A stretch of 64,000 nucleotides of DNA. It comes from Methylibium sp. Root1272. Its GTDB lineage: Bacteria; Pseudomonadota; Gammaproteobacteria; Burkholderiales; Burkholderiaceae_C. Every line of letters starts with the position of its first letter. Position 1 is the stretch's first letter. The position numbers were made by a program, and so were the translations under genes. The notes beneath the pieces were generated by a model. It did no database searches. It saw nothing but the letters and a program-made list of their open reading frames with translations, and was not told the origin of the DNA. Below are positions 1-64,000 of the stretch, in pieces. Location: NCBI RefSeq assembly GCF_001425905.1, contig NZ_LMDY01000017.1, forward strand, positions 62,945 to 126,944, read 5' to 3'.

Positions 1-429
1 GTCGGCGGCGTCGAGGCCTACGACGACAGTAAGGGCACCAATGTCGGCGCGACGGTGGCCGCGCTCGACGGCCTGGGTGCCGACAAGGCGCCGGCCAAGC
101 TGGTGGTGATCCTCGGCGGCGACGGTAAGGGCCAGGACTTCACGCCGCTGGTCGCGCCGGTCGCGCGCCATGCGCGTGCGGTCGCGCTGATCGGTCGCGA
201 TGCGCCGGCGATCGAGGCGGTGCTCGGCGCCGGCAGCGTGCCGCTGGCGCGGCACGACACGCTGCAGGCCGCCACCCGCTGGTGCTTCGAGCAGGCCCGC
301 GCCGGCGATGCCGTGCTGCTGAGCCCGGCCTGCGCCAGCCTGGACATGTTCCGCAACTACGCGCAGCGCGCCCAGGTGTTCTGCGACACCGTGCGCGAGC
401 TGGCGTGCGAGCACGGGGAGACCGCATGA
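1..429 (+). CDS. murD: MurD, C-terminal part (UDP-N-acetylmuramoylalanine--D-glutamate ligase)
   Basis: This is the last 142 codons of MurD, the cytoplasmic ligase that adds D-glutamate to UDP-MurNAc-L-Ala. The frame is open from base 1, so the 5' part lies outside the window. The visible part is the C-terminal ligase domain: a [12 protein letters not shown] segment near its middle and the conserved end [13 protein letters not shown], both typical of MurD. It is followed by ftsW with a 4-base ATGA overlap, the usual tight coupling of the dcw (division and cell wall) operon. Confidence 0.93.
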
Positions 430-1715
430 GCCGCGCCGCGTCGGCCGCCGTCGGCGCCCGGACTGCGCTGGCCGCGCTGAAGGAGCGCGTGACCGCGCTG
501 CTGGGCCGCGGCCCGCGCAGCGAGGCGCTGCCGATCCGCGACTGGGTCAGCGTATCGAGCGGCCAGCCGGCACGCCTGCTGGGCTTCGACCAGATGATGG
601 TCTGCGTGGTGATCGCGCTGCTCGCGCTCGGCCTGGTGATGGTCTATTCGACGTCGATCGCGCTGCCGGACGATCCGCGCACGGCCCGCTTCGCGCCGAC
701 GCCGCACTACCTGATGGTGCGCCATGCCTTCGGCCTGCTGATCGCGCTCGGGGCTTCGCTGGCGGTCGTGCAGGTGCCGCTGCGGCTGTGGGAGCGCTGG
801 GCGCCGTGGCTGTTCGTGGCCGCGCTGGTGCTGCTGGTGCTGGTGCTCATTCCGCACATCGGGCGGGCCAGCAAGGGCGCGCGGCGCTGGATCCCGCTGG
901 GCTTCATGAGCTTCCAGCCCAGCGAGCTGGCCAAGCTGGGCATCGCGATGTACGCCGCCAGCTACATGGTGCGCAAGATGGAGATCAAGGAGCACTTCAC
1001 GCGTGCGGTGGCGCCGATGGCGGTGGCGCTCGCGGTGATCGGCGTGCTGCTGCTGGCCGAGCCCGACATGGGCGCCTTCATCGTCATCGCGGCCATCGCG
1101 ATGGGCATCCTGTTCCTCGGCGGCGTCAACGGCCGCATGTTCCTGCTCAGCATCGCGGTGCTGCTGGGCGCCTTCGTGTCGATGATCGCCGTCAGCCCCT
1201 GGCGGGCCGAGCGCATCCTGGCCTTCCTCAGCCCCTGGGACCCGCTCTACGCGCAGGGCAAGGGCTATCAGCTCACGCACTCGCTGATCGCGCTGGGCCG
1301 CGGCGAGATCTTCGGCCAGGGCCTGGGGTCGAGCGTGGAGAAACTGCACTACCTGCCCGAAGCGCACACCGACTTCCTGCTGGCGGTGATCGGCGAGGAG
1401 CTGGGTTTCGTCGGCGTGGCGCTGGTGATCGCGGCCTTCTTCTGGCTCACGCGCCGCATCTTCCACATCGGCCGCCAGGCGATCGCGCTCGACCGCGTGT
1501 TCTCCGGCCTGCTGGCGCAGGGCATCGGCATCTGGATGGGCGGCCAGGCCTTCATCAACATGGGTGTGAACCTCGGCGTGCTGCCGACCAAGGGGCTGAC
1601 CCTGCCGCTGATGAGCTATGGCGGCTCGGCGATCCTGATGAACTGCGTGGCGTTGGCGATCGTGTTGCGCGTGGATATCGAGAATCGGCAGCTCATGCGG
1701 GGAGGGCGCGCATGA
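426..1715 (+). CDS. ftsW: FtsW, SEDS-family septal peptidoglycan polymerase
   Basis: This is a 429-residue polytopic inner-membrane protein of the SEDS family, which polymerises lipid II at the septum together with FtsI. After a basic cytoplasmic N-terminus of about 60 residues come roughly ten hydrophobic segments. Family motifs are visible: FQPSELAKL around residues 163-171, and [14 protein letters not shown] near the C-terminus. The start was set at the ATG overlapping the murD stop (ATGA); an upstream in-frame extension inside murD was not used. It overlaps murG by 4 bases in turn. Confidence 0.95.
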
Positions 1716-2815
1716 GCCAGCGCCACCTCGTCGTCATGGCCGCCGGCACCGGCGGCCACATCATTCCGGGTCTGGCCGTCGCTCAGGAGATGCAGCACCG
1801 CGGCTGGACCGTCAGCTGGCTCGGCACCGAGCAGGGCATGGAGAACCGCCTCGTGCCGCCGGTCGCCGAATCGGGCATCGAGATGGACACCATCGCCTTC
1901 AGCGGGCTGCGCGGCAAGGGCCTGCTGCACACGCTGACCGGTGGACTGCGCCTGCTGGGCGCGTTCGCGGCCTGCGTGAAGATCCTGCGCCGGCGTGCCA
2001 CCACCGCGGTGCTGGGCATGGGTGGCTATGTGTGCTTTCCCGGCGGGCTGATGGCCTCGCTGCTCGGCAAGCCGCTGATCCTGGTCAACGCCGACGCGGC
2101 GCTGCTGATGAGCAACCGCGCGCTCAAGCCGGTGGCAGACCGCATCGCCTTCGGCTTCGACGGCGCGGCGGCCGCCACCACGAAGCAGGCGGTCGTCACC
2201 GGCAACCCGGTGCGTGCCGAGATCGAGGCATTGCCCGAGCCGACCGTGCGCTACGCCGGACGCGAGGGCCCGCTGCGCGTGCTGGTGGTCGGCGGCAGCC
2301 TGGGCGCGCGCGTGCTGAACGAGACACTGCCGCAGGCGCTGGCCCTGCTGACGCCCGCGGAGCGGCCGCGGGTGCTGCACCAGACCGGCCAGCTCAACCG
2401 CGACGGCGTGAAGGAGGCCTATGCCGCCGCCGGCATCGACGACGGCGTCGAGGTGCTGGCCTTCATCGACGACATGGCCGCGCGGCTGGCGCACTGCGAC
2501 GTGGTGATCTGCCGTGCCGGTGCGGTGACGGTCAGCGAGCTGTGCGCTGCCGGCGTGGCGAGCGTGCTGGTGCCGCTGATCGTGAGCACCACTTCGCACC
2601 AGCGCGACAACGCGCTCTACATGGCGCAGCACGGCGCGGCGATCCACCTGCCGCAGAGCGAACTGACACCGCAGGCACTGGCCGAGCGGCTGCGCACGCT
2701 GGACCGGCCGCAACTGCTGGGCATGGCCGATAAGGCGCGTGCGCTGTCGCGTCCGCGCGCCGCGGCGCGCGTGGCCGACGAGATCGAGCGTCTCGTGCGA
2801 AAGGAGGTGCTGTGA
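1712..2815 (+). CDS. murG: MurG, UDP-GlcNAc:lipid I N-acetylglucosaminyltransferase
   Basis: This 367-residue peripheral membrane glycosyltransferase makes lipid II from lipid I and UDP-GlcNAc. The N-terminal glycine-rich loop [13 protein letters not shown] is at residues 9-21. The second glycine-rich stretch [13 protein letters not shown] opens the C-terminal nucleotide-sugar domain, and the [12 protein letters not shown] segment matches the family UDP-binding helix. It starts in an ATGA overlap with ftsW. A strong Shine-Dalgarno sequence, AAGGAGG, lies just before its own stop codon and serves whatever starts at 2815. Confidence 0.95.
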
Positions 2816-2925
2816 TGAACCTGCAGACACTTGCGCACGCGGGCCGAGCGCCGGGCCGCCCCAAGCCGGCCCGTATCCCCTCGGGGGATCGGCCGACGTA
2901 TTCGTCGGACGAGGGGCTGTCATGA
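2815..2925 (+). CDS. Bridging mini-ORF carrying a palindromic repeat between murG and murC
   Basis: This is a 36-codon open frame. Its ATG overlaps the murG stop (TGATG) and its TGA stop overlaps the murC ATG (ATGA). The ribosome-binding site AAGGAGG sits 6-8 bases upstream, inside murG. Most of the frame is a hairpin-forming repeat, and the predicted peptide resembles no family I know. It may exist only to keep translation coupled from murG to murC after a repeat inserted between them. Whether the peptide is stable or useful is unknown; the overlaps themselves are read directly. Confidence 0.4.
2841..2921 (+). repeat. Palindromic repeat element (type A) at the murG/murC junction
   Basis: Two perfect hairpins lie side by side: ATCCCC-TCG-GGGGAT at 2875-2889 and CCGACG-TATT-CGTCGG at 2893-2908. 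They are preceded by a C/G-rich stretch with repeated CCGG. The element fills the gap between two genes that normally overlap or nearly overlap. Similar REP-like elements are, from memory, common in Burkholderiales genomes; only one copy of this exact type was seen here. Confidence 0.6.
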
Positions 2926-4331
2926 AGCACGCAGTCAAGCACATCCATTTTGTGGGCATCGGCGGCGCCGGCATGAGCGGCATCGCCGAGATCCTGCACA
3001 ACCTCGGCTACGTGGTGTCGGGCTCCGACCAGAGCGATGGCGTGACGACGCGCCGGCTGGCGTCGCTGGGCATCCGCGTGGCGATCGGCCACGACGCCGC
3101 GCACATCGCCGGCGCCGAGGCGGTGGTCACGTCCACGGCGGTGAAGGGCGACAACCCCGAGGTGATCGCGGCGCGCGCGAAGCGCGTGCCAGTGGTGCCG
3201 CGCGCGGTGATGCTGGCCGAGCTGATGCGGCTGAAGCAGGGCATCGCGATCGCCGGCACGCACGGCAAGACCACCACCACCTCGCTGGTTGCCAGTGTGC
3301 TGGCCGAGGCCGGGCTCGACCCGACCTTCGTGATCGGCGGGCGGCTCAACAGCGCCGGCGCGAACTCACGGCTCGGCGCGGGCGACTACATCGTCGTCGA
3401 GGCGGACGAGTCGGACGCATCCTTCCTGAACCTGATGCCCATCCTGTCGGTCGTCACGAACATCGACGCCGACCACATGGACACCTACGGCCACGACCTC
3501 GGACGCCTGAAGCACGCCTTCCTGGAGTTCCTCCACCGCATGCCGTTCTACGGCGCGGCCATCATCTGCGGCGACGACCCCGGCGTGCGCTCGATCATCC
3601 CGATGATCTCGCGGCCGGTGGTGAGCTACGGCTTCGGCGAGGACGCGCAGATCCGCGCCGTCGACGTGCTGGCGCTGCCGGGGGGACAGATGCGCTTCAC
3701 CGCGCAGCGCCGCAACGGCGTGGTGATGCCCGACCTGCCGGTCACGCTGAACCTGCCGGGCCGGCACAACGTGCTCAACGCGCTGGCGGTGATCGCGGTG
3801 GCGGCCGAGCTCGAGCTGCCCGACGCGCCGGTGCAGAAGGCGCTGGCCGCCTTCGACGGCGTGGGCCGGCGCTTCCAGCGCTACGGCGAACTCGCGCTGC
3901 CGTCCGGCGGCAGCTTCACGCTGATCGACGACTACGGTCACCACCCGGTCGAGATGGCCGCGGTGATCGACGCGGCGCGCGGTGCCTTTCCCGGTCGCCG
4001 TCTCGTGATCGCCTTCCAGCCGCACCGCTACACCCGCACCCGCGACTGCTTCGAGGACTTCGTCAAGGTGATGGGCGGTGCCGACGCGGTGCTGCTGAGC
4101 GAGGTCTACGCCGCTGGCGAAGCGCCGATCGTCGCCGCCGACGGCCGGGCGCTGACGCGCGCCCTGCGCGTGGGCGGCAAGCTCGAGCCGGTGTTCGTCG
4201 ACGAGATCGCGGCGATGCCGCAAGCGATCGCCGACAACGTGCAGGACGGCGATGTCGTGATCACCATGGGGGCGGGCTCGATCGGTGCCGTGCCCGGCCA
4301 GGTGGTCGAGCTGTTGGGAGCCCGCGCATGA
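2922..4331 (+). CDS. murC: MurC, UDP-N-acetylmuramate--L-alanine ligase
   Basis: This 469-residue cytoplasmic ligase adds L-alanine to UDP-MurNAc. The N-terminal Rossmann motif [15 protein letters not shown] is at residues 9-23. The ATP loop GTHGKTTTT starts at residue 112, and the YGHHPVE segment of the C-terminal domain is present. The start [10 protein letters not shown] follows the repeat region; a longer in-frame version beginning inside murG is rejected as a shadow. It is coupled to ddl by an ATGA overlap. Confidence 0.95.
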
Positions 4332-5284
4332 CCCCTCTCGATCCCAAGTCCCTCGGCAAGGTCGCCGTCCTGATGGGCGGCACCTCGGCCGAACGCGACA
4401 TCTCGCTGATGTCCGGCGGCGGCGTCCTGAAGGCGCTGCAGGCCCAGGGCGTCGACGCCCACGCCTTCGATCCGAAGGACCACGACCTGATCGAGCTCAG
4501 GCGCCAGGGCTTCCAGCGCTGCTTCATCGCGCTGCACGGCCGCCATGGCGAGGACGGCACGGTGCAGGGCGCGCTGGAACTGCTGCGCATCCCGTACACC
4601 GGCTCGGGCGTGATGGCGAGCGCGATCGCGATGGACAAGATCATGACCAAGCGCGTGTGGCTCGCCGAGGGGCTGCCGACGCCGCGCTACGTGCGCCTCG
4701 CGCCCGACCAGCAGACGCCCGAGCGGGTGATCGCGGTACCCGACGAACTGGGCCTGCCGCTGATCGTGAAGCCGCCGCGCGAGGGCTCGTCGATCGGTGT
4801 CACCAAGGTGCTCGGCATTTCGCAGATGCAGGACGCCGTGAAGCTGTCGGCGAGCCACGACCCCGACGTGCTGTGCGAGGAGTTCATCGACGGCGCCGAA
4901 GTCACCTGCCCGGTGCTGGGCGAGGGCGCCATGGCGCGGGCGCTGCCGGTGATCCGCATCGTGCCGCCCGAGGCCGGCTACGACTACCAGAACAAATACT
5001 TCACCGACGAGGTGCAGTACCTCTGTCCGAGCGGCCTGCCGGCGGACGAGGAGGCCGAGATCCAGCGCATCGTGCTGGCCGCCTACCGCGCGCTGGGCTG
5101 CCGCGGTTGGGGCCGGGCCGATCTGATGGTCCGCGCCAGCGACCGCAAGCCCTTCCTGCTGGAGATGAACACCTCGCCGGGCATGACCGGCCATTCGCTG
5201 GTGCCGATGTCGGCCAAGGCCGCGGGCCTCGGCTACGAGCAGCTGTGCCTGCACCTCCTGCAAGGAGCGGCGCTCGACGCCTGA
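4328..5284 (+). CDS. ddl: D-alanine--D-alanine ligase
   Basis: This 318-residue ATP-grasp enzyme joins two D-alanines for the peptidoglycan stem peptide. The sequence shows the N-terminal [11 protein letters not shown] substrate loop, the [12 protein letters not shown] segment, the ATP-binding [11 protein letters not shown] loop, and the Mg-binding [16 protein letters not shown] near the C-terminus. Length is normal for DdlB. Its place between murC and ftsQ is the classic DdlB position in the dcw cluster. Confidence 0.95.
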
Positions 5285-5291
5285 GCCCCTC

Positions 5292-6098
5292 ATGGCCCGC
5301 CGACCCCGCCTCCCCGCGAAGCCGCAGCCGCTGCCGGCCGACGTGCGCCTGATGCGCACCGGCGCCAGCGTGCTGTTCGCGTTCGCGCTGCTGGCCTTCG
5401 TCGGTCTGGTGCTGACCTGGGCGCTGCGGGCGCCGCTGTTCACGCTGCGCGGCATCCGCGTCGAGGGCGAGGTCGCGCGCAGCAGCGTGACGACGATCCG
5501 CGCCAACGCGATGCCCAAGCTGAGCGGCAACTTCTTCAGCCTCGACCTGGCTCGCGCCCAGGAGGCCTTCCAGTCGGTGCCCTGGGTGCGGCGGGCCGCG
5601 GTGCAGCGGGTGTGGCCGAACCGCCTGGCGGTGCGCCTCGAGGAGCACCACGTCGCCGCGTGGTGGCACCAGGAGGACGGCGACGACAAGCTGGTCAACG
5701 TGCAGGGCGAGGTGTTCGAGGCCAACCCGGGCGACGTCGAGGACGAGGGCCTGCCGGTGCTGCAGGGGCCGGAGGGCAGTTCCGCGTCGATGCTCGCGAT
5801 GTACCGCCGGCTGGTGCCGGCGTTCGAGGCGATCGACGCCCGCATCGAGACGCTGGCGATGAGCGCGCGCGGCTCCTGGCGGGCCGAGCTCGACAGCGGC
5901 GCGCAGGTCGAGCTGGGCCGCGGCGGCGAGGCCGAGGTGATGGCGCGGGTGCAGGCCTTCGTGGGCACCGTGCCGCAGCTGACGGCGCGCTACGAGCGTC
6001 CGCTGGCTTACGCCGACCTGCGTCATGCGGACGGCTACGCGCTGCGGCTCAAGGGCATCGGCACGGCGACGCCGGCGGCAGCGGCAGGCAAGAAATAG
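5292..6098 (+). CDS. ftsQ: FtsQ, cell division protein
   Basis: This is a 268-residue bitopic divisome protein. It has a short basic, proline-rich cytoplasmic tail, one transmembrane helix at about residues 25-47, and a periplasmic POTRA domain starting with FTLRGIRVEGEV. The VPWVRRAAVQRVWPNRLAVRLEEH segment is the conserved POTRA/beta boundary. The C-terminal tail is Ala-rich and ends in GKK. It starts 7 bases after ddl. It links FtsA/FtsZ in the cytoplasm with FtsB, FtsL and FtsW in the periplasm. Confidence 0.93.
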   Translation: MARRPRLPAKPQPLPADVRLMRTGASVLFAFALLAFVGLVLTWALRAPLFTLRGIRVEGEVARSSVTTIRANAMPKLSGNFFSLDLARAQEAFQSVPWVRRAAVQRVWPNRLAVRLEEHHVAAWWHQEDGDDKLVNVQGEVFEANPGDVEDEGLPVLQGPEGSSASMLAMYRRLVPAFEAIDARIETLAMSARGSWRAELDSGAQVELGRGGEAEVMARVQAFVGTVPQLTARYERPLAYADLRHADGYALRLKGIGTATPAAAAGKK

Positions 6099-6118
6099 AA
6101 GGAAAAGGCGGGAAGCAC

Positions 6119-7348
6119 ATGGCCAAGGAATACAAGGATCTCGTCGTCGGGCTCGACATCGGCACCGCCAAGGTGATGGCGGTGGTGGCCGAGGTGCTGC
6201 CCGAGGGCGAGTTGCGCGTCGCCGGCATCGGCACCGCGCCGGCCCATGGGCTCAAGCGTGGCGTGGTGGTGAACATCGACGCGACGGTGCAGTCGATCCA
6301 GCAGGCGCTGAAGGAGGCCGAGATGATGGCCGACTGCAAGATCACCCGCGTCTACACCGGCATCACCGGCAGCCACATCCGCGGCCAGAACTCCACCGGC
6401 ATGGTGATCGTGCGCGACAAGGAGGTCACGCCGGTCGACGTGGCGCGCGTGATCGAGACCGCCAAGGCGATCAACATCCCGAACGACCAGCGGATGCTGC
6501 TCGTGGAGGCGCAGGAGTTCGTGATCGACGGTCACGAGGTCAAGGAGCCGATCGGCATGAGCGGCGGCCGGCTCGAGGTGAAGGTGCACATCGTGACCGG
6601 CGCGCAGAGCGCGGCCGAGAACATCATCAAGTGCGTGCGCCGCTGCGGGCTGGAAGTCGACATGCTGGTGCTCAACCCCAGTGCCTCCAGCCACGCGGTG
6701 CTGACCGACGACGAGAAGGACCTCGGCGTCGCACTGGTCGACATCGGCGCGGGCACCACCGACGTCTCGATCTTCACCGACGGCTCGGTGCGCCACACCG
6801 CGGTGATCCCGATCGCCGGCGATCTGATCACGAGCGACATCGCGATGGCGCTGCGCACGCCGACCAAGGACGCCGAGGAGATCAAGGTCGAGCACGGCGT
6901 GGCCAAGCAGTTGCTGGCCGATCCGAACGAGCAGGTCGAGGTGCCGGGGCTCGGCGACCGCGCGCCGCGCATGCTCTCGCGGCAGGCGCTGGCCGGCGTG
7001 ATCGAGCCGCGCGTCGAGGAGATCTTCTCGCTGGTGCACCAGGTCATCCGCGAGAGCGGCTACGAGGAGCTGCTGTCCAGCGGCATCGTGCTGACCGGCG
7101 GCACCGCGGTGATGCCCGGCATGGTCGAGCTGGGCGAGGACATCTTTCTGAAGCCGGTGAGGAAGGGACTGCCCACCTACGCCGGCGCACTGTCAGACAT
7201 GGTGGCGAGCCCGCGCTCGGCCACCGTGATGGGCTTGCTCGAAGAAGCGAGGCTCGCGCGCACGCGCGGCATGAAGGCAGCGCAGCAGGCGGGGTCGGTC
7301 CAGACCCTGTTCGGCCGCGTCAAGGATTGGTTCATCGGGAATTTTTAA
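6119..7348 (+). CDS. ftsA: FtsA, actin-like membrane anchor of the Z ring
   Basis: This 409-residue actin-fold ATPase tethers FtsZ to the membrane. The N-terminal phosphate loop VGLDIGTAKVMAVV, the second phosphate motif VDIGAGTTDVSIF and the GIVLTGGTAVMPG adenosine motif are all visible. The C-terminus ends in VKDWFIGNF, the amphipathic membrane-targeting helix. The start ATG follows a purine-rich GGAAAAGGCGGGAAG stretch, and the gap to ftsQ is 20 bases. It lies immediately before ftsZ, as in most proteobacteria. Confidence 0.96.
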   Translation: MAKEYKDLVVGLDIGTAKVMAVVAEVLPEGELRVAGIGTAPAHGLKRGVVVNIDATVQSIQQALKEAEMMADCKITRVYTGITGSHIRGQNSTGMVIVRDKEVTPVDVARVIETAKAINIPNDQRMLLVEAQEFVIDGHEVKEPIGMSGGRLEVKVHIVTGAQSAAENIIKCVRRCGLEVDMLVLNPSASSHAVLTDDEKDLGVALVDIGAGTTDVSIFTDGSVRHTAVIPIAGDLITSDIAMALRTPTKDAEEIKVEHGVAKQLLADPNEQVEVPGLGDRAPRMLSRQALAGVIEPRVEEIFSLVHQVIRESGYEELLSSGIVLTGGTAVMPGMVELGEDIFLKPVRKGLPTYAGALSDMVASPRSATVMGLLEEARLARTRGMKAAQQAGSVQTLFGRVKDWFIGNF

Positions 7349-7406
7349 GGGCGTCATCCAGCCCACGTTTTCAACCGGCAACTGCATCAGACGAAGGAGG
7401 TCCACC

Positions 7407-8624
7407 ATGGCCATCGAGATGATTGAGGAATTCGAGCTCGGCACGAAGATCAAGGTGATCGGCGTGGGCGGCGGCGGCGGCAACGCCGTCGAGCACATGA
7501 TCAACGAGGGCGTGCAGGGCGTGGAGTTCATCTGCGCGAACACCGACGCGCAGGCGCTGCACCGCTCCAAGGCCGACCAGCTCATCCAGCTCGGCAGCAC
7601 CGGCCTGGGCGCGGGCTCCAAGCCGGCTGCGGGCAAGGCCGCGGCCGACGAGGCCGAGGGCCGTATCCGTGATGCGATCTCGGGCGCCAACATGATCTTC
7701 CTGACCGCCGGCATGGGCGGCGGCACCGGTACCGGTGCGGCACCGGTGATCGCGCGCGTGGCCAAGGAGATGGGCATCCTGACGGTGGGCGTGGTCACCA
7801 AGCCCTTCGACTTCGAGGGCGGCCGGCGCATGAAGCAGGCCGAGGCCGGCCTGCAGGAGCTCGAGGCGAACGTCGATTCGCTGATCGTCGTGCTCAACGA
7901 GAAGCTGCTCGAGGTGCTGGGCGACGACGTGTCGCAGGACCAGGCCTTCAAGCAGGCCAACGACGTGCTGAAGAACGCCGTGGGCGGCATCGCCGACATC
8001 ATCCACATCGATGCGTCGATCAACGTCGACTTCGAGGACGTGAAGACGGTGATGAGCGAACCCGGCAAGGCGATGATGGGCACCGCGATCGCGACCGGCC
8101 CGGACCGCGCCAACAAGGCGGCCGATTCGGCCGTGGCCTGCCCGCTGCTCGAAGGCATCGACCTGTCGGGCGCGCGTGGCGTGCTGGTGCTGATCGCGGC
8201 GAGCCGCGCCAGCCTGAAGCTGAGCGAGAGCAAGAACGCGATGAACACGATCCGCCGCTACGCCGCGGAAGACGCCCATGTGATCTTCGGCGCTGCCTAC
8301 GACGAGAGCCTGGGCGACCAACTGCGCGTGACTGTCATCGCCACCGGCCTCGCGCCGGCGCGCCGCGTGCAGGCGCCGATGACGGTGGTGCACAACGCCA
8401 CGCTGCAGCGGACCGGCACCGACAACATCCCGGTGCTGAACCAGCCGCTGCATGCACAGGGCGGGCTGTCTGCCGCTCCGACCCAGCACGACTACGCCGG
8501 CATGCAGGTGCCCAGCGTGTGGCGCAGCGGGCGCACGCAGGCCGCGGCCAAGGTCGATGCCCTGGCGAGCAACGGCATGGACGAGATCGAGATCCCGGCG
8601 TTCCTGCGCAAGCAAGCCGATTGA
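7407..8624 (+). CDS. ftsZ: FtsZ, tubulin-like cell division GTPase
   Basis: This 405-residue GTPase forms the cytokinetic ring. The tubulin signature GGGTGTGAAPVIA lies at about residues 105-117, and the N-terminal GVGGGGGNAVEHM loop is present. The C-terminal tail ends in IEIPAFLRKQAD, the conserved peptide that binds FtsA and ZapD. It has a strong Shine-Dalgarno sequence, AAGGAGGTCC, just before the ATG. The 58-base gap to ftsA is wider than elsewhere in the operon and may hold a promoter. The stop codon overlaps an ATG at 8624 (TGATG). Confidence 0.97.
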   Translation: MAIEMIEEFELGTKIKVIGVGGGGGNAVEHMINEGVQGVEFICANTDAQALHRSKADQLIQLGSTGLGAGSKPAAGKAAADEAEGRIRDAISGANMIFLTAGMGGGTGTGAAPVIARVAKEMGILTVGVVTKPFDFEGGRRMKQAEAGLQELEANVDSLIVVLNEKLLEVLGDDVSQDQAFKQANDVLKNAVGGIADIIHIDASINVDFEDVKTVMSEPGKAMMGTAIATGPDRANKAADSAVACPLLEGIDLSGARGVLVLIAASRASLKLSESKNAMNTIRRYAAEDAHVIFGAAYDESLGDQLRVTVIATGLAPARRVQAPMTVVHNATLQRTGTDNIPVLNQPLHAQGGLSAAPTQHDYAGMQVPSVWRSGRTQAAAKVDALASNGMDEIEIPAFLRKQAD

Positions 8625-8770
8625 TGACGACCACCCCCGTTGCGCCTTCGGCGCTCCCCCTCGAGGGGGCGGCGCTGGCGGGCCGGTGGAGCCGGACCCG
8701 CGGCGCCTGCTCGCTGGGGCGGAGCGGGACCCGCGGCGTCCGATCGGTTGGCCATCGATGCGCGGTGTGA
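8624..8770 (+). CDS. Mini-ORF carrying a palindromic repeat after ftsZ
   Basis: This is a 48-codon open frame beginning in a TGATG overlap with the ftsZ stop and running through a type B repeat. It ends 71 bases before lpxC, so unlike the murG/murC case it does not bridge to the next gene. The predicted peptide is Arg/Gly/Ala-rich with no recognisable domain. It is listed because the same stop/start overlap is seen at other repeat-bearing junctions here. Real translation is uncertain. Confidence 0.25.
   Translation: MTTTPVAPSALPLEGAALAGRWSRTRGACSLGRSGTRGVRSVGHRCAV
8632..8705 (+). repeat. Palindromic repeat element (type B/C), copy after ftsZ
   Basis: This 74-base element is about 93% identical by eye to the copy at 11113-11186. 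It contains hairpin GCGCC-TTC-GGCGC (8642-8654) and the palindrome CCCCCTCGAGGGGG (8656-8669). A further G/C-rich arm has two CCGG sites. Differences from the other copy in the first stem are compensatory, so base pairing is kept. Confidence 0.7.
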
Positions 8771-8841
8771 GTGGATCTCGCTAACGAGGTGATAGCGCGG
8801 CCCTGCAAGCCGGTCGGGGCTGCGCTTTTTACAATGACAGC

Positions 8842-9777
8842 ATGCTGCAGCAACGAACCCTGAAGTCGATCACGCGCGCCGTCGGCGTGGGCGTGCACAG
8901 CGGCCAGCGGGTCGAGCTCACGCTGCGGCCGGCCGCGCCCGACACGGGCATCGTGTTCCGGCGGGTCGATCTGCCGAGCCCGGTGGACATTCCGGCGCGC
9001 TTCGATGCGGTGTGCGACACGCGCATGGCTTCCAGCATCTCCCCCGGCGGCGACCCGGGCGGCCCCAAGGTGCAGACGATCGAGCACTTCATGTCGGCCT
9101 GCGCCGGGCTGGGCATCGACAATCTGCTGGTCGACATCACGGCCGACGAGATGCCCATCCTCGACGGCTCCGCCTCCAGCTTCGTGTTCCTGCTCCAGAA
9201 CGCGGGCATCGAGCTGCAGAAGGCGCCCAAGCGCTTCATCCGCGTGCTGAAGACCGTGGAAGTGCGCGACGGCGAAGGGCCGGGCGCCAAGTGGGCCCGA
9301 CTGGAGCCCTATCACGGCTACAAGCTGGCGTTCGAGATCGTGTTCGACCATCCGGCGGTCAGCCAGACCGGCCAGCGCGTGGAGTTCGAGTTCGGCGAGG
9401 GCCAGTACCAGCGCGACATCGCGCGCGCGCGGACCTTCGGCTTCGCCAAGGACGTGGACGCGATGCGCGCGCGTGGCCTGACGCTCGGCGGCAGCATGGA
9501 CAACGCCATCGTCGTCGACGACCACCGCGTGCTCAACGCCGACGGGCTGCGCTATGACGACGAGTTCGTGAAGCACAAGCTGCTCGACGCGATCGGCGAC
9601 CTGCACATCGCCGGCCATGCGCTGCTGGCGAGCTACACCTCGTTCAAGGGCGGGCACGCGTTGAACAACACGCTGCTGCGCGCGCTGTTCGCCGACCCGG
9701 CGGCCTACGAAATGGCCACGTTCGCGCGTGAGGCCGATGCCCCGCGCGGCTTCGCCGAACTGCCGCCGGCCTGGTAG
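8842..9777 (+). CDS. lpxC: LpxC, UDP-3-O-acyl-N-acetylglucosamine deacetylase
   Basis: This 311-residue Zn enzyme carries out the committed step of lipid A synthesis. Its zinc ligands are visible in [16 protein letters not shown] and in [19 protein letters not shown]. The start [21 protein letters not shown] is the usual LpxC N-terminus. The gene follows ftsZ as in E. coli, but after a 217-base spacer holding a repeat and a short T-rich sequence (CTTTTTACAATGA) close to the start that could be part of its own promoter. Confidence 0.96.
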
Positions 9778-9825
9778 CGCGCGGCGCCCGGCGGCCCGAC
9801 CGCCGTCCCGCTTAGACTGCCGGCC

Positions 9826-10011
9826 ATGCTGATCTTCCGCTGGATCGTCCTGTTGCTGCTCGTCGCCGGCGTGCTGTGCTTCGCGATGTATGCGGGCACC
9901 GGCCAGGCGCGCTGGCGCGACTTCGGCCTTCGCATCGTCAAGTGGACGGTGGTCGCGGCCCTCGGTTTCTTTGCGGTGCTGATACTCGAGCGCCTGGCGC
10001 TCATGGTGTGA
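9826..10011 (+). CDS. Small membrane protein (61 aa), first of a related pair
   Basis: This is a predicted 61-residue protein with two hydrophobic helices, at about residues 4-22 and 38-58, separated by a short polar loop with TGQARWRDFGLRI. I do not recognise the family. It is similar in layout and in the second helix (…KWTVVAALGFF…) to the 71-residue protein that follows 16 bases later (…RWTVVFALGAF…), which suggests an old tandem duplication. It sits after lpxC with a 48-base gap. Function unknown. Confidence 0.65.
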   Translation: MLIFRWIVLLLLVAGVLCFAMYAGTGQARWRDFGLRIVKWTVVAALGFFAVLILERLALMV

Positions 10012-10027
10012 ACGGAGATTTCGAGCG

Positions 10028-10243
10028 ATGACTGTCTTCTGGTGGATCGTCGGCGTGCTGCTGCTGGGGACCGGGGGCACCGCCGCGGTCACGTTCGCGC
10101 TGTACGTCAGCAGCGGCGAGGATCGCTACATGGACGTGGCTCGCGCCGCGTGGCGCTGGACGGTGGTCTTCGCGCTCGGTGCCTTCAACCTCACGATCTT
10201 CAAGCACATCGTCCTGACCTTGATCAGCATCTGGCGGTCCTGA
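10028..10243 (+). CDS. Small membrane protein (71 aa), second of a related pair
   Basis: This is a predicted 71-residue protein with two hydrophobic segments, at about residues 4-26 and 44-64. A polar loop between them contains SSGEDRYMDVARAAWRW. A Shine-Dalgarno-like GGAGA lies 9 bases upstream. It parallels the preceding 61-residue protein in size, topology and the WTVV-ALGxF helix. No known domain recognised. It ends 66 bases before the SoxYZ-like gene, from which it is separated by a candidate sigma-54 promoter, so it is probably not part of that operon. Confidence 0.65.
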   Translation: MTVFWWIVGVLLLGTGGTAAVTFALYVSSGEDRYMDVARAAWRWTVVFALGAFNLTIFKHIVLTLISIWRS

Positions 10244-10269
10244 TCCACGGCGGCTGCAGCCGGTCACGA

Positions 10270-10285
10270 TGGCCTGCAATTTGCC
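10270..10285 (+). promoter_or_regulatory. Candidate sigma-54 promoter for the SoxYZ-like gene
   Basis: The sequence TGGCCTGCAATTTGCC has GG at 10271-10272 and GC at 10283-10284, the exact 12-base register of -24/-12 promoters. The TTGC of the -12 element is intact. It ends 24 bases before the ATG at 10310. The match at -24 (TGGC only) is weaker than in the other two best sites of this island. Confidence 0.6.
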
Positions 10286-10309
10286 TCTGTATCGCTCCAG
10301 GAGGCAAAG

Positions 10310-11110
10310 ATGTTCCCAATAGACGCGAAGTTGCAGCGCCGACAACTGGTGCTGGCGAGCGCCGCAGCCTGCGTGCTGCCGGCCCGTGCGGCCACCGACG
10401 AGTACGGTGGCGACCCCTATCGTTCGGCGCAGTGGCCCGAGATGGTCAAGGAGTTCCTGGGCGCGAAGTCGCGGGTCGAGTTCGATCCGCGCGTGCAGGT
10501 CAAGGGGCCGGCCCTGGCGGAAAACCCGATGGTCGTGCCGATCACGGTCTCGGCGCCGGAGCTGGCCGACATCCAGCAGATCGTCGTGCTGGTCGACCGC
10601 AACCCGATCCGCAAGGTGCTGGAGTTCGAACCGCTGGACGGCACCAAGGCTGCCATCTCCTTCCGCTTCAAGCTGGAGCAGGCCAGCGCCGTGCGGGCCG
10701 CGGTGCGCACCCGCGATGGCGTCTGGCACGTCGGCGGCACCTGGGTCGAATCGTCGGGCGGCGGCTGCACGGTGGCCGGTGTGACCCGGCAGGACGGCAG
10801 CTGGTCGCAGACGCTGGGCCAGGTCAGCGGGCGCTTCTTCGGCGATGCCATCGAGGCGCCGGGCGCGCGGCTGCGCGTGCGGGTGATGCATCCGATGGAC
10901 ACCGGCCTGGTGAGCGGCATTCCAGCGTTCTACCTGCGCCGCATGGCCGTCACCGACGGTGGCGGCGTGGAGCTGTTGCGCCTGTCGACCTACGAGCCGA
11001 TCAGTGAAAACCCTGTGTTCTCGTTCGACTTCAAGGGGCGGCCGCCGGGGCCGTTCCGTGTGACCGGGATCGACAACAACGGCAACCGAATCGACGGGAA
11101 GGTCATATGA
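10310..11110 (+). CDS. Fused SoxYZ-like carrier protein, quinoprotein-associated
   Basis: This 266-residue exported protein joins a SoxY-like domain (about residues 35-165) to a SoxZ-like domain (about 170-266). The N-terminus has RR followed by a hydrophobic stretch ending ARA-AT, compatible with Tat export. SSGGGCTVAG around Cys153 resembles the SoxY swinging-arm GGCGG cysteine, but it is internal because of the fusion. Such fusions are a described family associated with PQQ dehydrogenases rather than thiosulfate oxidation. The Shine-Dalgarno sequence AGGAGG is in place. The stop overlaps the next gene's ATG. Substrate carried is unknown. Confidence 0.85.
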   Translation: MFPIDAKLQRRQLVLASAAACVLPARAATDEYGGDPYRSAQWPEMVKEFLGAKSRVEFDPRVQVKGPALAENPMVVPITVSAPELADIQQIVVLVDRNPIRKVLEFEPLDGTKAAISFRFKLEQASAVRAAVRTRDGVWHVGGTWVESSGGGCTVAGVTRQDGSWSQTLGQVSGRFFGDAIEAPGARLRVRVMHPMDTGLVSGIPAFYLRRMAVTDGGGVELLRLSTYEPISENPVFSFDFKGRPPGPFRVTGIDNNGNRIDGKVI

Positions 11111-12135
11111 ATCACCCCCGTTGCGGCTTCGCCGCTCCCCCTCGAGGGGGCGACGCTGGCGGGCCGGCGGAGCCGGACCTGCGGCGTCTGCTGGCCTGGT
11201 GCAGAGCTTTGCTGGGCGTTTTGCTTTGCGGTGCGGCGGCGGGTGCGGTGGCGCAGGCCGATCCGGCCACGCTCGACTACCGACTGAGCGCGCGCGCACT
11301 GGCTCCCGATGTGTATGTGGTCGAAGGCGCCAATGCCGACTTTTCGCGAGCCAACGGCTGCAACATCATCAATACCGGCTTCATCGTCTCTGAAGATGGC
11401 GTCATCGTCATCAACACCGGGCCGTCGAAGCGCTACGGCGAACAGCTGCGGGCACTCATCGGGCGCACCACCGCCAAGCCGGTGAGGCAGGTGCTGCATC
11501 TGAACCTTCATCCCGACTATTTCCTCGGCAATCAGGCCTTCGCCGACGTGCCGAGACTCGCCACCGCCGCGACGATCGAGGGCATGCGGGCCGAGGTCAA
11601 GTCTTACGAGGACAACCTCTACCGTCTCTGCGGCGACTGGATGAAGGCCACCGAGGCGGTGCTGCCCGATCGCACGGTGACGCCGGGGCCGTTGCTCCCG
11701 GGCACGCCGCGCTTCGAGCTGCGCGAACTGAAGGGGCATACGGCCTCCGATCTGGTCCTGATCGACCGGACCTCGGGCGTGGTGTTCGCCGGCGGCCTGG
11801 TGTTCGTCGACCGGGTGCCGACCACGCCCCACGCCCGGTTGTCGGACTGGCTGCTCAGCCTGGACGCGCTGGCTGCGCAACCGTTCAAGACTCTGGTGCC
11901 GAGTCACGGGCCGGTGATCGACGACGGGCGCGGGATCGAGCAGACCCGGCGCTACCTGCGCTGGCTGGACAGCAGCTTCGACGCCGCGGCCCAGCGAGGC
12001 TCGGAGATGACCGAGGTGCTCGCGCAGCCCGTGCCGGCCGAATTCCGCAGTTGGGCGGCGTTCGCGACCGAGTACCCGCGCAACGTGGTACATCTTTACC
12101 CTGCCTACGAACTCAAATCGCTCCAGGCGCGCTGA
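11107..12135 (+). CDS. Metallo-beta-lactamase-fold hydrolase of the quinoprotein relay system
   Basis: This is a predicted 342-residue exported MBL-fold protein. The first metal motif reads NLHPDY where the canonical form is HxHxDH, so two of four ligands there are replaced. LKGHTASD and the later SHGPV histidines are kept. The first about 28 residues are encoded by a palindromic repeat, and the hydrophobic signal segment (LLGVLLCGAAAGAVAQA) follows. The native start may therefore lie inside the repeat or at a downstream TTG. It is coupled to the SoxYZ gene by ATGA. Related proteins are linked with PQQ alcohol dehydrogenases; its substrate is unknown. Confidence 0.82.
   Translation: MNHPRCGFAAPPRGGDAGGPAEPDLRRLLAWCRALLGVLLCGAAAGAVAQADPATLDYRLSARALAPDVYVVEGANADFSRANGCNIINTGFIVSEDGVIVINTGPSKRYGEQLRALIGRTTAKPVRQVLHLNLHPDYFLGNQAFADVPRLATAATIEGMRAEVKSYEDNLYRLCGDWMKATEAVLPDRTVTPGPLLPGTPRFELRELKGHTASDLVLIDRTSGVVFAGGLVFVDRVPTTPHARLSDWLLSLDALAAQPFKTLVPSHGPVIDDGRGIEQTRRYLRWLDSSFDAAAQRGSEMTEVLAQPVPAEFRSWAAFATEYPRNVVHLYPAYELKSLQAR
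11113..11186 (+). repeat. Palindromic repeat element (type B/C), copy inside an ORF start
   Basis: This is the second copy of the 8632-8705 element. Hairpin GCGGC-TTC-GCCGC (11123-11135) is followed by the CCCCCTCGAGGGGG palindrome and the CCGG-rich arm. It lies in frame within the 5' end of the MBL-fold gene and has no stop codon in that frame. Compared with the first copy, both halves of the first stem changed together, keeping pairing. Confidence 0.7.
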
Positions 12136-12144
12136 AGCAGGCGG

Positions 12145-12161
12145 TGCTCCACGCGGAGACA
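12145..12161 (+). promoter_or_regulatory. Possible upstream activator site before the lanthanide-type dehydrogenase
   Basis: TGCTCCACGCGGAGACA resembles the perfect palindrome TGCTCCAGCGTGGAGCA found upstream of the PedF-like gene: same GCTCC…GGAG arms, one base shorter. It is about 70 bases upstream of the -24 element at 12225, the usual distance for a sigma-54 activator site. The call rests on this resemblance only. Confidence 0.4.
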
Positions 12162-12223
12162 GCCCGGACGCCGGATTGCGGTGAAACCCGCAGTCAAACC
12201 CGGAAAATCTCCCGATCGGTCCG

Positions 12224-12239
12224 TGGCACGGGCCTTGCC
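12224..12239 (+). promoter_or_regulatory. Sigma-54 promoter of the lanthanide-type PQQ dehydrogenase
   Basis: TGGCACGGGCCTTGCC matches the -24/-12 consensus (TGGCACG-N4-TTGC) almost perfectly, with GG at 12225-12226 and GC at 12237-12238. It lies 72 bases before the ATG at 12311, leaving a transcribed leader of roughly 60 bases. Confidence 0.8.
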
Positions 12240-12310
12240 CTCTGGGAGTCAGAACGCGCTTTAGCGGCCATGTCGTGTCGCACGCGTCTCACCCCCGAGG
12301 AGACAAAACT

Positions 12311-14053
12311 ATGCGTCTGCACCTGCTTTCTTTGTTGGTGGCTGCCGCCTGCGCCAGTGTTGGCGCCCAGGCCGCCGGCGTCACCGACGCGATGATCGAC
12401 AACGATGCCAAGACCCCGAACGACGTTCTGAGCTGGGGCATCGGCTCGCAGGGGCAACGCTATTCCCCGCTCAAGCAGGTCAACACCTCGACCGTGCAGA
12501 AGCTGGTGCCGGCCTGGGCCTTCTCGTTCGGCGGTGAAAAGCAGCGTGGACAGCAATCGCAGCCGCTGATCCATGACGGCAAGATGTTCGTCACGGCGTC
12601 GTACTCGCGGATCTACGCGCTGGACGTCAAGACCGGCACCAAGCTCTGGAAGTACGAGCACCGCCTGCCCGAAGGCATCATGCCCTGCTGCGACGTGATC
12701 AACCGCGGCGCCGCGCTGTACGACAACCTCGTCATCTTCGGCACGCTCGACGCCCAGCTCGTCGCGCTCGACCAGAAGACCGGCGATGTGGTCTGGAAGG
12801 AAAAGATCGACGACTACGCAGCCGGCTACAGCTACACCGCCGCGCCGCTGATCGCCGGTGGCCTGCTGCTGACCGGCGTGTCCGGCGGTGAGTTCGGCAT
12901 CGTCGGCCGCGTCGAGGCGCGCGATCCCAAGACCGGCAAGATGGTCTGGGTGCGCCCGACCGTCGAAGGCCACATGGGCTACAAGTTCGACAAGGACGGC
13001 AACAAGACCGAGATCGGCATCTCGGGCACCACCGGCAAGACCTGGCCGGGCGACATGTGGAAGTCGGGCGGCGCGGCCACCTGGCTGGGCGGCACCTACG
13101 ACGCCAAGACCGGTCTGGCCTATTTCGGCACCGGCAACCCCGGCCCGTGGAACAGCCACCTGCGCCCCGGCGACAACCTGTTCTCGTGCGCGACCGTCGC
13201 GATCGATGTCAAGACCGGCCAGATCAAGTGGCACTACCAGACCACGCCGCACGACGGCTGGGACTTCGACGGCGTGAACGAATTCGTCACCTTCGACCTG
13301 GACGGCAAGCGCGTGGGCGGCAAGGCCGACCGCAACGGCTTCTTCTACGTCATCGACGCCGCCAACGGCAAGCTCGAGAACGCCTTCCCCTTCGTCAAGA
13401 AGATCACTTGGGCCACCGGCATCGACCTGAAGACCGGGCGTCCGAACTACGTGCCGGAGAACCGTCCGGGCGATCCGACCGCCGGCGCCGATGGCAAGAA
13501 GGGCAACTCGGTCTTCTCGGCACCCAGCTTCCTGGGTGGCAAGAACCAGATGCCGATGGCCTACTCGCCGGACACCAAGCTGTTCTACGTGCCGGCCAAC
13601 GAGTGGGGCATGGAGATCTGGAACGAGCCCGTCACCTACAAGAAGGGCGCAGCCTACCTGGGCGCCGGCTTCACGATCAAGACGATCAACGACGAGTACA
13701 TCGGCGCGATGCGTGCGATCGACCCGAAGACCGGCAAGACCGTCTGGGAAGTCAAGAACAACGCGCCGCTGTGGGGTGGTGTGCTGACGACCGCCGGCAA
13801 CCTGGTGTTCTGGGGCACGCCGGAAGGCTTCCTGAAGGCGGCCGACGCGAAGACCGGCAAGGTGGTCTGGGAGTTCCAGACGGGTTCGGGCGTCGTGGCC
13901 CCGCCGGTCACCTGGCAACAGGACGGCGAGCAGTACGTCTCGGTCGTGTCCGGCTGGGGTGGCGCCGTGCCGCTGTGGGGTGGCGACGTGGCCAAGAAGG
14001 TCAACTTCCTCGAGCAGGGCGGCACCGTGTGGGTGTTCAAGCTGCCGAAGTGA
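12311..14053 (+). CDS. pedH: PQQ-dependent alcohol dehydrogenase, lanthanide type (PedH/ExaF-like)
   Basis: This 580-residue periplasmic quinoprotein oxidises alcohols and passes electrons to a cytochrome c. A signal peptide ends near AQA. The vicinal disulfide is Cys126-Cys127 in [10 protein letters not shown]. The catalytic Asp318 is followed two residues later by Asp320 in WDFDGVNE; this extra Asp marks lanthanide-binding XoxF/PedH-type enzymes. Several tryptophan-docking propeller repeats (…GKxVWEF…, WGG) are visible. The start is the ATG after GAGGAGACAAAACT; an extension 12 codons upstream lacks a better site. Overall sequence is closer to ethanol-type PedH than to methanol-type MxaF. 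Substrate range is inferred only. Confidence 0.92.
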
Positions 14054-14068
14054 ACTGAGCGAGTACGA

Positions 14069-14087
14069 CACCCGGGATGACCGGGTG
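14069..14087. other. Perfect hairpin downstream of the PQQ dehydrogenase
   Basis: The stem is CACCCGG-GATGA-CCGGGTG. It has no T tract and is followed seven bases later by a better terminator. It may help stop transcription or protect the 3' end of the mRNA. Confidence 0.45.
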
Positions 14088-14093
14088 CTTTGC

Positions 14094-14127
14094 ACGGCAC
14101 GGACGCGTGAGCGTTCGTGCCGTTTTT
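14094..14127 (+). terminator. Rho-independent terminator between convergent quinoprotein genes
   Basis: The stem has 13 base pairs, ACGGCACGGACGC / GCGTTCGTGCCGT, with one G-T wobble, a GTGA loop and a TTTTT run. It ends the PQQ dehydrogenase transcript 40 bases after its stop codon and lies 49 bases before the end of the convergent cytochrome gene. Confidence 0.85.
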
Positions 14128-14175
14128 CGTTGGCGCGCACCGCGACCGCGGCGGGACCGCAAGCCGCCACGGTGG

Positions 14176-14685
14176 TCACGGTCGCCGCGACTCCAGGAAA
14201 CTCCGTAGTGACCAGATGGCCTCCTGCGTCAGCACGCCTTCCCAGGGTGGCATGTGCGCCACGCCGACCCGGATCTTGCCGTGCAGCACCGATTCCTTGA
14301 AGTAGTGGTCGTTGTCGCGCACGCAGTGACGGCGCGCGGCCTCGTCCTTGAGCTTGCCGAAGCAGTAACTGTCGAGACGGCGAAGGTCGGTGCCGACGTG
14401 GTGCGTCGCATTGCCGTCGTCGCCATGGCAGCGGGCGCAGGCCTGGTTGAACAGCGTGCGCCCGATCTCCGCGACCTTCGCATTACCGCGGTACGGGTTG
14501 TCTTCGAGCCATGGCATGCCGAGCGCCGGCAAGGCCGAGAGATCGACCGTCACCGGCGTTGTGATTGGCTCCGTCGAAGCCTGCTGCGCCGCGACACCGG
14601 CCGCGCCGAGCAGCGCCATGGCCAGTCCGGTCATGCGCAGGGCCGTCGCGACGCCGCGAAGAATGTTCGTGAGGGGTGAGTGCAT
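14176..14685 (-). CDS. c-type cytochrome (PedF-like paralogue)
   Basis: This is a 169-residue exported monohaem cytochrome. The haem site Cys83-Ala-Arg-Cys86-His87 is followed by a likely axial Met in HMPPWEG. It aligns over its whole length with the PedF-like cytochrome at 21822 (LPALG-W-NPYR, LRRLD, YF…VLHGK, QEAIWSLRSFLE), so the two are paralogues. It is third in an operon after the PQQ dehydrogenase and the pentapeptide protein, starting 3 bases after the latter's stop. It is probably the electron acceptor for that dehydrogenase. Confidence 0.85.
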   Translation of the reverse strand: MHSPLTNILRGVATALRMTGLAMALLGAAGVAAQQASTEPITTPVTVDLSALPALGMPWLEDNPYRGNAKVAEIGRTLFNQACARCHGDDGNATHHVGTDLRRLDSYCFGKLKDEAARRHCVRDNDHYFKESVLHGKIRVGVAHMPPWEGVLTQEAIWSLRSFLESRRP

Positions 14686-14688
14686 GGT

Positions 14689-15300
14689 CTACCAGTCCGT
14701 GGGGCAACCGGTGCATTGGTCGAAGGTCGAATCCGGGAAGATGGTGAAGCGCAGCACGTTGCCCTTCATCGTCGCGCCGGTGAAGTTGACGGTGTTGAAC
14801 TTGCCCTCCTGCAGGTTGGCATCGACGATCTTCGCGCGCACGAACCAGGAGAAGGCGGCACGGACCATTTCAAGGTTGGCGCCGGTGAAGTCGGCATCGC
14901 TGAAGTCGCAGCGCATCACGCGCGCGAACTCGAGGTCGGCGCCGCTGAAGTTCGCGCCACGGAACGTGGCGGTGGGTGCATTGATCTTGTTGAGCTTGGC
15001 ACCCGCGAGGTTGGCGCCATCGAGATTGGCGCCGGCCAGGTTGGCGACGCGCAGGTCGGCGCCGGCCAGATTGGCTCCGCGCAAGTCCGCACCGGCCAGG
15101 TTGCGGGCCGACAGGTCCGCGCCGCGCAGGTCGGCGCCGGGGCAGCGCGTGTGTGGCCAGATGCCGCAGCCGTTGATGTAGGCAGGCGCGGCGGCGTTGC
15201 CGTCGTCTTCCGTCGCCTGGGCCGGTCGAACGTCGGCGAGGGCCGCCAGCGTCACCAGCGCGACGGCCGTGTGCAGCGATCGCAGGGATGGGGAGGTCAT
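14689..15300 (-). CDS. Secreted pentapeptide-repeat protein
   Basis: This is a 203-residue protein with a signal peptide (about residues 1-29, ending AQA) and a right-handed beta-helix region. About 20 consecutive A(D/N)LxX pentapeptides run from about residue 54 to 190. Cysteine pairs flank the helix, CGIWPHTRC before it and CTGC close to the C-terminus, and may form disulfides. It lies between a PQQ dehydrogenase and its cytochrome on the minus strand. Pentapeptide proteins are usually cytoplasmic, so a periplasmic one in a quinoprotein operon is notable. Role unknown; a structural or docking role is only a guess. Confidence 0.85.
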   Translation of the reverse strand: MTSPSLRSLHTAVALVTLAALADVRPAQATEDDGNAAAPAYINGCGIWPHTRCPGADLRGADLSARNLAGADLRGANLAGADLRVANLAGANLDGANLAGAKLNKINAPTATFRGANFSGADLEFARVMRCDFSDADFTGANLEMVRAAFSWFVRAKIVDANLQEGKFNTVNFTGATMKGNVLRFTIFPDSTFDQCTGCPTDW

Positions 15301-15381
15301 GGTGTCTGCGGCCGAAGGAGAGTGAGGACAAAGGGGCAGGCCGGCAGGGTCGCCGGACCGCCCCTCACGAACGGGGTCTGC

Positions 15382-17238
15382 CTACTTGGGCAGCCTGAAC
15401 ACCCACATCGATCCGCCCTGTGTGACCTTCTTGGTCATCTCGGCCATGTCACCGCCCCATAGCGGCACGGCGCCGCCATAGCCCGACTGGATGCCGACGT
15501 ACTGCTCGCCGTCCAGCTCCCAGGTGACGGGCACCGAGACCACGCCGGAGCCTGTCTGGAACTTCCACAGCTCCTTGCCGGTCTTGCTGTCGAAGGCCTT
15601 GACGTAGCCATCGGACGTGCCGGTGAACAGCAGGCCGCCGGCCGTCGTCATGGTGCCGGCCCACAGCGGCAGCTTCTCCTTGTGCTCCCACGCGATCTTG
15701 CCGGTGACCGGGTCGATCGCGCGCAGCGTGCCGACGTGGTCCTCGTACAGCCGTTTGATGCGGAATCCCTGGCCGAGGTAGGCGGAGCCGGCCTTGTAGG
15801 TCAGGTTCTCGGTCCAGTAGTCCATCGCCCAGTGGTTCGCCGGGATGTAGAACAGGCCGGTGTCCGGGCTGTAGCTCATCGGCATCCAGTTGGTGCCGCC
15901 CAGGAACGGCGGCGACACGAAGATTGACTCGCCCTTGTCGGCGCCCGGCTTGGGGGCCGGCGGACGGTTGTTGTTCTCGATCGGCTTGCCGGTCTTCAGG
16001 TCGAAGCCCTTGGCCCAGGTGATGCCGTCGACGAACGGCCACGCCCCGATCAAGGCAGTCGGCTTGTTCGGATAGCCTGCGCCGGTCGCGAGCTTCTCGC
16101 GGTCGGTCACGAAGAAGAAGCCGTTGCGGTCGGCATGCGCGCCTGCCTTCACCAGCTTGCCGGACTTCGGATCCTTGTACTCGAACAGCACGATCGAGTT
16201 GTTGCCCGAGAAGTCCCAGGCATCGTTCGGTGTGTGCTGGAAGAAGCCCTTGAGTTCGCCGGTCGACGCATCGACATAGGCCTGACCCGAGGTGAACAGG
16301 CTGTCCCAGTTGCGGGGATCGTCGCCTTCCTTCGTGCGCTTCCAGGTGTTCCACGGCGCCGGATTGCCGGTGCCGATCACGATGGTGTTGTTCTCGGCAT
16401 CGAACGACGCGGTCTGCCAGGGCGCGCCGCCGCCCTGGTTCCAGGCCTCGACCAGCTTGCCGTCCTTGTCGCGCGGCCACGAGGGAGCCTTCGCGTCGCC
16501 TGTCACCGTGCTGTCCTTGCCGTTCAGGCGGCCCATGTGGCCCTCGACCATCGGGCGAGCCCAGACCTCGGCGCCGGTGTCGGGGTCACGTGCGAACAGC
16601 CAGCCCACGACGCCGAATTCGTCGCCCGACGAGCCATGGATCAGCAGCACGCGACCGGACTTCTTGTCCTTCACGATGAAGGGCGCGCCGGTCATCGTGT
16701 AGCCGACCTTGTGGTCGCCGAACTTCTCGTTCCACACCACCTTGCCGGTCGCGCGGTCCAGCGCCACGATGCGCGCGTCGAGCGTGCCGAAGTAGACCTT
16801 GTCACCGTAGATCGCCGGGCCGCGGTTGACCACGTCGCAACAGGGCCGGATGTCGTCGGGCAGCCGGTGTTCGTAGGTCCAGAGCTGGCGGCCGGTCTTC
16901 GCGTCGATCGCGGTGAAGCGCGAGTAGGAGCTGGTGGCGTAGATCACGCCGTCGTGCACCAGCACCTGACCTTCCTGCCCGCGCTGCTTCTCGCCGCCGA
17001 AGGAATGGCTCCATGCCGGCACGAGCTTCTGCACGTTCACGGTGGTGATCTGCTTCAGCGGGCTGTAGCGCTGGGCCTTGAGACCCAGGCCGTAGCTCAG
17101 GACGTCGGTGCTCGTGCGGTCGTCGTTCGAGATGTCTTCCCAGGTGACGTTCTTGACGGCGTGCGCGCCCTGGGACAGACCCAGAACGGCCAGCGCCGCC
17201 GCGATGGACAGAACGTGGCGGACGGGATGCTTGCTCAT
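15382..17238 (-). CDS. exaA: PQQ-dependent alcohol dehydrogenase, calcium type (ExaA/PedE-like)
   Basis: This 618-residue periplasmic quinoprotein belongs to the methanol/ethanol dehydrogenase family. A signal peptide ends at about AHA. The vicinal disulfide is Cys133-Cys134 in RPCCDVVNRG. Catalytic Asp342 sits in NDAWDFSGNN; the residue two further on is Ser344, not Asp, which is the pattern of calcium enzymes such as ExaA. It is first in an operon with the pentapeptide protein and a cytochrome c. No sigma-54 motif was found upstream on this strand; direct and inverted repeats lie at 17302-17340. Mdh2-type methanol dehydrogenase is an alternative reading. Confidence 0.92.
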   Translation of the reverse strand: MSKHPVRHVLSIAAALAVLGLSQGAHAVKNVTWEDISNDDRTSTDVLSYGLGLKAQRYSPLKQITTVNVQKLVPAWSHSFGGEKQRGQEGQVLVHDGVIYATSSYSRFTAIDAKTGRQLWTYEHRLPDDIRPCCDVVNRGPAIYGDKVYFGTLDARIVALDRATGKVVWNEKFGDHKVGYTMTGAPFIVKDKKSGRVLLIHGSSGDEFGVVGWLFARDPDTGAEVWARPMVEGHMGRLNGKDSTVTGDAKAPSWPRDKDGKLVEAWNQGGGAPWQTASFDAENNTIVIGTGNPAPWNTWKRTKEGDDPRNWDSLFTSGQAYVDASTGELKGFFQHTPNDAWDFSGNNSIVLFEYKDPKSGKLVKAGAHADRNGFFFVTDREKLATGAGYPNKPTALIGAWPFVDGITWAKGFDLKTGKPIENNNRPPAPKPGADKGESIFVSPPFLGGTNWMPMSYSPDTGLFYIPANHWAMDYWTENLTYKAGSAYLGQGFRIKRLYEDHVGTLRAIDPVTGKIAWEHKEKLPLWAGTMTTAGGLLFTGTSDGYVKAFDSKTGKELWKFQTGSGVVSVPVTWELDGEQYVGIQSGYGGAVPLWGGDMAEMTKKVTQGGSMWVFRLPK

Positions 17239-17301
17239 CGGTATCTCCTCATGTTGTGGTGTACGAGCGAGCCGCAGTCTAGGAAGCGGGCCGCGCGCTG
17301 T

Positions 17302-17340
17302 ATCGGGAGATCGCCCGCGCGAGATCGGGAGATCCTCCCG
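17302..17340. promoter_or_regulatory. Operator-like repeats between divergent dehydrogenase and kinase genes
   Basis: ATCGGGAGATC occurs at 17302-17312 and again at 17324-17334, 22 bases apart, about two helical turns. The second copy is also half of a perfect inverted repeat CGGGAG-ATC-CTCCCG (17326-17340). The site is 88-64 bases upstream of the minus-strand dehydrogenase start, and just upstream of the candidate promoter for the kinase gene. A likely binder is the response regulator encoded at 18742, by inference. Confidence 0.5.
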
Positions 17341-17357
17341 CTCGCCGCGGCCGGTTC

Positions 17358-17373
17358 TGGAATGACGATTGCA
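17358..17373 (+). promoter_or_regulatory. Candidate sigma-54 promoter of the kinase/regulator pair
   Basis: TGGAATGACGATTGCA has GG at 17359-17360 and GC at 17371-17372, with a perfect TTGCA -12 element. The -24 half (TGGAATG) departs from TGGCACG. The match ends 44 bases before the kinase ATG. Confidence 0.5.
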
Positions 17374-17417
17374 GCCAGTCGGGTGTGCACTCGATCAATA
17401 CACCGAAGGAGACACCC

Positions 17418-18764
17418 ATGGACCTGAGCAAACGCCTCGTGGTCTGGCTCAGCCTGCTTGCGGCGCTGTGGCTGGGGGTCACGCTGGTCTACACCGCGGT
17501 GGCGCTGCGCTCGGGCATCCAGGACGAGATGCAGGGCGCCCATGCGGTGGTGGAACTGCTGTCGACCGCCGCGGAGGCGAACCTCGGCGACGCGCACAGC
17601 CAGCTCCGGCTGCAGACCCTGCTCGCCGAAGGCCATGCTCGGCACCTGCGCATGCGCTGGGCCGATGAGCCGAGTCGGGACACGCTGGAGCAGGTGTCAC
17701 TGCTCCACGACTACGCGCGCCGACTGGTGCCCGCGGGAAAGCCCGTGCCCCAGCACCGCATCGCGATCGGCCCGCGCACGCTGGTCGTCGAGCCGGCGCC
17801 CGACAGCGAGATCGACGAGGTGCTGGGCGACGTGCTCCCGCTCCTGCTACTGCTGGTCGTGGCGGGCGGCGCGATGTTGATCGGTGTCTGGTGGATCGTG
17901 CGCCAGGCGCTGGCGCCGGCCAGCGTGCTGTGCGCCGGGCTGACCCGCCTGCAGGCCGGCCAGCAGGCACCCGGCTTCCCGACCCTGAGGCTGCGCGAGT
18001 ACGCGGCCATCGCGCGGGGCATCGAGCAACTCGCTGCTGGACTCGCGAACGCGCGCGGCGAGCAGAGCCGGCTCGCCCAGCGACTGATCGAAGTGCAGGA
18101 GCGCGAGCGTCGCGAGCTGGCGCGCGACCTGCACGACGAGTTCGGCCAGCACCTGACCGCGATGTCGGCCACGGCCTCGCTGCTGCAGCGCCATGCCGCG
18201 CGGCTCGATCCGGCGGAGCTTGCGCACTGCGCCGGCCAGATGGCCGCTTCGCTGGGCTGTATCCGACTGCAATTGCGCACGCTGCTGAGCCGGCTGCGGC
18301 CGCATGGGCTCGAGGCCGAGGGCCTGGCGCAGGAGCTGGCGGGCCTGGTCGATCGAGCGCGGGCCCATCACGCAGCGGTGGCGATCCGGATCGATATCGC
18401 CGTGCCGCTGCCGGCGTTGAGCGAGGATGCGGCGCTGGCGCTGTACCGCAGCCTGCAGGAAGCCTTGACGAACGCCTATCGGCACAGCGACGCCAGCGAA
18501 GTGCAGGTCCGAATCGATGTGCCGGCCGCGCAGCGTGTGCGGATGCGGGTGATCGACGATGGCTGCGGCCGCGCCGGTGCGCTGCCGCGCGGTGGCCTTG
18601 GCCTGCTCGGCATGCGCGAACGCCTGGCCATGGTGGGTGGCGGATTGCGGTTGGTCGACAACGCCGGTCCCGGCCTGTGCGTCGAAGTCTGGGTGCCGGT
18701 GCCGGCCGCTCCCGTCACCGAGCCACTCAAGGGAGAAATGCTTGATACACGTCTTGCTGCTTGA
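17418..18764 (+). CDS. Sensor histidine kinase, NarL/PedS type (HisKA_3)
   Basis: This is a 448-residue inner-membrane kinase. There is one transmembrane helix at about residues 8-31, a periplasmic domain of about 110 residues, a second helix at about 137-160, a linker of about 65 residues, and the transmitter. His239 in ARDLHDEFGQHL is the phosphorylation site. The N box EALTNAYRHS and glycine box DDGCGRAG…GGLGLLGM are intact. The start follows GAAGGAGA; an upstream in-frame ATG has no such site. It is adjacent to a LuxR-type regulator and a PQQ dehydrogenase, as with PedS2/PedR2 and ExaD/ExaE in Pseudomonas. The signal sensed is unknown. Confidence 0.9.
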   Translation: MDLSKRLVVWLSLLAALWLGVTLVYTAVALRSGIQDEMQGAHAVVELLSTAAEANLGDAHSQLRLQTLLAEGHARHLRMRWADEPSRDTLEQVSLLHDYARRLVPAGKPVPQHRIAIGPRTLVVEPAPDSEIDEVLGDVLPLLLLLVVAGGAMLIGVWWIVRQALAPASVLCAGLTRLQAGQQAPGFPTLRLREYAAIARGIEQLAAGLANARGEQSRLAQRLIEVQERERRELARDLHDEFGQHLTAMSATASLLQRHAARLDPAELAHCAGQMAASLGCIRLQLRTLLSRLRPHGLEAEGLAQELAGLVDRARAHHAAVAIRIDIAVPLPALSEDAALALYRSLQEALTNAYRHSDASEVQVRIDVPAAQRVRMRVIDDGCGRAGALPRGGLGLLGMRERLAMVGGGLRLVDNAGPGLCVEVWVPVPAAPVTEPLKGEMLDTRLAA

Positions 18765-19374
18765 CGATCACGCGGTGGTGCGGGCAGGGTACCGGCAGCT
18801 CATCGATGCCGAGCCCGACATGTGCGTGGTCGCGGCCTGCGCCACCTCGGCACAGGCCTGCGAGCAACTGCGCCTGCAGCAGGTCGATGTCGCCGTCGTC
18901 GACCTGAGCCTGAAGGATGACAGTGGCCTGCAGGCTATCCAGCGGTTGCGCGCCCGGCTGGCCTCGCTGCGGGTCCTGGTATTCACGATGCATGCCCAGC
19001 AGAGCTATGCACTGCAGGCCCTGCGCGCCGGTGCGCTGGGCTATCTGACCAAGGACTCCGACCCTCAGGCGATGCTGGATGCGGTACGCCAGGTCGCTCA
19101 AGGCCGTCGGGTGTTTTCCAGCGACCTGATCGAGGCGATGCTCGATCCCCTGGAAGTGGAGCGCGGCGGGCCGCTGCGGCAGCTCACGCCGCGCGAGTTC
19201 GACGTGTTGCGGCTGGCCGCTCAGGGACTGGCAACGCGTGCGATCGCCGAGGCCATGCACCTAGGCGACAAGACGGTGCTCAACTACATGTCGCTGATCC
19301 GGCAGAAGCTGGGCGCGGCGAACGACCTGCAGTTGCTTCGGCTGGCGGCGCAGAACGGCCTCGTGGAACTCTGA
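18742..19374 (+). CDS. LuxR/NarL-family response regulator
   Basis: This is a 210-residue regulator: a receiver domain at about residues 1-118, with DD near the N-terminus, Asp54 as phospho-acceptor in VVDLSL and the conserved Lys in YLTKDSD. A C-terminal LuxR helix-turn-helix starts LTPREFDVLRLAAQGLATRA. I chose the TTG at 18742, which has AAGGGAGAA immediately upstream and overlaps the kinase gene by 23 bases. No ATG exists at a suitable place in this frame. It is the partner of the adjacent kinase and probably controls the dehydrogenase genes around it. Confidence 0.9.
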   Translation: MIHVLLLDDHAVVRAGYRQLIDAEPDMCVVAACATSAQACEQLRLQQVDVAVVDLSLKDDSGLQAIQRLRARLASLRVLVFTMHAQQSYALQALRAGALGYLTKDSDPQAMLDAVRQVAQGRRVFSSDLIEAMLDPLEVERGGPLRQLTPREFDVLRLAAQGLATRAIAEAMHLGDKTVLNYMSLIRQKLGAANDLQLLRLAAQNGLVEL

Positions 19375-19408
19375 TCGCGCGTGAGCCCGCAGGTGAGTCC
19401 GGCCGCGG

Positions 19409-21538
<2,130 letters not shown>

Positions 21539-21699
21539 CGTGTCTCCTCGGGGCTGTCGGCCCTCTCGGGCGGCCGGCAGCCGCCCCTGCTGTCTATCCG
21601 TCGGCGTCGAGCGGCGTTAGTGCCTGTCATCGCGGCCTGGAACGTCCCCTGTCACCGTGCCTGCCTTGCCCTGAGACACATCAGTGGGGAGCGCCAGTA

Positions 21700-21716
21700 T
21701 GCTCCAGCGTGGAGCA
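21700..21716. promoter_or_regulatory. Perfect palindrome, likely upstream activator site
   Basis: TGCTCCA-GCG-TGGAGCA has seven-base arms with a 3-base centre. It is centred 63 bases upstream of the -24 GG of the PedF promoter, a normal place for an enhancer-binding protein. An extra GGAGC half site precedes it at 21688-21692. The adjacent divergent AcoR-like gene is the obvious binder. Confidence 0.65.
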
Positions 21717-21769
21717 AACGGACGGTGTGAACCCGCCAGGAGGAGGGGTTCGAGACAGATCTGTGGCGC

Positions 21770-21785
21770 TGGCACATCACTTGCA
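21770..21785 (+). promoter_or_regulatory. Sigma-54 promoter of the PedF-like cytochrome operon
   Basis: TGGCACATCACTTGCA fits the -24/-12 consensus with GG at 21771-21772 and GC at 21783-21784. It is 36 bases before the ATG and downstream of a perfect palindromic site, which together make the best-supported promoter in the window. Confidence 0.85.
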
Positions 21786-21821
21786 CCCTCGAACTGTCCC
21801 TCAGATTTGGAGCACCTTTCC

Positions 21822-22295
21822 ATGAACTTTCGTACCCAGTGCCTGCGCCATGTCATCGCGCTGAGCCTGATTGCCGGCGCCGCAGGCGCCTACGCCCACG
21901 GGGACGTCACGCCGCAAGCGGTCGATACCAAGGCGCTTCCGGCGCTCGGCGACACCTGGCGCGCCGAGAATCCGTATCGCAAGAACGACGAGGCCATCAA
22001 GATCGGCACCTCGGCCTACAACCAGAACTGTGCCCGCTGCCACGGCCTGGAAGCCATTTCCGGCGGGATCGCTCCCGACCTGCGCAAGCTCGACGGCGAA
22101 TGCGCCACGCTGAAGGACGACAAGAAGAAGGTCGCCTGCGTGAAGGAGATGGACGAGTACTTCGCGACCACGGTGCGGCACGGTCGCACCCGTAACGGCG
22201 CCGTCTACATGCCGCCGTTCGAGGGTGTGATGCAGCAGGAAGCCGTCTGGGCCATCAAGAGCTACCTCGAAACCCGCCGCGAGAAGCCGCTGTGA
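21822..22295 (+). CDS. pedF: Cytochrome c-550, PedF-like
   Basis: This is a 157-residue periplasmic monohaem cytochrome c. A signal peptide ends near AYA-HG. The haem motif is Cys70-Ala-Arg-Cys73-His74, followed by GLEAISGGIAPDLRKLD. YMPPFEG supplies a likely Met ligand, and QEAVWAIKSYLETRRE forms the C-terminal helix. These segments are strongly conserved in PedF, the electron acceptor of PQQ ethanol dehydrogenases. The gene is transcribed from a sigma-54 promoter and overlaps the next gene by GTGA. It is a paralogue of the cytochrome at 14176. Confidence 0.93.
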   Translation: MNFRTQCLRHVIALSLIAGAAGAYAHGDVTPQAVDTKALPALGDTWRAENPYRKNDEAIKIGTSAYNQNCARCHGLEAISGGIAPDLRKLDGECATLKDDKKKVACVKEMDEYFATTVRHGRTRNGAVYMPPFEGVMQQEAVWAIKSYLETRREKPL

Positions 22296-23122
22296 TCTCC
22301 CGTCGTCGGCTGCTGGGCGCCGCCGCGGCGCTGGCGCCTCTTTCCTCTGCGCTCCGTGCCGAGGAGAGCGCGCTGGAGCGCGTGCGGCGCAGCGGGCGGC
22401 TGGTGGTGGCGGTCTACCAGGACATGCCGCCGTTCAACCTGAACGGCCAGGGTGTCGACGTCGATCTGGCCGCGGTGCTGGCCGACAGCGTCGGCGTGCC
22501 GCTCAGCCTGTTGCCGATCCCGGCCGGTGAGAGCGTCGGCGACGACCTGCGCAACGCCGTCTGGCGCGGCCACTACCTCGGCTGGGGACCGGCCGACGTG
22601 ATGCTGCATGTGCCGATGGACCGGCCGCTGATCGAGGCCAATCCGCAGGTCGAGGTGTTCGGTGCCTACTACCGCGAGACGGTCATGCTGGCCTGGGACA
22701 GCGAGCGCGGTCCGGCACCCGAGGCCATCGAGGCGCTGCGCGGGCAGAAGATCGCGGTGGCGGGTGTCTCCCTGCCGGGCTACCTGCTGGCCAGTGCCGA
22801 CTCCGGTGCCCTCCGCGACACGCTCAGCACGCAGCACGCCGACGGCGTGGCAGCGGCCAGGACGCTGCTGGCCGGCGACGTCGTGGCCGCGGCCGGGCTG
22901 GCCTCCGAGTTGGAGGCGGCGCTCGCCGGCAAGCCGCGCTACAAGATCGTGCCGCTGCCGCCGATCCCGCGGGCGCCGCGCAACGGCTGGGTGGTCGGCT
23001 GCGCGGTGAAGCGCGGCGCGACCGATCTGGCGCAGGTGATGCAGCGCCGCCTGATCGACCTCAACAACGGCCCGGGCCTGCGCGAACTCTTCCAGCGCCA
23101 CAACGTGGTCTGGCGCGGCTGA
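22292..23122 (+). CDS. Quinoprotein-associated periplasmic substrate-binding protein (PedG-like)
   Basis: This is a 276-residue member of the family of solute-binding proteins found beside PQQ dehydrogenases. The N-terminus SRRRLLGAAAALA looks like a Tat signal. The mature part begins RVRRSGRLVVAVYQDMPPFN, the usual opening of family 3 binding proteins. No ABC permease or ATPase is nearby, which suggests a role other than transport. The start is a GTG overlapping the pedF stop (GTGA), so it is translated together with the cytochrome. The ligand is unknown. Confidence 0.88.
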   Translation: MISRRRLLGAAAALAPLSSALRAEESALERVRRSGRLVVAVYQDMPPFNLNGQGVDVDLAAVLADSVGVPLSLLPIPAGESVGDDLRNAVWRGHYLGWGPADVMLHVPMDRPLIEANPQVEVFGAYYRETVMLAWDSERGPAPEAIEALRGQKIAVAGVSLPGYLLASADSGALRDTLSTQHADGVAAARTLLAGDVVAAAGLASELEAALAGKPRYKIVPLPPIPRAPRNGWVVGCAVKRGATDLAQVMQRRLIDLNNGPGLRELFQRHNVVWRG

Positions 23123-23181
23123 CTCCCGCGGCGCTGCCGCTCGCGCTCGTTCTGCGCCGACACCGGCGCCTTCCTTCTTCT

Positions 23182-23730
23182 TCAATAGCTGCGGCCCTTG
23201 CGGTATTGCGCATGGGCGCGCCGCGCCAGCGGGCTCACGGCGGCGATCGCCGCCTGCGAGGCACCGGCGTGCGCATGGCAGACCGCGAGGCCGAGCGCGT
23301 CGGCTGCATCCCGGCTCGGCTCGCCGGGCAGCGACAGCAGCCGCGCCACCATGGCCTGCACCTGCTCCTTGCGGGCGTGGCCGTGGCCGACGACGGCCTT
23401 CTTCATCTGCAGCGCCGTGTACTCGGCCACCGCGAGGTCGCCCGACACCAGCGCGGCCAGCGCCGCGCCGCGCGCCTGCCCGAGCAGCAGCGTGGATTGC
23501 GGATTGACGTTGACGAACACGATCTCCACTGCGGCGCAGTCCGGTTGGTAGCGCGCCGCGACCTCGCGCACACCCTCGAAGATGATCTTCAGCCGCCCCG
23601 GCAGGTCGCCGTTCGGCAGCGCATCGGTCCGAATCGTGCCGCTGGCGATGTAGTGCAACCGCGCCCCCTCGCACTCGACCACGCCAAAACCCGTCGTGCG
23701 CAGACCCGGGTCGATGCCGAGGATCCTCAT
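23182..23730 (-). CDS. ruvC: RuvC, Holliday junction resolvase
   Basis: This 182-residue endonuclease cuts Holliday junctions together with RuvAB. The first acidic residue is in [37 protein letters not shown] carries the second, and [14 protein letters not shown] the C-terminal acidic pair. The start is the ATG at 23730, which overlaps the stop of a 49-codon open frame upstream (ATGA). That frame carries a second, 39/43-identical copy of the ruvC 5' end. ruvA and ruvB are not in the window. Confidence 0.94.
23684..23726 (-). repeat. ruvC 5'-end duplication, unit within ruvC
   Basis: This 43-base stretch at the start of ruvC is repeated at 23824-23866 with four differences (39/43). Both copies encode [10 protein letters not shown](T/A)TGFG. 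Confidence 0.85.
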
Positions 23731-23780
23731 GCCGCGCCGCTCCGGACGTGGCCGAGGGTGCAAGGGTTTCGGTGCAGGCT

Positions 23781-23815
23781 CACATCCGCGGGCGGATGTG
23801 AAGCCGCGAAGCGGC
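23781..23815. repeat. Palindromic repeat element (type D) between ruvC and cdsA
   Basis: A perfect hairpin CACATCCGC-GG-GCGGATGTG (23781-23800) is followed directly by GCCGC-GAA-GCGGC (23803-23815). It is flanked by the two copies of the ruvC 5' end. Only one copy was noticed in the window. Confidence 0.65.
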
Positions 23816-23823
23816 GGCCGGAG

Positions 23824-23866
23824 CCAAAACCCGTCGCGCGCAGACCGGGATCGATGCCGAGTATCC
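23824..23866 (-). repeat. ruvC 5'-end duplication, outer unit
   Basis: This 43-base stretch is 39/43 identical to the first codons of ruvC (23684-23726). It lies beyond the palindromic element and just inside the cdsA stop. Confidence 0.85.
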
Positions 23867-23875
23867 GGGTCGCCA

Positions 23876-24850
23876 TCAGAAGCTCAGGTTGAAGTACCAG
23901 CGCACGGAATGGAAGAACACCGGCGCGGCGAAGCACAGCGGCGCCACGCGATCGAGCAGGCCCACCGCACCGGTGACCGAGGCGCGGTTGCCCCAGTAGT
24001 GCACGCCGGCGTCGCGCTTGAGCGCCTTCATCACGAACTCGCCCATCGTGCCGCAGGCGCTGGCGATCAGCGCCATCACCATCGCCTGCCCCGGCTTGAA
24101 GGGCGTGATCCAGTACAGCAGGCCGCCGACGAACGCCGCCACCAGCGCGCCGATCAGCCAGGCGCGGTAGCTGAAGCTTCGACTGATGTGGCGCGCCACC
24201 GGACGGCGGCGCAGGCGCCGGCTCGCAGCCTCCTGCGCGATGTGGGCCACCGCGACCACCAGCACCAGGAAGAACACCAGGAAGGCCCCGCGATCCTCGT
24301 GATTCGGAAACTGCAGCAGCAACAGCGCCGGCGTGTGGCTCATGCCGTAGACGCAGACCATGATGCCCCACTGGATCTTCGCGTTGCGCTCGAGAAAGCG
24401 CTCCGGGTCGCCGGCCAGCGCACTCACCACCGGGATCGCCAGGAAGATGTAGACCGGGATGAAGACCGAGAACAGGTCGAAATTTCGGTTGGCCACCAGC
24501 AGGTACTGCAGCGGCAGCACGATGAAGAAGGCCAGGATCAGGCTGCGGTGATCGCTGCGCCGCGTGTGCATCAGCGTGATGTATTCGCGCAGCGCCAGGA
24601 AGCTCAGCACGCCGAACAGCAGCGTCGCCCCCACCGGGCCCGACACCCAGGCGAGCCAGAACACCGAGGCGCCGATCCACAGCGCGCGCAGTTCGCGCTT
24701 GAAGCGTTCGTGCTGGTCGCGGCCCTCGTCGCTGCGCTCGCGCAGCGAGCGCAGCAGCGCTATGGCGCTGACCAGCAGCAGGGCGCCGAACAGCAGCAGG
24801 AACAGCAGGCCGACCTGCTGCGAGACCGTGAGCTGCCTCAAACCACTCAT
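23876..24850 (-). CDS. CdsA-family (phosphatidate cytidylyltransferase-like) membrane protein with altered signature
   Basis: This is a 324-residue polytopic membrane protein of the CdsA family, with about eight hydrophobic segments. The C-terminal signature region reads [18 protein letters not shown] then [13 protein letters not shown]. In the family signature (KR-x4-KD … HGG-x2-DR-x-D), the KD is here HY, HGG is changed, and the last Asp is Ala; only LDR is kept. So it may not have the standard CDP-diacylglycerol synthase activity. It overlaps the upstream acyltransferase gene by ATGA, which makes a two-gene phospholipid-type unit. It is not the usual cdsA of the lpx cluster. Confidence 0.8.
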
Positions 24851-25473
24851 GCCGCGACGGCCTTCAGGTCGACCACGGCGTCGCGCGCGCGGTCGAGGAA
24901 GTCGCGCTTGTCCTCGCCGGGCTGCAGCGGCGCCAGCGGCGCGCCGAAGGTCACCGAGCACAGGATGGGCACCGGCACCACCTCGCCCTTGGGCATCACG
25001 CGCTGCACGTTGTCGATCCACGCGGGGATCAACTGCACCGCGGGGAACTGCTCGGCCAGGTGGTACAGGCCGCTCTTGAAGGCCTGGGGATCGCCCCGGT
25101 TGCTGCGCGTGCCCTCGGGGAAGATCACCAGCGAGTCGCCGCTGCGCAGCGCTTCGACGAGCGGCTCGAGCGGATCCTGGTCGTCCGTGCGCTGGCGCGC
25201 CACGTAGACCGCGTTGAACACCTCGCGCGTGATCCAGTGGCGCAGCGGGCTGGCGGTCCAGTAGTCCTTCGCGGCGATCGGCCGCGTCATGGCGCGCAGA
25301 TCGCGCGGCAGCGCGGCCCAGATCAGCACCCAGTCGAGGTGGCTCTGGTGGTTGGCGAAGTAGATGCGCTGCTCGGCCTTCGGCGGGCAGCCGTACCAAT
25401 GCCCCTGCGCTCCGGTGATGAGCCGGGCCAGGAAGGACAGCAGCAGGCCTACCGAGTCGGCAGCGACGGACAT
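24847..25473 (-). CDS. 1-acyl-glycerol-3-phosphate acyltransferase (PlsC-like)
   Basis: This is a 208-residue member of the glycerophospholipid acyltransferase family, which transfers an acyl chain to a lysophospholipid or related acceptor. The catalytic motif NHQSHLD is at about residues 41-47 and the phosphate-binding FPEGTRS at about 118-124. A hydrophobic N-terminus probably anchors it to the membrane. The gene is directly upstream of, and overlaps, the CdsA-like gene. Such a PlsC/CdsA pair suggests an accessory lipid pathway rather than the main one. Confidence 0.88.
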
Positions 25474-25524
25474 GACCCTATGCTATTCGGAGCGCTGGCC
25501 GCGGCACACTGCGGCCTCGCGCTC

Positions 25525-27120
25525 TCAGTGTCGGAAGTGCCGCACGCCCGTCAGCACCATCGCGATGCCGCGCTCGTTGGCGGCGGCGATCACCTCGTCG
25601 TCGCGCAGGCTGCCGCCGGGCTGGATGACGCTGCGCGCACCGGCGTCGGCCAGCACGTCAAGGCCGTCGCGGAACGGGAAGAAGGCGTCGCTCGCGACCG
25701 CCGAGCCGGCCAGGCTCAGGTCGGCGTGGCTGGCCTTGATGCTGGCGATGCGCGCGCTGTCGAGCCGGCTCATCTGGCCGGCGCCGACGCCGAGCGTCAT
25801 GCCGTCGCCGCAGAACACGATGGCGTTGCTCTTGACGAACTTGGCCACCTTCCAGGCGAACAGCAGGTCGGCCAGTTGAGCGTCGGTCGGCGCCAGCTTC
25901 GTGACGACCTTCAGGTCCTGCAGGCCGAGCACGTGGTTGTCGGCGCTCTGGATCAGCAGACCCGAGCCGACGCGCTTGACGTCGTGCGAGTTGAGGCCGC
26001 GCGACCAGGCGTCCGGCGCGTCGCGCTGCACGCCGTCGAGCGAGATCTGCAGCACGCGCGTATTGGCCTTCGCGGCGAACACGGCGCGCGCCTCGGCGGT
26101 GTAGCCGGGGGCGATCAGCACCTCGACGAACTGCTTCGCGATGGCCTGCGCCGCCACGCCGTCGACCGGCACGTTGAAGGCGATGATGCCGCCGAACGCG
26201 GAGGTCGGGTCGGTGCGGAAGGCCTTGCCGTAGGCTTCGGCCACGTTGCCGCCGAGCGCCACGCCGCAGGGGTTGGCGTGCTTGACGATCACGCAGGCCG
26301 GCCCGTCGACGGCGGCGTCGAAGCCCTTCACGCACTCCCACGCGGCGTCGGCGTCCGCGATGTTGTTGTACGACAGCTCCTTGCCCTGCAGCTGCACGGC
26401 GCTCACCAGCGAGCCCGGCGCCGGGTACAGGTCGCGGTAGAACGCGGCGCTCTGGTGCGGGTTCTCGCCGTAGCGCAGGTCCTGCAGTTTGACGAAGCGG
26501 CCGTTGCTCTGCGCCGGGAACTCGGCGCGCGTGCCGTCGGGTCGCAGCGCCGACAGGTGGTCGCTGATGGCCGCGTCGTAGTTGCTGATGCGGTTGAAGG
26601 CCGCGACCGCGAGCGCGAAGCGCGTGGCCTCGCTCACCCGGCGGTCCTGTCGCAACTCGGCCAGCACGCCCGCATACTGCGACGCGTCGGTCAGCACCGC
26701 CACGTCCTTCCAGTTCTTCGCGGCCGAACGCACCATCGCCGGCCCGCCGATGTCGATGTTCTCGATCGCGTCCTCCAGCGTGCAGCCGGGCTTCGCGACG
26801 GTGGCCTCGAAGGGGTAGAGGTTCACCACCAGCAGGTCGATCGGTTCGATGCCGTGCGCGGCCAGCGAGGCCATGTGCGCCGGCAGGTCGCGGCGCGCCA
26901 GCAGGCCGCCGTGGATGGCCGGGTGCAGCGTCTTCACACGACCGTCGAGCATCTCGGGGAAGCCGGTGTGGTCGGCCACCTCGGTGACCGGGAGGCCGCT
27001 GTCGGCCAGCAGCTTGGCCGTGCCGCCCGTCGAGAGCAGCTTCACGCCCAGCGCATGCAGCGAGCGGGCGAGTTCGACGATGCCGGTCTTGTCGGAAACG
27101 GAGAGGAGGGCGGTGGCCAT
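25525..27120 (-). CDS. purH: PurH, bifunctional AICAR transformylase/IMP cyclohydrolase
   Basis: This 531-residue enzyme catalyses the last two steps of IMP synthesis. The N-terminal MGS-like cyclohydrolase domain (about residues 1-150) begins [15 protein letters not shown] with STGGTAKLL. The transformylase domain carries the catalytic [11 protein letters not shown]. Its C-terminus ends GVRHFRH, as is typical. The start MATALLS was chosen over a longer open frame running into the fis gene. It lies 47 bases after fis, in the usual betaproteobacterial order dusB-fis-purH. Confidence 0.96.
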
Positions 27121-27167
27121 GTCGGTCGTGGATGCGGGGAAGGGACGGAAGGCGGAGCGCGGTGAGC

Positions 27168-27403
27168 TCAGGGCTTGATGAGCTTGTGCTCGAGCAGCTT
27201 GCGCCGCAGGGTGTTGCGGTTGATGCCCAGCCACTCGGCGGCGCGCGACTGGTTGCCTTCGGCGTGCTGCATCACCACGTCGAGCAGCGGCTTCTCGACC
27301 ACCTGCAGCACCATGTCGTAGATGTTGCGCGGCTCGGCGCCGCGCAGGTCCTTGAAGTAGGCATCGAGGCTTTCTCGGATGCACGCGTCGATATGTTTCT
27401 TGG

Positions 27404-27407
<4 letters not shown>
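27168..27407 (-). CDS. fis: Fis family DNA-binding protein
   Basis: This is a 79-residue nucleoid-associated protein. The C-terminal Fis helix-turn-helix [20 protein letters not shown] is at about residues 52-71, preceded by two dimerisation helices. It is shorter than E. coli Fis (98 residues), as is usual for Burkholderiales. It overlaps the dusB end by 4 bases (ATGA), the same dus-fis coupling as in E. coli. Confidence 0.93.
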
Positions 27408-28453
<1,046 letters not shown>

Positions 28454-28560
28454 GGAAGGCGGTGTGCTTAAAAAGAGGGCAGAGTATAGCGGCGCGATCC
28501 GCGCTGGTTTTCCACCGATCGACGGCGTTGCTTGTTGCGCTGCATCGACAATCCACGCCG

Positions 28561-29043
28561 ATGGAGACTTGGCTCGAATCGCTGCTCGCCGTGCTCGCCC
28601 TGCCGAAGTTCGGCCTGAGCACGGTGTTCGTCGTCGCCTTCATTTCGGCCACGCTGCTGCCGTTCGGCTCGGAGCCGGCGGTGTTCGGCCTGGTGAAGCT
28701 CGACCCGCAGCTGTTCTGGCCGGCCGTGCTGGTGGCCACCGCCGGCAACACGCTGGGCGGTGCGGTGACCTGGTGGATGGGCTACGGCGCCGAGCGCGCC
28801 TACGAGCGCGTGAAGCACAAGCCGGCCGAGGCACGCGTGCTGAAGTGGCTCGAGCGCTTCGGCCCCCCGGCCTGCCTGCTGAGCTGGCTGCCGGTGATCG
28901 GAGACCCTCTGTGTGCGGTGGCCGGCTGGCTGCGGCTGCCGTTCTGGCCCTGCGTGCTCTACATGGCGATCGGCAAGTTCGCGCGCTACCTCACGATGAC
29001 GGCGCTGCTGCTGTGGGTGATGCCGGGGCAGTTCCACCCCTGA
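28561..29043 (+). CDS. YqaA/DedA-related inner membrane protein
   Basis: This is a 160-residue membrane protein of the SNARE-associated/DedA superfamily, close to the YqaA branch. It has the segments FISATLLPFGSEPAVFG, GNTLGGAVTWWMGYGAE and, near the C-terminus, KFARYLTMTALLLW. About four hydrophobic helices are visible. DedA-like proteins act in lipid and membrane homeostasis, some as lipid scramblases or flippases; its precise role is not known. It is divergent from dusB, with a 107-base shared promoter region. Confidence 0.8.
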   Translation: METWLESLLAVLALPKFGLSTVFVVAFISATLLPFGSEPAVFGLVKLDPQLFWPAVLVATAGNTLGGAVTWWMGYGAERAYERVKHKPAEARVLKWLERFGPPACLLSWLPVIGDPLCAVAGWLRLPFWPCVLYMAIGKFARYLTMTALLLWVMPGQFHP

Positions 29044-29068
29044 CGACACCCGCGGTCCGACGGCCGCA

Positions 29069-30400
29069 TCAGACCGCGCGGCCGAGCGGCCGGCTGCGGG
29101 CCAGGAAGCGCTGCGCCGGCGCACTGTGCGGCCGCAGCGCCACGCGCTCGGCCGCCAGGGCCTCGGCGAGCACCGGGTCGCCGCCACGCAGCGCCGCCTC
29201 CAGCAGGCTCAGGTCGATCAGGTCGCGCTGGGCATGGCTGCCGCCGAAGCGGTGAGCCCGGCTGCGGATCGGGCGCAGCAGCTCGCAGCAGCGCGCGAAA
29301 TCGCCCTGACCGAACGCCTGCACCGCCAGCGCGGCCGGATGGCCGACCTCGCGCGTGAAGCCGGCGTTGTCGCTCTCCTCCAATGCCATCGCGGCACGTT
29401 GCGCCTCGATCACGGCGGCCTGCTCGCGCGGCCGATCGGCGGCGACGAAGGCGACCATCGCGTGCAGGTCGTTGAAGGCGTACTGGCCCGGCACGCCGGC
29501 GGCGGCCCAGCGGTCGGCCAGCGCCTGCCAGCGCTCGCCGAGGGCCGCACCGCGCAGATGGAGCCGCCACAGCATCGCGCTGGCATCCACCAGGTCCAGC
29601 AACACCGACGAGCCGGGACCGCCGATGCCGCGGTCGTAGAGCGCCAGCACCTCGTCCACCTCGTCGAGCTCCAGATGGAACAGCGCCAGGTGCCAGCGGT
29701 TGTGCACCGCGAGGAAACTCTCGTCGGACCAGGTGGCCTCGTGCGGCGCCAACCAGGCGATGCCCTCGCGCGGCTGGTTGCGCATCTCCAGCACGTGGGT
29801 CACGGCATGCCAGGCCCAGCCGTCGCGCGGCTCCTGTTCCACGGCGAGCCGTCCCTGGCGCTCCGCCTGGACGTAATCGCCGGTTTCCTCCAGTCCGAAG
29901 GCGTGCATGCCCAGCACCGCATGGTGTCCCGGCATGCCGCGCTGCCAGGCCGGCAGCGCGCGGGCGATGCGATCGCGCAGCATCCGCGAGTCGCCGGTGA
30001 AGAAGTCGATCTGGTGGCCTGCCTGCAGGGCCAGCACGTCGCGCGGGAAGCGCAGGCTCAGGTCTTCGAGGGCGTGGCCGGCGTCGCGCCAGCGCCCGGC
30101 GCTCAGCAGCGAGGCCGCATGCCGGTGGGCGCGCTCGCGTTCGGTGGCCGGCAGCGCGGCGGCGGCTTCGCAACAGGCGCGTGCCACGTCCAGCCCGCCG
30201 GGCTCGGTGCCGAGCAGGTGCAGCCAGGCCTTCAGCAGGTGGGCCATCGTCATGCCGGGACTGGCGGCGAGGGCGCGGTCGACGCTGGCGACCGGATCGC
30301 CGATGTAGCAGCGCAGTTCGCGCTGGGCATGTTCGTAGGCGTCCAGGCTGTCGGCCGTGGCGCCGGTCAGCGCATGGCCATGGAGGTCGGTGAGGGTCAT
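29069..30400 (-). CDS. TPR-like protein similar to the TTC38 family
   Basis: This is a 443-residue cytoplasmic protein rich in helices, with loosely conserved tetratricopeptide-like repeats (…GRWRDAGHALEDLSLRFPRD…, …GDYVQAERQGRLAVEQEPRD…). The segments MTMAHLLKAWLHLL, PGHHAVLGMHAFGLEE and WHAVTHVLEM resemble the TTC38 family. No signal peptide or catalytic motif is recognised. It faces a GlxA-type regulator across 119 bases holding a direct repeat, so it is a likely target of that regulator. Function unknown. Confidence 0.75.
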   Translation of the reverse strand: MTLTDLHGHALTGATADSLDAYEHAQRELRCYIGDPVASVDRALAASPGMTMAHLLKAWLHLLGTEPGGLDVARACCEAAAALPATERERAHRHAASLLSAGRWRDAGHALEDLSLRFPRDVLALQAGHQIDFFTGDSRMLRDRIARALPAWQRGMPGHHAVLGMHAFGLEETGDYVQAERQGRLAVEQEPRDGWAWHAVTHVLEMRNQPREGIAWLAPHEATWSDESFLAVHNRWHLALFHLELDEVDEVLALYDRGIGGPGSSVLLDLVDASAMLWRLHLRGAALGERWQALADRWAAAGVPGQYAFNDLHAMVAFVAADRPREQAAVIEAQRAAMALEESDNAGFTREVGHPAALAVQAFGQGDFARCCELLRPIRSRAHRFGGSHAQRDLIDLSLLEAALRGGDPVLAEALAAERVALRPHSAPAQRFLARSRPLGRAV

Positions 30401-30489
30401 GAGGGTCTCCGTCTGGGAACAGCGGCGTCGCGTCGGACTCGCCGCATGGAGCCCGCATCTTGTGGCCGGAGCCCTGCCGGCACTAAAGT

Positions 30490-30518
30490 CATTCGTGCAA
30501 GCTCACTGCCATTCGTGC
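30490..30518 (+). promoter_or_regulatory. Direct repeat CATTCGTGC, likely binding site of the GlxA-type regulator
   Basis: CATTCGTGC occurs at 30490-30498 and 30510-30518, exactly 20 bases apart, directly before the regulator ATG at 30520. AraC/GlxA-type regulators bind direct repeats at this spacing. The place at the regulator's own start suggests autoregulation and control of the divergent TPR-like gene. Confidence 0.55.
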
Positions 30519-30519
30519 C

Positions 30520-31560
30520 ATGGATGCAGCCACCCCCCTAACTTCAGTCGCCCTGCTGGCCCTTCCAGGCTGCACCAGCGCGGCAACCGTCTATGGCTTC
30601 TTCGACGCGCTGTCGGGAACGCGGCGCGACTGGCAGATGCTGCACGGCGGTGCGGAGGTGGCGTCGCCCTTCCGTCCGCTGGTGGTCAGCCGTGACGGCG
30701 GCCCGCTGCGGGGCGCCAACGGCGTGACGATCACGCCGGACGCGAGCTTCGCCGGCTGTCCGCGGCCCGACGTGGTCTGCATCACCGACGTGATGGTGGC
30801 GCCCGACGAACCGCTCGGCGACCGCTTCGACGCCGAGGCGGCCTGGGTGCGTGACGCCTACGGCGCGGGCGCGACCATCGCCTCGGCCTGCTCCGGGGCC
30901 GTGCTGCTGGCACACACCGGCTTGCTCGACGGCTTGGACGCCACCTCCCACTGGGCCTACTGCGACGCCCTCAGCGCGCGGCACCCGCGCACGCGCTGGC
31001 ATCCGGAGCGCGGCCTGGTGATGGCCGGCGAGAGTCAGCGCATCCTGATGGCCGGCAGCGGCGTGGCCTGGCACATGCTTGTGCTGGCGCTGATCGCGCG
31101 CTTCGCCTCGCCCGAGGAGGCCATGCAGGTGGCGCGCATCAACCTGCTCGACATGAACACCACCTCGCCACTGGCCTACGCCTCGCTGACGCGGGGCGGC
31201 CTGGCCAACGAGGATCGGGCGATCGCGCGCTGCCAGCAGTGGGCCGCCGAGCACTATGCGCGCGAGTCGCCGGTGAGCCAGATGGTCGAGCAGTCGGGGC
31301 TGCCCGAGCGCAGCTTCAAGCGCCGCTTCACGCGCGCCACCGGCATGAGCCCGCTGGAGTACGTGCACACGCTGCGTCTCGAGGAGGCCAAGCAGATGCT
31401 CGAGGCCGGCAACGCGCCGGTCGAGGCGATCGCCGTGGAGGTGGGCTACCAGGACGCCAGCTTCTTCGGCCGACTGTTCCGTCGCAAGGTCGGCCTGACG
31501 CCAGCGCAGTACCGGCGCCGCTTCGGTGCGCTGCGCCAGAGCCTGCACGGCACGCGCTGA
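30520..31560 (+). CDS. GlxA-family transcriptional regulator (DJ-1/PfpI + AraC HTH)
   Basis: This is a 346-residue regulator. The N-terminal DJ-1/PfpI-like sensor domain (about residues 8-190) has the nucleophile-elbow Cys in IASACSGAVLLAHTGLLDG. A C-terminal double AraC helix-turn-helix (about 230-335) ends …AIAVEVGYQDASFFGRLFRRKVGLTPAQYRRRFG. Relatives sense amines, nitriles or amino-acid derivatives. The divergent neighbour is a TPR-like protein. The ligand cannot be told from sequence. Confidence 0.9.
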   Translation: MDAATPLTSVALLALPGCTSAATVYGFFDALSGTRRDWQMLHGGAEVASPFRPLVVSRDGGPLRGANGVTITPDASFAGCPRPDVVCITDVMVAPDEPLGDRFDAEAAWVRDAYGAGATIASACSGAVLLAHTGLLDGLDATSHWAYCDALSARHPRTRWHPERGLVMAGESQRILMAGSGVAWHMLVLALIARFASPEEAMQVARINLLDMNTTSPLAYASLTRGGLANEDRAIARCQQWAAEHYARESPVSQMVEQSGLPERSFKRRFTRATGMSPLEYVHTLRLEEAKQMLEAGNAPVEAIAVEVGYQDASFFGRLFRRKVGLTPAQYRRRFGALRQSLHGTR

Positions 31561-31575
31561 ACGCCGTGCCGCGTG

Positions 31576-32769
31576 TCAGGCCGCGAGGGCGGCGTCCAGT
31601 GCGTCCAGCGTCGTCTCGAGCCGGCGCAGCGCCGTGTTGGCGCGGCCCGTCGGCGCCGGGCGAGTGTCGAGCAGCGTGCGCCGCGGGTCGTCGAGCGCGG
31701 CGGTCCAGCCCAGCCCGTGACGCGCCAGCCGCGGGCCGAGCGCGGCGCGGCGCGCTCGCAGCTGCGCCCGCGTGGCCTGGTAGGCGTGCTCGGCCATGCG
31801 GCGGCGCTGCGAGTAGCTGAACGGGTTGGTGAAGAACACCTTGGCGTCCCGCGCGTCGGGCTCGAACAGCAGGACGTCGGTGTCGGGGTGGCTCTGGTCG
31901 TACTGGCGCAGGCCGAGCTCCATGCGCGAGCGGATCAGGGTGCGGAAGGTCTGGCTCAGCACCTGCGGCAAGCCGCCGTCGACCAGCCGCGACACCGGCG
32001 CCGCGCCGTCGCCCGTCGGTCCGCGGGCGTCGTCGTGGCTGTCGTAAGGCACCAGCGGGTTCAGGCAGATCAGCAGGTCCAGCCCCTCGTCGAGCAGCAC
32101 CGAGGCATGCAGCGTCTTGCGCAGTGCGCCGTCGACGTAGCAGCGTCCGTCGATCTCGACCGGCGGGAACAGGCCGGGCAGGGCGGCACTGGCCTGCACC
32201 GCGAGCGAGATCGGCACGTGGTCGTGGCCCGGCAGGCCGAAGGGCCGGGCGTCGCCGCTGTCGAGATCGACGGCCACCAGCACCAGTCGGCGCGCCAGCG
32301 TGCGGAAGTCGTTGCTGCGGCCCGGAACGGCGAAGACGCGGCTCAGGTGCTCGTGGACCGTGCGGTTGGAGAACAGGCCGGTCGGCACGGCGCGGCCGAG
32401 CTGGTCGAGCACCTGGCTGCGGGTGGCGAAACCCAGCGCGTAGTCCAGCGCGGCGCCGGTCGCGAGGCCCGGTGCCCGCGCGAGGCGTCTTGCGAACTCG
32501 CCCCAGGCCGGCCGCATCAGCAGCGTGGGGTCGAAAACGTCCTCGGGCGGCCCCTCGTTCTCGATGAAGGAGCGGCACAGCTCGCGCGGACCGATGCCGT
32601 TGGCCAGGCCGGCCGCCACGAAGCCGCCGGCCGAGACGCCGACGTAACCGTGGCACTGCGTGAAGCGCAGGCCGTCGATCGACTCCTCAAGCGCGCACAG
32701 CGCGCCGATCTCGTAGATCGCACCCAGCGGTCCGCCGCCGGCCAGCGCGAGACCGATGCGCGTTTTCAT
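31576..32769 (-). CDS. Patatin-like phospholipase/esterase
   Basis: This is a 397-residue patatin-family lipid hydrolase. The oxyanion loop GGGPLG is at residues 11-16, the nucleophile Ser46 lies in GVSAGG, and the dyad Asp is in YVDGAL. There is no signal peptide, so it is probably cytoplasmic. The C-terminal 150 residues are helical and Arg/Ala-rich. It overlaps the upstream small exported protein by 4 bases. A phasin gene is close by, so an action on storage granules or their lipids is possible but not shown. Confidence 0.87.
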   Translation of the reverse strand: MKTRIGLALAGGGPLGAIYEIGALCALEESIDGLRFTQCHGYVGVSAGGFVAAGLANGIGPRELCRSFIENEGPPEDVFDPTLLMRPAWGEFARRLARAPGLATGAALDYALGFATRSQVLDQLGRAVPTGLFSNRTVHEHLSRVFAVPGRSNDFRTLARRLVLVAVDLDSGDARPFGLPGHDHVPISLAVQASAALPGLFPPVEIDGRCYVDGALRKTLHASVLLDEGLDLLICLNPLVPYDSHDDARGPTGDGAAPVSRLVDGGLPQVLSQTFRTLIRSRMELGLRQYDQSHPDTDVLLFEPDARDAKVFFTNPFSYSQRRRMAEHAYQATRAQLRARRAALGPRLARHGLGWTAALDDPRRTLLDTRPAPTGRANTALRRLETTLDALDAALAA

Positions 32770-33260
32770 CGGAACTGGCAGCCGCCGGGCTCGATGGCAC
32801 GGTTGGCGGCGTGGGTGTAGGTGCTGCCGTTCCAGTGATAGACCGCCATGCAGCCACCCGGGTTGGCGACGCCCAGGTCGGCGTAGCCGAGGTGCTCACC
32901 GCCGGTCGGCAGCACCTCGACGCCGGGCAGGAAGCCGAAGAGATCGATCCACGCGCCGCGGGCGTCCCGCATGAACAGCGCGACGTTGCCGCCGCGTGCG
33001 GGGCCGAAGCAGGTCGAGGACGCCACGAACAGCAGCATTTCGTCGCGGCCGTCCCGGTTGATGTCCAGCCGCTCGGTCTGCGGCTTCAGCGCCGTGGCAC
33101 AGGCCTCGCGGTAGTAGTCGCTGCCACGGGCCTGCAGGCCGGCGGCCGCATAGACCGCTGCCTCGTCGCTGTCGGGAAGCGGTGCGGCCGAGCTTGCGGC
33201 CGGTGCGAGCAGCGCGCTGACCGCCAGGACCGGAACACCGAGGGCGGTGGTGAATCGCAT
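32766..33260 (-). CDS. Small exported protein with a DxNxDG calcium-type motif
   Basis: This is a 164-residue predicted secreted protein. The signal peptide is about 25 residues, ending ASS-AAP. DINRDGRDEML near the middle resembles the calcium loops of FG-GAP and EF-hand proteins. Four cysteines in the mature part (CATALK, SSTCFG, PGGCMA, GGCQFR) could form two disulfides. I chose the ATG at 33260; a GTG 15 bases upstream is possible. It is coupled (ATGA) to the patatin gene. Family and role not recognised. Confidence 0.7.
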   Translation of the reverse strand: MRFTTALGVPVLAVSALLAPAASSAAPLPDSDEAAVYAAAGLQARGSDYYREACATALKPQTERLDINRDGRDEMLLFVASSTCFGPARGGNVALFMRDARGAWIDLFGFLPGVEVLPTGGEHLGYADLGVANPGGCMAVYHWNGSTYTHAANRAIEPGGCQFR

Positions 33261-33294
33261 CGGCGGCGGCGTCACGCGGATTGGCGGGTTGCGC

Positions 33295-33855
33295 TCAGGC
33301 CTTGCGCTTGCGCGGTGCTGCCACGGCGCGCTTAGCTGACGCGGTCTTGGCGGTGGTCTTGCGCGGGGCCGCGGCCGTCTTGGCCGGGGCTGTCTTTCGG
33401 GCTGCCGGGGCCTTGGACAGGCGGGCCACGTTGGCGCTCAGGGCGTCGATGCGGTGGATCAGCGCGTCGATGTCCTTGCTCGACGGCACGCCGAGCTTGC
33501 CCAGGGCCTTCGCGACGCGTTCCTCGAAGATCGATTCGAGCTTGTCCCATTGCTGGCCGGCGCGCGCCTGCACGTCGTCGGACAGCTTCGTCATCTTGCT
33601 GCTCACTTCACCCAGTTTCTCTTCCGCGGCCGCCTGGGTCTTGCGCTGGATCGAGACGCCCTCCTTCACGAGCGACTCGAACACCTTGCCGCCTTCGCCC
33701 TGCGCCTTCGCGAATGCGCCGAGGCCGGCCTGCCAGATCTGCTGGGCCGAGTCCTTGACCGAGCTCGCGAACTGGTTGTCGAACAGTTGCGCCACCGACG
33801 GCGTGCCCGTGGCGGCACCCTGCTTGTCGGCGAGTTTCTGCAGCTTCTTGACCAT
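33295..33855 (-). CDS. Polyhydroxyalkanoate granule-associated phasin (PhaF/PhaI-like)
   Basis: This is a 186-residue protein in two parts. An amphipathic helical phasin domain (about residues 15-135, SAQQIWQAGLGAFAKAQGEG…, long heptad-like helices) is followed by a histone-like tail rich in Lys, Ala and Pro (RKTAPAKTAAAPRKTTAK…PRKRKA). The phasin part coats PHA granules and the basic tail binds DNA, as in PhaF-type proteins. The start is at MVKKLQKLAD; a longer frame has no better site. It is separate from the patatin operon by 34 bases. Confidence 0.85.
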   Translation of the reverse strand: MVKKLQKLADKQGAATGTPSVAQLFDNQFASSVKDSAQQIWQAGLGAFAKAQGEGGKVFESLVKEGVSIQRKTQAAAEEKLGEVSSKMTKLSDDVQARAGQQWDKLESIFEERVAKALGKLGVPSSKDIDALIHRIDALSANVARLSKAPAARKTAPAKTAAAPRKTTAKTASAKRAVAAPRKRKA

Positions 33856-33977
33856 GCTTGTCTTCCTTGTGGATCCGGCGCGGCGCTCCACCGCGAAGCT
33901 GCCGCTCGGACCACTATAGAAGCGCAAGCTAGAAGTCGCAGCCTAAAGGCGAGCGACTCGCCGCAATGAGATGGCGC

Positions 33978-34001
33978 CCCGGGGCACGTGAGTGCCCCGG
34001 G
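33978..34001. other. Strong perfect hairpin between the phasin and reductase genes
   Basis: CCCGGGGCAC-GTGA-GTGCCCCGGG has a 10-base-pair stem and no T tract. It lies between divergent genes, in the possible 5' leader of the reductase at 34101. It could be a protein-binding palindrome or a leader structure. No second copy seen. Confidence 0.5.
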
Positions 34002-34100
34002 AAAGTCCCGAGCGCAACGCACGCCGCGGAGCCGCTGCGCGCCGGCCCCCGTGGACAAGAATGTGCGGGCACCCGCGGCAGCAACGTCAAGGAGGATGGC

Positions 34101-36107
34101 ATGCAGTATTTCGTCACTGGGGCCACCGGCTTCATCGGCAAGCGGCTGGTCAGGAAGCTGCTCGATCGGCGCGGCTCGACCGTGCACTTCCTGCTGCGGC
34201 CCGAGAGCGAGGGGAAGCTGCCCGAGCTGCTGGCCTACTGGGGCCTCAGCGGCGCCGGCAAGGCTCGCGCGGTGCCGGTCTACGGCGACCTGACGGTGAA
34301 GAAGCTGGGCGTCGCCGCCGATGCACTGAAGGCGCTGAAGGGCCGCATCGATGCCGTCTACCACCTCGCCGCCGTCTACGACCTGGGAGCCGACGAGGCC
34401 TCGCAGGTGCAGGTCAATATCGAGGGCACGCGCAGCGCGGTGGAGTTCGCGCAGGCGATCCAGGCCGGGCACTTCCACCACGTCTCGTCGATCGCGGCGG
34501 CCGGGTTGTACGAGGGCGTGTTCCGCGAGGACATGTTCGACGAGGCCGAGGGCCTGGACCATCCGTACTTCATGACCAAGCACGAGTCCGAGAAGATCGT
34601 GCGCAAGGAATGCAAGCTGCCGTGGACCGTGTTCCGCCCGGCGATGGTGGTCGGCGACTCCACCACCGGTGAGATGGACAAGATCGACGGCCCCTACTAT
34701 TTCTTCAAGCTGATCCAGCGCATGCGCCAGCTGCTGCCGCCCTGGATGCCGGCGGTGGGGTTGGAAGGCGGGCGCGTGAACATCGTGCCGGTGGACTTCG
34801 TCGTCGCGGCGCTCGACCACATCAGCCACGCGAAGCTCGAACTCGACCGCCAGTGCTTCCACCTGGTCGACCCGGTCGGCTACCGCGTCGGCGACGTGCT
34901 CGACATCTTCGGCAAGGCCGCCCATGCGCCGAAGATGAACCTGTTCGTCAACGCGGCGCTGCTGGGCTTCATTCCCAAGAGCGTGAAGAAGGGGCTGATG
35001 GCGCTGGCACCGGTGCGCCGCATCCGCAACGCCGTGATGAAGGATCTGGGCCTGCCCGAGGACATGCTGACCTTCGTCAACTACCCGACCCGCTTCGACT
35101 GCCGCGACACGCAGGCGGCGCTGAAGGGCAGCGGCATCGCCTGCCCGAACCTGAAGGACTACGCCTGGCGGCTGTGGGACTACTGGGAACGCCATCTCGA
35201 TCCCGACCTGTTCATCGACCGCTCGCTCAAGGGCGCCGTCGGCGGCAAGGTCGTGCTGGTCACCGGCGGCAGCTCGGGCATCGGCCTGGCCGCGGCCTGC
35301 AAGTTCGCCGAGGCCGGCGCGGTGACGGTGATCTGCGCCCGCGACGCCGACAAGCTCGACGAGGCGGTGAAGGAGATCAAGGCCTTCGCCGGCAAGGAGG
35401 CCAGGGTGCACAGCTACTCGGTCGACATCGCCGACGAGGCCGGGTGCAAAGCCTTCTTGGAGGCGCTGCACGCCGAGCACGGCGGCGTCGACTTCCTGAT
35501 CAACAACGCCGGCCGTTCGATCCGCCGGGCGATCGAGAACAGCTACGAGCGCTTCCACGACTTCGAGCGCACGATGCAGCTCAACTACTTCGGCTGCCTG
35601 CGGGTGACGATGGGCGTGCTGCCGGCCATGGTGGCCAAGAAGAAGGGCCACATCGTGAACATCAGCTCGATCGGCGTGCTGACCAACGCCCCGCGCTTCT
35701 CGGCCTATGTGGCGAGCAAGGCCGCGCTGGACGCGTGGACGCGCTGCGCGTCCAGCGAGTACGCCGACACCGGCATCAGCTTCACGACCATCAACATGCC
35801 GCTGGTGCGCACGCCGATGATCGCGCCGACCAAGATCTACAACAACGTCCCGACGCTGGCGCCCGAGGAGGCGGCCGACATGATCGCGCAGGCCTGCGTC
35901 TACAAGCCGGTGCGCATCGCCACCCGCCTGGGCACCGCCGGTCAGGTGCTGCACGCGCTGGCGCCGCGCGTGGCGCAGATCGTCATGAACACCAGCTTCC
36001 GCATGTTCCCCGACAGCGAGGCGGCCAAGGGCGAGAAGGGCGCGAAGCCGCAGCTGTCGGCCGAGGCGGTGGCGCTGCAGCAGATGATGCGCGGCATCCA
36101 TTTCTGA
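34101..36107 (+). CDS. Two-domain SDR protein, fatty acyl-CoA/ACP reductase-like
   Basis: This is a 668-residue fusion of two short-chain dehydrogenase modules. The N-terminal extended SDR of the acyl reductase type (about 1-370) has the nucleotide motif TGATGFIG near residue 6 and a YxxxK-like YFMTKHESEK. The C-terminal classical SDR (about 380-600) has TGGSSGIG, NNAG, the catalytic Ser in NISSIG and YVASKAA. Length and segment order match the Marinobacter Maqu_2220-type fatty acyl-CoA reductase, which makes fatty alcohols (for instance ERTMQLNYFG). The start follows AAGGAGG. No wax synthase is nearby. The assignment is by recalled similarity. Confidence 0.85.
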   Translation: MQYFVTGATGFIGKRLVRKLLDRRGSTVHFLLRPESEGKLPELLAYWGLSGAGKARAVPVYGDLTVKKLGVAADALKALKGRIDAVYHLAAVYDLGADEASQVQVNIEGTRSAVEFAQAIQAGHFHHVSSIAAAGLYEGVFREDMFDEAEGLDHPYFMTKHESEKIVRKECKLPWTVFRPAMVVGDSTTGEMDKIDGPYYFFKLIQRMRQLLPPWMPAVGLEGGRVNIVPVDFVVAALDHISHAKLELDRQCFHLVDPVGYRVGDVLDIFGKAAHAPKMNLFVNAALLGFIPKSVKKGLMALAPVRRIRNAVMKDLGLPEDMLTFVNYPTRFDCRDTQAALKGSGIACPNLKDYAWRLWDYWERHLDPDLFIDRSLKGAVGGKVVLVTGGSSGIGLAAACKFAEAGAVTVICARDADKLDEAVKEIKAFAGKEARVHSYSVDIADEAGCKAFLEALHAEHGGVDFLINNAGRSIRRAIENSYERFHDFERTMQLNYFGCLRVTMGVLPAMVAKKKGHIVNISSIGVLTNAPRFSAYVASKAALDAWTRCASSEYADTGISFTTINMPLVRTPMIAPTKIYNNVPTLAPEEAADMIAQACVYKPVRIATRLGTAGQVLHALAPRVAQIVMNTSFRMFPDSEAAKGEKGAKPQLSAEAVALQQMMRGIHF

Positions 36108-36152
36108 CGCGCGACGAACCTGCCGCTCGGCCTGCAGCGGCCGGCGCGGACT

Positions 36153-37208
36153 TCAGTGGGCGTGGTTGCCGGGACCGTGGCTGTGGCCGTGCGCGACAGG
36201 AGGCGATGCACCGCGGCAGCGATTGATCTCGATCGACACATGCGCCAGGCCGGCCAGCCCGTCCAGCCGGTCGCGGTAGTGGTCGGCGGCGAGCGGCGCG
36301 TCGGCCACCAGCGTGGCCTGGCAGGCGAACTGCGCATCGCCGACGCGCCACAGGTGCAGGTCGGCCACGCGCGCGTCGCCGTCGGATTCGAGCCGTTCGC
36401 GCACCTGCTGCGCGAGCGGATGGTCCATCTCGCGGTCGAGCAGGATGGTCGACGTCTGCCGCAGCAGGCCGAACGACCAGACCGCGATCAGCGCCGCGCC
36501 CAGCAGGCCGACTGCCGGGTCGACCCACACCCAGCCGGCGAACTTGCCGGCCAGCAACGCACCGATCGCCAGCACCGAGGTGGCGGCATCGGCCAGCACG
36601 TGCAGGTAGGCGGCGCGCAGGTTCAGGTCCTTGCCGTCGGCGGCGGTTTGGGCATGGTCGTGTCCGGTGTGTTCGGCGGCGTGTGCGTGATGTGCGTGGT
36701 GTTCGTGGTGGCCATGGTCGTGACCGGCGTGCCCCGGGCCGTGCGCGTGGTCGTGGCCACCATGCAGCAGCTTCGCGCACACGGCATTGACGGCCAGCCC
36801 GATGGCGGCGACGACCAGCGATTCGTCGTAGGACACCGGTTCCGGCGCCCACAGGCGCAGGCCGGACTCGACCGCGATGCCGATCGCCACCACGCCCAGC
36901 AGCACCGCGCTGGTGTAGGCCCCCAGCACCTCCACCTTCCACGGCCCGAGCGAGAAGCGGGCATCGCCGGCCCAGCGACGCGCCAGCGCATAGCTCAGCG
37001 CCGCCACGCCGATGGCGGCGGCGTGCGTGCCCATGTGCCAGCCGTCGGCCAGCAGCGCCATCGAGTGCCACCACCAGCCGGCCGCGATCTCGGCGACCAT
37101 CATGACGAGCGTGATGCCGATCACCCAGTGGGTGCGCCGCTCGGCGGCCCCGCGGTCGGCGGCGAAGTCGTGACGGTGCTGCCAGGGGCTGAGGTCGTGC
37201 GCGTGCAT
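36153..37208 (-). CDS. dmeF: Cation diffusion facilitator, DmeF-like metal exporter
   Basis: This is a 351-residue inner-membrane proton/divalent metal antiporter with six transmembrane helices. The helix II metal site lies in ALLADGWHMGTHAAAI and the helix V site in HVLADAATSVLAI. Between them is a cytoplasmic loop of about 45 residues in which roughly 18 are His, a metal-binding region. The C-terminus also ends in a His-rich tail. The start MHAHDLSPWQHRHDF fits the DmeF group (Co/Ni). It is last in the minus-strand metal cluster, 10 bases after the MerT-like gene. Confidence 0.9.
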   Translation of the reverse strand: MHAHDLSPWQHRHDFAADRGAAERRTHWVIGITLVMMVAEIAAGWWWHSMALLADGWHMGTHAAAIGVAALSYALARRWAGDARFSLGPWKVEVLGAYTSAVLLGVVAIGIAVESGLRLWAPEPVSYDESLVVAAIGLAVNAVCAKLLHGGHDHAHGPGHAGHDHGHHEHHAHHAHAAEHTGHDHAQTAADGKDLNLRAAYLHVLADAATSVLAIGALLAGKFAGWVWVDPAVGLLGAALIAVWSFGLLRQTSTILLDREMDHPLAQQVRERLESDGDARVADLHLWRVGDAQFACQATLVADAPLAADHYRDRLDGLAGLAHVSIEINRCRGASPPVAHGHSHGPGNHAH

Positions 37209-37218
37209 GGACGCTAGC

Positions 37219-37641
37219 TTAGCCGGCCGACAGCAGCGGTTGCACGAAGGCGAACCACGCCCCCACGGCAAACAGCGCGACCGATACGGCATACACGCGG
37301 CGGGAGGCGCGGCGGGTGCGCAGGCAGGCATCGCGCAGCGATGGATCGATGGGGCAGGGCGCGTGGCGCTGCCGCCATTGCAGCGCGCCGGCAACGCCCA
37401 GCATCAGCGCGGCGAAGCTGAACACCAGCGCCTTGTGCTCGCTCAGCCAGACCAACTGCGGTACTGCGGCGACCAGCGACGACAGCACCGCGCCGGCGCC
37501 CAGAGTCACCAGCAGGGCCGGCAGAGCGCAGCACACGAGCGTGCCGCTGCTGGCCAGCAGCGCGGCGAGAGCGCCCCAGGCGCCCACGCGCAGGTCCGTG
37601 CGCCCGTCGGGGCCGGCGGGCGCCGCGGCGGGGGGCGTCAC
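37219..37641 (-). CDS. MerT-like small membrane protein
   Basis: This is a 140-residue protein with three to four hydrophobic helices. The first helix carries the vicinal cysteine pair in SSGTLVCCALPALLV, the hallmark of mercuric transporter MerT, and further Cys residues lie in the loop HAPCPIDPSLRDACL. It overlaps the upstream MerP-like gene by 4 bases. In a cluster otherwise made of copper proteins, the metal moved is uncertain: it could be Hg, Cu or another thiophilic ion. Confidence 0.78.
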   Translation of the reverse strand: MTPPAAAPAGPDGRTDLRVGAWGALAALLASSGTLVCCALPALLVTLGAGAVLSSLVAAVPQLVWLSEHKALVFSFAALMLGVAGALQWRQRHAPCPIDPSLRDACLRTRRASRRVYAVSVALFAVGAWFAFVQPLLSAG

Positions 37642-37973
37642 TTCTTCTTCGCCTTCGCTGCGGCGGCGCGCAGCGACTCGACCGACTGCTCGATCGCCTC
37701 GACCTTGACCACGTCGTAGCCGGCGTCCTTGATCTCGGCGCGCACCTTGTCGACGTCGATCGTCTGCCCTTCCCGGGCTTCGACCGCGACGATCTTCTCG
37801 CCGAGATCGACATAGACCGCGCGGGTCTGCGGCAGGGCGCTCAGTTTCTTCTCGATGCCCTGCGCACAGAAGGCGCAGACCATGCCGTTGACGGTGATCT
37901 TGGTGGTGGTGACGGCCTGCGCGGAGGCCATGAACAGGAGGCCTGCGGTGGCCAGGATCAGCGGGGTTCTCAT
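37638..37973 (-). CDS. Periplasmic heavy-metal-associated (MerP-like) protein
   Basis: This is a 111-residue exported HMA-fold protein. After a signal peptide (ending AQA) comes TTTKITVNGMVCAFCAQGIEKKL; GMVCAFC is the GMxCxxC metal-binding motif at about residues 30-36. A lysine-rich C-terminal tail (AAAKAKKK) follows. It precedes and overlaps the MerT-like gene, so the pair looks like MerP-MerT: periplasmic binding and membrane transfer. Confidence 0.87.
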   Translation of the reverse strand: MRTPLILATAGLLFMASAQAVTTTKITVNGMVCAFCAQGIEKKLSALPQTRAVYVDLGEKIVAVEAREGQTIDVDKVRAEIKDAGYDVVKVEAIEQSVESLRAAAAKAKKK

Positions 37974-37990
37974 CAGGGGGTCCCTTCGGG

Positions 37991-38644
37991 TCAGAAGATG
38001 TACATGAAATTGAAGCGGGCCTGCTTCTCGGTGTTCAGGCCCGCCTCGACGAAATAGCCCTTGTCGATCAACCGGAGCATCGGCGTGATCTCGACGCGCT
38101 CGGACAGCCCGCGCATGTGCCGCGCCTCGACGATGAGCCAGGGCTGGGTCTCCTCGTACGCGGCCTCGTAGAAGGAGAAGCCGGCGCGCACAGCGGCGTA
38201 GTCGTGGCGGAGGCCGTCGGCGCGGTACAGGCGCCCGAAGGCGGCGACATAGATGCGCGTGGTCTCGTAGTCGAGCTGGATCCCCGGCGCCAGCAGCGTG
38301 CGCGTGCCCGCGTAGTCGTTGCCGCGGATGCCGCCGGCGCCGACCACGAGCCAGGCGTTGGCCTGGGCGTGCGGCAGGTTCCACCGGGACATCAGGCGCG
38401 TGTAGGTGATCTCGGCGACATCGCGCGTCTTGCGCCCGTCGTCCGAGCGCATCGACAGGCCGCCGACGCCGACCGCGTCGCGCGGCGCATAGGCATGGTT
38501 GACCCAGGCCTCGCGCCAGTTCGGGCCGAAGTCGCCCATCGCCATCTGGCTGCCGTCGAAGCCCATCGGACCCGCCCGCGCGCTGCCGCCGAACACCAGC
38601 AGCGCGACGGTGGCGAGGCAGACCCGGGTCGTTGTCGATCTCAT
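37991..38644 (-). CDS. Predicted outer-membrane beta-barrel protein of the metal cluster
   Basis: This is a 217-residue protein with a signal peptide (ending ARA-GP) followed by alternating amphipathic strands, and it ends in FNFMYIF. A C-terminal Phe after alternating hydrophobics is the usual signal for outer-membrane insertion. The N-terminus of the mature part is Met-rich (GPMGFDGSQMAMGDFG). It is not clearly CopB. It is coupled by 4-base overlap to the CusF-like gene. Function unknown, probably metal-related by location. Confidence 0.72.
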   Translation of the reverse strand: MRSTTTRVCLATVALLVFGGSARAGPMGFDGSQMAMGDFGPNWREAWVNHAYAPRDAVGVGGLSMRSDDGRKTRDVAEITYTRLMSRWNLPHAQANAWLVVGAGGIRGNDYAGTRTLLAPGIQLDYETTRIYVAAFGRLYRADGLRHDYAAVRAGFSFYEAAYEETQPWLIVEARHMRGLSERVEITPMLRLIDKGYFVEAGLNTEKQARFNFMYIF

Positions 38645-38922
38645 TTCGCGATCTCGATCGCCGTGACGGTGTAGACGCCGTCGATCTTGTCGGCGCTGAA
38701 TCGCACCTTGTCGCCTGCCTTCACCTTGGCCAGCAACGCCGGGTCCTTGATCTGGAACGCCATGCTCATCGGCGGCATGTCGAGGTGCCTGATCTCGCCG
38801 TGCTTGAGCGTGATCTTCTTCTGCGCGGCATCGACCTTGCGCACCTCGCCGTCGATCAGGGGCTGGGCGCTCGCCAGCGTCGTGGTGGCGGCGAGCAGCA
38901 AGGCGCTCAAATGGTTTTTCAT
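38641..38922 (-). CDS. CusF-like periplasmic copper-binding protein
   Basis: This is a 93-residue exported small barrel. After the signal peptide, LKHGEIRHLDMPPMSMAF carries the CusF-type site: one His followed by two Met. The position of CusF Trp44 is here Met (LDMPPMSM), as in many non-enterobacterial relatives. The C-terminal VDGVYTVTAIE strand is typical. CusF passes Cu(I) to an RND pump, but no CusA/CusB lies in this cluster. Confidence 0.85.
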   Translation of the reverse strand: MKNHLSALLLAATTTLASAQPLIDGEVRKVDAAQKKITLKHGEIRHLDMPPMSMAFQIKDPALLAKVKAGDKVRFSADKIDGVYTVTAIEIAK

Positions 38923-38949
38923 CGGGCAGCTCCGTGTCGATGTTTTCGT

Positions 38950-39426
38950 TCAGGGGTAGGCCTGGTAGACGGTCGAGCGGCCGTCGCGCTGTACCAGCAG
39001 CACCTCGTAGGGGTCTTGGCGGCCACCGTACTCCGGCCCGTCCATGCCGGGCGAGCCGATCGGCATCGCCGGCACGGCCAGCCCGATGGCCTGCGGTCGC
39101 TCCTTCAGCAGCCGCCACACCTCGCGCGCCGGCACATGGCCCTCGATCGCATAGCCGCCCACGCTCGCCGTGTGGCAGGAGCCGTAGCGCAGCGGCATGC
39201 CCAGCCGGGCCCTCGCATCCGTGTTGCCGTCGTCGTGGGAACGCACCATGAAGCCGTGGGCTTCGAGATGCCGGATCCAGTCCTTGCAACAGCCGCAGGT
39301 GGGGCTTTTCCAGACGTCGACGAGCGGCTTGCCGGCGGCGGCCGCAGCGGTCAGCGCGGGGATCGCGAAGAGCGAGGCGAGGGCCGTCAAGGCCCGGCGG
39401 CGATCGGCTTGGTGTCGGTGCTTCAT
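38950..39426 (-). CDS. DUF411 metal-binding protein
   Basis: This is a 158-residue exported protein of the DUF411 family, often found in copper or silver resistance clusters. SPTCGCCKDWIRHLEAHGF has the conserved CGCC. GSCHTASVGGYAIEGHVPA has the second Cys/His group, and PAMPIGSPGMDGPEYGG the Met-rich loop. The start ATG 39426 is 8 bases after AAGGAG; nearby ATG/GTG codons at 39432 and 39435 are too close to it. It lies after the cupredoxin gene, overlapping or abutting its end. Confidence 0.85.
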   Translation of the reverse strand: MKHRHQADRRRALTALASLFAIPALTAAAAAGKPLVDVWKSPTCGCCKDWIRHLEAHGFMVRSHDDGNTDARARLGMPLRYGSCHTASVGGYAIEGHVPAREVWRLLKERPQAIGLAVPAMPIGSPGMDGPEYGGRQDPYEVLLVQRDGRSTVYQAYP

Positions 39427-39431
39427 GCTCA

Positions 39432-39938
39432 TCACTCCTTGGTTCTGCGTGCGGCGGCCACGACGATCCTGCCGACCATGCCGGCCTGGTAGTGCCCGGC
39501 GATCAAGCAGGCGAAGTCGAACTCGCCGCGGCGGTTGAAGGTCCAGACGATCTCGCCCGTCTGCCCCGGACCGACGTGCGCCATGTAGGGCTCGTCGTGC
39601 TCCATGCCCGGGAACTTCATCATCAGCGCGGCGTGCGCGTCGTTCTCGGCCCGGGTGCCGATCACGAACTCGTGCATCACCTTGCCGTCGTTGCGGACGA
39701 CGAAACGGACCGTCTCGCCCTGCTTCACGTCGAGCCGCTCGGGGCTGAAGCGCATGCTGTCCAGCATCGTCACTTCGACCGTCCGCCTGGCGGCCTTGGC
39801 GTCACCGGCGATGCCCCAGTCCTTCTGTTCCTTCTTGGCGACGGTGGGCTTCTTCGCAGGCTCGGCATCGCCATGGGCCCGGGCGATGCCGGAGGTGGCG
39901 ACCAGCGCCGCCAACAGCAGGGTCTCGATGTTCAGCAT
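39432..39938 (-). CDS. Cupredoxin (plastocyanin/azurin-like) protein
   Basis: This is a 168-residue periplasmic blue-copper protein. The signal peptide ends ARA-HG, followed by a Lys-rich linker and the cupredoxin domain. Type-1 copper ligands are visible: His in MHEFVIG and Cys-His-Met in FACLIAGHYQAGMVG. A Met/His-rich insertion (MMKFPGMEHDEPYM) lies between them. It probably carries electrons or copper for the adjacent multicopper oxidase. The start MLNIETLLL was chosen over a longer frame. Confidence 0.88.
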   Translation of the reverse strand: MLNIETLLLAALVATSGIARAHGDAEPAKKPTVAKKEQKDWGIAGDAKAARRTVEVTMLDSMRFSPERLDVKQGETVRFVVRNDGKVMHEFVIGTRAENDAHAALMMKFPGMEHDEPYMAHVGPGQTGEIVWTFNRRGEFDFACLIAGHYQAGMVGRIVVAAARRTKE

Positions 39939-39980
39939 GGAGGTCCTCGTCAGGGGTTGCGATCGGGCCGGATGTCGCAC

Positions 39981-41405
39981 TCAATGGCCGGCGTGGCCGC
40001 CACCGCCAAGCGCCGGCTTGCGCACTTGGACCTCGATGTCGGCCGCCGGCATGTTCTTCGCGGGCATCGCACTGGTGCCCTCGGCCTTGAAGCGCGCCGG
40101 CTCGGCCAGTGCGCCGGTCCACTCGTAGGCCATCGTCCCGGCCGGGTGCTTGAACCAGCCCGGGTCCTTGTAGTCGCCCGGCTTCTGATCCCGGCGCACC
40201 TTCAGCACGGTGAACATGCCGCCCATCTCGACCGAGCCGAACGGGCCGGCGCCGCTCATCATCGGCGCGGTGTTGTCGGGCAGCGGCATCGGCATCTCGG
40301 CCATGTCGGCCATGCCGCGTTCGCCCATCACCATGTAGTCGGGCACGAGCTGCGTGATCTTCGAGACCACGTCTCGGTGGTCGACACCGATCATGGTCGG
40401 CACGCCATGGCCCATGGCATTCATCGTGTGGTGGCTCTTGTGGCAGTGGAAGGCCCAGTCGCCCTCCTCGTCGGCCAGGAACTCGATCTGGCGCATCTGG
40501 CCCACCGCGACGTCGGTGGTGACCTCGGGCCAGCGCGTGCCCTTCGGCGTCGGCCCGCCGTCGGTGCCGGTGACCATGAACTCGTGGCCGTGCAGGTGGA
40601 TCGGGTGGTTGGTCATCGTCAGGTTGCCGATGCGGATGCGCACCTTGTCGTTCTTCCGGACGTTCAGCGTATCGATGCCCGGGAAGATGCGGCTGTTCCA
40701 GCTCCACAGGTTGAAGTCGAGCATGGTCATGATCTTCGGCGTGTAGGCGCCGGGATCGATGTCGTAGGCATTGAGCAGGAACACGAAGTCGCGGTCGACC
40801 GCGTCGATCAGTGGGTGCTTCTGTTTCGGGTGCGTGATCCAGAAGCCCATCATGCCCATCGCCATCTGCACCATCTCGTCGGCATGCGGGTGGTACATGA
40901 AGGTGCCGGGCCGGCGCGCGACGAACTCGTAGACGAAGGTCTTGCCGGGCTGGATGGCGGGCTGCGTCAGGCCGCCGATGCCGTCCATGCCGTTGGGCAG
41001 CCGCTGACCGTGCCAGTGGACGGTGGTGTGCTCGGGCAGCTTGTTGGTGACGAAGATGCGCACGCGGTCGTCTTCCACCACCTCGATCGTCGGCCCCGGG
41101 CTCTGGCCGTTGTAGCCCCAGAGGTGGGCCGTGAAGCCGGGGGCCATCTCGCGCACCACCGGTTCGGCGACCAGGTGGAACTCCTTGACGCCGTTGTTCA
41201 TGCGCCAGGGCAGCGTCCAGCCATTCAAGGTGACGACCGGGTTGTAGGGATGGCCGCTCCCGGGCACCAGCGGCGGCATCGTGTCGGGCGAGGCCTGCAT
41301 CACCGGTTCGGGCAGCGCGGCCATCGCGACCTTGCTGACGGCGGCGGCGCTGACGGCCGCGGTGACCGCGCCGGCACGGCCGAGGAAGTTGCGTCGGGAA
41401 ACCAT
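39981..41405 (-). CDS. Multicopper oxidase, CopA/laccase-like
   Basis: This is a 474-residue Tat-exported (SRRNFLG) multicopper oxidase, likely oxidising Cu(I) to the less toxic Cu(II). All four copper motifs are present: HWHG, YHPHADEM, HPIHLHGH and HCHKSHHTMNAM, the last with Cys between two His and a Met axial position. Met-rich stretches near the C-terminus (MADMAEMPMPLP) could bind Cu(I). The tail ends GGGGHAGH. It lies between a TolC-type outer-membrane protein and a cupredoxin, 20 and 42 bases away. Confidence 0.92.
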   Translation of the reverse strand: MVSRRNFLGRAGAVTAAVSAAAVSKVAMAALPEPVMQASPDTMPPLVPGSGHPYNPVVTLNGWTLPWRMNNGVKEFHLVAEPVVREMAPGFTAHLWGYNGQSPGPTIEVVEDDRVRIFVTNKLPEHTTVHWHGQRLPNGMDGIGGLTQPAIQPGKTFVYEFVARRPGTFMYHPHADEMVQMAMGMMGFWITHPKQKHPLIDAVDRDFVFLLNAYDIDPGAYTPKIMTMLDFNLWSWNSRIFPGIDTLNVRKNDKVRIRIGNLTMTNHPIHLHGHEFMVTGTDGGPTPKGTRWPEVTTDVAVGQMRQIEFLADEEGDWAFHCHKSHHTMNAMGHGVPTMIGVDHRDVVSKITQLVPDYMVMGERGMADMAEMPMPLPDNTAPMMSGAGPFGSVEMGGMFTVLKVRRDQKPGDYKDPGWFKHPAGTMAYEWTGALAEPARFKAEGTSAMPAKNMPAADIEVQVRKPALGGGGHAGH

Positions 41406-41425
41406 GGGTGTGTCCTTGTTGGGCT

Positions 41426-42868
41426 TCAGTGGCCACCGACGCCGGCGTCGGCACTGCCGGCCGCCGTGCCGGTGCCGAGCGCCATGCCGCCGCTCGAGAG
41501 TCCGGGCTTGCCGATCAGTGCCATCTCGAGATCGGCCTGGGCCAGCCAGAAGTCGCGCAGCGACTCGATGTAGCCGTTGACGCCGGCGATCTGCGAGCGC
41601 GCATCCGCGAGCAGCTCGAACACGCCGATCAGCATGCCGTTGTAGCGCAGCACGTTCTCTTCGGCGATGCGCCGGCGCAGCGGCACGATCTCGTCGCGGT
41701 GGTGACGCGCGATGTCCCAGGCCGAGCGATAAGCTCCATAGGCCTCGCGCACTTCCGAGCGGGCGTTGACCGCCGTCTCGGCGGCGCGGTTCAGCGCCTG
41801 CATGTAGACCGCCTCGGCGCGCGCGACGCGCGCTCCGCCCCAGTCGAACAGCGGCAGCTCCAGCCCCAGCTCCCAACCCGTCTGCGTCGGTTCCTCGTTC
41901 GAACTGTTGTGGACCCAGCCCAGCTCCAGCACGTTGACGAAGCGCGTCGTCTTCGTGAGCCCGAGGTTCTTCGCGGTCTGCTCCGCCGCCAGCTTCGCAC
42001 CCTGGACGTCGAGGCGCTGAGCCAGCGCGGCGCGCTCGATGTCGGGCTGATCCTGCGGTGCCTCGGGCAGGTCGGGCAGCCGCTCGGGCAACTGGAAGCG
42101 CGTCTGCATCCCCCACAGGCCCATCAGCCGCGTCAGCCTCTCGCGCGAGGCCAGCGCGGCGTGCTCGGCCCGGGCCAGGCTCAGCGTCGCGTCGGCGTAG
42201 AAGCCCTGCTCGCGCATGCGCTGCAGCTTGTTGAAGTTGCCGACTTCGGCCATGCGCCGGGCCAGCTCGGCGCCGGCCTCGGTCGCCTGCTGCACCTGGC
42301 GCCGGTAGCGCACCGTGTCCTCGGCGGCCACCGCGGTGAAGTAGGCCTTGCGGGCTTCGGACGCCAGCGACAGCAGCTGCACCGCGACGGCGCCGCGGGT
42401 CTGCGCGAAGCGCCGTTCCTCGATCTGGCGCACGAGCGGCATCGCCAGCAGCCGCGCGAGGTTGAGGTGGTAGCCGCGCTCGAGTTCGATCTCGTCGCCG
42501 CGCTTGAGGCGGCCGAAGCTGAAGCCCGGGTTCGGCAGCCGGCTGGCCTGCACCAGCTCGGCCTCGCCGATGCCCAGTTCGAAGAACCGGGCCTGGAGCC
42601 CCTTGTTGTTGAGCAGCGCGACCTGCACCGCGTCGTCGACTGTCAGCGGCCGCGCGAGCAATTCGGCCACGCGGGCATCGATGCGGTTCTGGTCCTCGGT
42701 GGTCCGAGCCCAGAGGGCATCCTTGCCGAGGCGTTCCTGGGCCACCTGCTCGACGGCGCCGAAGCCGCCATCCGGGCTGAACGAGGCGCAGCCGGCCAGC
42801 GTGAGGCTCGCCAGCACGAGCGGCAGGCGGCGGGCCGCCGCAGCGCGAGCGTGTCGGGGTGTCGTCAT
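41426..42868 (-). CDS. TolC-family outer-membrane efflux lipoprotein
   Basis: This is a 480-residue outer-membrane efflux channel. The signal ends in lipobox LAGC, so it is likely a lipoprotein as in CusC/NodT. Two long alpha-helical repeats typical of TolC proteins follow. The start was set at the ATG after GAGGAG. No RND pump or membrane-fusion protein is encoded in the cluster, so it must pair with a pump elsewhere or work differently. It belongs to the copper operon by orientation and spacing. Confidence 0.88.
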   Translation of the reverse strand: MTTPRHARAAAARRLPLVLASLTLAGCASFSPDGGFGAVEQVAQERLGKDALWARTTEDQNRIDARVAELLARPLTVDDAVQVALLNNKGLQARFFELGIGEAELVQASRLPNPGFSFGRLKRGDEIELERGYHLNLARLLAMPLVRQIEERRFAQTRGAVAVQLLSLASEARKAYFTAVAAEDTVRYRRQVQQATEAGAELARRMAEVGNFNKLQRMREQGFYADATLSLARAEHAALASRERLTRLMGLWGMQTRFQLPERLPDLPEAPQDQPDIERAALAQRLDVQGAKLAAEQTAKNLGLTKTTRFVNVLELGWVHNSSNEEPTQTGWELGLELPLFDWGGARVARAEAVYMQALNRAAETAVNARSEVREAYGAYRSAWDIARHHRDEIVPLRRRIAEENVLRYNGMLIGVFELLADARSQIAGVNGYIESLRDFWLAQADLEMALIGKPGLSSGGMALGTGTAAGSADAGVGGH

Positions 42869-42878
42869 CGCACGCTCC

Positions 42879-43220
42879 TCAGTGACGGTGATGAGGAGCA
42901 CCGTGCGGCGCCGACGGGGCCCCGGTCGTTTCACTCGCTGCAGGGGTGGCCGGCGCGGCGTTTGCCGGCCGCGAGGCCTGCTGCGCCTCGCGCGCATAGG
43001 CGCGCCAGCCCCCGATGCGGCCGACCGCGTCGTTCGCGTCCTTCCAGGGCCGCAGCGTCGTGTCGCCGTGGCGGCGGTAGTCGGTGAAGGCCGATGGAGG
43101 GGCGAAGGTCGGGACGGCCGCGCTGGCGTTCAGCGGGTCGGGGCGTTCGTCGGCCACGGCGGCCAGGGAACAGGACAGCAGGGCAAGCGGCAGCCAGCAG
43201 TGCGATCGAAGCAGAAGCAT
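42879..43220 (-). CDS. Small exported protein of the copper cluster
   Basis: This is a 113-residue predicted secreted protein: a signal peptide (about 20 residues, ending AVA-DE), then PTFAPPSAFTDYRRHGD and a conserved-looking WKDANDAVGRIGGWRAYARE helix. The Pro/Ala-rich tail ends in HGAPHHRH, a possible metal site. It lies 10 bases before the TolC-type gene. Family not named with certainty; similar short proteins accompany TolC/multicopper oxidase genes in Burkholderiales as I recall. Confidence 0.7.
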   Translation of the reverse strand: MLLLRSHCWLPLALLSCSLAAVADERPDPLNASAAVPTFAPPSAFTDYRRHGDTTLRPWKDANDAVGRIGGWRAYAREAQQASRPANAAPATPAASETTGAPSAPHGAPHHRH

Positions 43221-43328
43221 GGAGCGTCCTCGCAGGACCACGTTCGAGGGCCCGGCGGGCGGGCCCGGCCGGGATCGAGACGGCGGCGCTCGCGAGTGCG
43301 TGCCGAGGCACGCGCCCGTCGGGCCGCG

Positions 43329-43688
43329 TCAGGCGAGGACGTTTCGGGGGGGACGGTCGAGCCCGCCGATCGCGGGCTGGCCGGTGTCGCGTGCGAGTGC
43401 GGGGATCGGCGCTTCGGCCGGCAGGGCGACCGCGACCGATTCGCAGCGCGGCACGATGCCGATCGCTGCGTGGCACCAGTCGCAGGACTGGCAGCTCGAC
43501 GGCGCGCCGCCGTCCGCATCGCTCTGATGGCAGGGCGGCAGCGCCGCTTCGGACGCGGTGGCGTGGTCTGCGGAGAGGGCGACGGCGGGCGCCTCGGGGA
43601 TCTGCGGCAGGCCCATGGACGCCACCGCCCAACTGCGTAAGGGCAGCAGGGCCAGCATCAGGCAGAGGATCCAGGTGGCGCGGCGCAT
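43329..43688 (-). CDS. Cys/His-containing exported protein at the head of the copper cluster
   Basis: This is a 119-residue protein with a hydrophobic N-terminal segment ([19 protein letters not shown]) followed by a cysteine group, CHQSDADGG then [10 protein letters not shown]. These four Cys and two His may bind a metal. It is first in the minus-strand cluster and divergent from argB. The start was set at MRRATW. I do not recognise the family; a copper sensor or carrier role is an inference from position and residues. Confidence 0.65.
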
Positions 43689-43767
43689 GAGGACAAAAGT
43701 ATGCGCCAGACTGAGCCGGGGCCGCCGCGAAAAGTTCCGCGGCGCACGGTCCGGTGCAGGCGCCAGA

Positions 43768-43783
43768 CTAGGGCGAACCCTAG
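43768..43783. promoter_or_regulatory. Perfect palindrome CTAGGG-CGAA-CCCTAG between the copper cluster and argB
   Basis: This is a 16-base perfect inverted repeat in the 133-base divergent region. It overlaps a possible -10 (TAGAAT, 43781-43786) for argB. It would suit a dimeric metal-responsive regulator of the minus-strand cluster. No regulator gene is present in the cluster. Confidence 0.45.
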
Positions 43784-43821
43784 AATGCCCTGCGACAGAC
43801 CCTGAGTTTGGAGACCCCGTC

Positions 43822-44736
43822 ATGGCCCAACCCGTTCCCGCCCCCTCGTCCGACCTGCTGAACATCGCGCCGCGCGACAAGGCGGAGATCCTCGCGCAGG
43901 CGTTGCCCTACATCCGCAAGTTCCATGGCAAGACGCTGGTCATCAAGTACGGCGGCAACGCGATGACCGATCCGGCGCTGCAGCAAGACTTCGCCGAGGA
44001 CATCGTGCTGCTCAAGCTGGTGGGCATGAACCCGGTGGTCGTGCACGGCGGCGGGCCGCAGATCGACGAGGCCTTGTCGCGCCTGGGCAAGAAGGGCACC
44101 TTCATCCAGGGCATGCGCGTGACCGACGAGGAGACGATGGAGGTCGTCGAGTGGGTGCTCGGCGGCGAGGTGCAGCAGGACATCGTCGGCCTGATCAACG
44201 CGGTGGGCGGCAAGGCGGTCGGGCTCACCGGCCGCGACGGCGGCATGATCCGGGCGCGCAAGCTGAAGATGATCGACAAGGACGACCCCAGCATCGAGCA
44301 CGACGTCGGCCAGGTCGGCGAGATCACCGCCATCGACCCGGCGGTCGTCAAGGCGCTGCAGGACGACCAGTTCATTCCGGTCGTCAGCCCCATCGGCTTC
44401 GGCGAGCACAACGAGAGCTACAACATCAACGCCGACATGGTGGCGAGCAAGCTCGCCACCGTGCTGCAAGCCGAGAAGCTGATGCTGCTGACCAACACGC
44501 CGGGGGTGCTCGACAAGGCCGGCAAGCTGCTCACCAACCTGTCGGCGCGCGAGATCGACGAACTGTTCGCCGACGGCACGATCAGCGGCGGCATGCTGCC
44601 GAAGATCGCCGGCGCACTGGATGCGGCGAAGAGCGGCGTCAACGCGGTGCACATCATCGACGGCCGGGTGCCGCACGCGATGCTGCTCGAGATCCTGAGC
44701 GACCAGGCCTACGGCACGATGATCCGGTCGCACTGA
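43822..44736 (+). CDS. argB: ArgB, N-acetylglutamate kinase
   Basis: This 304-residue amino-acid kinase catalyses the second step of arginine synthesis. The sequence shows [12 protein letters not shown], the glycine loop [11 protein letters not shown], and [12 protein letters not shown] with the substrate-binding Asn. [10 protein letters not shown] and SGGMLPKI near the C-terminus are the nucleotide site. The N-terminal helix of about 20 residues is of the type that lets arginine-sensitive NAGK form hexamers. The start at MAQPVPAP follows TTTGGAGACC. Confidence 0.96.
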
Positions 44737-44739
44737 GCG

Positions 44740-45471
44740 GTGGCTGCCGCCGGCCGTCCGGTCGTCTGGCTGTTCGACCTCGACAACACGCTGCACGACG
44801 CCTCGCACGCGGCCTTCGGCCTGCTCGACGAGGCGATGAATGACTACATCGCGCAGGCGCTGCGGGTCGATGTGGCGCAGGCCGATTTCCTGAGGCTCGA
44901 CTACTGGCGCCGCTACGGCGCCACGCTGCTGGGGCTGGAACGGCATCACGGCATTCGCGCCGCGCACTTTCTTGAACACACCCACCGCCTGCCGGGCCTG
45001 GAGCAACGGCTGCGCGGCAACGCCCGTGACCGCGCAGCGCTGCGGGCCTTGCCGGGCCGCAAGTTCGTGCTGACCAATGCGCCGGCCAGCTACGCCAAGC
45101 GCGTGCTGACGGCGCTTGATCTGGCGGATTGCTTCGAAGGCATCGTCAGCATCGAGGGCATGCGCCTGTTCGGCCATCTGCGGCCCAAGCCCGATGCCCG
45201 CATGTTCCGCGTGGTACTGGCGCGGCTGAAATTGCGGCCGGCGCAGTGCGTGCTGGTCGAGGACACGCTGGCCCACCAGCGCGCGGCGCGCGCCGTCGGC
45301 CTGCGGACCGTCTGGATGCAGCGATATGTGTGGCGCAATGCTCATGGACCCGAAGTAGGTGCGCGCTTGCGTCGAAAGCCCGCTTACGTGTATGCAAGAA
45401 TTCGCTCGCTCTCGACGCTAGCCACCCACTTCCTCTCCGCCTGCGCGCATGTCCGATACGCCGATCCCTGA
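44740..45471 (+). CDS. HAD-family pyrimidine 5'-nucleotidase-like phosphatase
   Basis: This is a 243-residue HAD hydrolase. Motif I is WLFDLDNTL (residues 10-18), motif II FVLTNAP, motif III LRPKPD and motif IV CVLVEDTLAHQRAA. It resembles the yeast SDT1/PHM8-like pyrimidine nucleotidases common next to argB/slmA in Betaproteobacteria. It starts with GTG 3 bases after argB. Its last 30 residues look unconserved, and the end overlaps the slmA start by 23 bases. Confidence 0.87.
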   Translation: MAAAGRPVVWLFDLDNTLHDASHAAFGLLDEAMNDYIAQALRVDVAQADFLRLDYWRRYGATLLGLERHHGIRAAHFLEHTHRLPGLEQRLRGNARDRAALRALPGRKFVLTNAPASYAKRVLTALDLADCFEGIVSIEGMRLFGHLRPKPDARMFRVVLARLKLRPAQCVLVEDTLAHQRAARAVGLRTVWMQRYVWRNAHGPEVGARLRRKPAYVYARIRSLSTLATHFLSACAHVRYADP

Positions 45472-46111
45472 GCCGCTGGATGCCGCCGACGACACGCCCA
45501 CCGAGGGGGTCGCCGCCGCAGCGCCCGTGCGCAAGCGGCCCAAGCCGGGCGAGCGCCGCATCCAGATCCTCCAGACGCTGGCGTCCATGCTGGAACAGCC
45601 CGGTGCCGAGCGCATCACGACGGCGGCGCTGGCGGCCAAGCTCGACGTCAGCGAAGCGGCCTTGTATCGGCACTTCGCCAGCAAGGCGCAGATGTTCGAG
45701 GGCCTGATCGATTTCATCGAGAGCAGCGTGTTCACGCTGGTCAACCAGATCGTCGAGCGCGACACCGAGCCGCGCGATCAGGTGCACAAGATGCTCACCG
45801 TGCTGTTGCAGTTCGGTGAGAAGAACCCCGGCATGTCGCGCGTGATGGCCGGCGACGCCCTGGTGTTCGAGAACGAGCGCCTGACGGCGCGCATGAACCA
45901 GTTCTTCGATCGCTTCGAGTCGCAGGTGCGGCAGAGCCTGCGCACGCTGGCCGAGGCCGGCGGTTCGCAGACGCCGACCGTCGATGCGCAGGCGCAGGCG
46001 TCGGTCCTCGTCAGCTTCGTGCTGGGCCGCCTGCAGCGCTATGCGCGCTCGGGCTTCAAGCGCCTGCCGACCGAACACCTCGACGCGGCACTGCGGCAAC
46101 TCGCCGCTTGA
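45449..46111 (+). CDS. slmA: SlmA-like nucleoid occlusion factor (TetR family)
   Basis: This is a 220-residue TetR-fold DNA-binding protein that blocks FtsZ assembly over the chromosome. After an acidic, disordered N-terminus of about 28 residues comes RRIQILQTLASMLEQPGAERITTAALAAKL…SEAALYRHFASKAQMFE, the helix-turn-helix. The long C-terminal helices ending LRTLAEAGG…ALRQLAA follow. The argB/HAD/slmA order supports the name. It overlaps the preceding HAD gene in another frame. Confidence 0.88.
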   Translation: MSDTPIPEPLDAADDTPTEGVAAAAPVRKRPKPGERRIQILQTLASMLEQPGAERITTAALAAKLDVSEAALYRHFASKAQMFEGLIDFIESSVFTLVNQIVERDTEPRDQVHKMLTVLLQFGEKNPGMSRVMAGDALVFENERLTARMNQFFDRFESQVRQSLRTLAEAGGSQTPTVDAQAQASVLVSFVLGRLQRYARSGFKRLPTEHLDAALRQLAA

Positions 46112-46118
46112 TCCGGCC

Positions 46119-46136
46119 GCCCCTGCGAGGGGCTTT
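46119..46136 (+). terminator. Short hairpin with TTT after slmA
   Basis: GCCCCT-GCG-AGGGGC followed by TTT begins 8 bases after the slmA stop. The T tract is short, so termination may be partial. Confidence 0.45.
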
Positions 46137-46158
46137 GGCGCCCCTACACTCGGCGGCC

Positions 46159-47070
46159 ATGAATCCCGAGTTTCTCTCCTTGATGCAGCAGGCCGAGCGC
46201 CTGCTATCGCGGCTCGACGCCCTGTTGCCGGGTCCCGGCGCCCGGCCGGTGCTGGCGCCGGATTGGTCGGCTTCGATCGCTTTCCGTTACCGCCGGCGTG
46301 GCGCTTCCTTGCTGGGTGGCGGTTGGCTGGGGCCGGTGCGTCACGTGGCGCCGATCCGGCTGGCCGACCTGAAGGAGGTCGAACCCCAGAAAGAACGGTT
46401 GGTGCGCAACAGCGAGCAGTTCGTCGACGGCCGACCGGCCAATAACGTGCTGCTGACCGGCGCGCGCGGGACCGGCAAGTCCTCGCTGGTGAAGGCCTGC
46501 CTGAACGAGTTCGCGCCGCGCGGACTGCGGTTGATCGAGATCGACAAGGCCGATCTGATCGACCTGCCCGACATCGTCGACCTAGTGGCCGAACGCAGCG
46601 AGCGCTTCCTGGTGTTCTGCGACGATCTCAGCTTCGACGAGGGCGAGCCGGGCTACAAGGCGCTGAAGTCCATCCTCGATGGCTCGGTGGCGCAGTCGAG
46701 CGACAACGTGCTGATCGTGGCGACATCCAACCGCCGCCACCTGCTGCCGGAGTACATGAAGGAGAACCTCAGTTACCAGCACACCGAGGATGGCGAGGTG
46801 CATCCCGGCGAGGTGGTGGAGGAGAAGATTTCGCTGTCCGAGCGCTTCGGGCTGTGGATCAGTTTCTATCCGTTCAGCCAGGACGAATACCTGGCGATCG
46901 TCGCGCAGTGGCTGAGCGCCTTCGGCGCCGACAAGGCCCACATCGCTGCGGCGCGGCCGGAAGCGCTGGTCTGGGCGCTCGAGCGGGGCTCGCGTTCGGG
47001 TCGGGTCGCCTGGCAGTTCGCGCGCGACTATGCAGGGCGTGGCCGTCAGCGCGACGGGGTGCCGGAGTGA
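46159..47070 (+). CDS. DUF815 AAA+ ATPase
   Basis: This is a 303-residue ATPase of the DUF815 family. Walker A is LTGARGTGKSSLVKA and Walker B is FLVFCDDLSFDE, followed by sensor-1 VATSNRRHLLPE. A motif ENLSYQHTEDGEVHPGE and FGLWISFYPFSQDEYL match the family. It has no known substrate. It overlaps the mutT gene (GTGA), so it may act in nucleotide or protein quality control, but this is only context. Confidence 0.87.
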   Translation: MNPEFLSLMQQAERLLSRLDALLPGPGARPVLAPDWSASIAFRYRRRGASLLGGGWLGPVRHVAPIRLADLKEVEPQKERLVRNSEQFVDGRPANNVLLTGARGTGKSSLVKACLNEFAPRGLRLIEIDKADLIDLPDIVDLVAERSERFLVFCDDLSFDEGEPGYKALKSILDGSVAQSSDNVLIVATSNRRHLLPEYMKENLSYQHTEDGEVHPGEVVEEKISLSERFGLWISFYPFSQDEYLAIVAQWLSAFGADKAHIAAARPEALVWALERGSRSGRVAWQFARDYAGRGRQRDGVPE

Positions 47071-47492
47071 GCGAGCGCACGCCGGTCGATGTGGCGGTCG
47101 GAGTCCTGTTCGATGCGCACGGGCGTTTCCTGATGACATCCCGGCCCGATGGCAAGGTGTATGCCGGCTACTGGGAATTTCCGGGGGGCAAGCTGGAGGC
47201 CGGTGAAACGGTCGTGCAGGCGCTGCGCCGCGAGTTGCAGGAAGAACTGGGCATCTGCATCGCCGACGCGCAACCCTGGAAGACGGAACTGATCGACTAC
47301 CCGCATGCCCGCGTCCGGCTGCACTTCTGCAAGGTGCATGCGTGGAGTGGCGAACTGGAGATGCGCGAGCGGCAGTCAGCGCGGTGGCAAGAACTGCCGG
47401 TCGAGGTGCGCCCGGTTCTGCCAGGGACAGTGCCGGTGCTGAACTGGCTGGCCCAGGAGCGGGATTTCTTGGGCAGCACCCACACGGCCTAA
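47067..47492 (+). CDS. mutT: MutT-type Nudix hydrolase (8-oxo-dGTP diphosphatase)
   Basis: This is a 141-residue Nudix enzyme that cleans oxidised nucleotides. The Nudix box GGKLEAGETVVQALRRELQEELGI matches GX5EX7REUXEEXGU, within residues 40-63. The start is a GTG overlapping the previous stop. Its place beside yacG, zapD and coaE is usual for Betaproteobacteria. A thiamine-phosphate synthase-like C-terminal extension, present in some MutT proteins, is absent. Confidence 0.92.
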   Translation: MSERTPVDVAVGVLFDAHGRFLMTSRPDGKVYAGYWEFPGGKLEAGETVVQALRRELQEELGICIADAQPWKTELIDYPHARVRLHFCKVHAWSGELEMRERQSARWQELPVEVRPVLPGTVPVLNWLAQERDFLGSTHTA

Positions 47493-47516
47493 CGCACAGC
47501 CCTACGGTTTGGCGTG

Positions 47517-47711
47517 TCAGTGCTCGGCATCGTCGCCTTCCACGGGCGGCGAGGCCTCGACGCGGTAGCGTTCGTTGGCCCAGGCGCCCAGATCGCCGTT
47601 CTTGCAGCGCTCGCTGCAGAACGGCCGGTAGGGATTGGTCGACGCATAGGCGCTGAACTGGCCGCAGCCCGGGCAGCGCACGGTGCGTGGCGGGATGTCG
47701 CTGCCGGTCAT
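47517..47711 (-). CDS. yacG: YacG, DNA gyrase inhibitor/zinc-binding protein
   Basis: This is a 64-residue zinc protein that in E. coli binds and inhibits GyrB. Four cysteines, CPGCG and CSERC, form the zinc site, with WANERYRV after them, the usual YacG core. The tail is acidic. It follows zapD on the minus strand, as in the coaE-zapD-yacG order of enterobacteria and Betaproteobacteria. Confidence 0.92.
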
Positions 47712-47730
47712 CGACGCAGGAGTGCGCTCG

Positions 47731-48483
47731 TCAGCACAGCGTGAGCTCGAAGCTCACGTCATCGCCGCTGGGCCGCAAGCGGCCTTCTCCATCTTGCCGC
47801 ATGAGCCGGATCGACGCCATCAGCCGGTGGCCGCTGATCTCCGGCACCAGACCGGCCGATTCTTCCAGACGCACCCGCATCAGGCTGAAGCTGCGCCCGG
47901 GCGGCAGGCTCTGCTGGAACTGGCCGGTGGCGGCGACCACCATGTGCGGGCTGCCCGATTCGCGAAGCAGGGCCATCAGCACCTTCAAGGCGTCGGCGAG
48001 CGGCAGCAGCGTCGCCATCCAGCGCTGCAGGTCGGCCTTGCGGTGGGCCACGCTCTCGTGCTGCCATGCGTAATAGCCCGGCAGATCGAACTCGCAGGTG
48101 CCTCCAGGGATGCTGATGCGGCTGCGGATCCCCATCAACCACTCGTTCGTGGTCAGCGCATGACCGGCCTTGCCAGGCAGATGGTTCAGCGACGCAAAGG
48201 CCTCGTCGATGCGCAGGATGACCTGGTCGAGTGCGGCCTCGGAGATGGACGGATTGCCGCGGTACTGGGCAAGCTGCGTCTTGTGGCGCTCCAGGTCCTT
48301 GAGCAGATCGCTCTTCAGGTCGGCCCGGGACGCGACGTCCATGATCTCGAAGATCGTCGCGATGGCGAAGTGATGGTCGATCGCCGCGTCGCGGTCGGCC
48401 AGCACCGTGAGCCGCTCGAACAGGTGTTCGAGGCGAAGCATCGTGCGGATGCTCTCGTTCAAAGGGTACTCGTAGAGGATCAA
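47731..48483 (-). CDS. zapD: ZapD, Z-ring bundling protein
   Basis: This is a 250-residue cytoplasmic protein that cross-links FtsZ filaments by binding the FtsZ C-terminal tail. The family start [24 protein letters not shown] is present, as are [32 protein letters not shown] and the C-terminal beta-domain with GCEFDLP-like [11 protein letters not shown]. Length is normal. It lies between coaE and yacG. Confidence 0.95.
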
Positions 48484-48552
48484 GGCGGGCCACCTGCGCG
48501 CTGCAACGCGGTTGATTGTTCCACAGGGTTCGCGCCGAGCGGGCGCCAGGTC

Positions 48553-49173
48553 TCAGCGTTCGTCGATCCAGTGCCTCCACAGCGCATCGACGGCCGCCTG
48601 CAGCGCATCGACCGTGTCTCGCCGGTTGTCGATCACGGCGTCGGCGGCGGCGCGACGGAGGCGCCGCGGAGCCTGGTGCGCCATCACGCGCCGCACTTCG
48701 TCAGGGGTCCATTGGGAGCGTCGTACGACACGGTCGATCTGGATCTCCTCGGGGCAATCGACCGCCAGCACCCGATCGACGCGATCTCGCCAGCGACCCG
48801 ACTCGACCAACAGCGGAACGTCGAACACGACGCAGGCCGCAGCGGATGCGGCGGACGCGAGCTTCTCCGTCTCGTCGCGGATCAAGGGGTGGAGGATGGC
48901 TTCGAGCTGAAGGCGCACGGCAGGATCGGAGAACGCCTTGTTTCTCATCCAGGCACGGGCGAGACCGCCATCCTCGCTGTCGATACAGTCAGGACCGAAC
49001 TGCGCGAGCAGTGCCGAAACTGCGGCTCCGCCCGGCGCGGTGAGTGCGCGTGCGATCGCATCGGTATCGACCAGCACGGCTCCTCGTCCGACGAGCAGCG
49101 CGGCCACCGTGCTCTTGCCGCTGCCGATGCCCCCGGTGAGGCCGATGCGCAAGCCGGTGCGGTCGCTTCCCAT
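48553..49173 (-). CDS. coaE: CoaE, dephospho-CoA kinase
   Basis: This 206-residue P-loop kinase carries out the last step of coenzyme A synthesis. The P-loop is GLTGGIGSGKSTVAALL, followed by VDTDAIARALTAPGG and VFDVPLLVESGRW. The lid helix sits around VVRRSQWTPDEVRRVMAHQ. It starts 6 bases after pilD, so it is co-transcribed with the pilus genes. Confidence 0.95.
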   Translation of the reverse strand: MGSDRTGLRIGLTGGIGSGKSTVAALLVGRGAVLVDTDAIARALTAPGGAAVSALLAQFGPDCIDSEDGGLARAWMRNKAFSDPAVRLQLEAILHPLIRDETEKLASAASAAACVVFDVPLLVESGRWRDRVDRVLAVDCPEEIQIDRVVRRSQWTPDEVRRVMAHQAPRRLRRAAADAVIDNRRDTVDALQAAVDALWRHWIDER

Positions 49174-49179
49174 CGAGCC

Positions 49180-50031
49180 TCAGGCCCAGCCGAGCCAGCC
49201 CATCACACGCTCGGAGCCTGCGTACAGAACGACCAGTCCGGCACCGGCCAGGAAGGGGCCGAAGGGCACGTAGCGCCCTTCGTGCAGAGCGCCGCCCAAC
49301 TTCATGGCGATGCCGACGACGGCACCGATCAAGGACGCCCCGAGCACGATGGGGAGCAGCATCTGCCACCCGAGCCATGCGCCGAGAGCCGCCAGCAGCT
49401 TGAAGTCGCCCGCGCCCATGCCCTCCTTGCCCGTGGTGAGCTTGAACAGCCAGTACACCGACCACAGCGACAGGTAGCCGAACACCGCGCCCCAGAGGGC
49501 CGTCGAGAGTGGCAGCGTCCAGCCGAGTCCGGCAACCACCAGCCCGGCCCAGAGCAGCGGCAAAGTGAGGCTGTCGGGCAGGAGGGTCGTGTCCCAGTCG
49601 ATGCCGGACAGTGCCAGCAGGACGGCGACGAAGGTGCACCAGGCCAGCACCGTCGGCTGCGCACCGAAGCGCCAGGCCAGCAACGCGAACAACAGCCCAG
49701 TCGCGATCTCGACGAACGGATAGCGCGGAGAGATCGGCGTCTTGCAGGCCGAACAGCGTCCGCGCAACAGCAGCCAGCTCAGCACCGGGACATTCTCGAA
49801 CCAGCGGATGCGGTGGCCGCAGTGCGGGCAGCGCGAGGCAGGCTTCGCCAGTGTGAGCGCGGGCGACTCCGGTGCAGCGACTCCGAGCAGGTCGGCGCTT
49901 TCGAGCCGCCAGGCCCGCTCCATCATCTGGGGCAGGCGGTGAATGACGACGTTGAGAAAGCTACCGATGCACAGCCCGAGCAGTCCCAGCGTCCAGGGCG
50001 ACAGCAACGCGCCCTGCAGGTCGGACGACAT
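49180..50031 (-). CDS. pilD: PilD, prepilin peptidase/N-methyltransferase
   Basis: This is a 283-residue inner-membrane enzyme that trims and methylates type IV prepilins. The N-terminal zinc/methylation domain has CPHCG and CSAC. The catalytic Asp residues are in GIDWDTTLLPD and GAGDFKLLAALGAWLG. About eight hydrophobic helices are seen. The start at MSSDLQGALLSP lies 14 bases after pilC. Confidence 0.95.
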   Translation of the reverse strand: MSSDLQGALLSPWTLGLLGLCIGSFLNVVIHRLPQMMERAWRLESADLLGVAAPESPALTLAKPASRCPHCGHRIRWFENVPVLSWLLLRGRCSACKTPISPRYPFVEIATGLLFALLAWRFGAQPTVLAWCTFVAVLLALSGIDWDTTLLPDSLTLPLLWAGLVVAGLGWTLPLSTALWGAVFGYLSLWSVYWLFKLTTGKEGMGAGDFKLLAALGAWLGWQMLLPIVLGASLIGAVVGIAMKLGGALHEGRYVPFGPFLAGAGLVVLYAGSERVMGWLGWA

Positions 50032-50045
50032 GCCTCCGGGCGTGC

Positions 50046-51272
50046 TCAGACCACTTGGCCGAGCTTGAAGATGGGCAGGTACATCGACACCACGATGCCG
50101 CCGATGATCGTACCCAACACGACGATGATGATCGGCTCGAGCAGGCTCGACAGGCCCTTGACAGCCTCGTCGACCTCGGCCTCGTAGAACTCGGCGGCCT
50201 TGGAGAGCATGTGATCGAGCGCACCGGATTCCTCGCCGATGGCGGCCATCTGCAGCACCATCACGGGGAAGATGCCGGTGGTCTGCATGGACGTTGTCAG
50301 TGCGGTACCCGTGGAAACGTCCTTCTGGATCTGCTCTGTCGCTTCGGCGAACACGGCATTGCCTGCCGCACCGCCGACCGAGTCGAGCGCCTCGACCAGC
50401 GGCACGCCGGCTGCGAACATCGTGGCGAGCGTGCGCGTCCAGCGCGCGACGGCCGACTTGTAGACCAAGTCGCCGAACACCGGCACTTTCAGTAGCAGCC
50501 GGTCCATGGTCTTCTGCATCTTCTCGGATCGCTTCCACGACTCGAAGAAGAAATAGGTGCCGCCAATGATGACGCCGAAGATCAGCCACCAGTAACTGAC
50601 GAAGATCTCCGATACGGCCATCACGAACAGCGTCGGGGCTGGGAGGTCGGCTCCGAAGGAGGTGAAGACCTCCTTGAAGGCCGGGATCACGAAGATCATG
50701 ATGACCGCGACCACCACGAAGGCCACCACCAGCACCGCGACCGGATAGATCAGCGCCGACTTGATCTTGCGCTTGATCTCGAGGGTCTTCTCCTGGTACA
50801 TCGCCAGCCGCTCGAGCAGCGTTTCCAGGATGCCAGCGGCTTCACCCGCCTCGACCAGGTTGCAGTAGAGCGCGTCGAAATGCAGCGGGTGCTTGCGGAA
50901 GGCCGACGACAGACTGGTGCCCGTCTCGATGTCGGAGCGGATGTCGGTCAGCAGCTTGGTCACGCGTGCGTTCGTGCTGCCGCGCGCTACGATGTCGAAG
51001 GATTGCAACAACGGGACGCCGGCGCGCATCATCGTGGCGATCTGGCGGGTAAAGATCGCAATGTCCTTCGGCTTGATGGACTTGCCGCCGCTCATGCGGC
51101 GCTTCTTCACCTTGTTGACGAGGATGCCCTGGCGACGCAGGGACGCGCTGACAACCGACTCACCGCCGGCGCGCATCTCGCCGCGCACGACCTTGCCGTT
51201 CTTGTCCTTGCCTTCCCACTCGAAGACGAATTCCTTGATGTCTCTCGCCGAAGCCGTTGCTGCTGTGGCCAT
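50046..51272 (-). CDS. pilC: PilC, type IV pilus inner-membrane platform protein
   Basis: This is a 408-residue type II secretion F-family protein with two repeated cytoplasmic four-helix domains (TRQIATMMRAGVPLLQSFD and VARWTRTLATMFAAGVPLVEALD). Three membrane helices follow the first domain and end the protein. It forms the platform on which PilB builds the pilus. It lies 33 bases after pilB. Confidence 0.95.
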   Translation of the reverse strand: MATAATASARDIKEFVFEWEGKDKNGKVVRGEMRAGGESVVSASLRRQGILVNKVKKRRMSGGKSIKPKDIAIFTRQIATMMRAGVPLLQSFDIVARGSTNARVTKLLTDIRSDIETGTSLSSAFRKHPLHFDALYCNLVEAGEAAGILETLLERLAMYQEKTLEIKRKIKSALIYPVAVLVVAFVVVAVIMIFVIPAFKEVFTSFGADLPAPTLFVMAVSEIFVSYWWLIFGVIIGGTYFFFESWKRSEKMQKTMDRLLLKVPVFGDLVYKSAVARWTRTLATMFAAGVPLVEALDSVGGAAGNAVFAEATEQIQKDVSTGTALTTSMQTTGIFPVMVLQMAAIGEESGALDHMLSKAAEFYEAEVDEAVKGLSSLLEPIIIVVLGTIIGGIVVSMYLPIFKLGQVV

Positions 51273-51305
51273 GGTGTCTCCGACTCTCCCTGCCGCCCGT
51301 TGGGC

Positions 51306-53024
51306 TTACTCGTTGGTGACCGAGATGACTTCTTCCAGGGTGGTCACGCCCACTCGCACCTTGATCAGGCCCGACTGACGCAAGTCGCGCACGCCCTCGC
51401 GTTGCGCCTGCTTCGCGATGTCGACCGCATTGCCCTGTGTGAGGATGATGCGCTGGATTTCTTCACTGATCGGCATGACCTGGTAGATGCCGACGCGTCC
51501 CCGATAACCGTTGCTGCAACTGGAGCAGCCGACGGCACGATAGGGCTTCCAACTGCCGTCCAGATCCGCTTCAGCGAAGCCGGCACGAAGCAACGCTTCG
51601 CGAGGGTAATCGGCCTGCGCCTTGCAGTTCTCGCAGAGTTTGCGCGCCAGCCGTTGCGCCGTGATCAGGATCACGCTGGAGGCGATGTTGAACGGTGCGA
51701 CGCCCATGTTCATCAGGCGGGTCAGCGTCGTCGGCGCGTCATTGGTGTGCAGCGTGCTCATCACCATGTGGCCGGTCTGCGCAGCCTTGATAGCGATGTC
51801 CGCCGTGTCGAGGTCACGAATTTCGCCGACCATGATGACGTCTGGATCCTGCCGCAGGAACGCCTTCAGGGCGACCGAGAAGTTCAGCCCCGCCTTGTCG
51901 TTGACATTGACCTGGTTGACGCCCGGCAGGTTGATTTCGGCCGGATCCTCGACGGTGGAGATATTGACGCCGGGCTGGTTCAGGATGTTCAGGCAGGTGT
52001 ACAGCGACACCGTCTTGCCGGAGCCGGTCGGGCCGGTGACCAGCACCATGCCATAGGGCCGCTTGATGGCTTCCAGCAAGCGGTCCTTCTCGATCTTCTC
52101 GTAGCCGAGCGCCTCGATACCTAGCTTGGCGCTCGACGGGTCGAGGATACGGATCACGATCTTTTCGCCGAACAGCGTGGGCAGGGTGCTGACCCGGAAG
52201 TCGATCGCCTTGCTGCCGAACTTGAGCTTCATGCGGCCGTCCTGCGGCACGCGCTTCTCGGCAATGTCGAGCCGGGAGATCACCTTGATGCGCGAGGCGA
52301 GCTTGTCCTTGATGGCGATCGGCGGTTGCGTGATCTCGCGCAGCTCGCCATCGACGCGGAAGCGGACCCGGTAGTTGTATTCGAACGGCTCGAAGTGCAG
52401 ATCGGAGGCTCGCGCGTTGATCGCATCGATCAGCATTTTCTGCAGGAAGCGAACGACCGGAGCGTCCTCGACGTCGGTGGTGACGTCGGCGGTTTCGGCC
52501 GCGCTGGCATCTTCTTCGGTGACATCGAACTCGAAATCACCGGCGACCAGCGACTCGAGGGACTCGCTGGCCGTCGTTGTAGCGGCGTCGACGAGCCGAG
52601 ACAGCTTGTCGTGCTCGACGATCACCCACTCGGGCGTCAGCTGCGTGGCGAACTTGATGCGCTCGGCGGCTTCCTGGTCGGTGGGGTCGGCCCCGGCGAT
52701 GAAGAGGCGGTTGCCGCGCTTGCCCAGCACGAGCACTTGATACTGGGTGGCCAGCTTGGCATCGATGACATTGCGCGGCAGGCGCTGCGGATCGACCGCT
52801 GCGAGATCGAGCAAGGGCATCGCCAGCACGCTGGACAGCGTGTGGGCAAGATCCGAAGGGTTGACGGCGCCGGCGCTCAGAACCGCCGAGATGAAGCTGC
52901 GCTTCTGCTCCTTGGCGCTACGGACGAGATCTTCGGCGGTCTTAACGTTGAGTTTGCCCGCGTGCACGAGCACGCGAGCGACGCCGGACAGCGAACTCTG
53001 CGGGGCATCGGCAAGGGTATCCAC
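51306..53024 (-). CDS. pilB: PilB, type IV pilus extension ATPase
   Basis: This is a 572-residue hexameric ATPase. The N-terminal MshEN-type domain (about 1-180) is followed by the motor domain with Walker A GPTGSGKTVSLYTCLN, the Asp box, and Walker B VGEIRDLDTADIAIKAAQTGH. Zinc cysteines CENCK and CSSC lie near the C-terminus. The MshEN domain suggests regulation by cyclic di-GMP. It heads the pilB-pilC-pilD-coaE-zapD-yacG group. Confidence 0.95.
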   Translation of the reverse strand: MDTLADAPQSSLSGVARVLVHAGKLNVKTAEDLVRSAKEQKRSFISAVLSAGAVNPSDLAHTLSSVLAMPLLDLAAVDPQRLPRNVIDAKLATQYQVLVLGKRGNRLFIAGADPTDQEAAERIKFATQLTPEWVIVEHDKLSRLVDAATTTASESLESLVAGDFEFDVTEEDASAAETADVTTDVEDAPVVRFLQKMLIDAINARASDLHFEPFEYNYRVRFRVDGELREITQPPIAIKDKLASRIKVISRLDIAEKRVPQDGRMKLKFGSKAIDFRVSTLPTLFGEKIVIRILDPSSAKLGIEALGYEKIEKDRLLEAIKRPYGMVLVTGPTGSGKTVSLYTCLNILNQPGVNISTVEDPAEINLPGVNQVNVNDKAGLNFSVALKAFLRQDPDVIMVGEIRDLDTADIAIKAAQTGHMVMSTLHTNDAPTTLTRLMNMGVAPFNIASSVILITAQRLARKLCENCKAQADYPREALLRAGFAEADLDGSWKPYRAVGCSSCSNGYRGRVGIYQVMPISEEIQRIILTQGNAVDIAKQAQREGVRDLRQSGLIKVRVGVTTLEEVISVTNE

Positions 53025-53172
53025 AGGGCAATCGGCGAAGTCTGGGCTGCAACCAGATCATGATCGCCGATTCGCGCGGCCCTGTAAACGATCGAAGTCC
53101 GCGGATGTGAGCATCCACCACGCGATGCCGTGCAGACGCCACGACAAAGTCCGCAAATCGTGGAGACGATGG

Positions 53173-53249
53173 TGGTCGGGGTGAGAGGATTCGAACCTCC
53201 GGCCTCTACGTCCCGAACGTAGCGCTCTACCAGGCTAAGCTACACCCCG
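53173..53249 (-). tRNA. tRNA-Pro, anticodon CGG
   Basis: This 77-base tRNA is on the minus strand with encoded CCA. The acceptor stem is CGGGGTG/CACCCCG. The anticodon arm CTACG-TTCGGGA-CGTAG gives anticodon CGG (proline, reading CCG). The T arm GGAGG-TTCGAAT-CCTCT (with one wobble) is normal. It lies between pilB and ispB. Confidence 0.95.
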
Positions 53250-53287
53250 ATTGGGTCAGACCGATGCTGACGACTACAGTCAACGGA

Positions 53288-54280
53288 TCACGAGGATCGC
53301 TCCGTGGACTGAGCACATAAGTGTAGCAGAGCTTCGCGGTACTGCGAGGCCGGCAAGACCGACAAGGCCGCGCAGGCCCGTGCGACTTCGGCGCGCGCTA
53401 CTTCCCTGGTGGCTTCCAGCGCGCCGGTGGATCGGACAATCTCGATGATCTCCGGGAGCCGCTGCACTTCCCCCTGCACGATAGCGGCGCGCACCACGTC
53501 ACGCTGCGCTGGTGTCCCTCGCGTCATGGCCACCAGCAAGGGCAGCGTCGGTTTGCCTTCCCGCAGATCGTCACCGATGTTCTTGCCAAGGGCCGACGTT
53601 GCGCCTTCATAGTCCAGCAGATCGTCGACCAGTTGGAACGCGGTGCCCAACGCCCGTCCGTAGTCGGCACAAGCCGTTTCGACATCGGGGGAAGCGTCGG
53701 CCAGCAAGGCGCCGAGTCGGGCGCTGGCCTCGAACAACTTGGCCGTCTTGAACCGGATCACCCGGAGATAGTCATCGATGGCCAGGTCGGGGTCGTGCAT
53801 GTTCATCAACTGCAGGACCTCGCCTTCGGCGATCACGTTCGTGGCGTCGGCCAGCACTTCCAGAACCTTCATGCGATTCACCGAGACCATCATCTGGAAG
53901 GCTCGCGAATAAAGGAAGTCCCCGACCAACACGCTGGCTGCGTTACCGAAACGCGCATTGGCCGTGTCGCGGCCGCGCCGCAGCGCGGATTCATCGACGA
54001 CGTCGTCGTGCAGCAAGGTCGCGGTGTGGATGAACTCGACCGTTGCTGCCAGTTCGAAGCGCTCCGGCCCCCGGAAGCCGAGTGCCTGCGCAAACAACAG
54101 CACCAGCATCGGCCTCAACCGCTTGCCGCCGGCGCTGATGATGTAGTGCGAGATCTGATTGATCAGCGCCACATCCGAAGCCAGTCGGCGCCGGATCAAC
54201 GCATCGACCTCGCCCATGTCGGCGGCGACCAGGTCTGCGAAGGAAAGGGTCGACCCGGAGACGTTCGAGACGGCAGTCAC
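53288..54280 (-). CDS. ispB: IspB-type polyprenyl diphosphate synthase
   Basis: This is a 330-residue trans-polyprenyl synthase making the ubiquinone side chain. The first aspartate-rich motif is LLHDDVVDES and the second QLVDDLLDYEG. GGKRLRPMLVLL near residue 50 binds isopentenyl diphosphate. It is divergent from rplU-rpmA-obg, the arrangement seen in E. coli (ispB beside rplU). A TATAAT-like -10 for it lies at 54320-54325 on the minus strand. Confidence 0.95.
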   Translation of the reverse strand: MTAVSNVSGSTLSFADLVAADMGEVDALIRRRLASDVALINQISHYIISAGGKRLRPMLVLLFAQALGFRGPERFELAATVEFIHTATLLHDDVVDESALRRGRDTANARFGNAASVLVGDFLYSRAFQMMVSVNRMKVLEVLADATNVIAEGEVLQLMNMHDPDLAIDDYLRVIRFKTAKLFEASARLGALLADASPDVETACADYGRALGTAFQLVDDLLDYEGATSALGKNIGDDLREGKPTLPLLVAMTRGTPAQRDVVRAAIVQGEVQRLPEIIEIVRSTGALEATREVARAEVARACAALSVLPASQYREALLHLCAQSTERSS

Positions 54281-54319
54281 GCTGAAGGAGGAGGAGCTCG
54301 AGGAATTTCGAGCATTTCG

Positions 54320-54325
54320 ATTATA
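54320..54325 (-). promoter_or_regulatory. Likely -10 element of ispB
   Basis: ATTATA on the plus strand reads TATAAT on the minus strand, 40 bases before the ispB ATG. It sits in an unusually AT-rich patch. The matching -35 is weak. Confidence 0.45.
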
Positions 54326-54400
54326 GGGAGGGGGATCGCGTGCGATCCGCGGCTCAGAGCGCCCACGGTGCGCGGCGCATGCCGACCGCCGCGGCGATGC

Positions 54401-54406
54401 TACAAT
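54401..54406 (+). promoter_or_regulatory. Likely -10 element of the rplU-rpmA operon
   Basis: TACAAT lies 80 bases before the rplU ATG, with no clear -35. It would give a leader of about 70 bases containing a GGGGCC…GGCC-type hairpin. The rest of the 205-base ispB/rplU gap shows nothing else recognisable. Confidence 0.4.
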
Positions 54407-54485
54407 TCAAGGCTCTGCGCATTTTGCAGGGGCCGCTTGGGGGCCGGCAGGCATCCAGACGGGTCATTCGAGTGAAAGGGCTGAT

Positions 54486-54797
54486 ATGTACGCGCTCATA
54501 AAAACCGGTGGCAAGCAATACAAGGTTGCTGCCGGCGAAAAGATCAAAGTAGAACAGATTGCTGCGGACGTTGGCCAAGAGATCGTGATCGACCAGGTGC
54601 TCGCCGTCGGAAGCGGCGCGGACCTCAAAGTTGGCACTCCCTTGGTTGCCGGCGCGACTGTCAAGGCCACAGTCGTGGCGCACGGCAGGCACGACAAGGT
54701 GCGCATCTTCAAGATGCGCCGCCGCAAGCATTATCAAAAGCGGCAGGGTCACCGCCAGAATTTCACCGAGCTGGAAATCAGCACGGTGAATGGCTGA
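54486..54797 (+). CDS. rplU: 50S ribosomal protein L21
   Basis: This is a 103-residue ribosomal protein. It begins [20 protein letters not shown] and contains the family signature near the C-terminus, [21 protein letters not shown]. Codon use is a little less GC-rich than in the surroundings, as is usual for highly expressed genes. It precedes rpmA by 26 bases and shares its operon. Confidence 0.98.
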
Positions 54798-54823
54798 CAC
54801 GGCAACCGAGAAGGAGCTAGGAA

Positions 54824-55081
54824 ATGGCACAGAAAAAAGGCGGCGGTTCCACCCGGAACGGCCGCGATTCGCAGCCGAAGATGCTCGGCGTCAAGGCTTT
54901 CGGCGGCCAGGCCGTGCAGGCCGGCTCGATCATTGTTCGTCAGCGTGGCACGCAATTCCACGCGGGCAGCAACGTGGGCATCGGCAAGGATCACACCTTG
55001 TTCGCTCTCGTCGACGGCAAGGTGAGCTTCGCCGTCAAGGGCGAACGCAATCGCCGCACGGTGGCGATCGATCCCGTTTGA
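54824..55081 (+). CDS. rpmA: 50S ribosomal protein L27
   Basis: This is an 85-residue ribosomal protein. It begins [21 protein letters not shown], and [23 protein letters not shown] is the family signature. The N-terminal tail reaches the peptidyl-transferase centre. A rho-independent terminator follows 24 bases after the stop. Confidence 0.98.
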
Positions 55082-56299
<1,218 letters not shown>

Positions 56300-56335
56300 G
56301 GCGCGCGCTCACCTGACTTAGAGACAAGAGGCCGC

Positions 56336-57454
56336 ATGCCTGAAGTGCTGCGTAGTGCCAGGCGCATCGTCGTCAAGGTCGGCTCCAGCCTCGTGACCAA
56401 CGAGGGGAGGGGTGTCGATGCCGCCGCGATCGGTAACTGGTGCCGCCAGCTCGCGTCGCTGGCCGGGCAGGGCCGCGAGGTGCTGATGGTGTCCAGCGGC
56501 GCGATCGCCGAAGGCATGAAGCGACTGGGCTGGAGCGCGCGACCGAAAGAGATTCATGAGTTGCAGGCCGCTGCCGCCGTCGGGCAGATGGGGCTGGCTC
56601 AGATGTACGAGAGCAAGCTCTCGGAGCATGGCATCGGCAGCGCGCAGGTGCTGCTGACGCACGCCGACCTCGCGGACCGCGAGCGCTACCTGAACGCGCG
56701 CTCGACCCTGCTGACCCTGTTGTCGCTGAAAGTGATCCCGGTCATCAACGAGAACGACACGGTCGTCAACGACGAGATCAAGTTCGGCGACAACGACACG
56801 CTTGGAGCCCTGGTCGCCAACCTCGTCGACGCCGATGCGCTGGTGATCCTGACCGATCAGCCCGGCCTGTATTCCGCCGATCCGCGCAAGGACCCGCAGG
56901 CCCGGTTCATCGGTGAGGCTGTCGCCGGAACGCCGGAACTCGAGCAGATGGCGGGTGGTGCAGGCTCCAGCCTGGGGCGTGGCGGCATGATCACCAAGGT
57001 GCTGGCCGCCAAGCGTGCCGCCAGCAGCGGGGCCTCGACCGTCATCGCCTGGGGCCGTGAGCCCGACGTGCTGCTGCGACTCGCTGACGGCGAGGCGATC
57101 GGCACGCTGCTCGTCGCGCGCACCGCCAAGCTGGCGGCGCGCAAGCAGTGGATGGCCGACCACCTGCAGTTGCGCGGCGCGGTCGTCATCGACGACGGCG
57201 CCGTTGCCAAGCTGCGCGACGAGGGCAAGAGCCTGCTGCCGATCGGCATGGTCGAAGTGCAGGGCGAGTTCGTGCGGGGCGACGTGATCGCGGTGCGCAG
57301 CCAGGCCGGTGCCGAAATCGCGCGGGGCCTGGCCAACTACGCGAGCAGCGAGGCGCGGCTGATCGCGCGCAAGCCGTCGTCGCAGATCGAGGGCTTGCTG
57401 GGCTACAGCAACGAGGCCGAGATGATCCACCGCACGAATCTCGTGCTGGCCTGA
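56336..57454 (+). CDS. proB: ProB, glutamate 5-kinase
   Basis: This 372-residue amino-acid kinase carries out the first step of proline synthesis. It begins with the kinase motif [17 protein letters not shown], and [15 protein letters not shown] and [17 protein letters not shown] bind substrate. A C-terminal PUA domain (about residues 285-365) is present, as in the E. coli enzyme. It follows obg by 36 bases, a common order. Confidence 0.96.
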
Positions 57455-57534
57455 CGAGATCTCTTGCTTCTGCACTCAGGCTGTCCTCGCAAACCCCGCA
57501 TTCGGTGTTCCCGACGCGGTGCGGGCCGCTCCGC

Positions 57535-58440
57535 GTGACGACGGAGCGCGAACCCCGCGCCGCGCGCATCGATGCGCCGGCGGCCCTGGCGCTGGTCTGC
57601 TGCTGCGCGCTTTGGGGATTGAACCAAGTCGCCATCAAGGCGGCGCTGCCCGAGGTCGGGTCGCTGATCCAGCTGTCCGTTCGCAGCGTGGTCGCCCTGG
57701 TGCTGGTCCTCGCCTGGATGCGCTGGCGCGGCATTCCCTGGCACTGGCGTGACGGCACGCTGTGGCCCGGCCTGCTCGCAGGCCTGCTGTTCGCCATCGA
57801 ATTCGGGTGCATCTTCGTCGGCTTGCAGTACACGACCGCCGCCCGGTCGGTCGTGTTCATCAACACCTCGCCGTTCGTTGTTGCCCTGGTGCTCGCGTGG
57901 CTGGTGCCGGCCGAGCGGCTGCGGCCCGTGCAGGCGCTCGGCCTGGCCATTGCCTTCGGTGGGGTGGCCTTCGCGTTTGCCGAACCTGCGCCTCGGGCGA
58001 GCGGCTGGCCCTGGCTGGGTGATGCGCTGATCCTCGTAGCCGCGGCCTTGTGGGGCCTGACCACGGTGATCATCCGCTTCAGTTCGCTGCGGCATGCTGC
58101 GCCCGAGAAGACGCTGGCTTACCAACTGCTTGTTTCGGCGCTGCTGTCGCCTGCGGCTGCCTGGGTGAGCGGCACGCCCTGGCCGGCCGCCTGGAGCGCG
58201 CTGGCCATCGGCTCGCTGTTCTATCAAGCGGTGATCGTCACCTTCGCCAGTTACCTGCTGTGGTTCGGGTTGCTCACTCGTTATCCGGCGACCAAGGTGC
58301 AGGCCTTCGTGTTCCTCACGCCGGTGTTCGGCGCGGCCTTTGCCGCTGGCCTGCTGGAGGAGCCGGTGGGCGTCGAATTGCTGGTGGCGCTCGTGGCGGT
58401 GGCTGTGGGGCTGAGCCTGCTCAACCGCCGACACCGCTGA
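57535..58440 (+). CDS. EamA/DMT-family transporter
   Basis: This is a 301-residue inner-membrane protein with ten hydrophobic helices in two EamA repeats (ALVCCCALWGLNQVAIKAALP and LVAAALWGLTTVIIRFSS). It is probably a metabolite or amino-acid exporter. The start is uncertain: no ATG exists at the right place, and GTG at 57535 or 57505 would fit. Upstream open frame overlapping proB is a shadow. The substrate is unknown. Confidence 0.83.
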   Translation: MTTEREPRAARIDAPAALALVCCCALWGLNQVAIKAALPEVGSLIQLSVRSVVALVLVLAWMRWRGIPWHWRDGTLWPGLLAGLLFAIEFGCIFVGLQYTTAARSVVFINTSPFVVALVLAWLVPAERLRPVQALGLAIAFGGVAFAFAEPAPRASGWPWLGDALILVAAALWGLTTVIIRFSSLRHAAPEKTLAYQLLVSALLSPAAAWVSGTPWPAAWSALAIGSLFYQAVIVTFASYLLWFGLLTRYPATKVQAFVFLTPVFGAAFAAGLLEEPVGVELLVALVAVAVGLSLLNRRHR

Positions 58441-58454
58441 CGCCGCGCGGAGCC

Positions 58455-59054
58455 TCAGCGCGGCCCTTCGGGCGTCGTTCCGTCGTCGGTTGTCTCCACC
58501 CGCGCTTCGCCGTTGGGGCGCTCCTCGTCCTCACGCCGGTGCGCCCGCATGCCCGAGCGCAGATAGCGGTTGTGGTGGTTGGCGCGCGGCAGGAAACGAG
58601 CCAGTTCGGTCAGCGCCATCTGGTAGACGTCGCGCTTGAAGTCGATCACCACCTCGAGTGGCACCCAGTACTCGTTCCAGCGCCAGGCGTCGAACTCCGG
58701 GTGGTCGCAGGCGCGCAGGTTCATGTCGTTGTCGCGGCCGGTCAGCTGCAACAGGAACCAGATCTGCTTCTGGCCGCGGTAATGGCCGCGGGCCTCGCGG
58801 CGGATGTAATGGTCGGGCACCTCATAGCGCAGCCAATCGCGCGTGCGCGCCAGGATGCGCACATGCTCGGGCTGCAAGCCCACTTCTTCGTGCAGCTCAC
58901 GGTACATCGCCTGCTCGGGCGTCTCACCGTACTTGATGCCGCCTTGCGGAAACTGCCAGGAGTGGGTGCGTATGCGCTTGCCCCAGAACACCTGGTTCCG
59001 CTGGTTGAGCAGAACGATGCCGACGTTGGGCCTGAAGCCTTCACGGTCGAGCAT
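58455..59054 (-). CDS. rppH: RppH, RNA pyrophosphohydrolase
   Basis: This is a 199-residue Nudix enzyme that removes pyrophosphate from mRNA 5' ends and so starts decay. It begins [24 protein letters not shown]. The Nudix box [23 protein letters not shown] is complete. The C-terminal about 45 residues are a charged, probably disordered tail. It is divergent from proS, the usual Betaproteobacterial order. The start codon is inside a possible hairpin (see the 59053-59088 entry). Confidence 0.95.
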
Positions 59055-59088
59055 AATGAAACCTCGAATTCAGTCTTGAATTCATTAT
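59053..59088 (-). promoter_or_regulatory. AT-rich 5' leader hairpins overlapping the rppH start
   Basis: Two mutually exclusive pairings exist in the rppH leader: ATAATGAA with TTCATTAT (8-base arms, the latter containing part of the start codon), and GAATTC at 59078-59083 with GAATTC at 59066-59071. The Shine-Dalgarno-like GAGG lies between. The patch is strikingly AT-rich for this genome. Confidence 0.45.
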
Positions 59089-59191
59089 TGCACCGGGCCT
59101 CCGCGATGCAAGCCCGCCCCGCCCCAGGGTGCGGGGCCGGTCCGGCCGCATCGCTCCCGCAGCCTCTCTTTCGCATGCCCCGGCCGACGCC

Positions 59192-60937
59192 ATGAAAGCC
59201 TCCCAGTTCTTCGTCTCCACCCTGAAAGAAGCGCCCGCCGACGCCGAGGTCACGAGCCACAAGCTGATGATGCGCGCCGGCATGATCAAGCGGCTCGGCG
59301 CCGGCATCTACAGCTACATGCCGATGGGGTTGCGGGTGATCCGCAAGGTCGAGGCGATCATCCGCGAGGAGATGAACCGGGCCGGCGCCGTCGAGCTGCT
59401 GATGCCCGTGGTGCAACCGGCCGAGCTGTGGCAGGAGACCGGGCGCTTCGAGAAGATGGGTCCGGAGCTCATGCGCGTGAAGGACCGCCACGACCGCGAC
59501 TTCATCATCCAGCCGACCAGCGAGGAGGTCGTCACCGACATCGCGCGGCAGGAACTGCGCAGCTACCGCCAGCTACCGAAGAATTTCTATCACATTCAGA
59601 CCAAGTTCCGCGACGAACGCCGGCCGCGCTTCGGTGTGATGCGGGGGCGCGAGTTCACCATGAAGGACGCCTACTCCTTCGACCGCGACGAGGCCGCGGC
59701 CGGCAGGAGCTACGACGCGATGTACGCCGCCTATGGCCGCATCTTCGACCGCTTCGGCCTCAGTTACCGCGCGGTGTCGGCCGACACTGGCGCGATCGGC
59801 GGCGACCGCTCGCACGAGTTCCAGGTCATCGCCGAAACCGGCGAGGACGCGATCGTCTACTGTCCGACCAGCGACTACGCAGCCAACATCGAGTTGGCCG
59901 AGTGCCTGCCGCTCGCCGCGCAGCGGCCGGCACCGACCCAGCCGCTCGCCAAGACGCCGACGCCCGGCAAGGCCACCTGTGCCGACGTGGCCACCTTGCT
60001 GGGCTTGCCGCTGACGCAGACCGTGAAGTCGCTGGTGCTGGCGACCGACGATCGCAACGACGGCGGCGACATCGTGAAGACCACCGTCTGGCTGCTGCTG
60101 GTGCGGGGCGATCATGAGCTCAACGAGGTCAAGGCCGGCAAGCTGCCGGGTCTGAGCGCGGGCTTCCGCTTCGCGACCGTCGGCGAGATCGACGCGCACT
60201 TCGGCTGCAAGCCGGGCTACCTGGGGCCGATCGGCCTGAAGCAGCCGGTGCGCGTGATCGCCGACCGGACGGTGGCGCACATGGGCGACTTCGTCTGCGG
60301 CGCCAACGACGCCGACTTCCACTACACCGGCGTCAACTGGGGCCGCGACCTGCCCGAGCCCAACCTCGTGGCCGACATCCGCAATGCCGTCGAGGGTGAT
60401 CCCTCGCCGGACGGCAAGGGCGTGTTGGCGATCCAGCGCGGCATCGAGGTCGGCCACGTGTTCTACCTCGGCACCAAGTACAGCGCCGCGATGAACGCCA
60501 CCTACCTCGACGAGACCGGCAAGCCGCGGCTGATGGAGATGGGCTGCTACGGCATCGGCGTCACGCGCATCCTCGGCGCGGCAATCGAGCAGCGCCACGA
60601 CGCGCGCGGCATCGTGTGGCCCGATGCGATCGCGCCGTTCGAGGTGGTCATCTGTCCGATCGGCTACGACCGCTCGGCCGAGGTCCGGCAGGCCGCCGAT
60701 GCACTGCACGACGAACTGCAGGCGCTCGGCCTGGACGTGATGCTCGACGACCGGGGCGAGCGCCCAGGTGCGATGTTCGCCGACTGGGAACTGATCGGTA
60801 TTCCGCAACGCGTGGTGATCTCGGACCGCGGGCTGAAGGAAGGGCAGGTCGAGTTGCAGGGCCGGCAGGAGGCCGAGGCCGGCAAGCTGGCACTGGCCGA
60901 GGTGGTCGCGCAGTTGCGTGCGCGCTTGCGCGACTGA
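59192..60937 (+). CDS. proS: ProS, prolyl-tRNA synthetase (bacterial type)
   Basis: This is a 581-residue class II synthetase. Motif 1 is in [22 protein letters not shown], motif 2 in [25 protein letters not shown], and motif 3 in [17 protein letters not shown]. The INS editing domain (about residues 230-390, [21 protein letters not shown]) removes misacylated alanine. The C-terminal anticodon-binding domain follows. The start [15 protein letters not shown] was chosen over a longer frame. Confidence 0.96.
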
Positions 60938-61557
60938 TGCAGGGCAACCGCCGGCTCGTCCTGTTCGCCGGCCTGGGCCTGGCCGCAGGCCTGCCGCCTG
61001 CGCCGGCCCTTGCCGGATCGCAGATCGAGGAGCCGCTGGCCGACGCGGTGCGGACCGCGCTGTCCGCGGCGGTTTCGCGGGGTGCACCACCGCGCCCGAG
61101 CTTCGCCAGCACCGAAGAACGCCTCGCCTACCTGCGTTGGCTCGGAGCGATGAGCCAGCGCCTGCAGAAGCGCAAGGCCGAGCACCTGACACGCGTCGAG
61201 TTCCTTGAAACCCTTTGGTACGAGAGCCGGCGAGCCGGCCTGGACCCCGGGCTGGTGATGGGGCTGGTGGAAGTGGAGAGCGGTTTTCGCAAGTACGCGG
61301 TGTCGGTGGCCGGCGCGCGCGGCTACATGCAGGTGATGCCGTTCTGGATGCGGACTATCGGCGACGGCGACGTCGGCCGTCTGTTCCATCTGCAGACCAA
61401 CCTGCGCTTCGGCTGCGTGATCCTGCGGCACTACCTCGACCGCGAGCGCGGTGACCTGTACCTCGCCCTGGGCCGCTACAACGGCAGTCGCGGCCGACCC
61501 GAGTATCCGAACGCGGTGTTCGCTGCGCGCAGGCGCTGGGAATACAAGCTCGGCTGA
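60937..61557 (+). CDS. Lytic transglycosylase (SLT domain)
   Basis: This is a 206-residue exported peptidoglycan lyase. A signal peptide (ending ALA-GS) is followed by the SLT domain with catalytic Glu in GLVEVESGFRKYAVS, then GARGYMQVMPFW and ALGRYNGSRGRPEYPNAV. It is translated from a TGATG overlap with proS. It cleaves the MurNAc-GlcNAc bond to give anhydromuramyl ends. Confidence 0.92.
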   Translation: MQGNRRLVLFAGLGLAAGLPPAPALAGSQIEEPLADAVRTALSAAVSRGAPPRPSFASTEERLAYLRWLGAMSQRLQKRKAEHLTRVEFLETLWYESRRAGLDPGLVMGLVEVESGFRKYAVSVAGARGYMQVMPFWMRTIGDGDVGRLFHLQTNLRFGCVILRHYLDRERGDLYLALGRYNGSRGRPEYPNAVFAARRRWEYKLG

Positions 61558-61570
61558 GCGGCTCCGAACC

Positions 61571-62134
61571 TCAGAGACCCGACCAGGCCTTGGGTGCTGC
61601 GGCGTCCAATCCCAGCAGACCGAGAACGCGCTCCACCGTGTCGTCGACCATCTCGTCGATGCTCGCCGGCCGGTGATAGAAGGCCGGCAACGGTGGAAAC
61701 ACGATGCCACCCATCTCGGTCACCGCAGTCATGTTGCGCAGGTGCGCCAGGTTGAACGGCGTCTCGCGCACCAGCAACAGCAGACGGCGGCGCTCCTTCA
61801 GCGTCACATCGGCGGCGCGCGTCAGCAGGTTGTCGCCGAAGCCATGCGCAATGGCGGCCAGGGACTTCATCGAACACGGCGCGATGACCATGGCCGCGGT
61901 CGCGAAGCTGCCGCTGGCGATGCAGGCGCCGATGTCGCCGGGTGCGTGAGCGTGATCGGCCAGCGCTTCCAGCGCTTGCCGGTCCAGGCCGAGTTCGTGA
62001 TGAACGTTCAGCACGCCGGCCGGCGTCACGACGAGGTGCGTTTCGGCGCCCAGCGCGCGAGCGCGTGCCAACAAGCGCGTGCCGTAGACCGCGCCGGTCG
62101 CTCCGGTGATGCCGACCACGAGGCGTCGGGTCAT
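61571..62134 (-). CDS. ubiX: UbiX, flavin prenyltransferase
   Basis: This is a 187-residue enzyme that makes the prenylated FMN cofactor for UbiD decarboxylases. It has the FMN-binding GITGATGAVYGTRLL at the N-terminus and ASGSFATAAMVIAPCSMKSLAAIAHG, with the loop LLLLVRETPFNLAHLRNM and PPLPAFYHRPASIDEMV. The start was set at MTRRLVVG; a TTG 15 bases upstream is possible. It is convergent with the lytic transglycosylase. Confidence 0.94.
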   Translation of the reverse strand: MTRRLVVGITGATGAVYGTRLLARARALGAETHLVVTPAGVLNVHHELGLDRQALEALADHAHAPGDIGACIASGSFATAAMVIAPCSMKSLAAIAHGFGDNLLTRAADVTLKERRRLLLLVRETPFNLAHLRNMTAVTEMGGIVFPPLPAFYHRPASIDEMVDDTVERVLGLLGLDAAAPKAWSGL

Positions 62135-62213
62135 GTGCTGTGCCTTCAAGTGAAGGGTCGCCCCGCGAGGCAGGACGACGGCGGCCAGGACGGCAGCCGT
62201 GCGGAGCGAGGCC

Positions 62214-62546
62214 TCAGGCCGGAGTGCTCAACAGCGGCTGCAGTTCACCGGACTGAAACATCTCGGCCATGATGTCCGAGCCGCCGACGAACTCGCCGTT
62301 CACATACAGCTGCGGGATCGTGGGCCAGTTGGCGTAGTCCTTGATGCCCTGGCGGATGCCGTCGTCCTCGAGCACGTTCACCGTGGCCAGATCGGTCACG
62401 CCGCAGGCCTTGAGGATCTGCACGGCGCGACCCGAGAAGCCGCACATCGGGAACTGCGCGCTGCCCTTCATGAACAGCACCACGCGGTGGGACTTGACCA
62501 GTTGGTCGATGCGCTGCTGAACGTCGGAGGTGGTAATCTGGGTCAT
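62214..62546 (-). CDS. grxD: GrxD, monothiol glutaredoxin
   Basis: This is a 110-residue monothiol glutaredoxin that carries Fe-S clusters. The CGFS active site is in FPMCGFSGRAVQIL. The segments NWPTIPQLYVNGEFVGGSDIM are diagnostic. In related genomes prmC usually precedes it directly; here an outer-membrane protein gene lies between. Confidence 0.96.
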   Translation of the reverse strand: MTQITTSDVQQRIDQLVKSHRVVLFMKGSAQFPMCGFSGRAVQILKACGVTDLATVNVLEDDGIRQGIKDYANWPTIPQLYVNGEFVGGSDIMAEMFQSGELQPLLSTPA

Positions 62547-62637
62547 GGTGGCTCGCGGCAAGAATTCGGGAACAGCCGCGGTTATACGGCAAAGCCGGCC
62601 AGCGTCGGCCGCCGCGGTGGCAAATCCCCACCCGAGG

Positions 62638-63333
62638 TCAGAACGAGTACGAGACACCCAACTGCAGCAACGGACTCAGTTGCAGGTCGCGCAGGCTGTC
62701 GCTCAGGCCCTGCTGACCGAAACGCACGGCCGAGCGCGGTTGCAGCGCCACCAGGCCGACGTCGGCGCTGAAGCCCCAACCACCGCCAGTGGCACGCAGG
62801 GACTGCAGCCCGGTGTAACCCACGCCTACATAAGGCACCGAGCTGTTGCCGTCGTCCGCGCCCAGCGCCGGGTTGGCCAGGCTGAAATTGCGCTGCAGCG
62901 TGCTGAAGCTGCCGCCCAGTGCCGACAGACCCGCCGGTAGCGCGGACCAGGCGGCCCCGCGCGGCCCGTAGATCAGCCCACCGGTCGCCCGCAGTCCGCC
63001 GCTGTAGCCGGCGCCGGCGATGCCCTGCTGAAGAAAGTAATAGTCGCCGAACAGGCTCAGACTCTGCTGCGGACGATCCGCACCATAGGCGTTGATGGTG
63101 TCCAGACCGGGGTCGTAGCGCCCACCGGCGAGTGCCGCCGGGCTGCCGCGGGTCAGGCCCAGCCGGCCCTGCCAGCGGGGCCATGCGGTGTCGCTGCTGC
63201 GCAGACCCAGGCCGTTGGCGTTGGACGTGGAAGATGAGGCGGTTTGGGCGCTGCCCGAGGCGGGCGCGAGGCTGGCAGCCATCGCGAAGACCAGCGGCAG
63301 CGTCGGGCGGAACAAGGTGCGGCACACATTCAT
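62638..63333 (-). CDS. Predicted outer-membrane beta-barrel protein
   Basis: This is a 231-residue exported protein. A signal peptide ends GSAQ. The mature part has Gly/Ser/Tyr-rich amphipathic strands and ends LQLGVSYSF, the typical C-terminal Phe signature of outer-membrane barrels. The Shine-Dalgarno sequence GAGGAG before MNVCRTLF sets the start. Function unknown. It is placed between prmC and grxD, which are usually adjacent in Betaproteobacteria. Confidence 0.75.
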   Translation of the reverse strand: MNVCRTLFRPTLPLVFAMAASLAPASGSAQTASSSTSNANGLGLRSSDTAWPRWQGRLGLTRGSPAALAGGRYDPGLDTINAYGADRPQQSLSLFGDYYFLQQGIAGAGYSGGLRATGGLIYGPRGAAWSALPAGLSALGGSFSTLQRNFSLANPALGADDGNSSVPYVGVGYTGLQSLRATGGGWGFSADVGLVALQPRSAVRFGQQGLSDSLRDLQLSPLLQLGVSYSF

Positions 63334-63516
63334 GGCGAGCTCCTCGGGCAGACCGGGAGGGCCTCGCGCGTTGCGTTCGGGCCTTCCGGAAATCGATCCT
63401 ACGCCGCAGCGACGCTTTGTGGGACAGCGGTCGCCGGATCGCAACAGGGCGCGTTGCGACGGTGCGATGTTTCGCACGAACCGCTGAACAGGAGCCCCGG
63501 GCTGGCCTCGGGAGCG

Positions 63517-64000
63517 TCAGCTGAGGCGTCCGCCCGTGCAGCGTGGCTGGCCGCCGAGATCGCGGCGGGTGGCGATGCGCTCGTACCCCGCCGCTTCCAT
63601 CAAGCGCTGGACCTCGCCGGCCTGATCGAAGCCGTGCTCGATCAGCAGCCAGGCGCCCGCCGTCAGGAAGTCCGTGGCGCATGCGACGATGTGACGGATC
63701 GCTGCGAGGCCGTCTTGGCCGGATGTGAGCGCACGCTGCGGTTCATGGCTCAGCGCAGAGAGATGCGCATCGCCTTCGGCCACATAGGGCGGATTGCTGA
63801 CGATCAGCGGGAACCGTCGTCCTTCGAGGGCCGAGAACCAGTCGCTGAGCCGCCATTCGACCGCCAGGCCGAGCTGGCGAGCGTTTCGCTTCGCAACGGC
63901 CAGGGCGGCCGGGCTCGCATCCACGGCGGTCACCCGGGCCGCGGGGCGCTGGGCGGCCAGTGCCAGCGCGATCGCGCCGCTGCCCGTGCCGAGGTCGGCC
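63517..64000 (-). CDS. prmC: PrmC (HemK), release factor glutamine methyltransferase, C-terminal part
   Basis: This is the last about 160 codons of PrmC, which methylates the GGQ glutamine of release factors RF1 and RF2. The visible part includes the SAM-binding DLGTGSGAIALALA and the catalytic NPPYV, then EPQRALTSGQDGL. The 5' end lies beyond base 64000. It should follow prfA further on the minus strand. Confidence 0.94.
   Translation of the reverse strand, partial: ADLGTGSGAIALALAAQRPAARVTAVDASPAALAVAKRNARQLGLAVEWRLSDWFSALEGRRFPLIVSNPPYVAEGDAHLSALSHEPQRALTSGQDGLAAIRHIVACATDFLTAGAWLLIEHGFDQAGEVQRLMEAAGYERIATRRDLGGQPRCTGGRLS

Follow-up and report, generated by a model that had tools for sequence, protein, structure and literature searches.

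A short hairpin element of beta-proteobacteria recurs beside the ends of conserved genes, where the terminus of the gene is present twice: as an outer copy (T-hat) on the native flank and as an inner copy (T) that completes the gene. This arrangement is best explained, with a probability of roughly one half, by insertion of a non-autonomous REP-like element that duplicates the gene terminus, followed by turnover and recombination of the filled alleles. The window, which is the whole stretch of 64,000 nucleotides from Methylibium sp. Root1272 that was analysed, contains one such junction on its minus strand, in the order cdsA-like gene, 49-codon frame and ruvC (Table 1).

The ruvC junction and its counterparts in other genera

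The direct repeat of the ruvC 5′ end in the window is identical at 40 of 44 nt (91%), with a start-to-start distance of 140 nt, and its two copies are separated by two hairpins and a stretch that is not gene-like. The strand at 23727-23826 (100 nt) folds at -47.4 kcal/mol (z = -2.4), and 4 of 200 shuffled sequences fold equally well. A first-pass annotation had noticed the duplication around a hairpin element (as 39/43), the 49-codon frame and the TGATG and ATGA overlaps at its ends, all of which were found again. It had tied both overlaps to the element; only the ATGA overlap accompanies it, because the congener G003, which lacks the element, has TGATG as well. The upstream gene is called cdsA-like because its NCBIfam match to phosphatidate cytidylyltransferase is weak (28.8 bits; cut-off 385). 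The filler of the window has no likeness to the fillers of other ruvC units except within genera.

Table 1. Parts of the ruvC junction, in window positions
Feature	Position	Strand	Remarks
ruvC, rebuilt start (inner copy)	23182..23730	-	182 aa; NCBIfam TIGR00228, 168.5 bits, over the cut-off
Inner copy T, ruvC 5′ end	23683..23726	-	40/44 nt identical to 23823-23866
Native target end x2 (GGGTTTTGG)	23684..23692	-	
ATGA overlap, outer-frame stop/ruvC start	23727..23730	-	
Filler between x′ and inner copy	23727..23763	-	supplies the new ruvC ATG
Arm x′ (GAAACCC)	23764..23770	-	complementary to target end
Hairpin element core as modelled	23765..23833	-	84.7 bits with model R1, 78.4 with model R2; covarying fold
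Hairpin 2	23780..23801	-	10-bp arms
Hairpin 1	23803..23815	-	
Outer-copy end x1 (GGGTTTTGG)	23824..23832	-	core begins here
Outer copy T-hat, ruvC 5′ end	23823..23866	-	
49-codon frame	23727..23876	-	from outer start through core
TGATG overlap, cdsA-like stop/outer start	23874..23878	-	ancestral; also in G003

The genome search for the hairpin that the first-pass annotation had proposed returned five core copies in the window's own genome, one strong copy at the ruvC junction and four weaker ones at E ≤ 0.001. Two of the weaker copies, one behind a metK-like 3′ end (L237, C12:50946) and one at C17:25660 (L236), have no detectable duplication.

In a comparison sample of one genome per species, a unit lies after the same ruvC codon in 11 genomes of six genera, that is, in the window's arrangement and in 10 further genomes: G000 and G002 (g1), G018, G271 and G398 (g14), G035 and G200 (g31), G119 and G300 (g115), G022 (g18) and G247 (g147). 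The annotation had called the junction a rare snapshot, a description that does not survive its recurrence at many genes and in many genera. In G002, two successive units with different fillers follow a different upstream gene, and the second lacks most of the core.

The annotation had also predicted a single ruvC start in relatives lacking the element, as expected of a target-duplicating insertion. Such a single start, with no core at the junction, was found in nine congeners: G003, G004 and G005 (g1), G407 and G281 (g31), G188 (g14), and G320, G381 and G151 (g147). Among the core-free junctions inspected by eye, none carried a duplicated ruvC start, the observation that the annotation had named as contrary to its reading; tblastn likewise gave one start each, a count that missed two real duplications (L004 and L007). 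Other sequence takes the place of the unit at the ruvC junctions of G001, G223 and G348. The insert between the cdsA-like gene and ruvC in G348 (L278) contains an inverted repeat of CACAGAGGCACAGAGACACAGAG, and about 1.2 kb of other sequence in G001 (L005) and 0.96 kb in G033 (L015) separate the two genes, with no repeated ruvC start found. No ruvC hit was obtained at the junction in G339, and G438 gave no match at all; the two parts of the junction query match 23 kb apart in G339 (C4:102260 and C4:125646), where the cdsA-like gene and ruvC are seemingly separated.

The core element, its targets and the layout of the units

The core comprises about 60-70 nt and adopts a three-way junction fold in an alignment of 31 copies, in which 15 of the 24 predicted pairs include at least one sequence that is changed on both sides with pairing kept. 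Rfam covariance models gave no match at E ≤ 1 in window positions 23000-24500. The core family is common across a large bacterial order: model searches detected it in 150 of 399 genomes of the family (E ≤ 0.01) and in 81 of 300 genomes of the order (E ≤ 1e-6), and in a class-wide sample in 2 of 369 genomes, which are the window's own genome and one of its family. The exact core pattern occurs in 29 contigs, and all of those that are tellingly named belong to beta-proteobacteria, including Acidovorax, Comamonas, Simplicispira, Ramlibacter, Roseateles, Rubrivivax, Azohydromonas, Thiobacillus, Gallionellales and Methylophilaceae.

Copy number ranges from 3 to 70 in ten genomes, and tandem units were found in G009 and G269 (three each) and in G336 and G419 (two each). 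The 70 core copies of G242 (L113-L145) lie in many cases within another repeat (CCCCCACGCTCACTT..TCGCTGCCCCC) and are frequently in tandem, and the cores of G806, G910, G079 and G094 (L316-L333, L033) lie within a larger repeated unit whose ends partly resemble AGGCCGTTGAAAAACT. A plasmid or phage vehicle was set aside, since the 140-nt unit had no match in plasmid or phage collections and the core of the one viral contig that carries it (L268) is flanked by unduplicated sequence.

Flanks align at a score of at least 40 in 79 of 160 tabulated core copies, a sample that leans to duplicated copies because model R1 was built partly from such copies; among mismatched flank pairs, a control inflated by target genes in common, 45 of 956 do so. 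A reading in which nearly all copies are duplicated was rejected. Duplication is concentrated at gene ends, being present in 73 of 87 gene-end copies vs 19 of 92 others (74/88 and 19/93 rows, L061/L256 and L189/L257 being the same genomic copies). The first-pass annotation had regarded element copies without flanking duplication as evidence against insertion with target duplication. Many such copies exist, for instance 32 of the 36 unassigned copies in G242, which counts in part against that reading; duplication is not a feature of every copy. A score of at least 40 was reached by 20 of 54 entries from 40 loci in the order's other families, with arrays and false core matches included.

When the 160 copies are combined with 21 rows from named contigs under the same flank-score criterion (≥ 40), duplicated rows are found at ruvC (12/12, in 11 genomes), argF (30/31), glmS (11/11), metK (5/13), an acyl-CoA dehydrogenase gene (5/8), acsA (4/6), nuoD (2/2), a CobW-like GTPase gene (2/2), and recA, an AlaX-like gene and rlmB (1/1 each), and at unassigned sites (19/93). 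Targets were assigned by protein motifs, and one representative each was then checked against NCBIfam: the argF, glmS, metK, acsA, rlmB and ruvC representatives score over the cut-off, recA and nuoD are the best matches of partial genes, and the GTPase is CobW-like below the cut-off. The same check replaced two names, a target called ivd becoming an acyl-CoA dehydrogenase of open kind, and one called alaS being better fitted by the editing protein AlaXM. In G079 (L035, about 880-1060), a 36-nt tRNA-Ser-like stretch flanks the core on both sides; ARAGORN placed no tRNA over either 36-nt copy, and the tRNA-Ser that it did find in this locus lies apart from them (442-529).

The 67 single-core duplicated copies have repeats of 25-93 nt (median 48) and periods of 114-250 nt (median 149), with unit lengths mostly of 130-160 nt. 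The flanks are identical in several copies, namely at ruvC of G247 (40/40), argF of G129 (50/50), acsA of L180 (45/45) and glmS of L206 (47/47). In the gene-end copies inspected, the order is constant: outer copy, core, x′, filler, gene end and gene body. Genes parallel to the element are hit near their start (ruvC, nuoD, the GTPase gene and rlmB) and antiparallel genes near their stop (argF, glmS, metK, acsA, the acyl-CoA dehydrogenase gene, recA and the AlaX-like gene), which is the expectation if the left-hand 40-60 nt are duplicated and broken genes are lost.

The arm x′ follows the target. It is complementary to its own native target at 10 or more of 12 nt in 28 of 71 copies, compared with 24 of 4,206 unrelated pairs, and the mean match is 8.0 for the own target, 6.9 for the same target in other genomes, 6.9 for the outer-copy end and 5.8 for unrelated targets, values that are underestimates for the observed matches because several argF and glmS rows had a wrongly placed core start. 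Since x′ pairs with the outer-copy end, a self-splicing intron and ribosome bypass were considered; both were provisionally set aside, the element being sense to its 5′-end targets and antisense to its 3′-end targets. An integron attC site was likewise provisionally set aside in view of the attC consensus. Carriage of the filler from a source copy was also rejected, as the best 40 of 775 within-genome pairs consist of 39 from G242 and one from G142, with none between assigned gene-end copies.

Divergence and translation of the repeated gene ends

The differences between T-hat and T are mainly synonymous. In 82 entries, 248 differing codons are synonymous and 109 are not, and the changes at codon positions 1, 2 and 3 number 99, 58 and 259; under free decay of the outer copy, by our own estimate, synonymous differences would make up about 40% of the differing codons and second positions would take one quarter of the changes. 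Second-position changes are 3/58 at ruvC (p = 8e-5), 12/119 at argF (p = 4e-5), 5/54 at metK (p = 0.003) and 5/47 at the acyl-CoA dehydrogenase gene (p = 0.012; all one-sided vs 0.25). The glmS copies depart from the bias (27 synonymous, 37 other), because their repeats extend beyond the stop.

Orthologous-looking units, with fillers at least 62% alike, persist across species. Comparison of units with similar fillers, in which pairs are not independent, gave 148 synonymous and 16 other differences in argF outer copies and 74 and 9 in the gene copies; outer copies of ruvC (11 and 0) and of the acyl-CoA dehydrogenase gene (6 and 0) behave alike. At metK, the outer copies (40 and 22) look less constrained in sequence than the gene copies (42 and 5). 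Five within-genus pairs of ruvC outer copies, likewise not independent, differ by 8, 3, 5, 7 and 3 synonymous codons and by no others. Since divergence is mainly synonymous, the outer copies are not plain decaying scars; many of them either served as working gene ends until a short time ago or are kept by selection, and the former is preferred. The insertion with long target duplication that the first-pass annotation had proposed fits the formation of the junctions and the identical flanks of some copies, but the mostly synonymous differences of the outer copies are not what a plain decaying duplication predicts. Between G000 and G003, the T segment differs in 8 of 15 codons, compared with 30 of about 165 in the remainder of the gene (p = 0.004), and 581 of 600 nt of the flanking cdsA-like gene are identical; the excess in the T segment may be a slight sign of imported sequence.

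At cleanly translated junctions, the outer copy and the core share one frame, e.g. ..TTGF|GFGRR at 5′ ends and ..RSQ|N at 3′ ends. This mini-ORF is linked to the gene through an ATGA or GTGA overlap in 5 of 12 ruvC units (G000, G035, G200 and both units of G002), in 14 of 31 argF, 4 of 6 acyl-CoA dehydrogenase and 2 of 11 glmS entries, and in the sole rlmB unit. Such overlaps, together with the synonymous bias, favor a reading in which the mini-ORF or repeated gene end is translated and under selection, its product possibly being a leader or small regulatory peptide, with the core acting as a cis-acting RNA. In 15 pairs, which are not independent, differences in outer-copy codons are also more often synonymous (60 vs 39 other) than those in same-frame core codons (22 vs 51; p = 1e-4), a result that cuts both ways, because selection would then seem confined to the gene-derived codons and to spare those encoded by the core. 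At 5′ insertions, the overlap is sufficiently accounted for by translational coupling to the gene, whereas the overlaps at 3′ insertions are the best support for a functional peptide. The ruvC mini-ORFs of G018, G271, G398, G119 and G022 stop inside or shortly past the core, no pathway is common to the target genes, and congeners lack the entire arrangement; a functional outer copy is therefore considered unlikely.

Proposed origin and spread of the filled junctions

In the preferred explanation, the small hairpin element would enter after a TTTT-type site, and entry at some 40-60 nt or less from a gene terminus would leave the terminus present twice. The stump T-hat would remain on the native flank and the second copy T would rebuild the gene, whose new start, or new last codons and stop, the filler side would supply. 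Because the duplication restores the gene, insertions at its end would survive, and harmful insertions would be lost by selection. Filled alleles would then turn over through amplification of the unit or its loss between the direct repeats, and the unit probably passes from one lineage to another by homologous recombination, T-hat and the gene serving as its two homology arms. This scheme accommodates the empty and filled ruvC sites within genera, the identical flanks, the tracking of the native target by x′, the tandem units and the constant layout, as well as the direction-dependent hits, the synonymous bias and the T-segment excess of G000 relative to G003. It is less easily reconciled with the duplication of just 19 of 92 copies without an assigned gene end, with the weaker constraint on metK outer copies, with the glmS differences and with the persistence of orthologous-looking units across species. 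No mobilising enzyme was found in the carriers searched for RAYT.

If the hairpins themselves had duplicated the adjacent sequence by template switching or slippage, with no mobile element involved, x′ arms that track the native target would have a precedent in quasipalindrome correction, as described in PMC8604942 and PMC7202029, and common tandem arrays would follow readily. However, the same core recurs at unrelated genes in many genera, and neither core nor duplication is present in empty congeners, which makes such an origin quite improbable. Some integrative elements restore the gene end that they enter, leaving the stump and the restored terminus as direct repeats. The present units share these repeats at conserved gene ends and might be remnants of such an element, the gene end being its attachment site, yet they are mostly 130-160 nt long, without an integrase, and a single core serves many unrelated targets; together with the results for plasmids, phages and the viral contig, these differences render this origin still less probable. 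Mobilisation by a REP-associated tyrosine transposase (RAYT) would suit a short, palindromic, dispersed element with up to 70 copies per genome. A search for Y1_Tnp (PF01797) in 12 carriers, however, found it in 4 and missed it in 8, among them G000 and the four richest carriers, G242, G315, G142 and G151, and a RAYT origin was rejected on this ground as scarcely credible.

By analogy, the family probably works like REP sequences or MITEs, but it is filed as neither, because RAYT is missing from 8 of 12 carriers and because its repeats are long and variable and its arms depend on the target. Like REP sequences and REPINs, the elements are short, palindromic, dispersed, mostly extragenic and present in many copies (3-70 in ten genomes, with covarying hairpins); unlike them, they have a three-way-junction core, a target-complementary arm and duplicated gene ends. 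As far as excerpts of PMC10969869 describe MITEs, these too are under 500 bp, non-autonomous and flanked by direct repeats that are lost with time, whereas the direct repeats here (25-93 nt, median 48) are not of a short fixed length, and in place of a fixed terminal inverted repeat there is an outer arm that varies with the target. A few search terms gave no matches in PMC3733652 and PMC12306157, and a literature search at the level of search results found no description of this hairpin family.

Rickettsia palindromic elements are likewise read in frame with coding sequence. There the element lies inside the protein, whereas in the present units a restored gene end stands next to it.

Direct repeats of 45-60 nt flanking hairpins are expected to be lost often. 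Because the units persist across species even so, their retention needs selection or regain. Tentatively, such a micro-element without an enzyme of its own might persist and spread between species by carrying the duplicated ends of conserved genes as homology arms, so that ordinary homologous recombination places the unit after the same codon and leaves the gene unharmed. If true, this would explain the recurrence at the same codon across genera, the synonymous divergence of the copies and their patchy presence. The family illustrates how essential genes can tolerate insertions at their ends, in that the end is rebuilt beside the element and, in part of the cases, translation is rejoined through a stop/start overlap. 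Its many filled and empty sites offer a direct testing ground for the formation of long target duplications and for homology-arm transfer.
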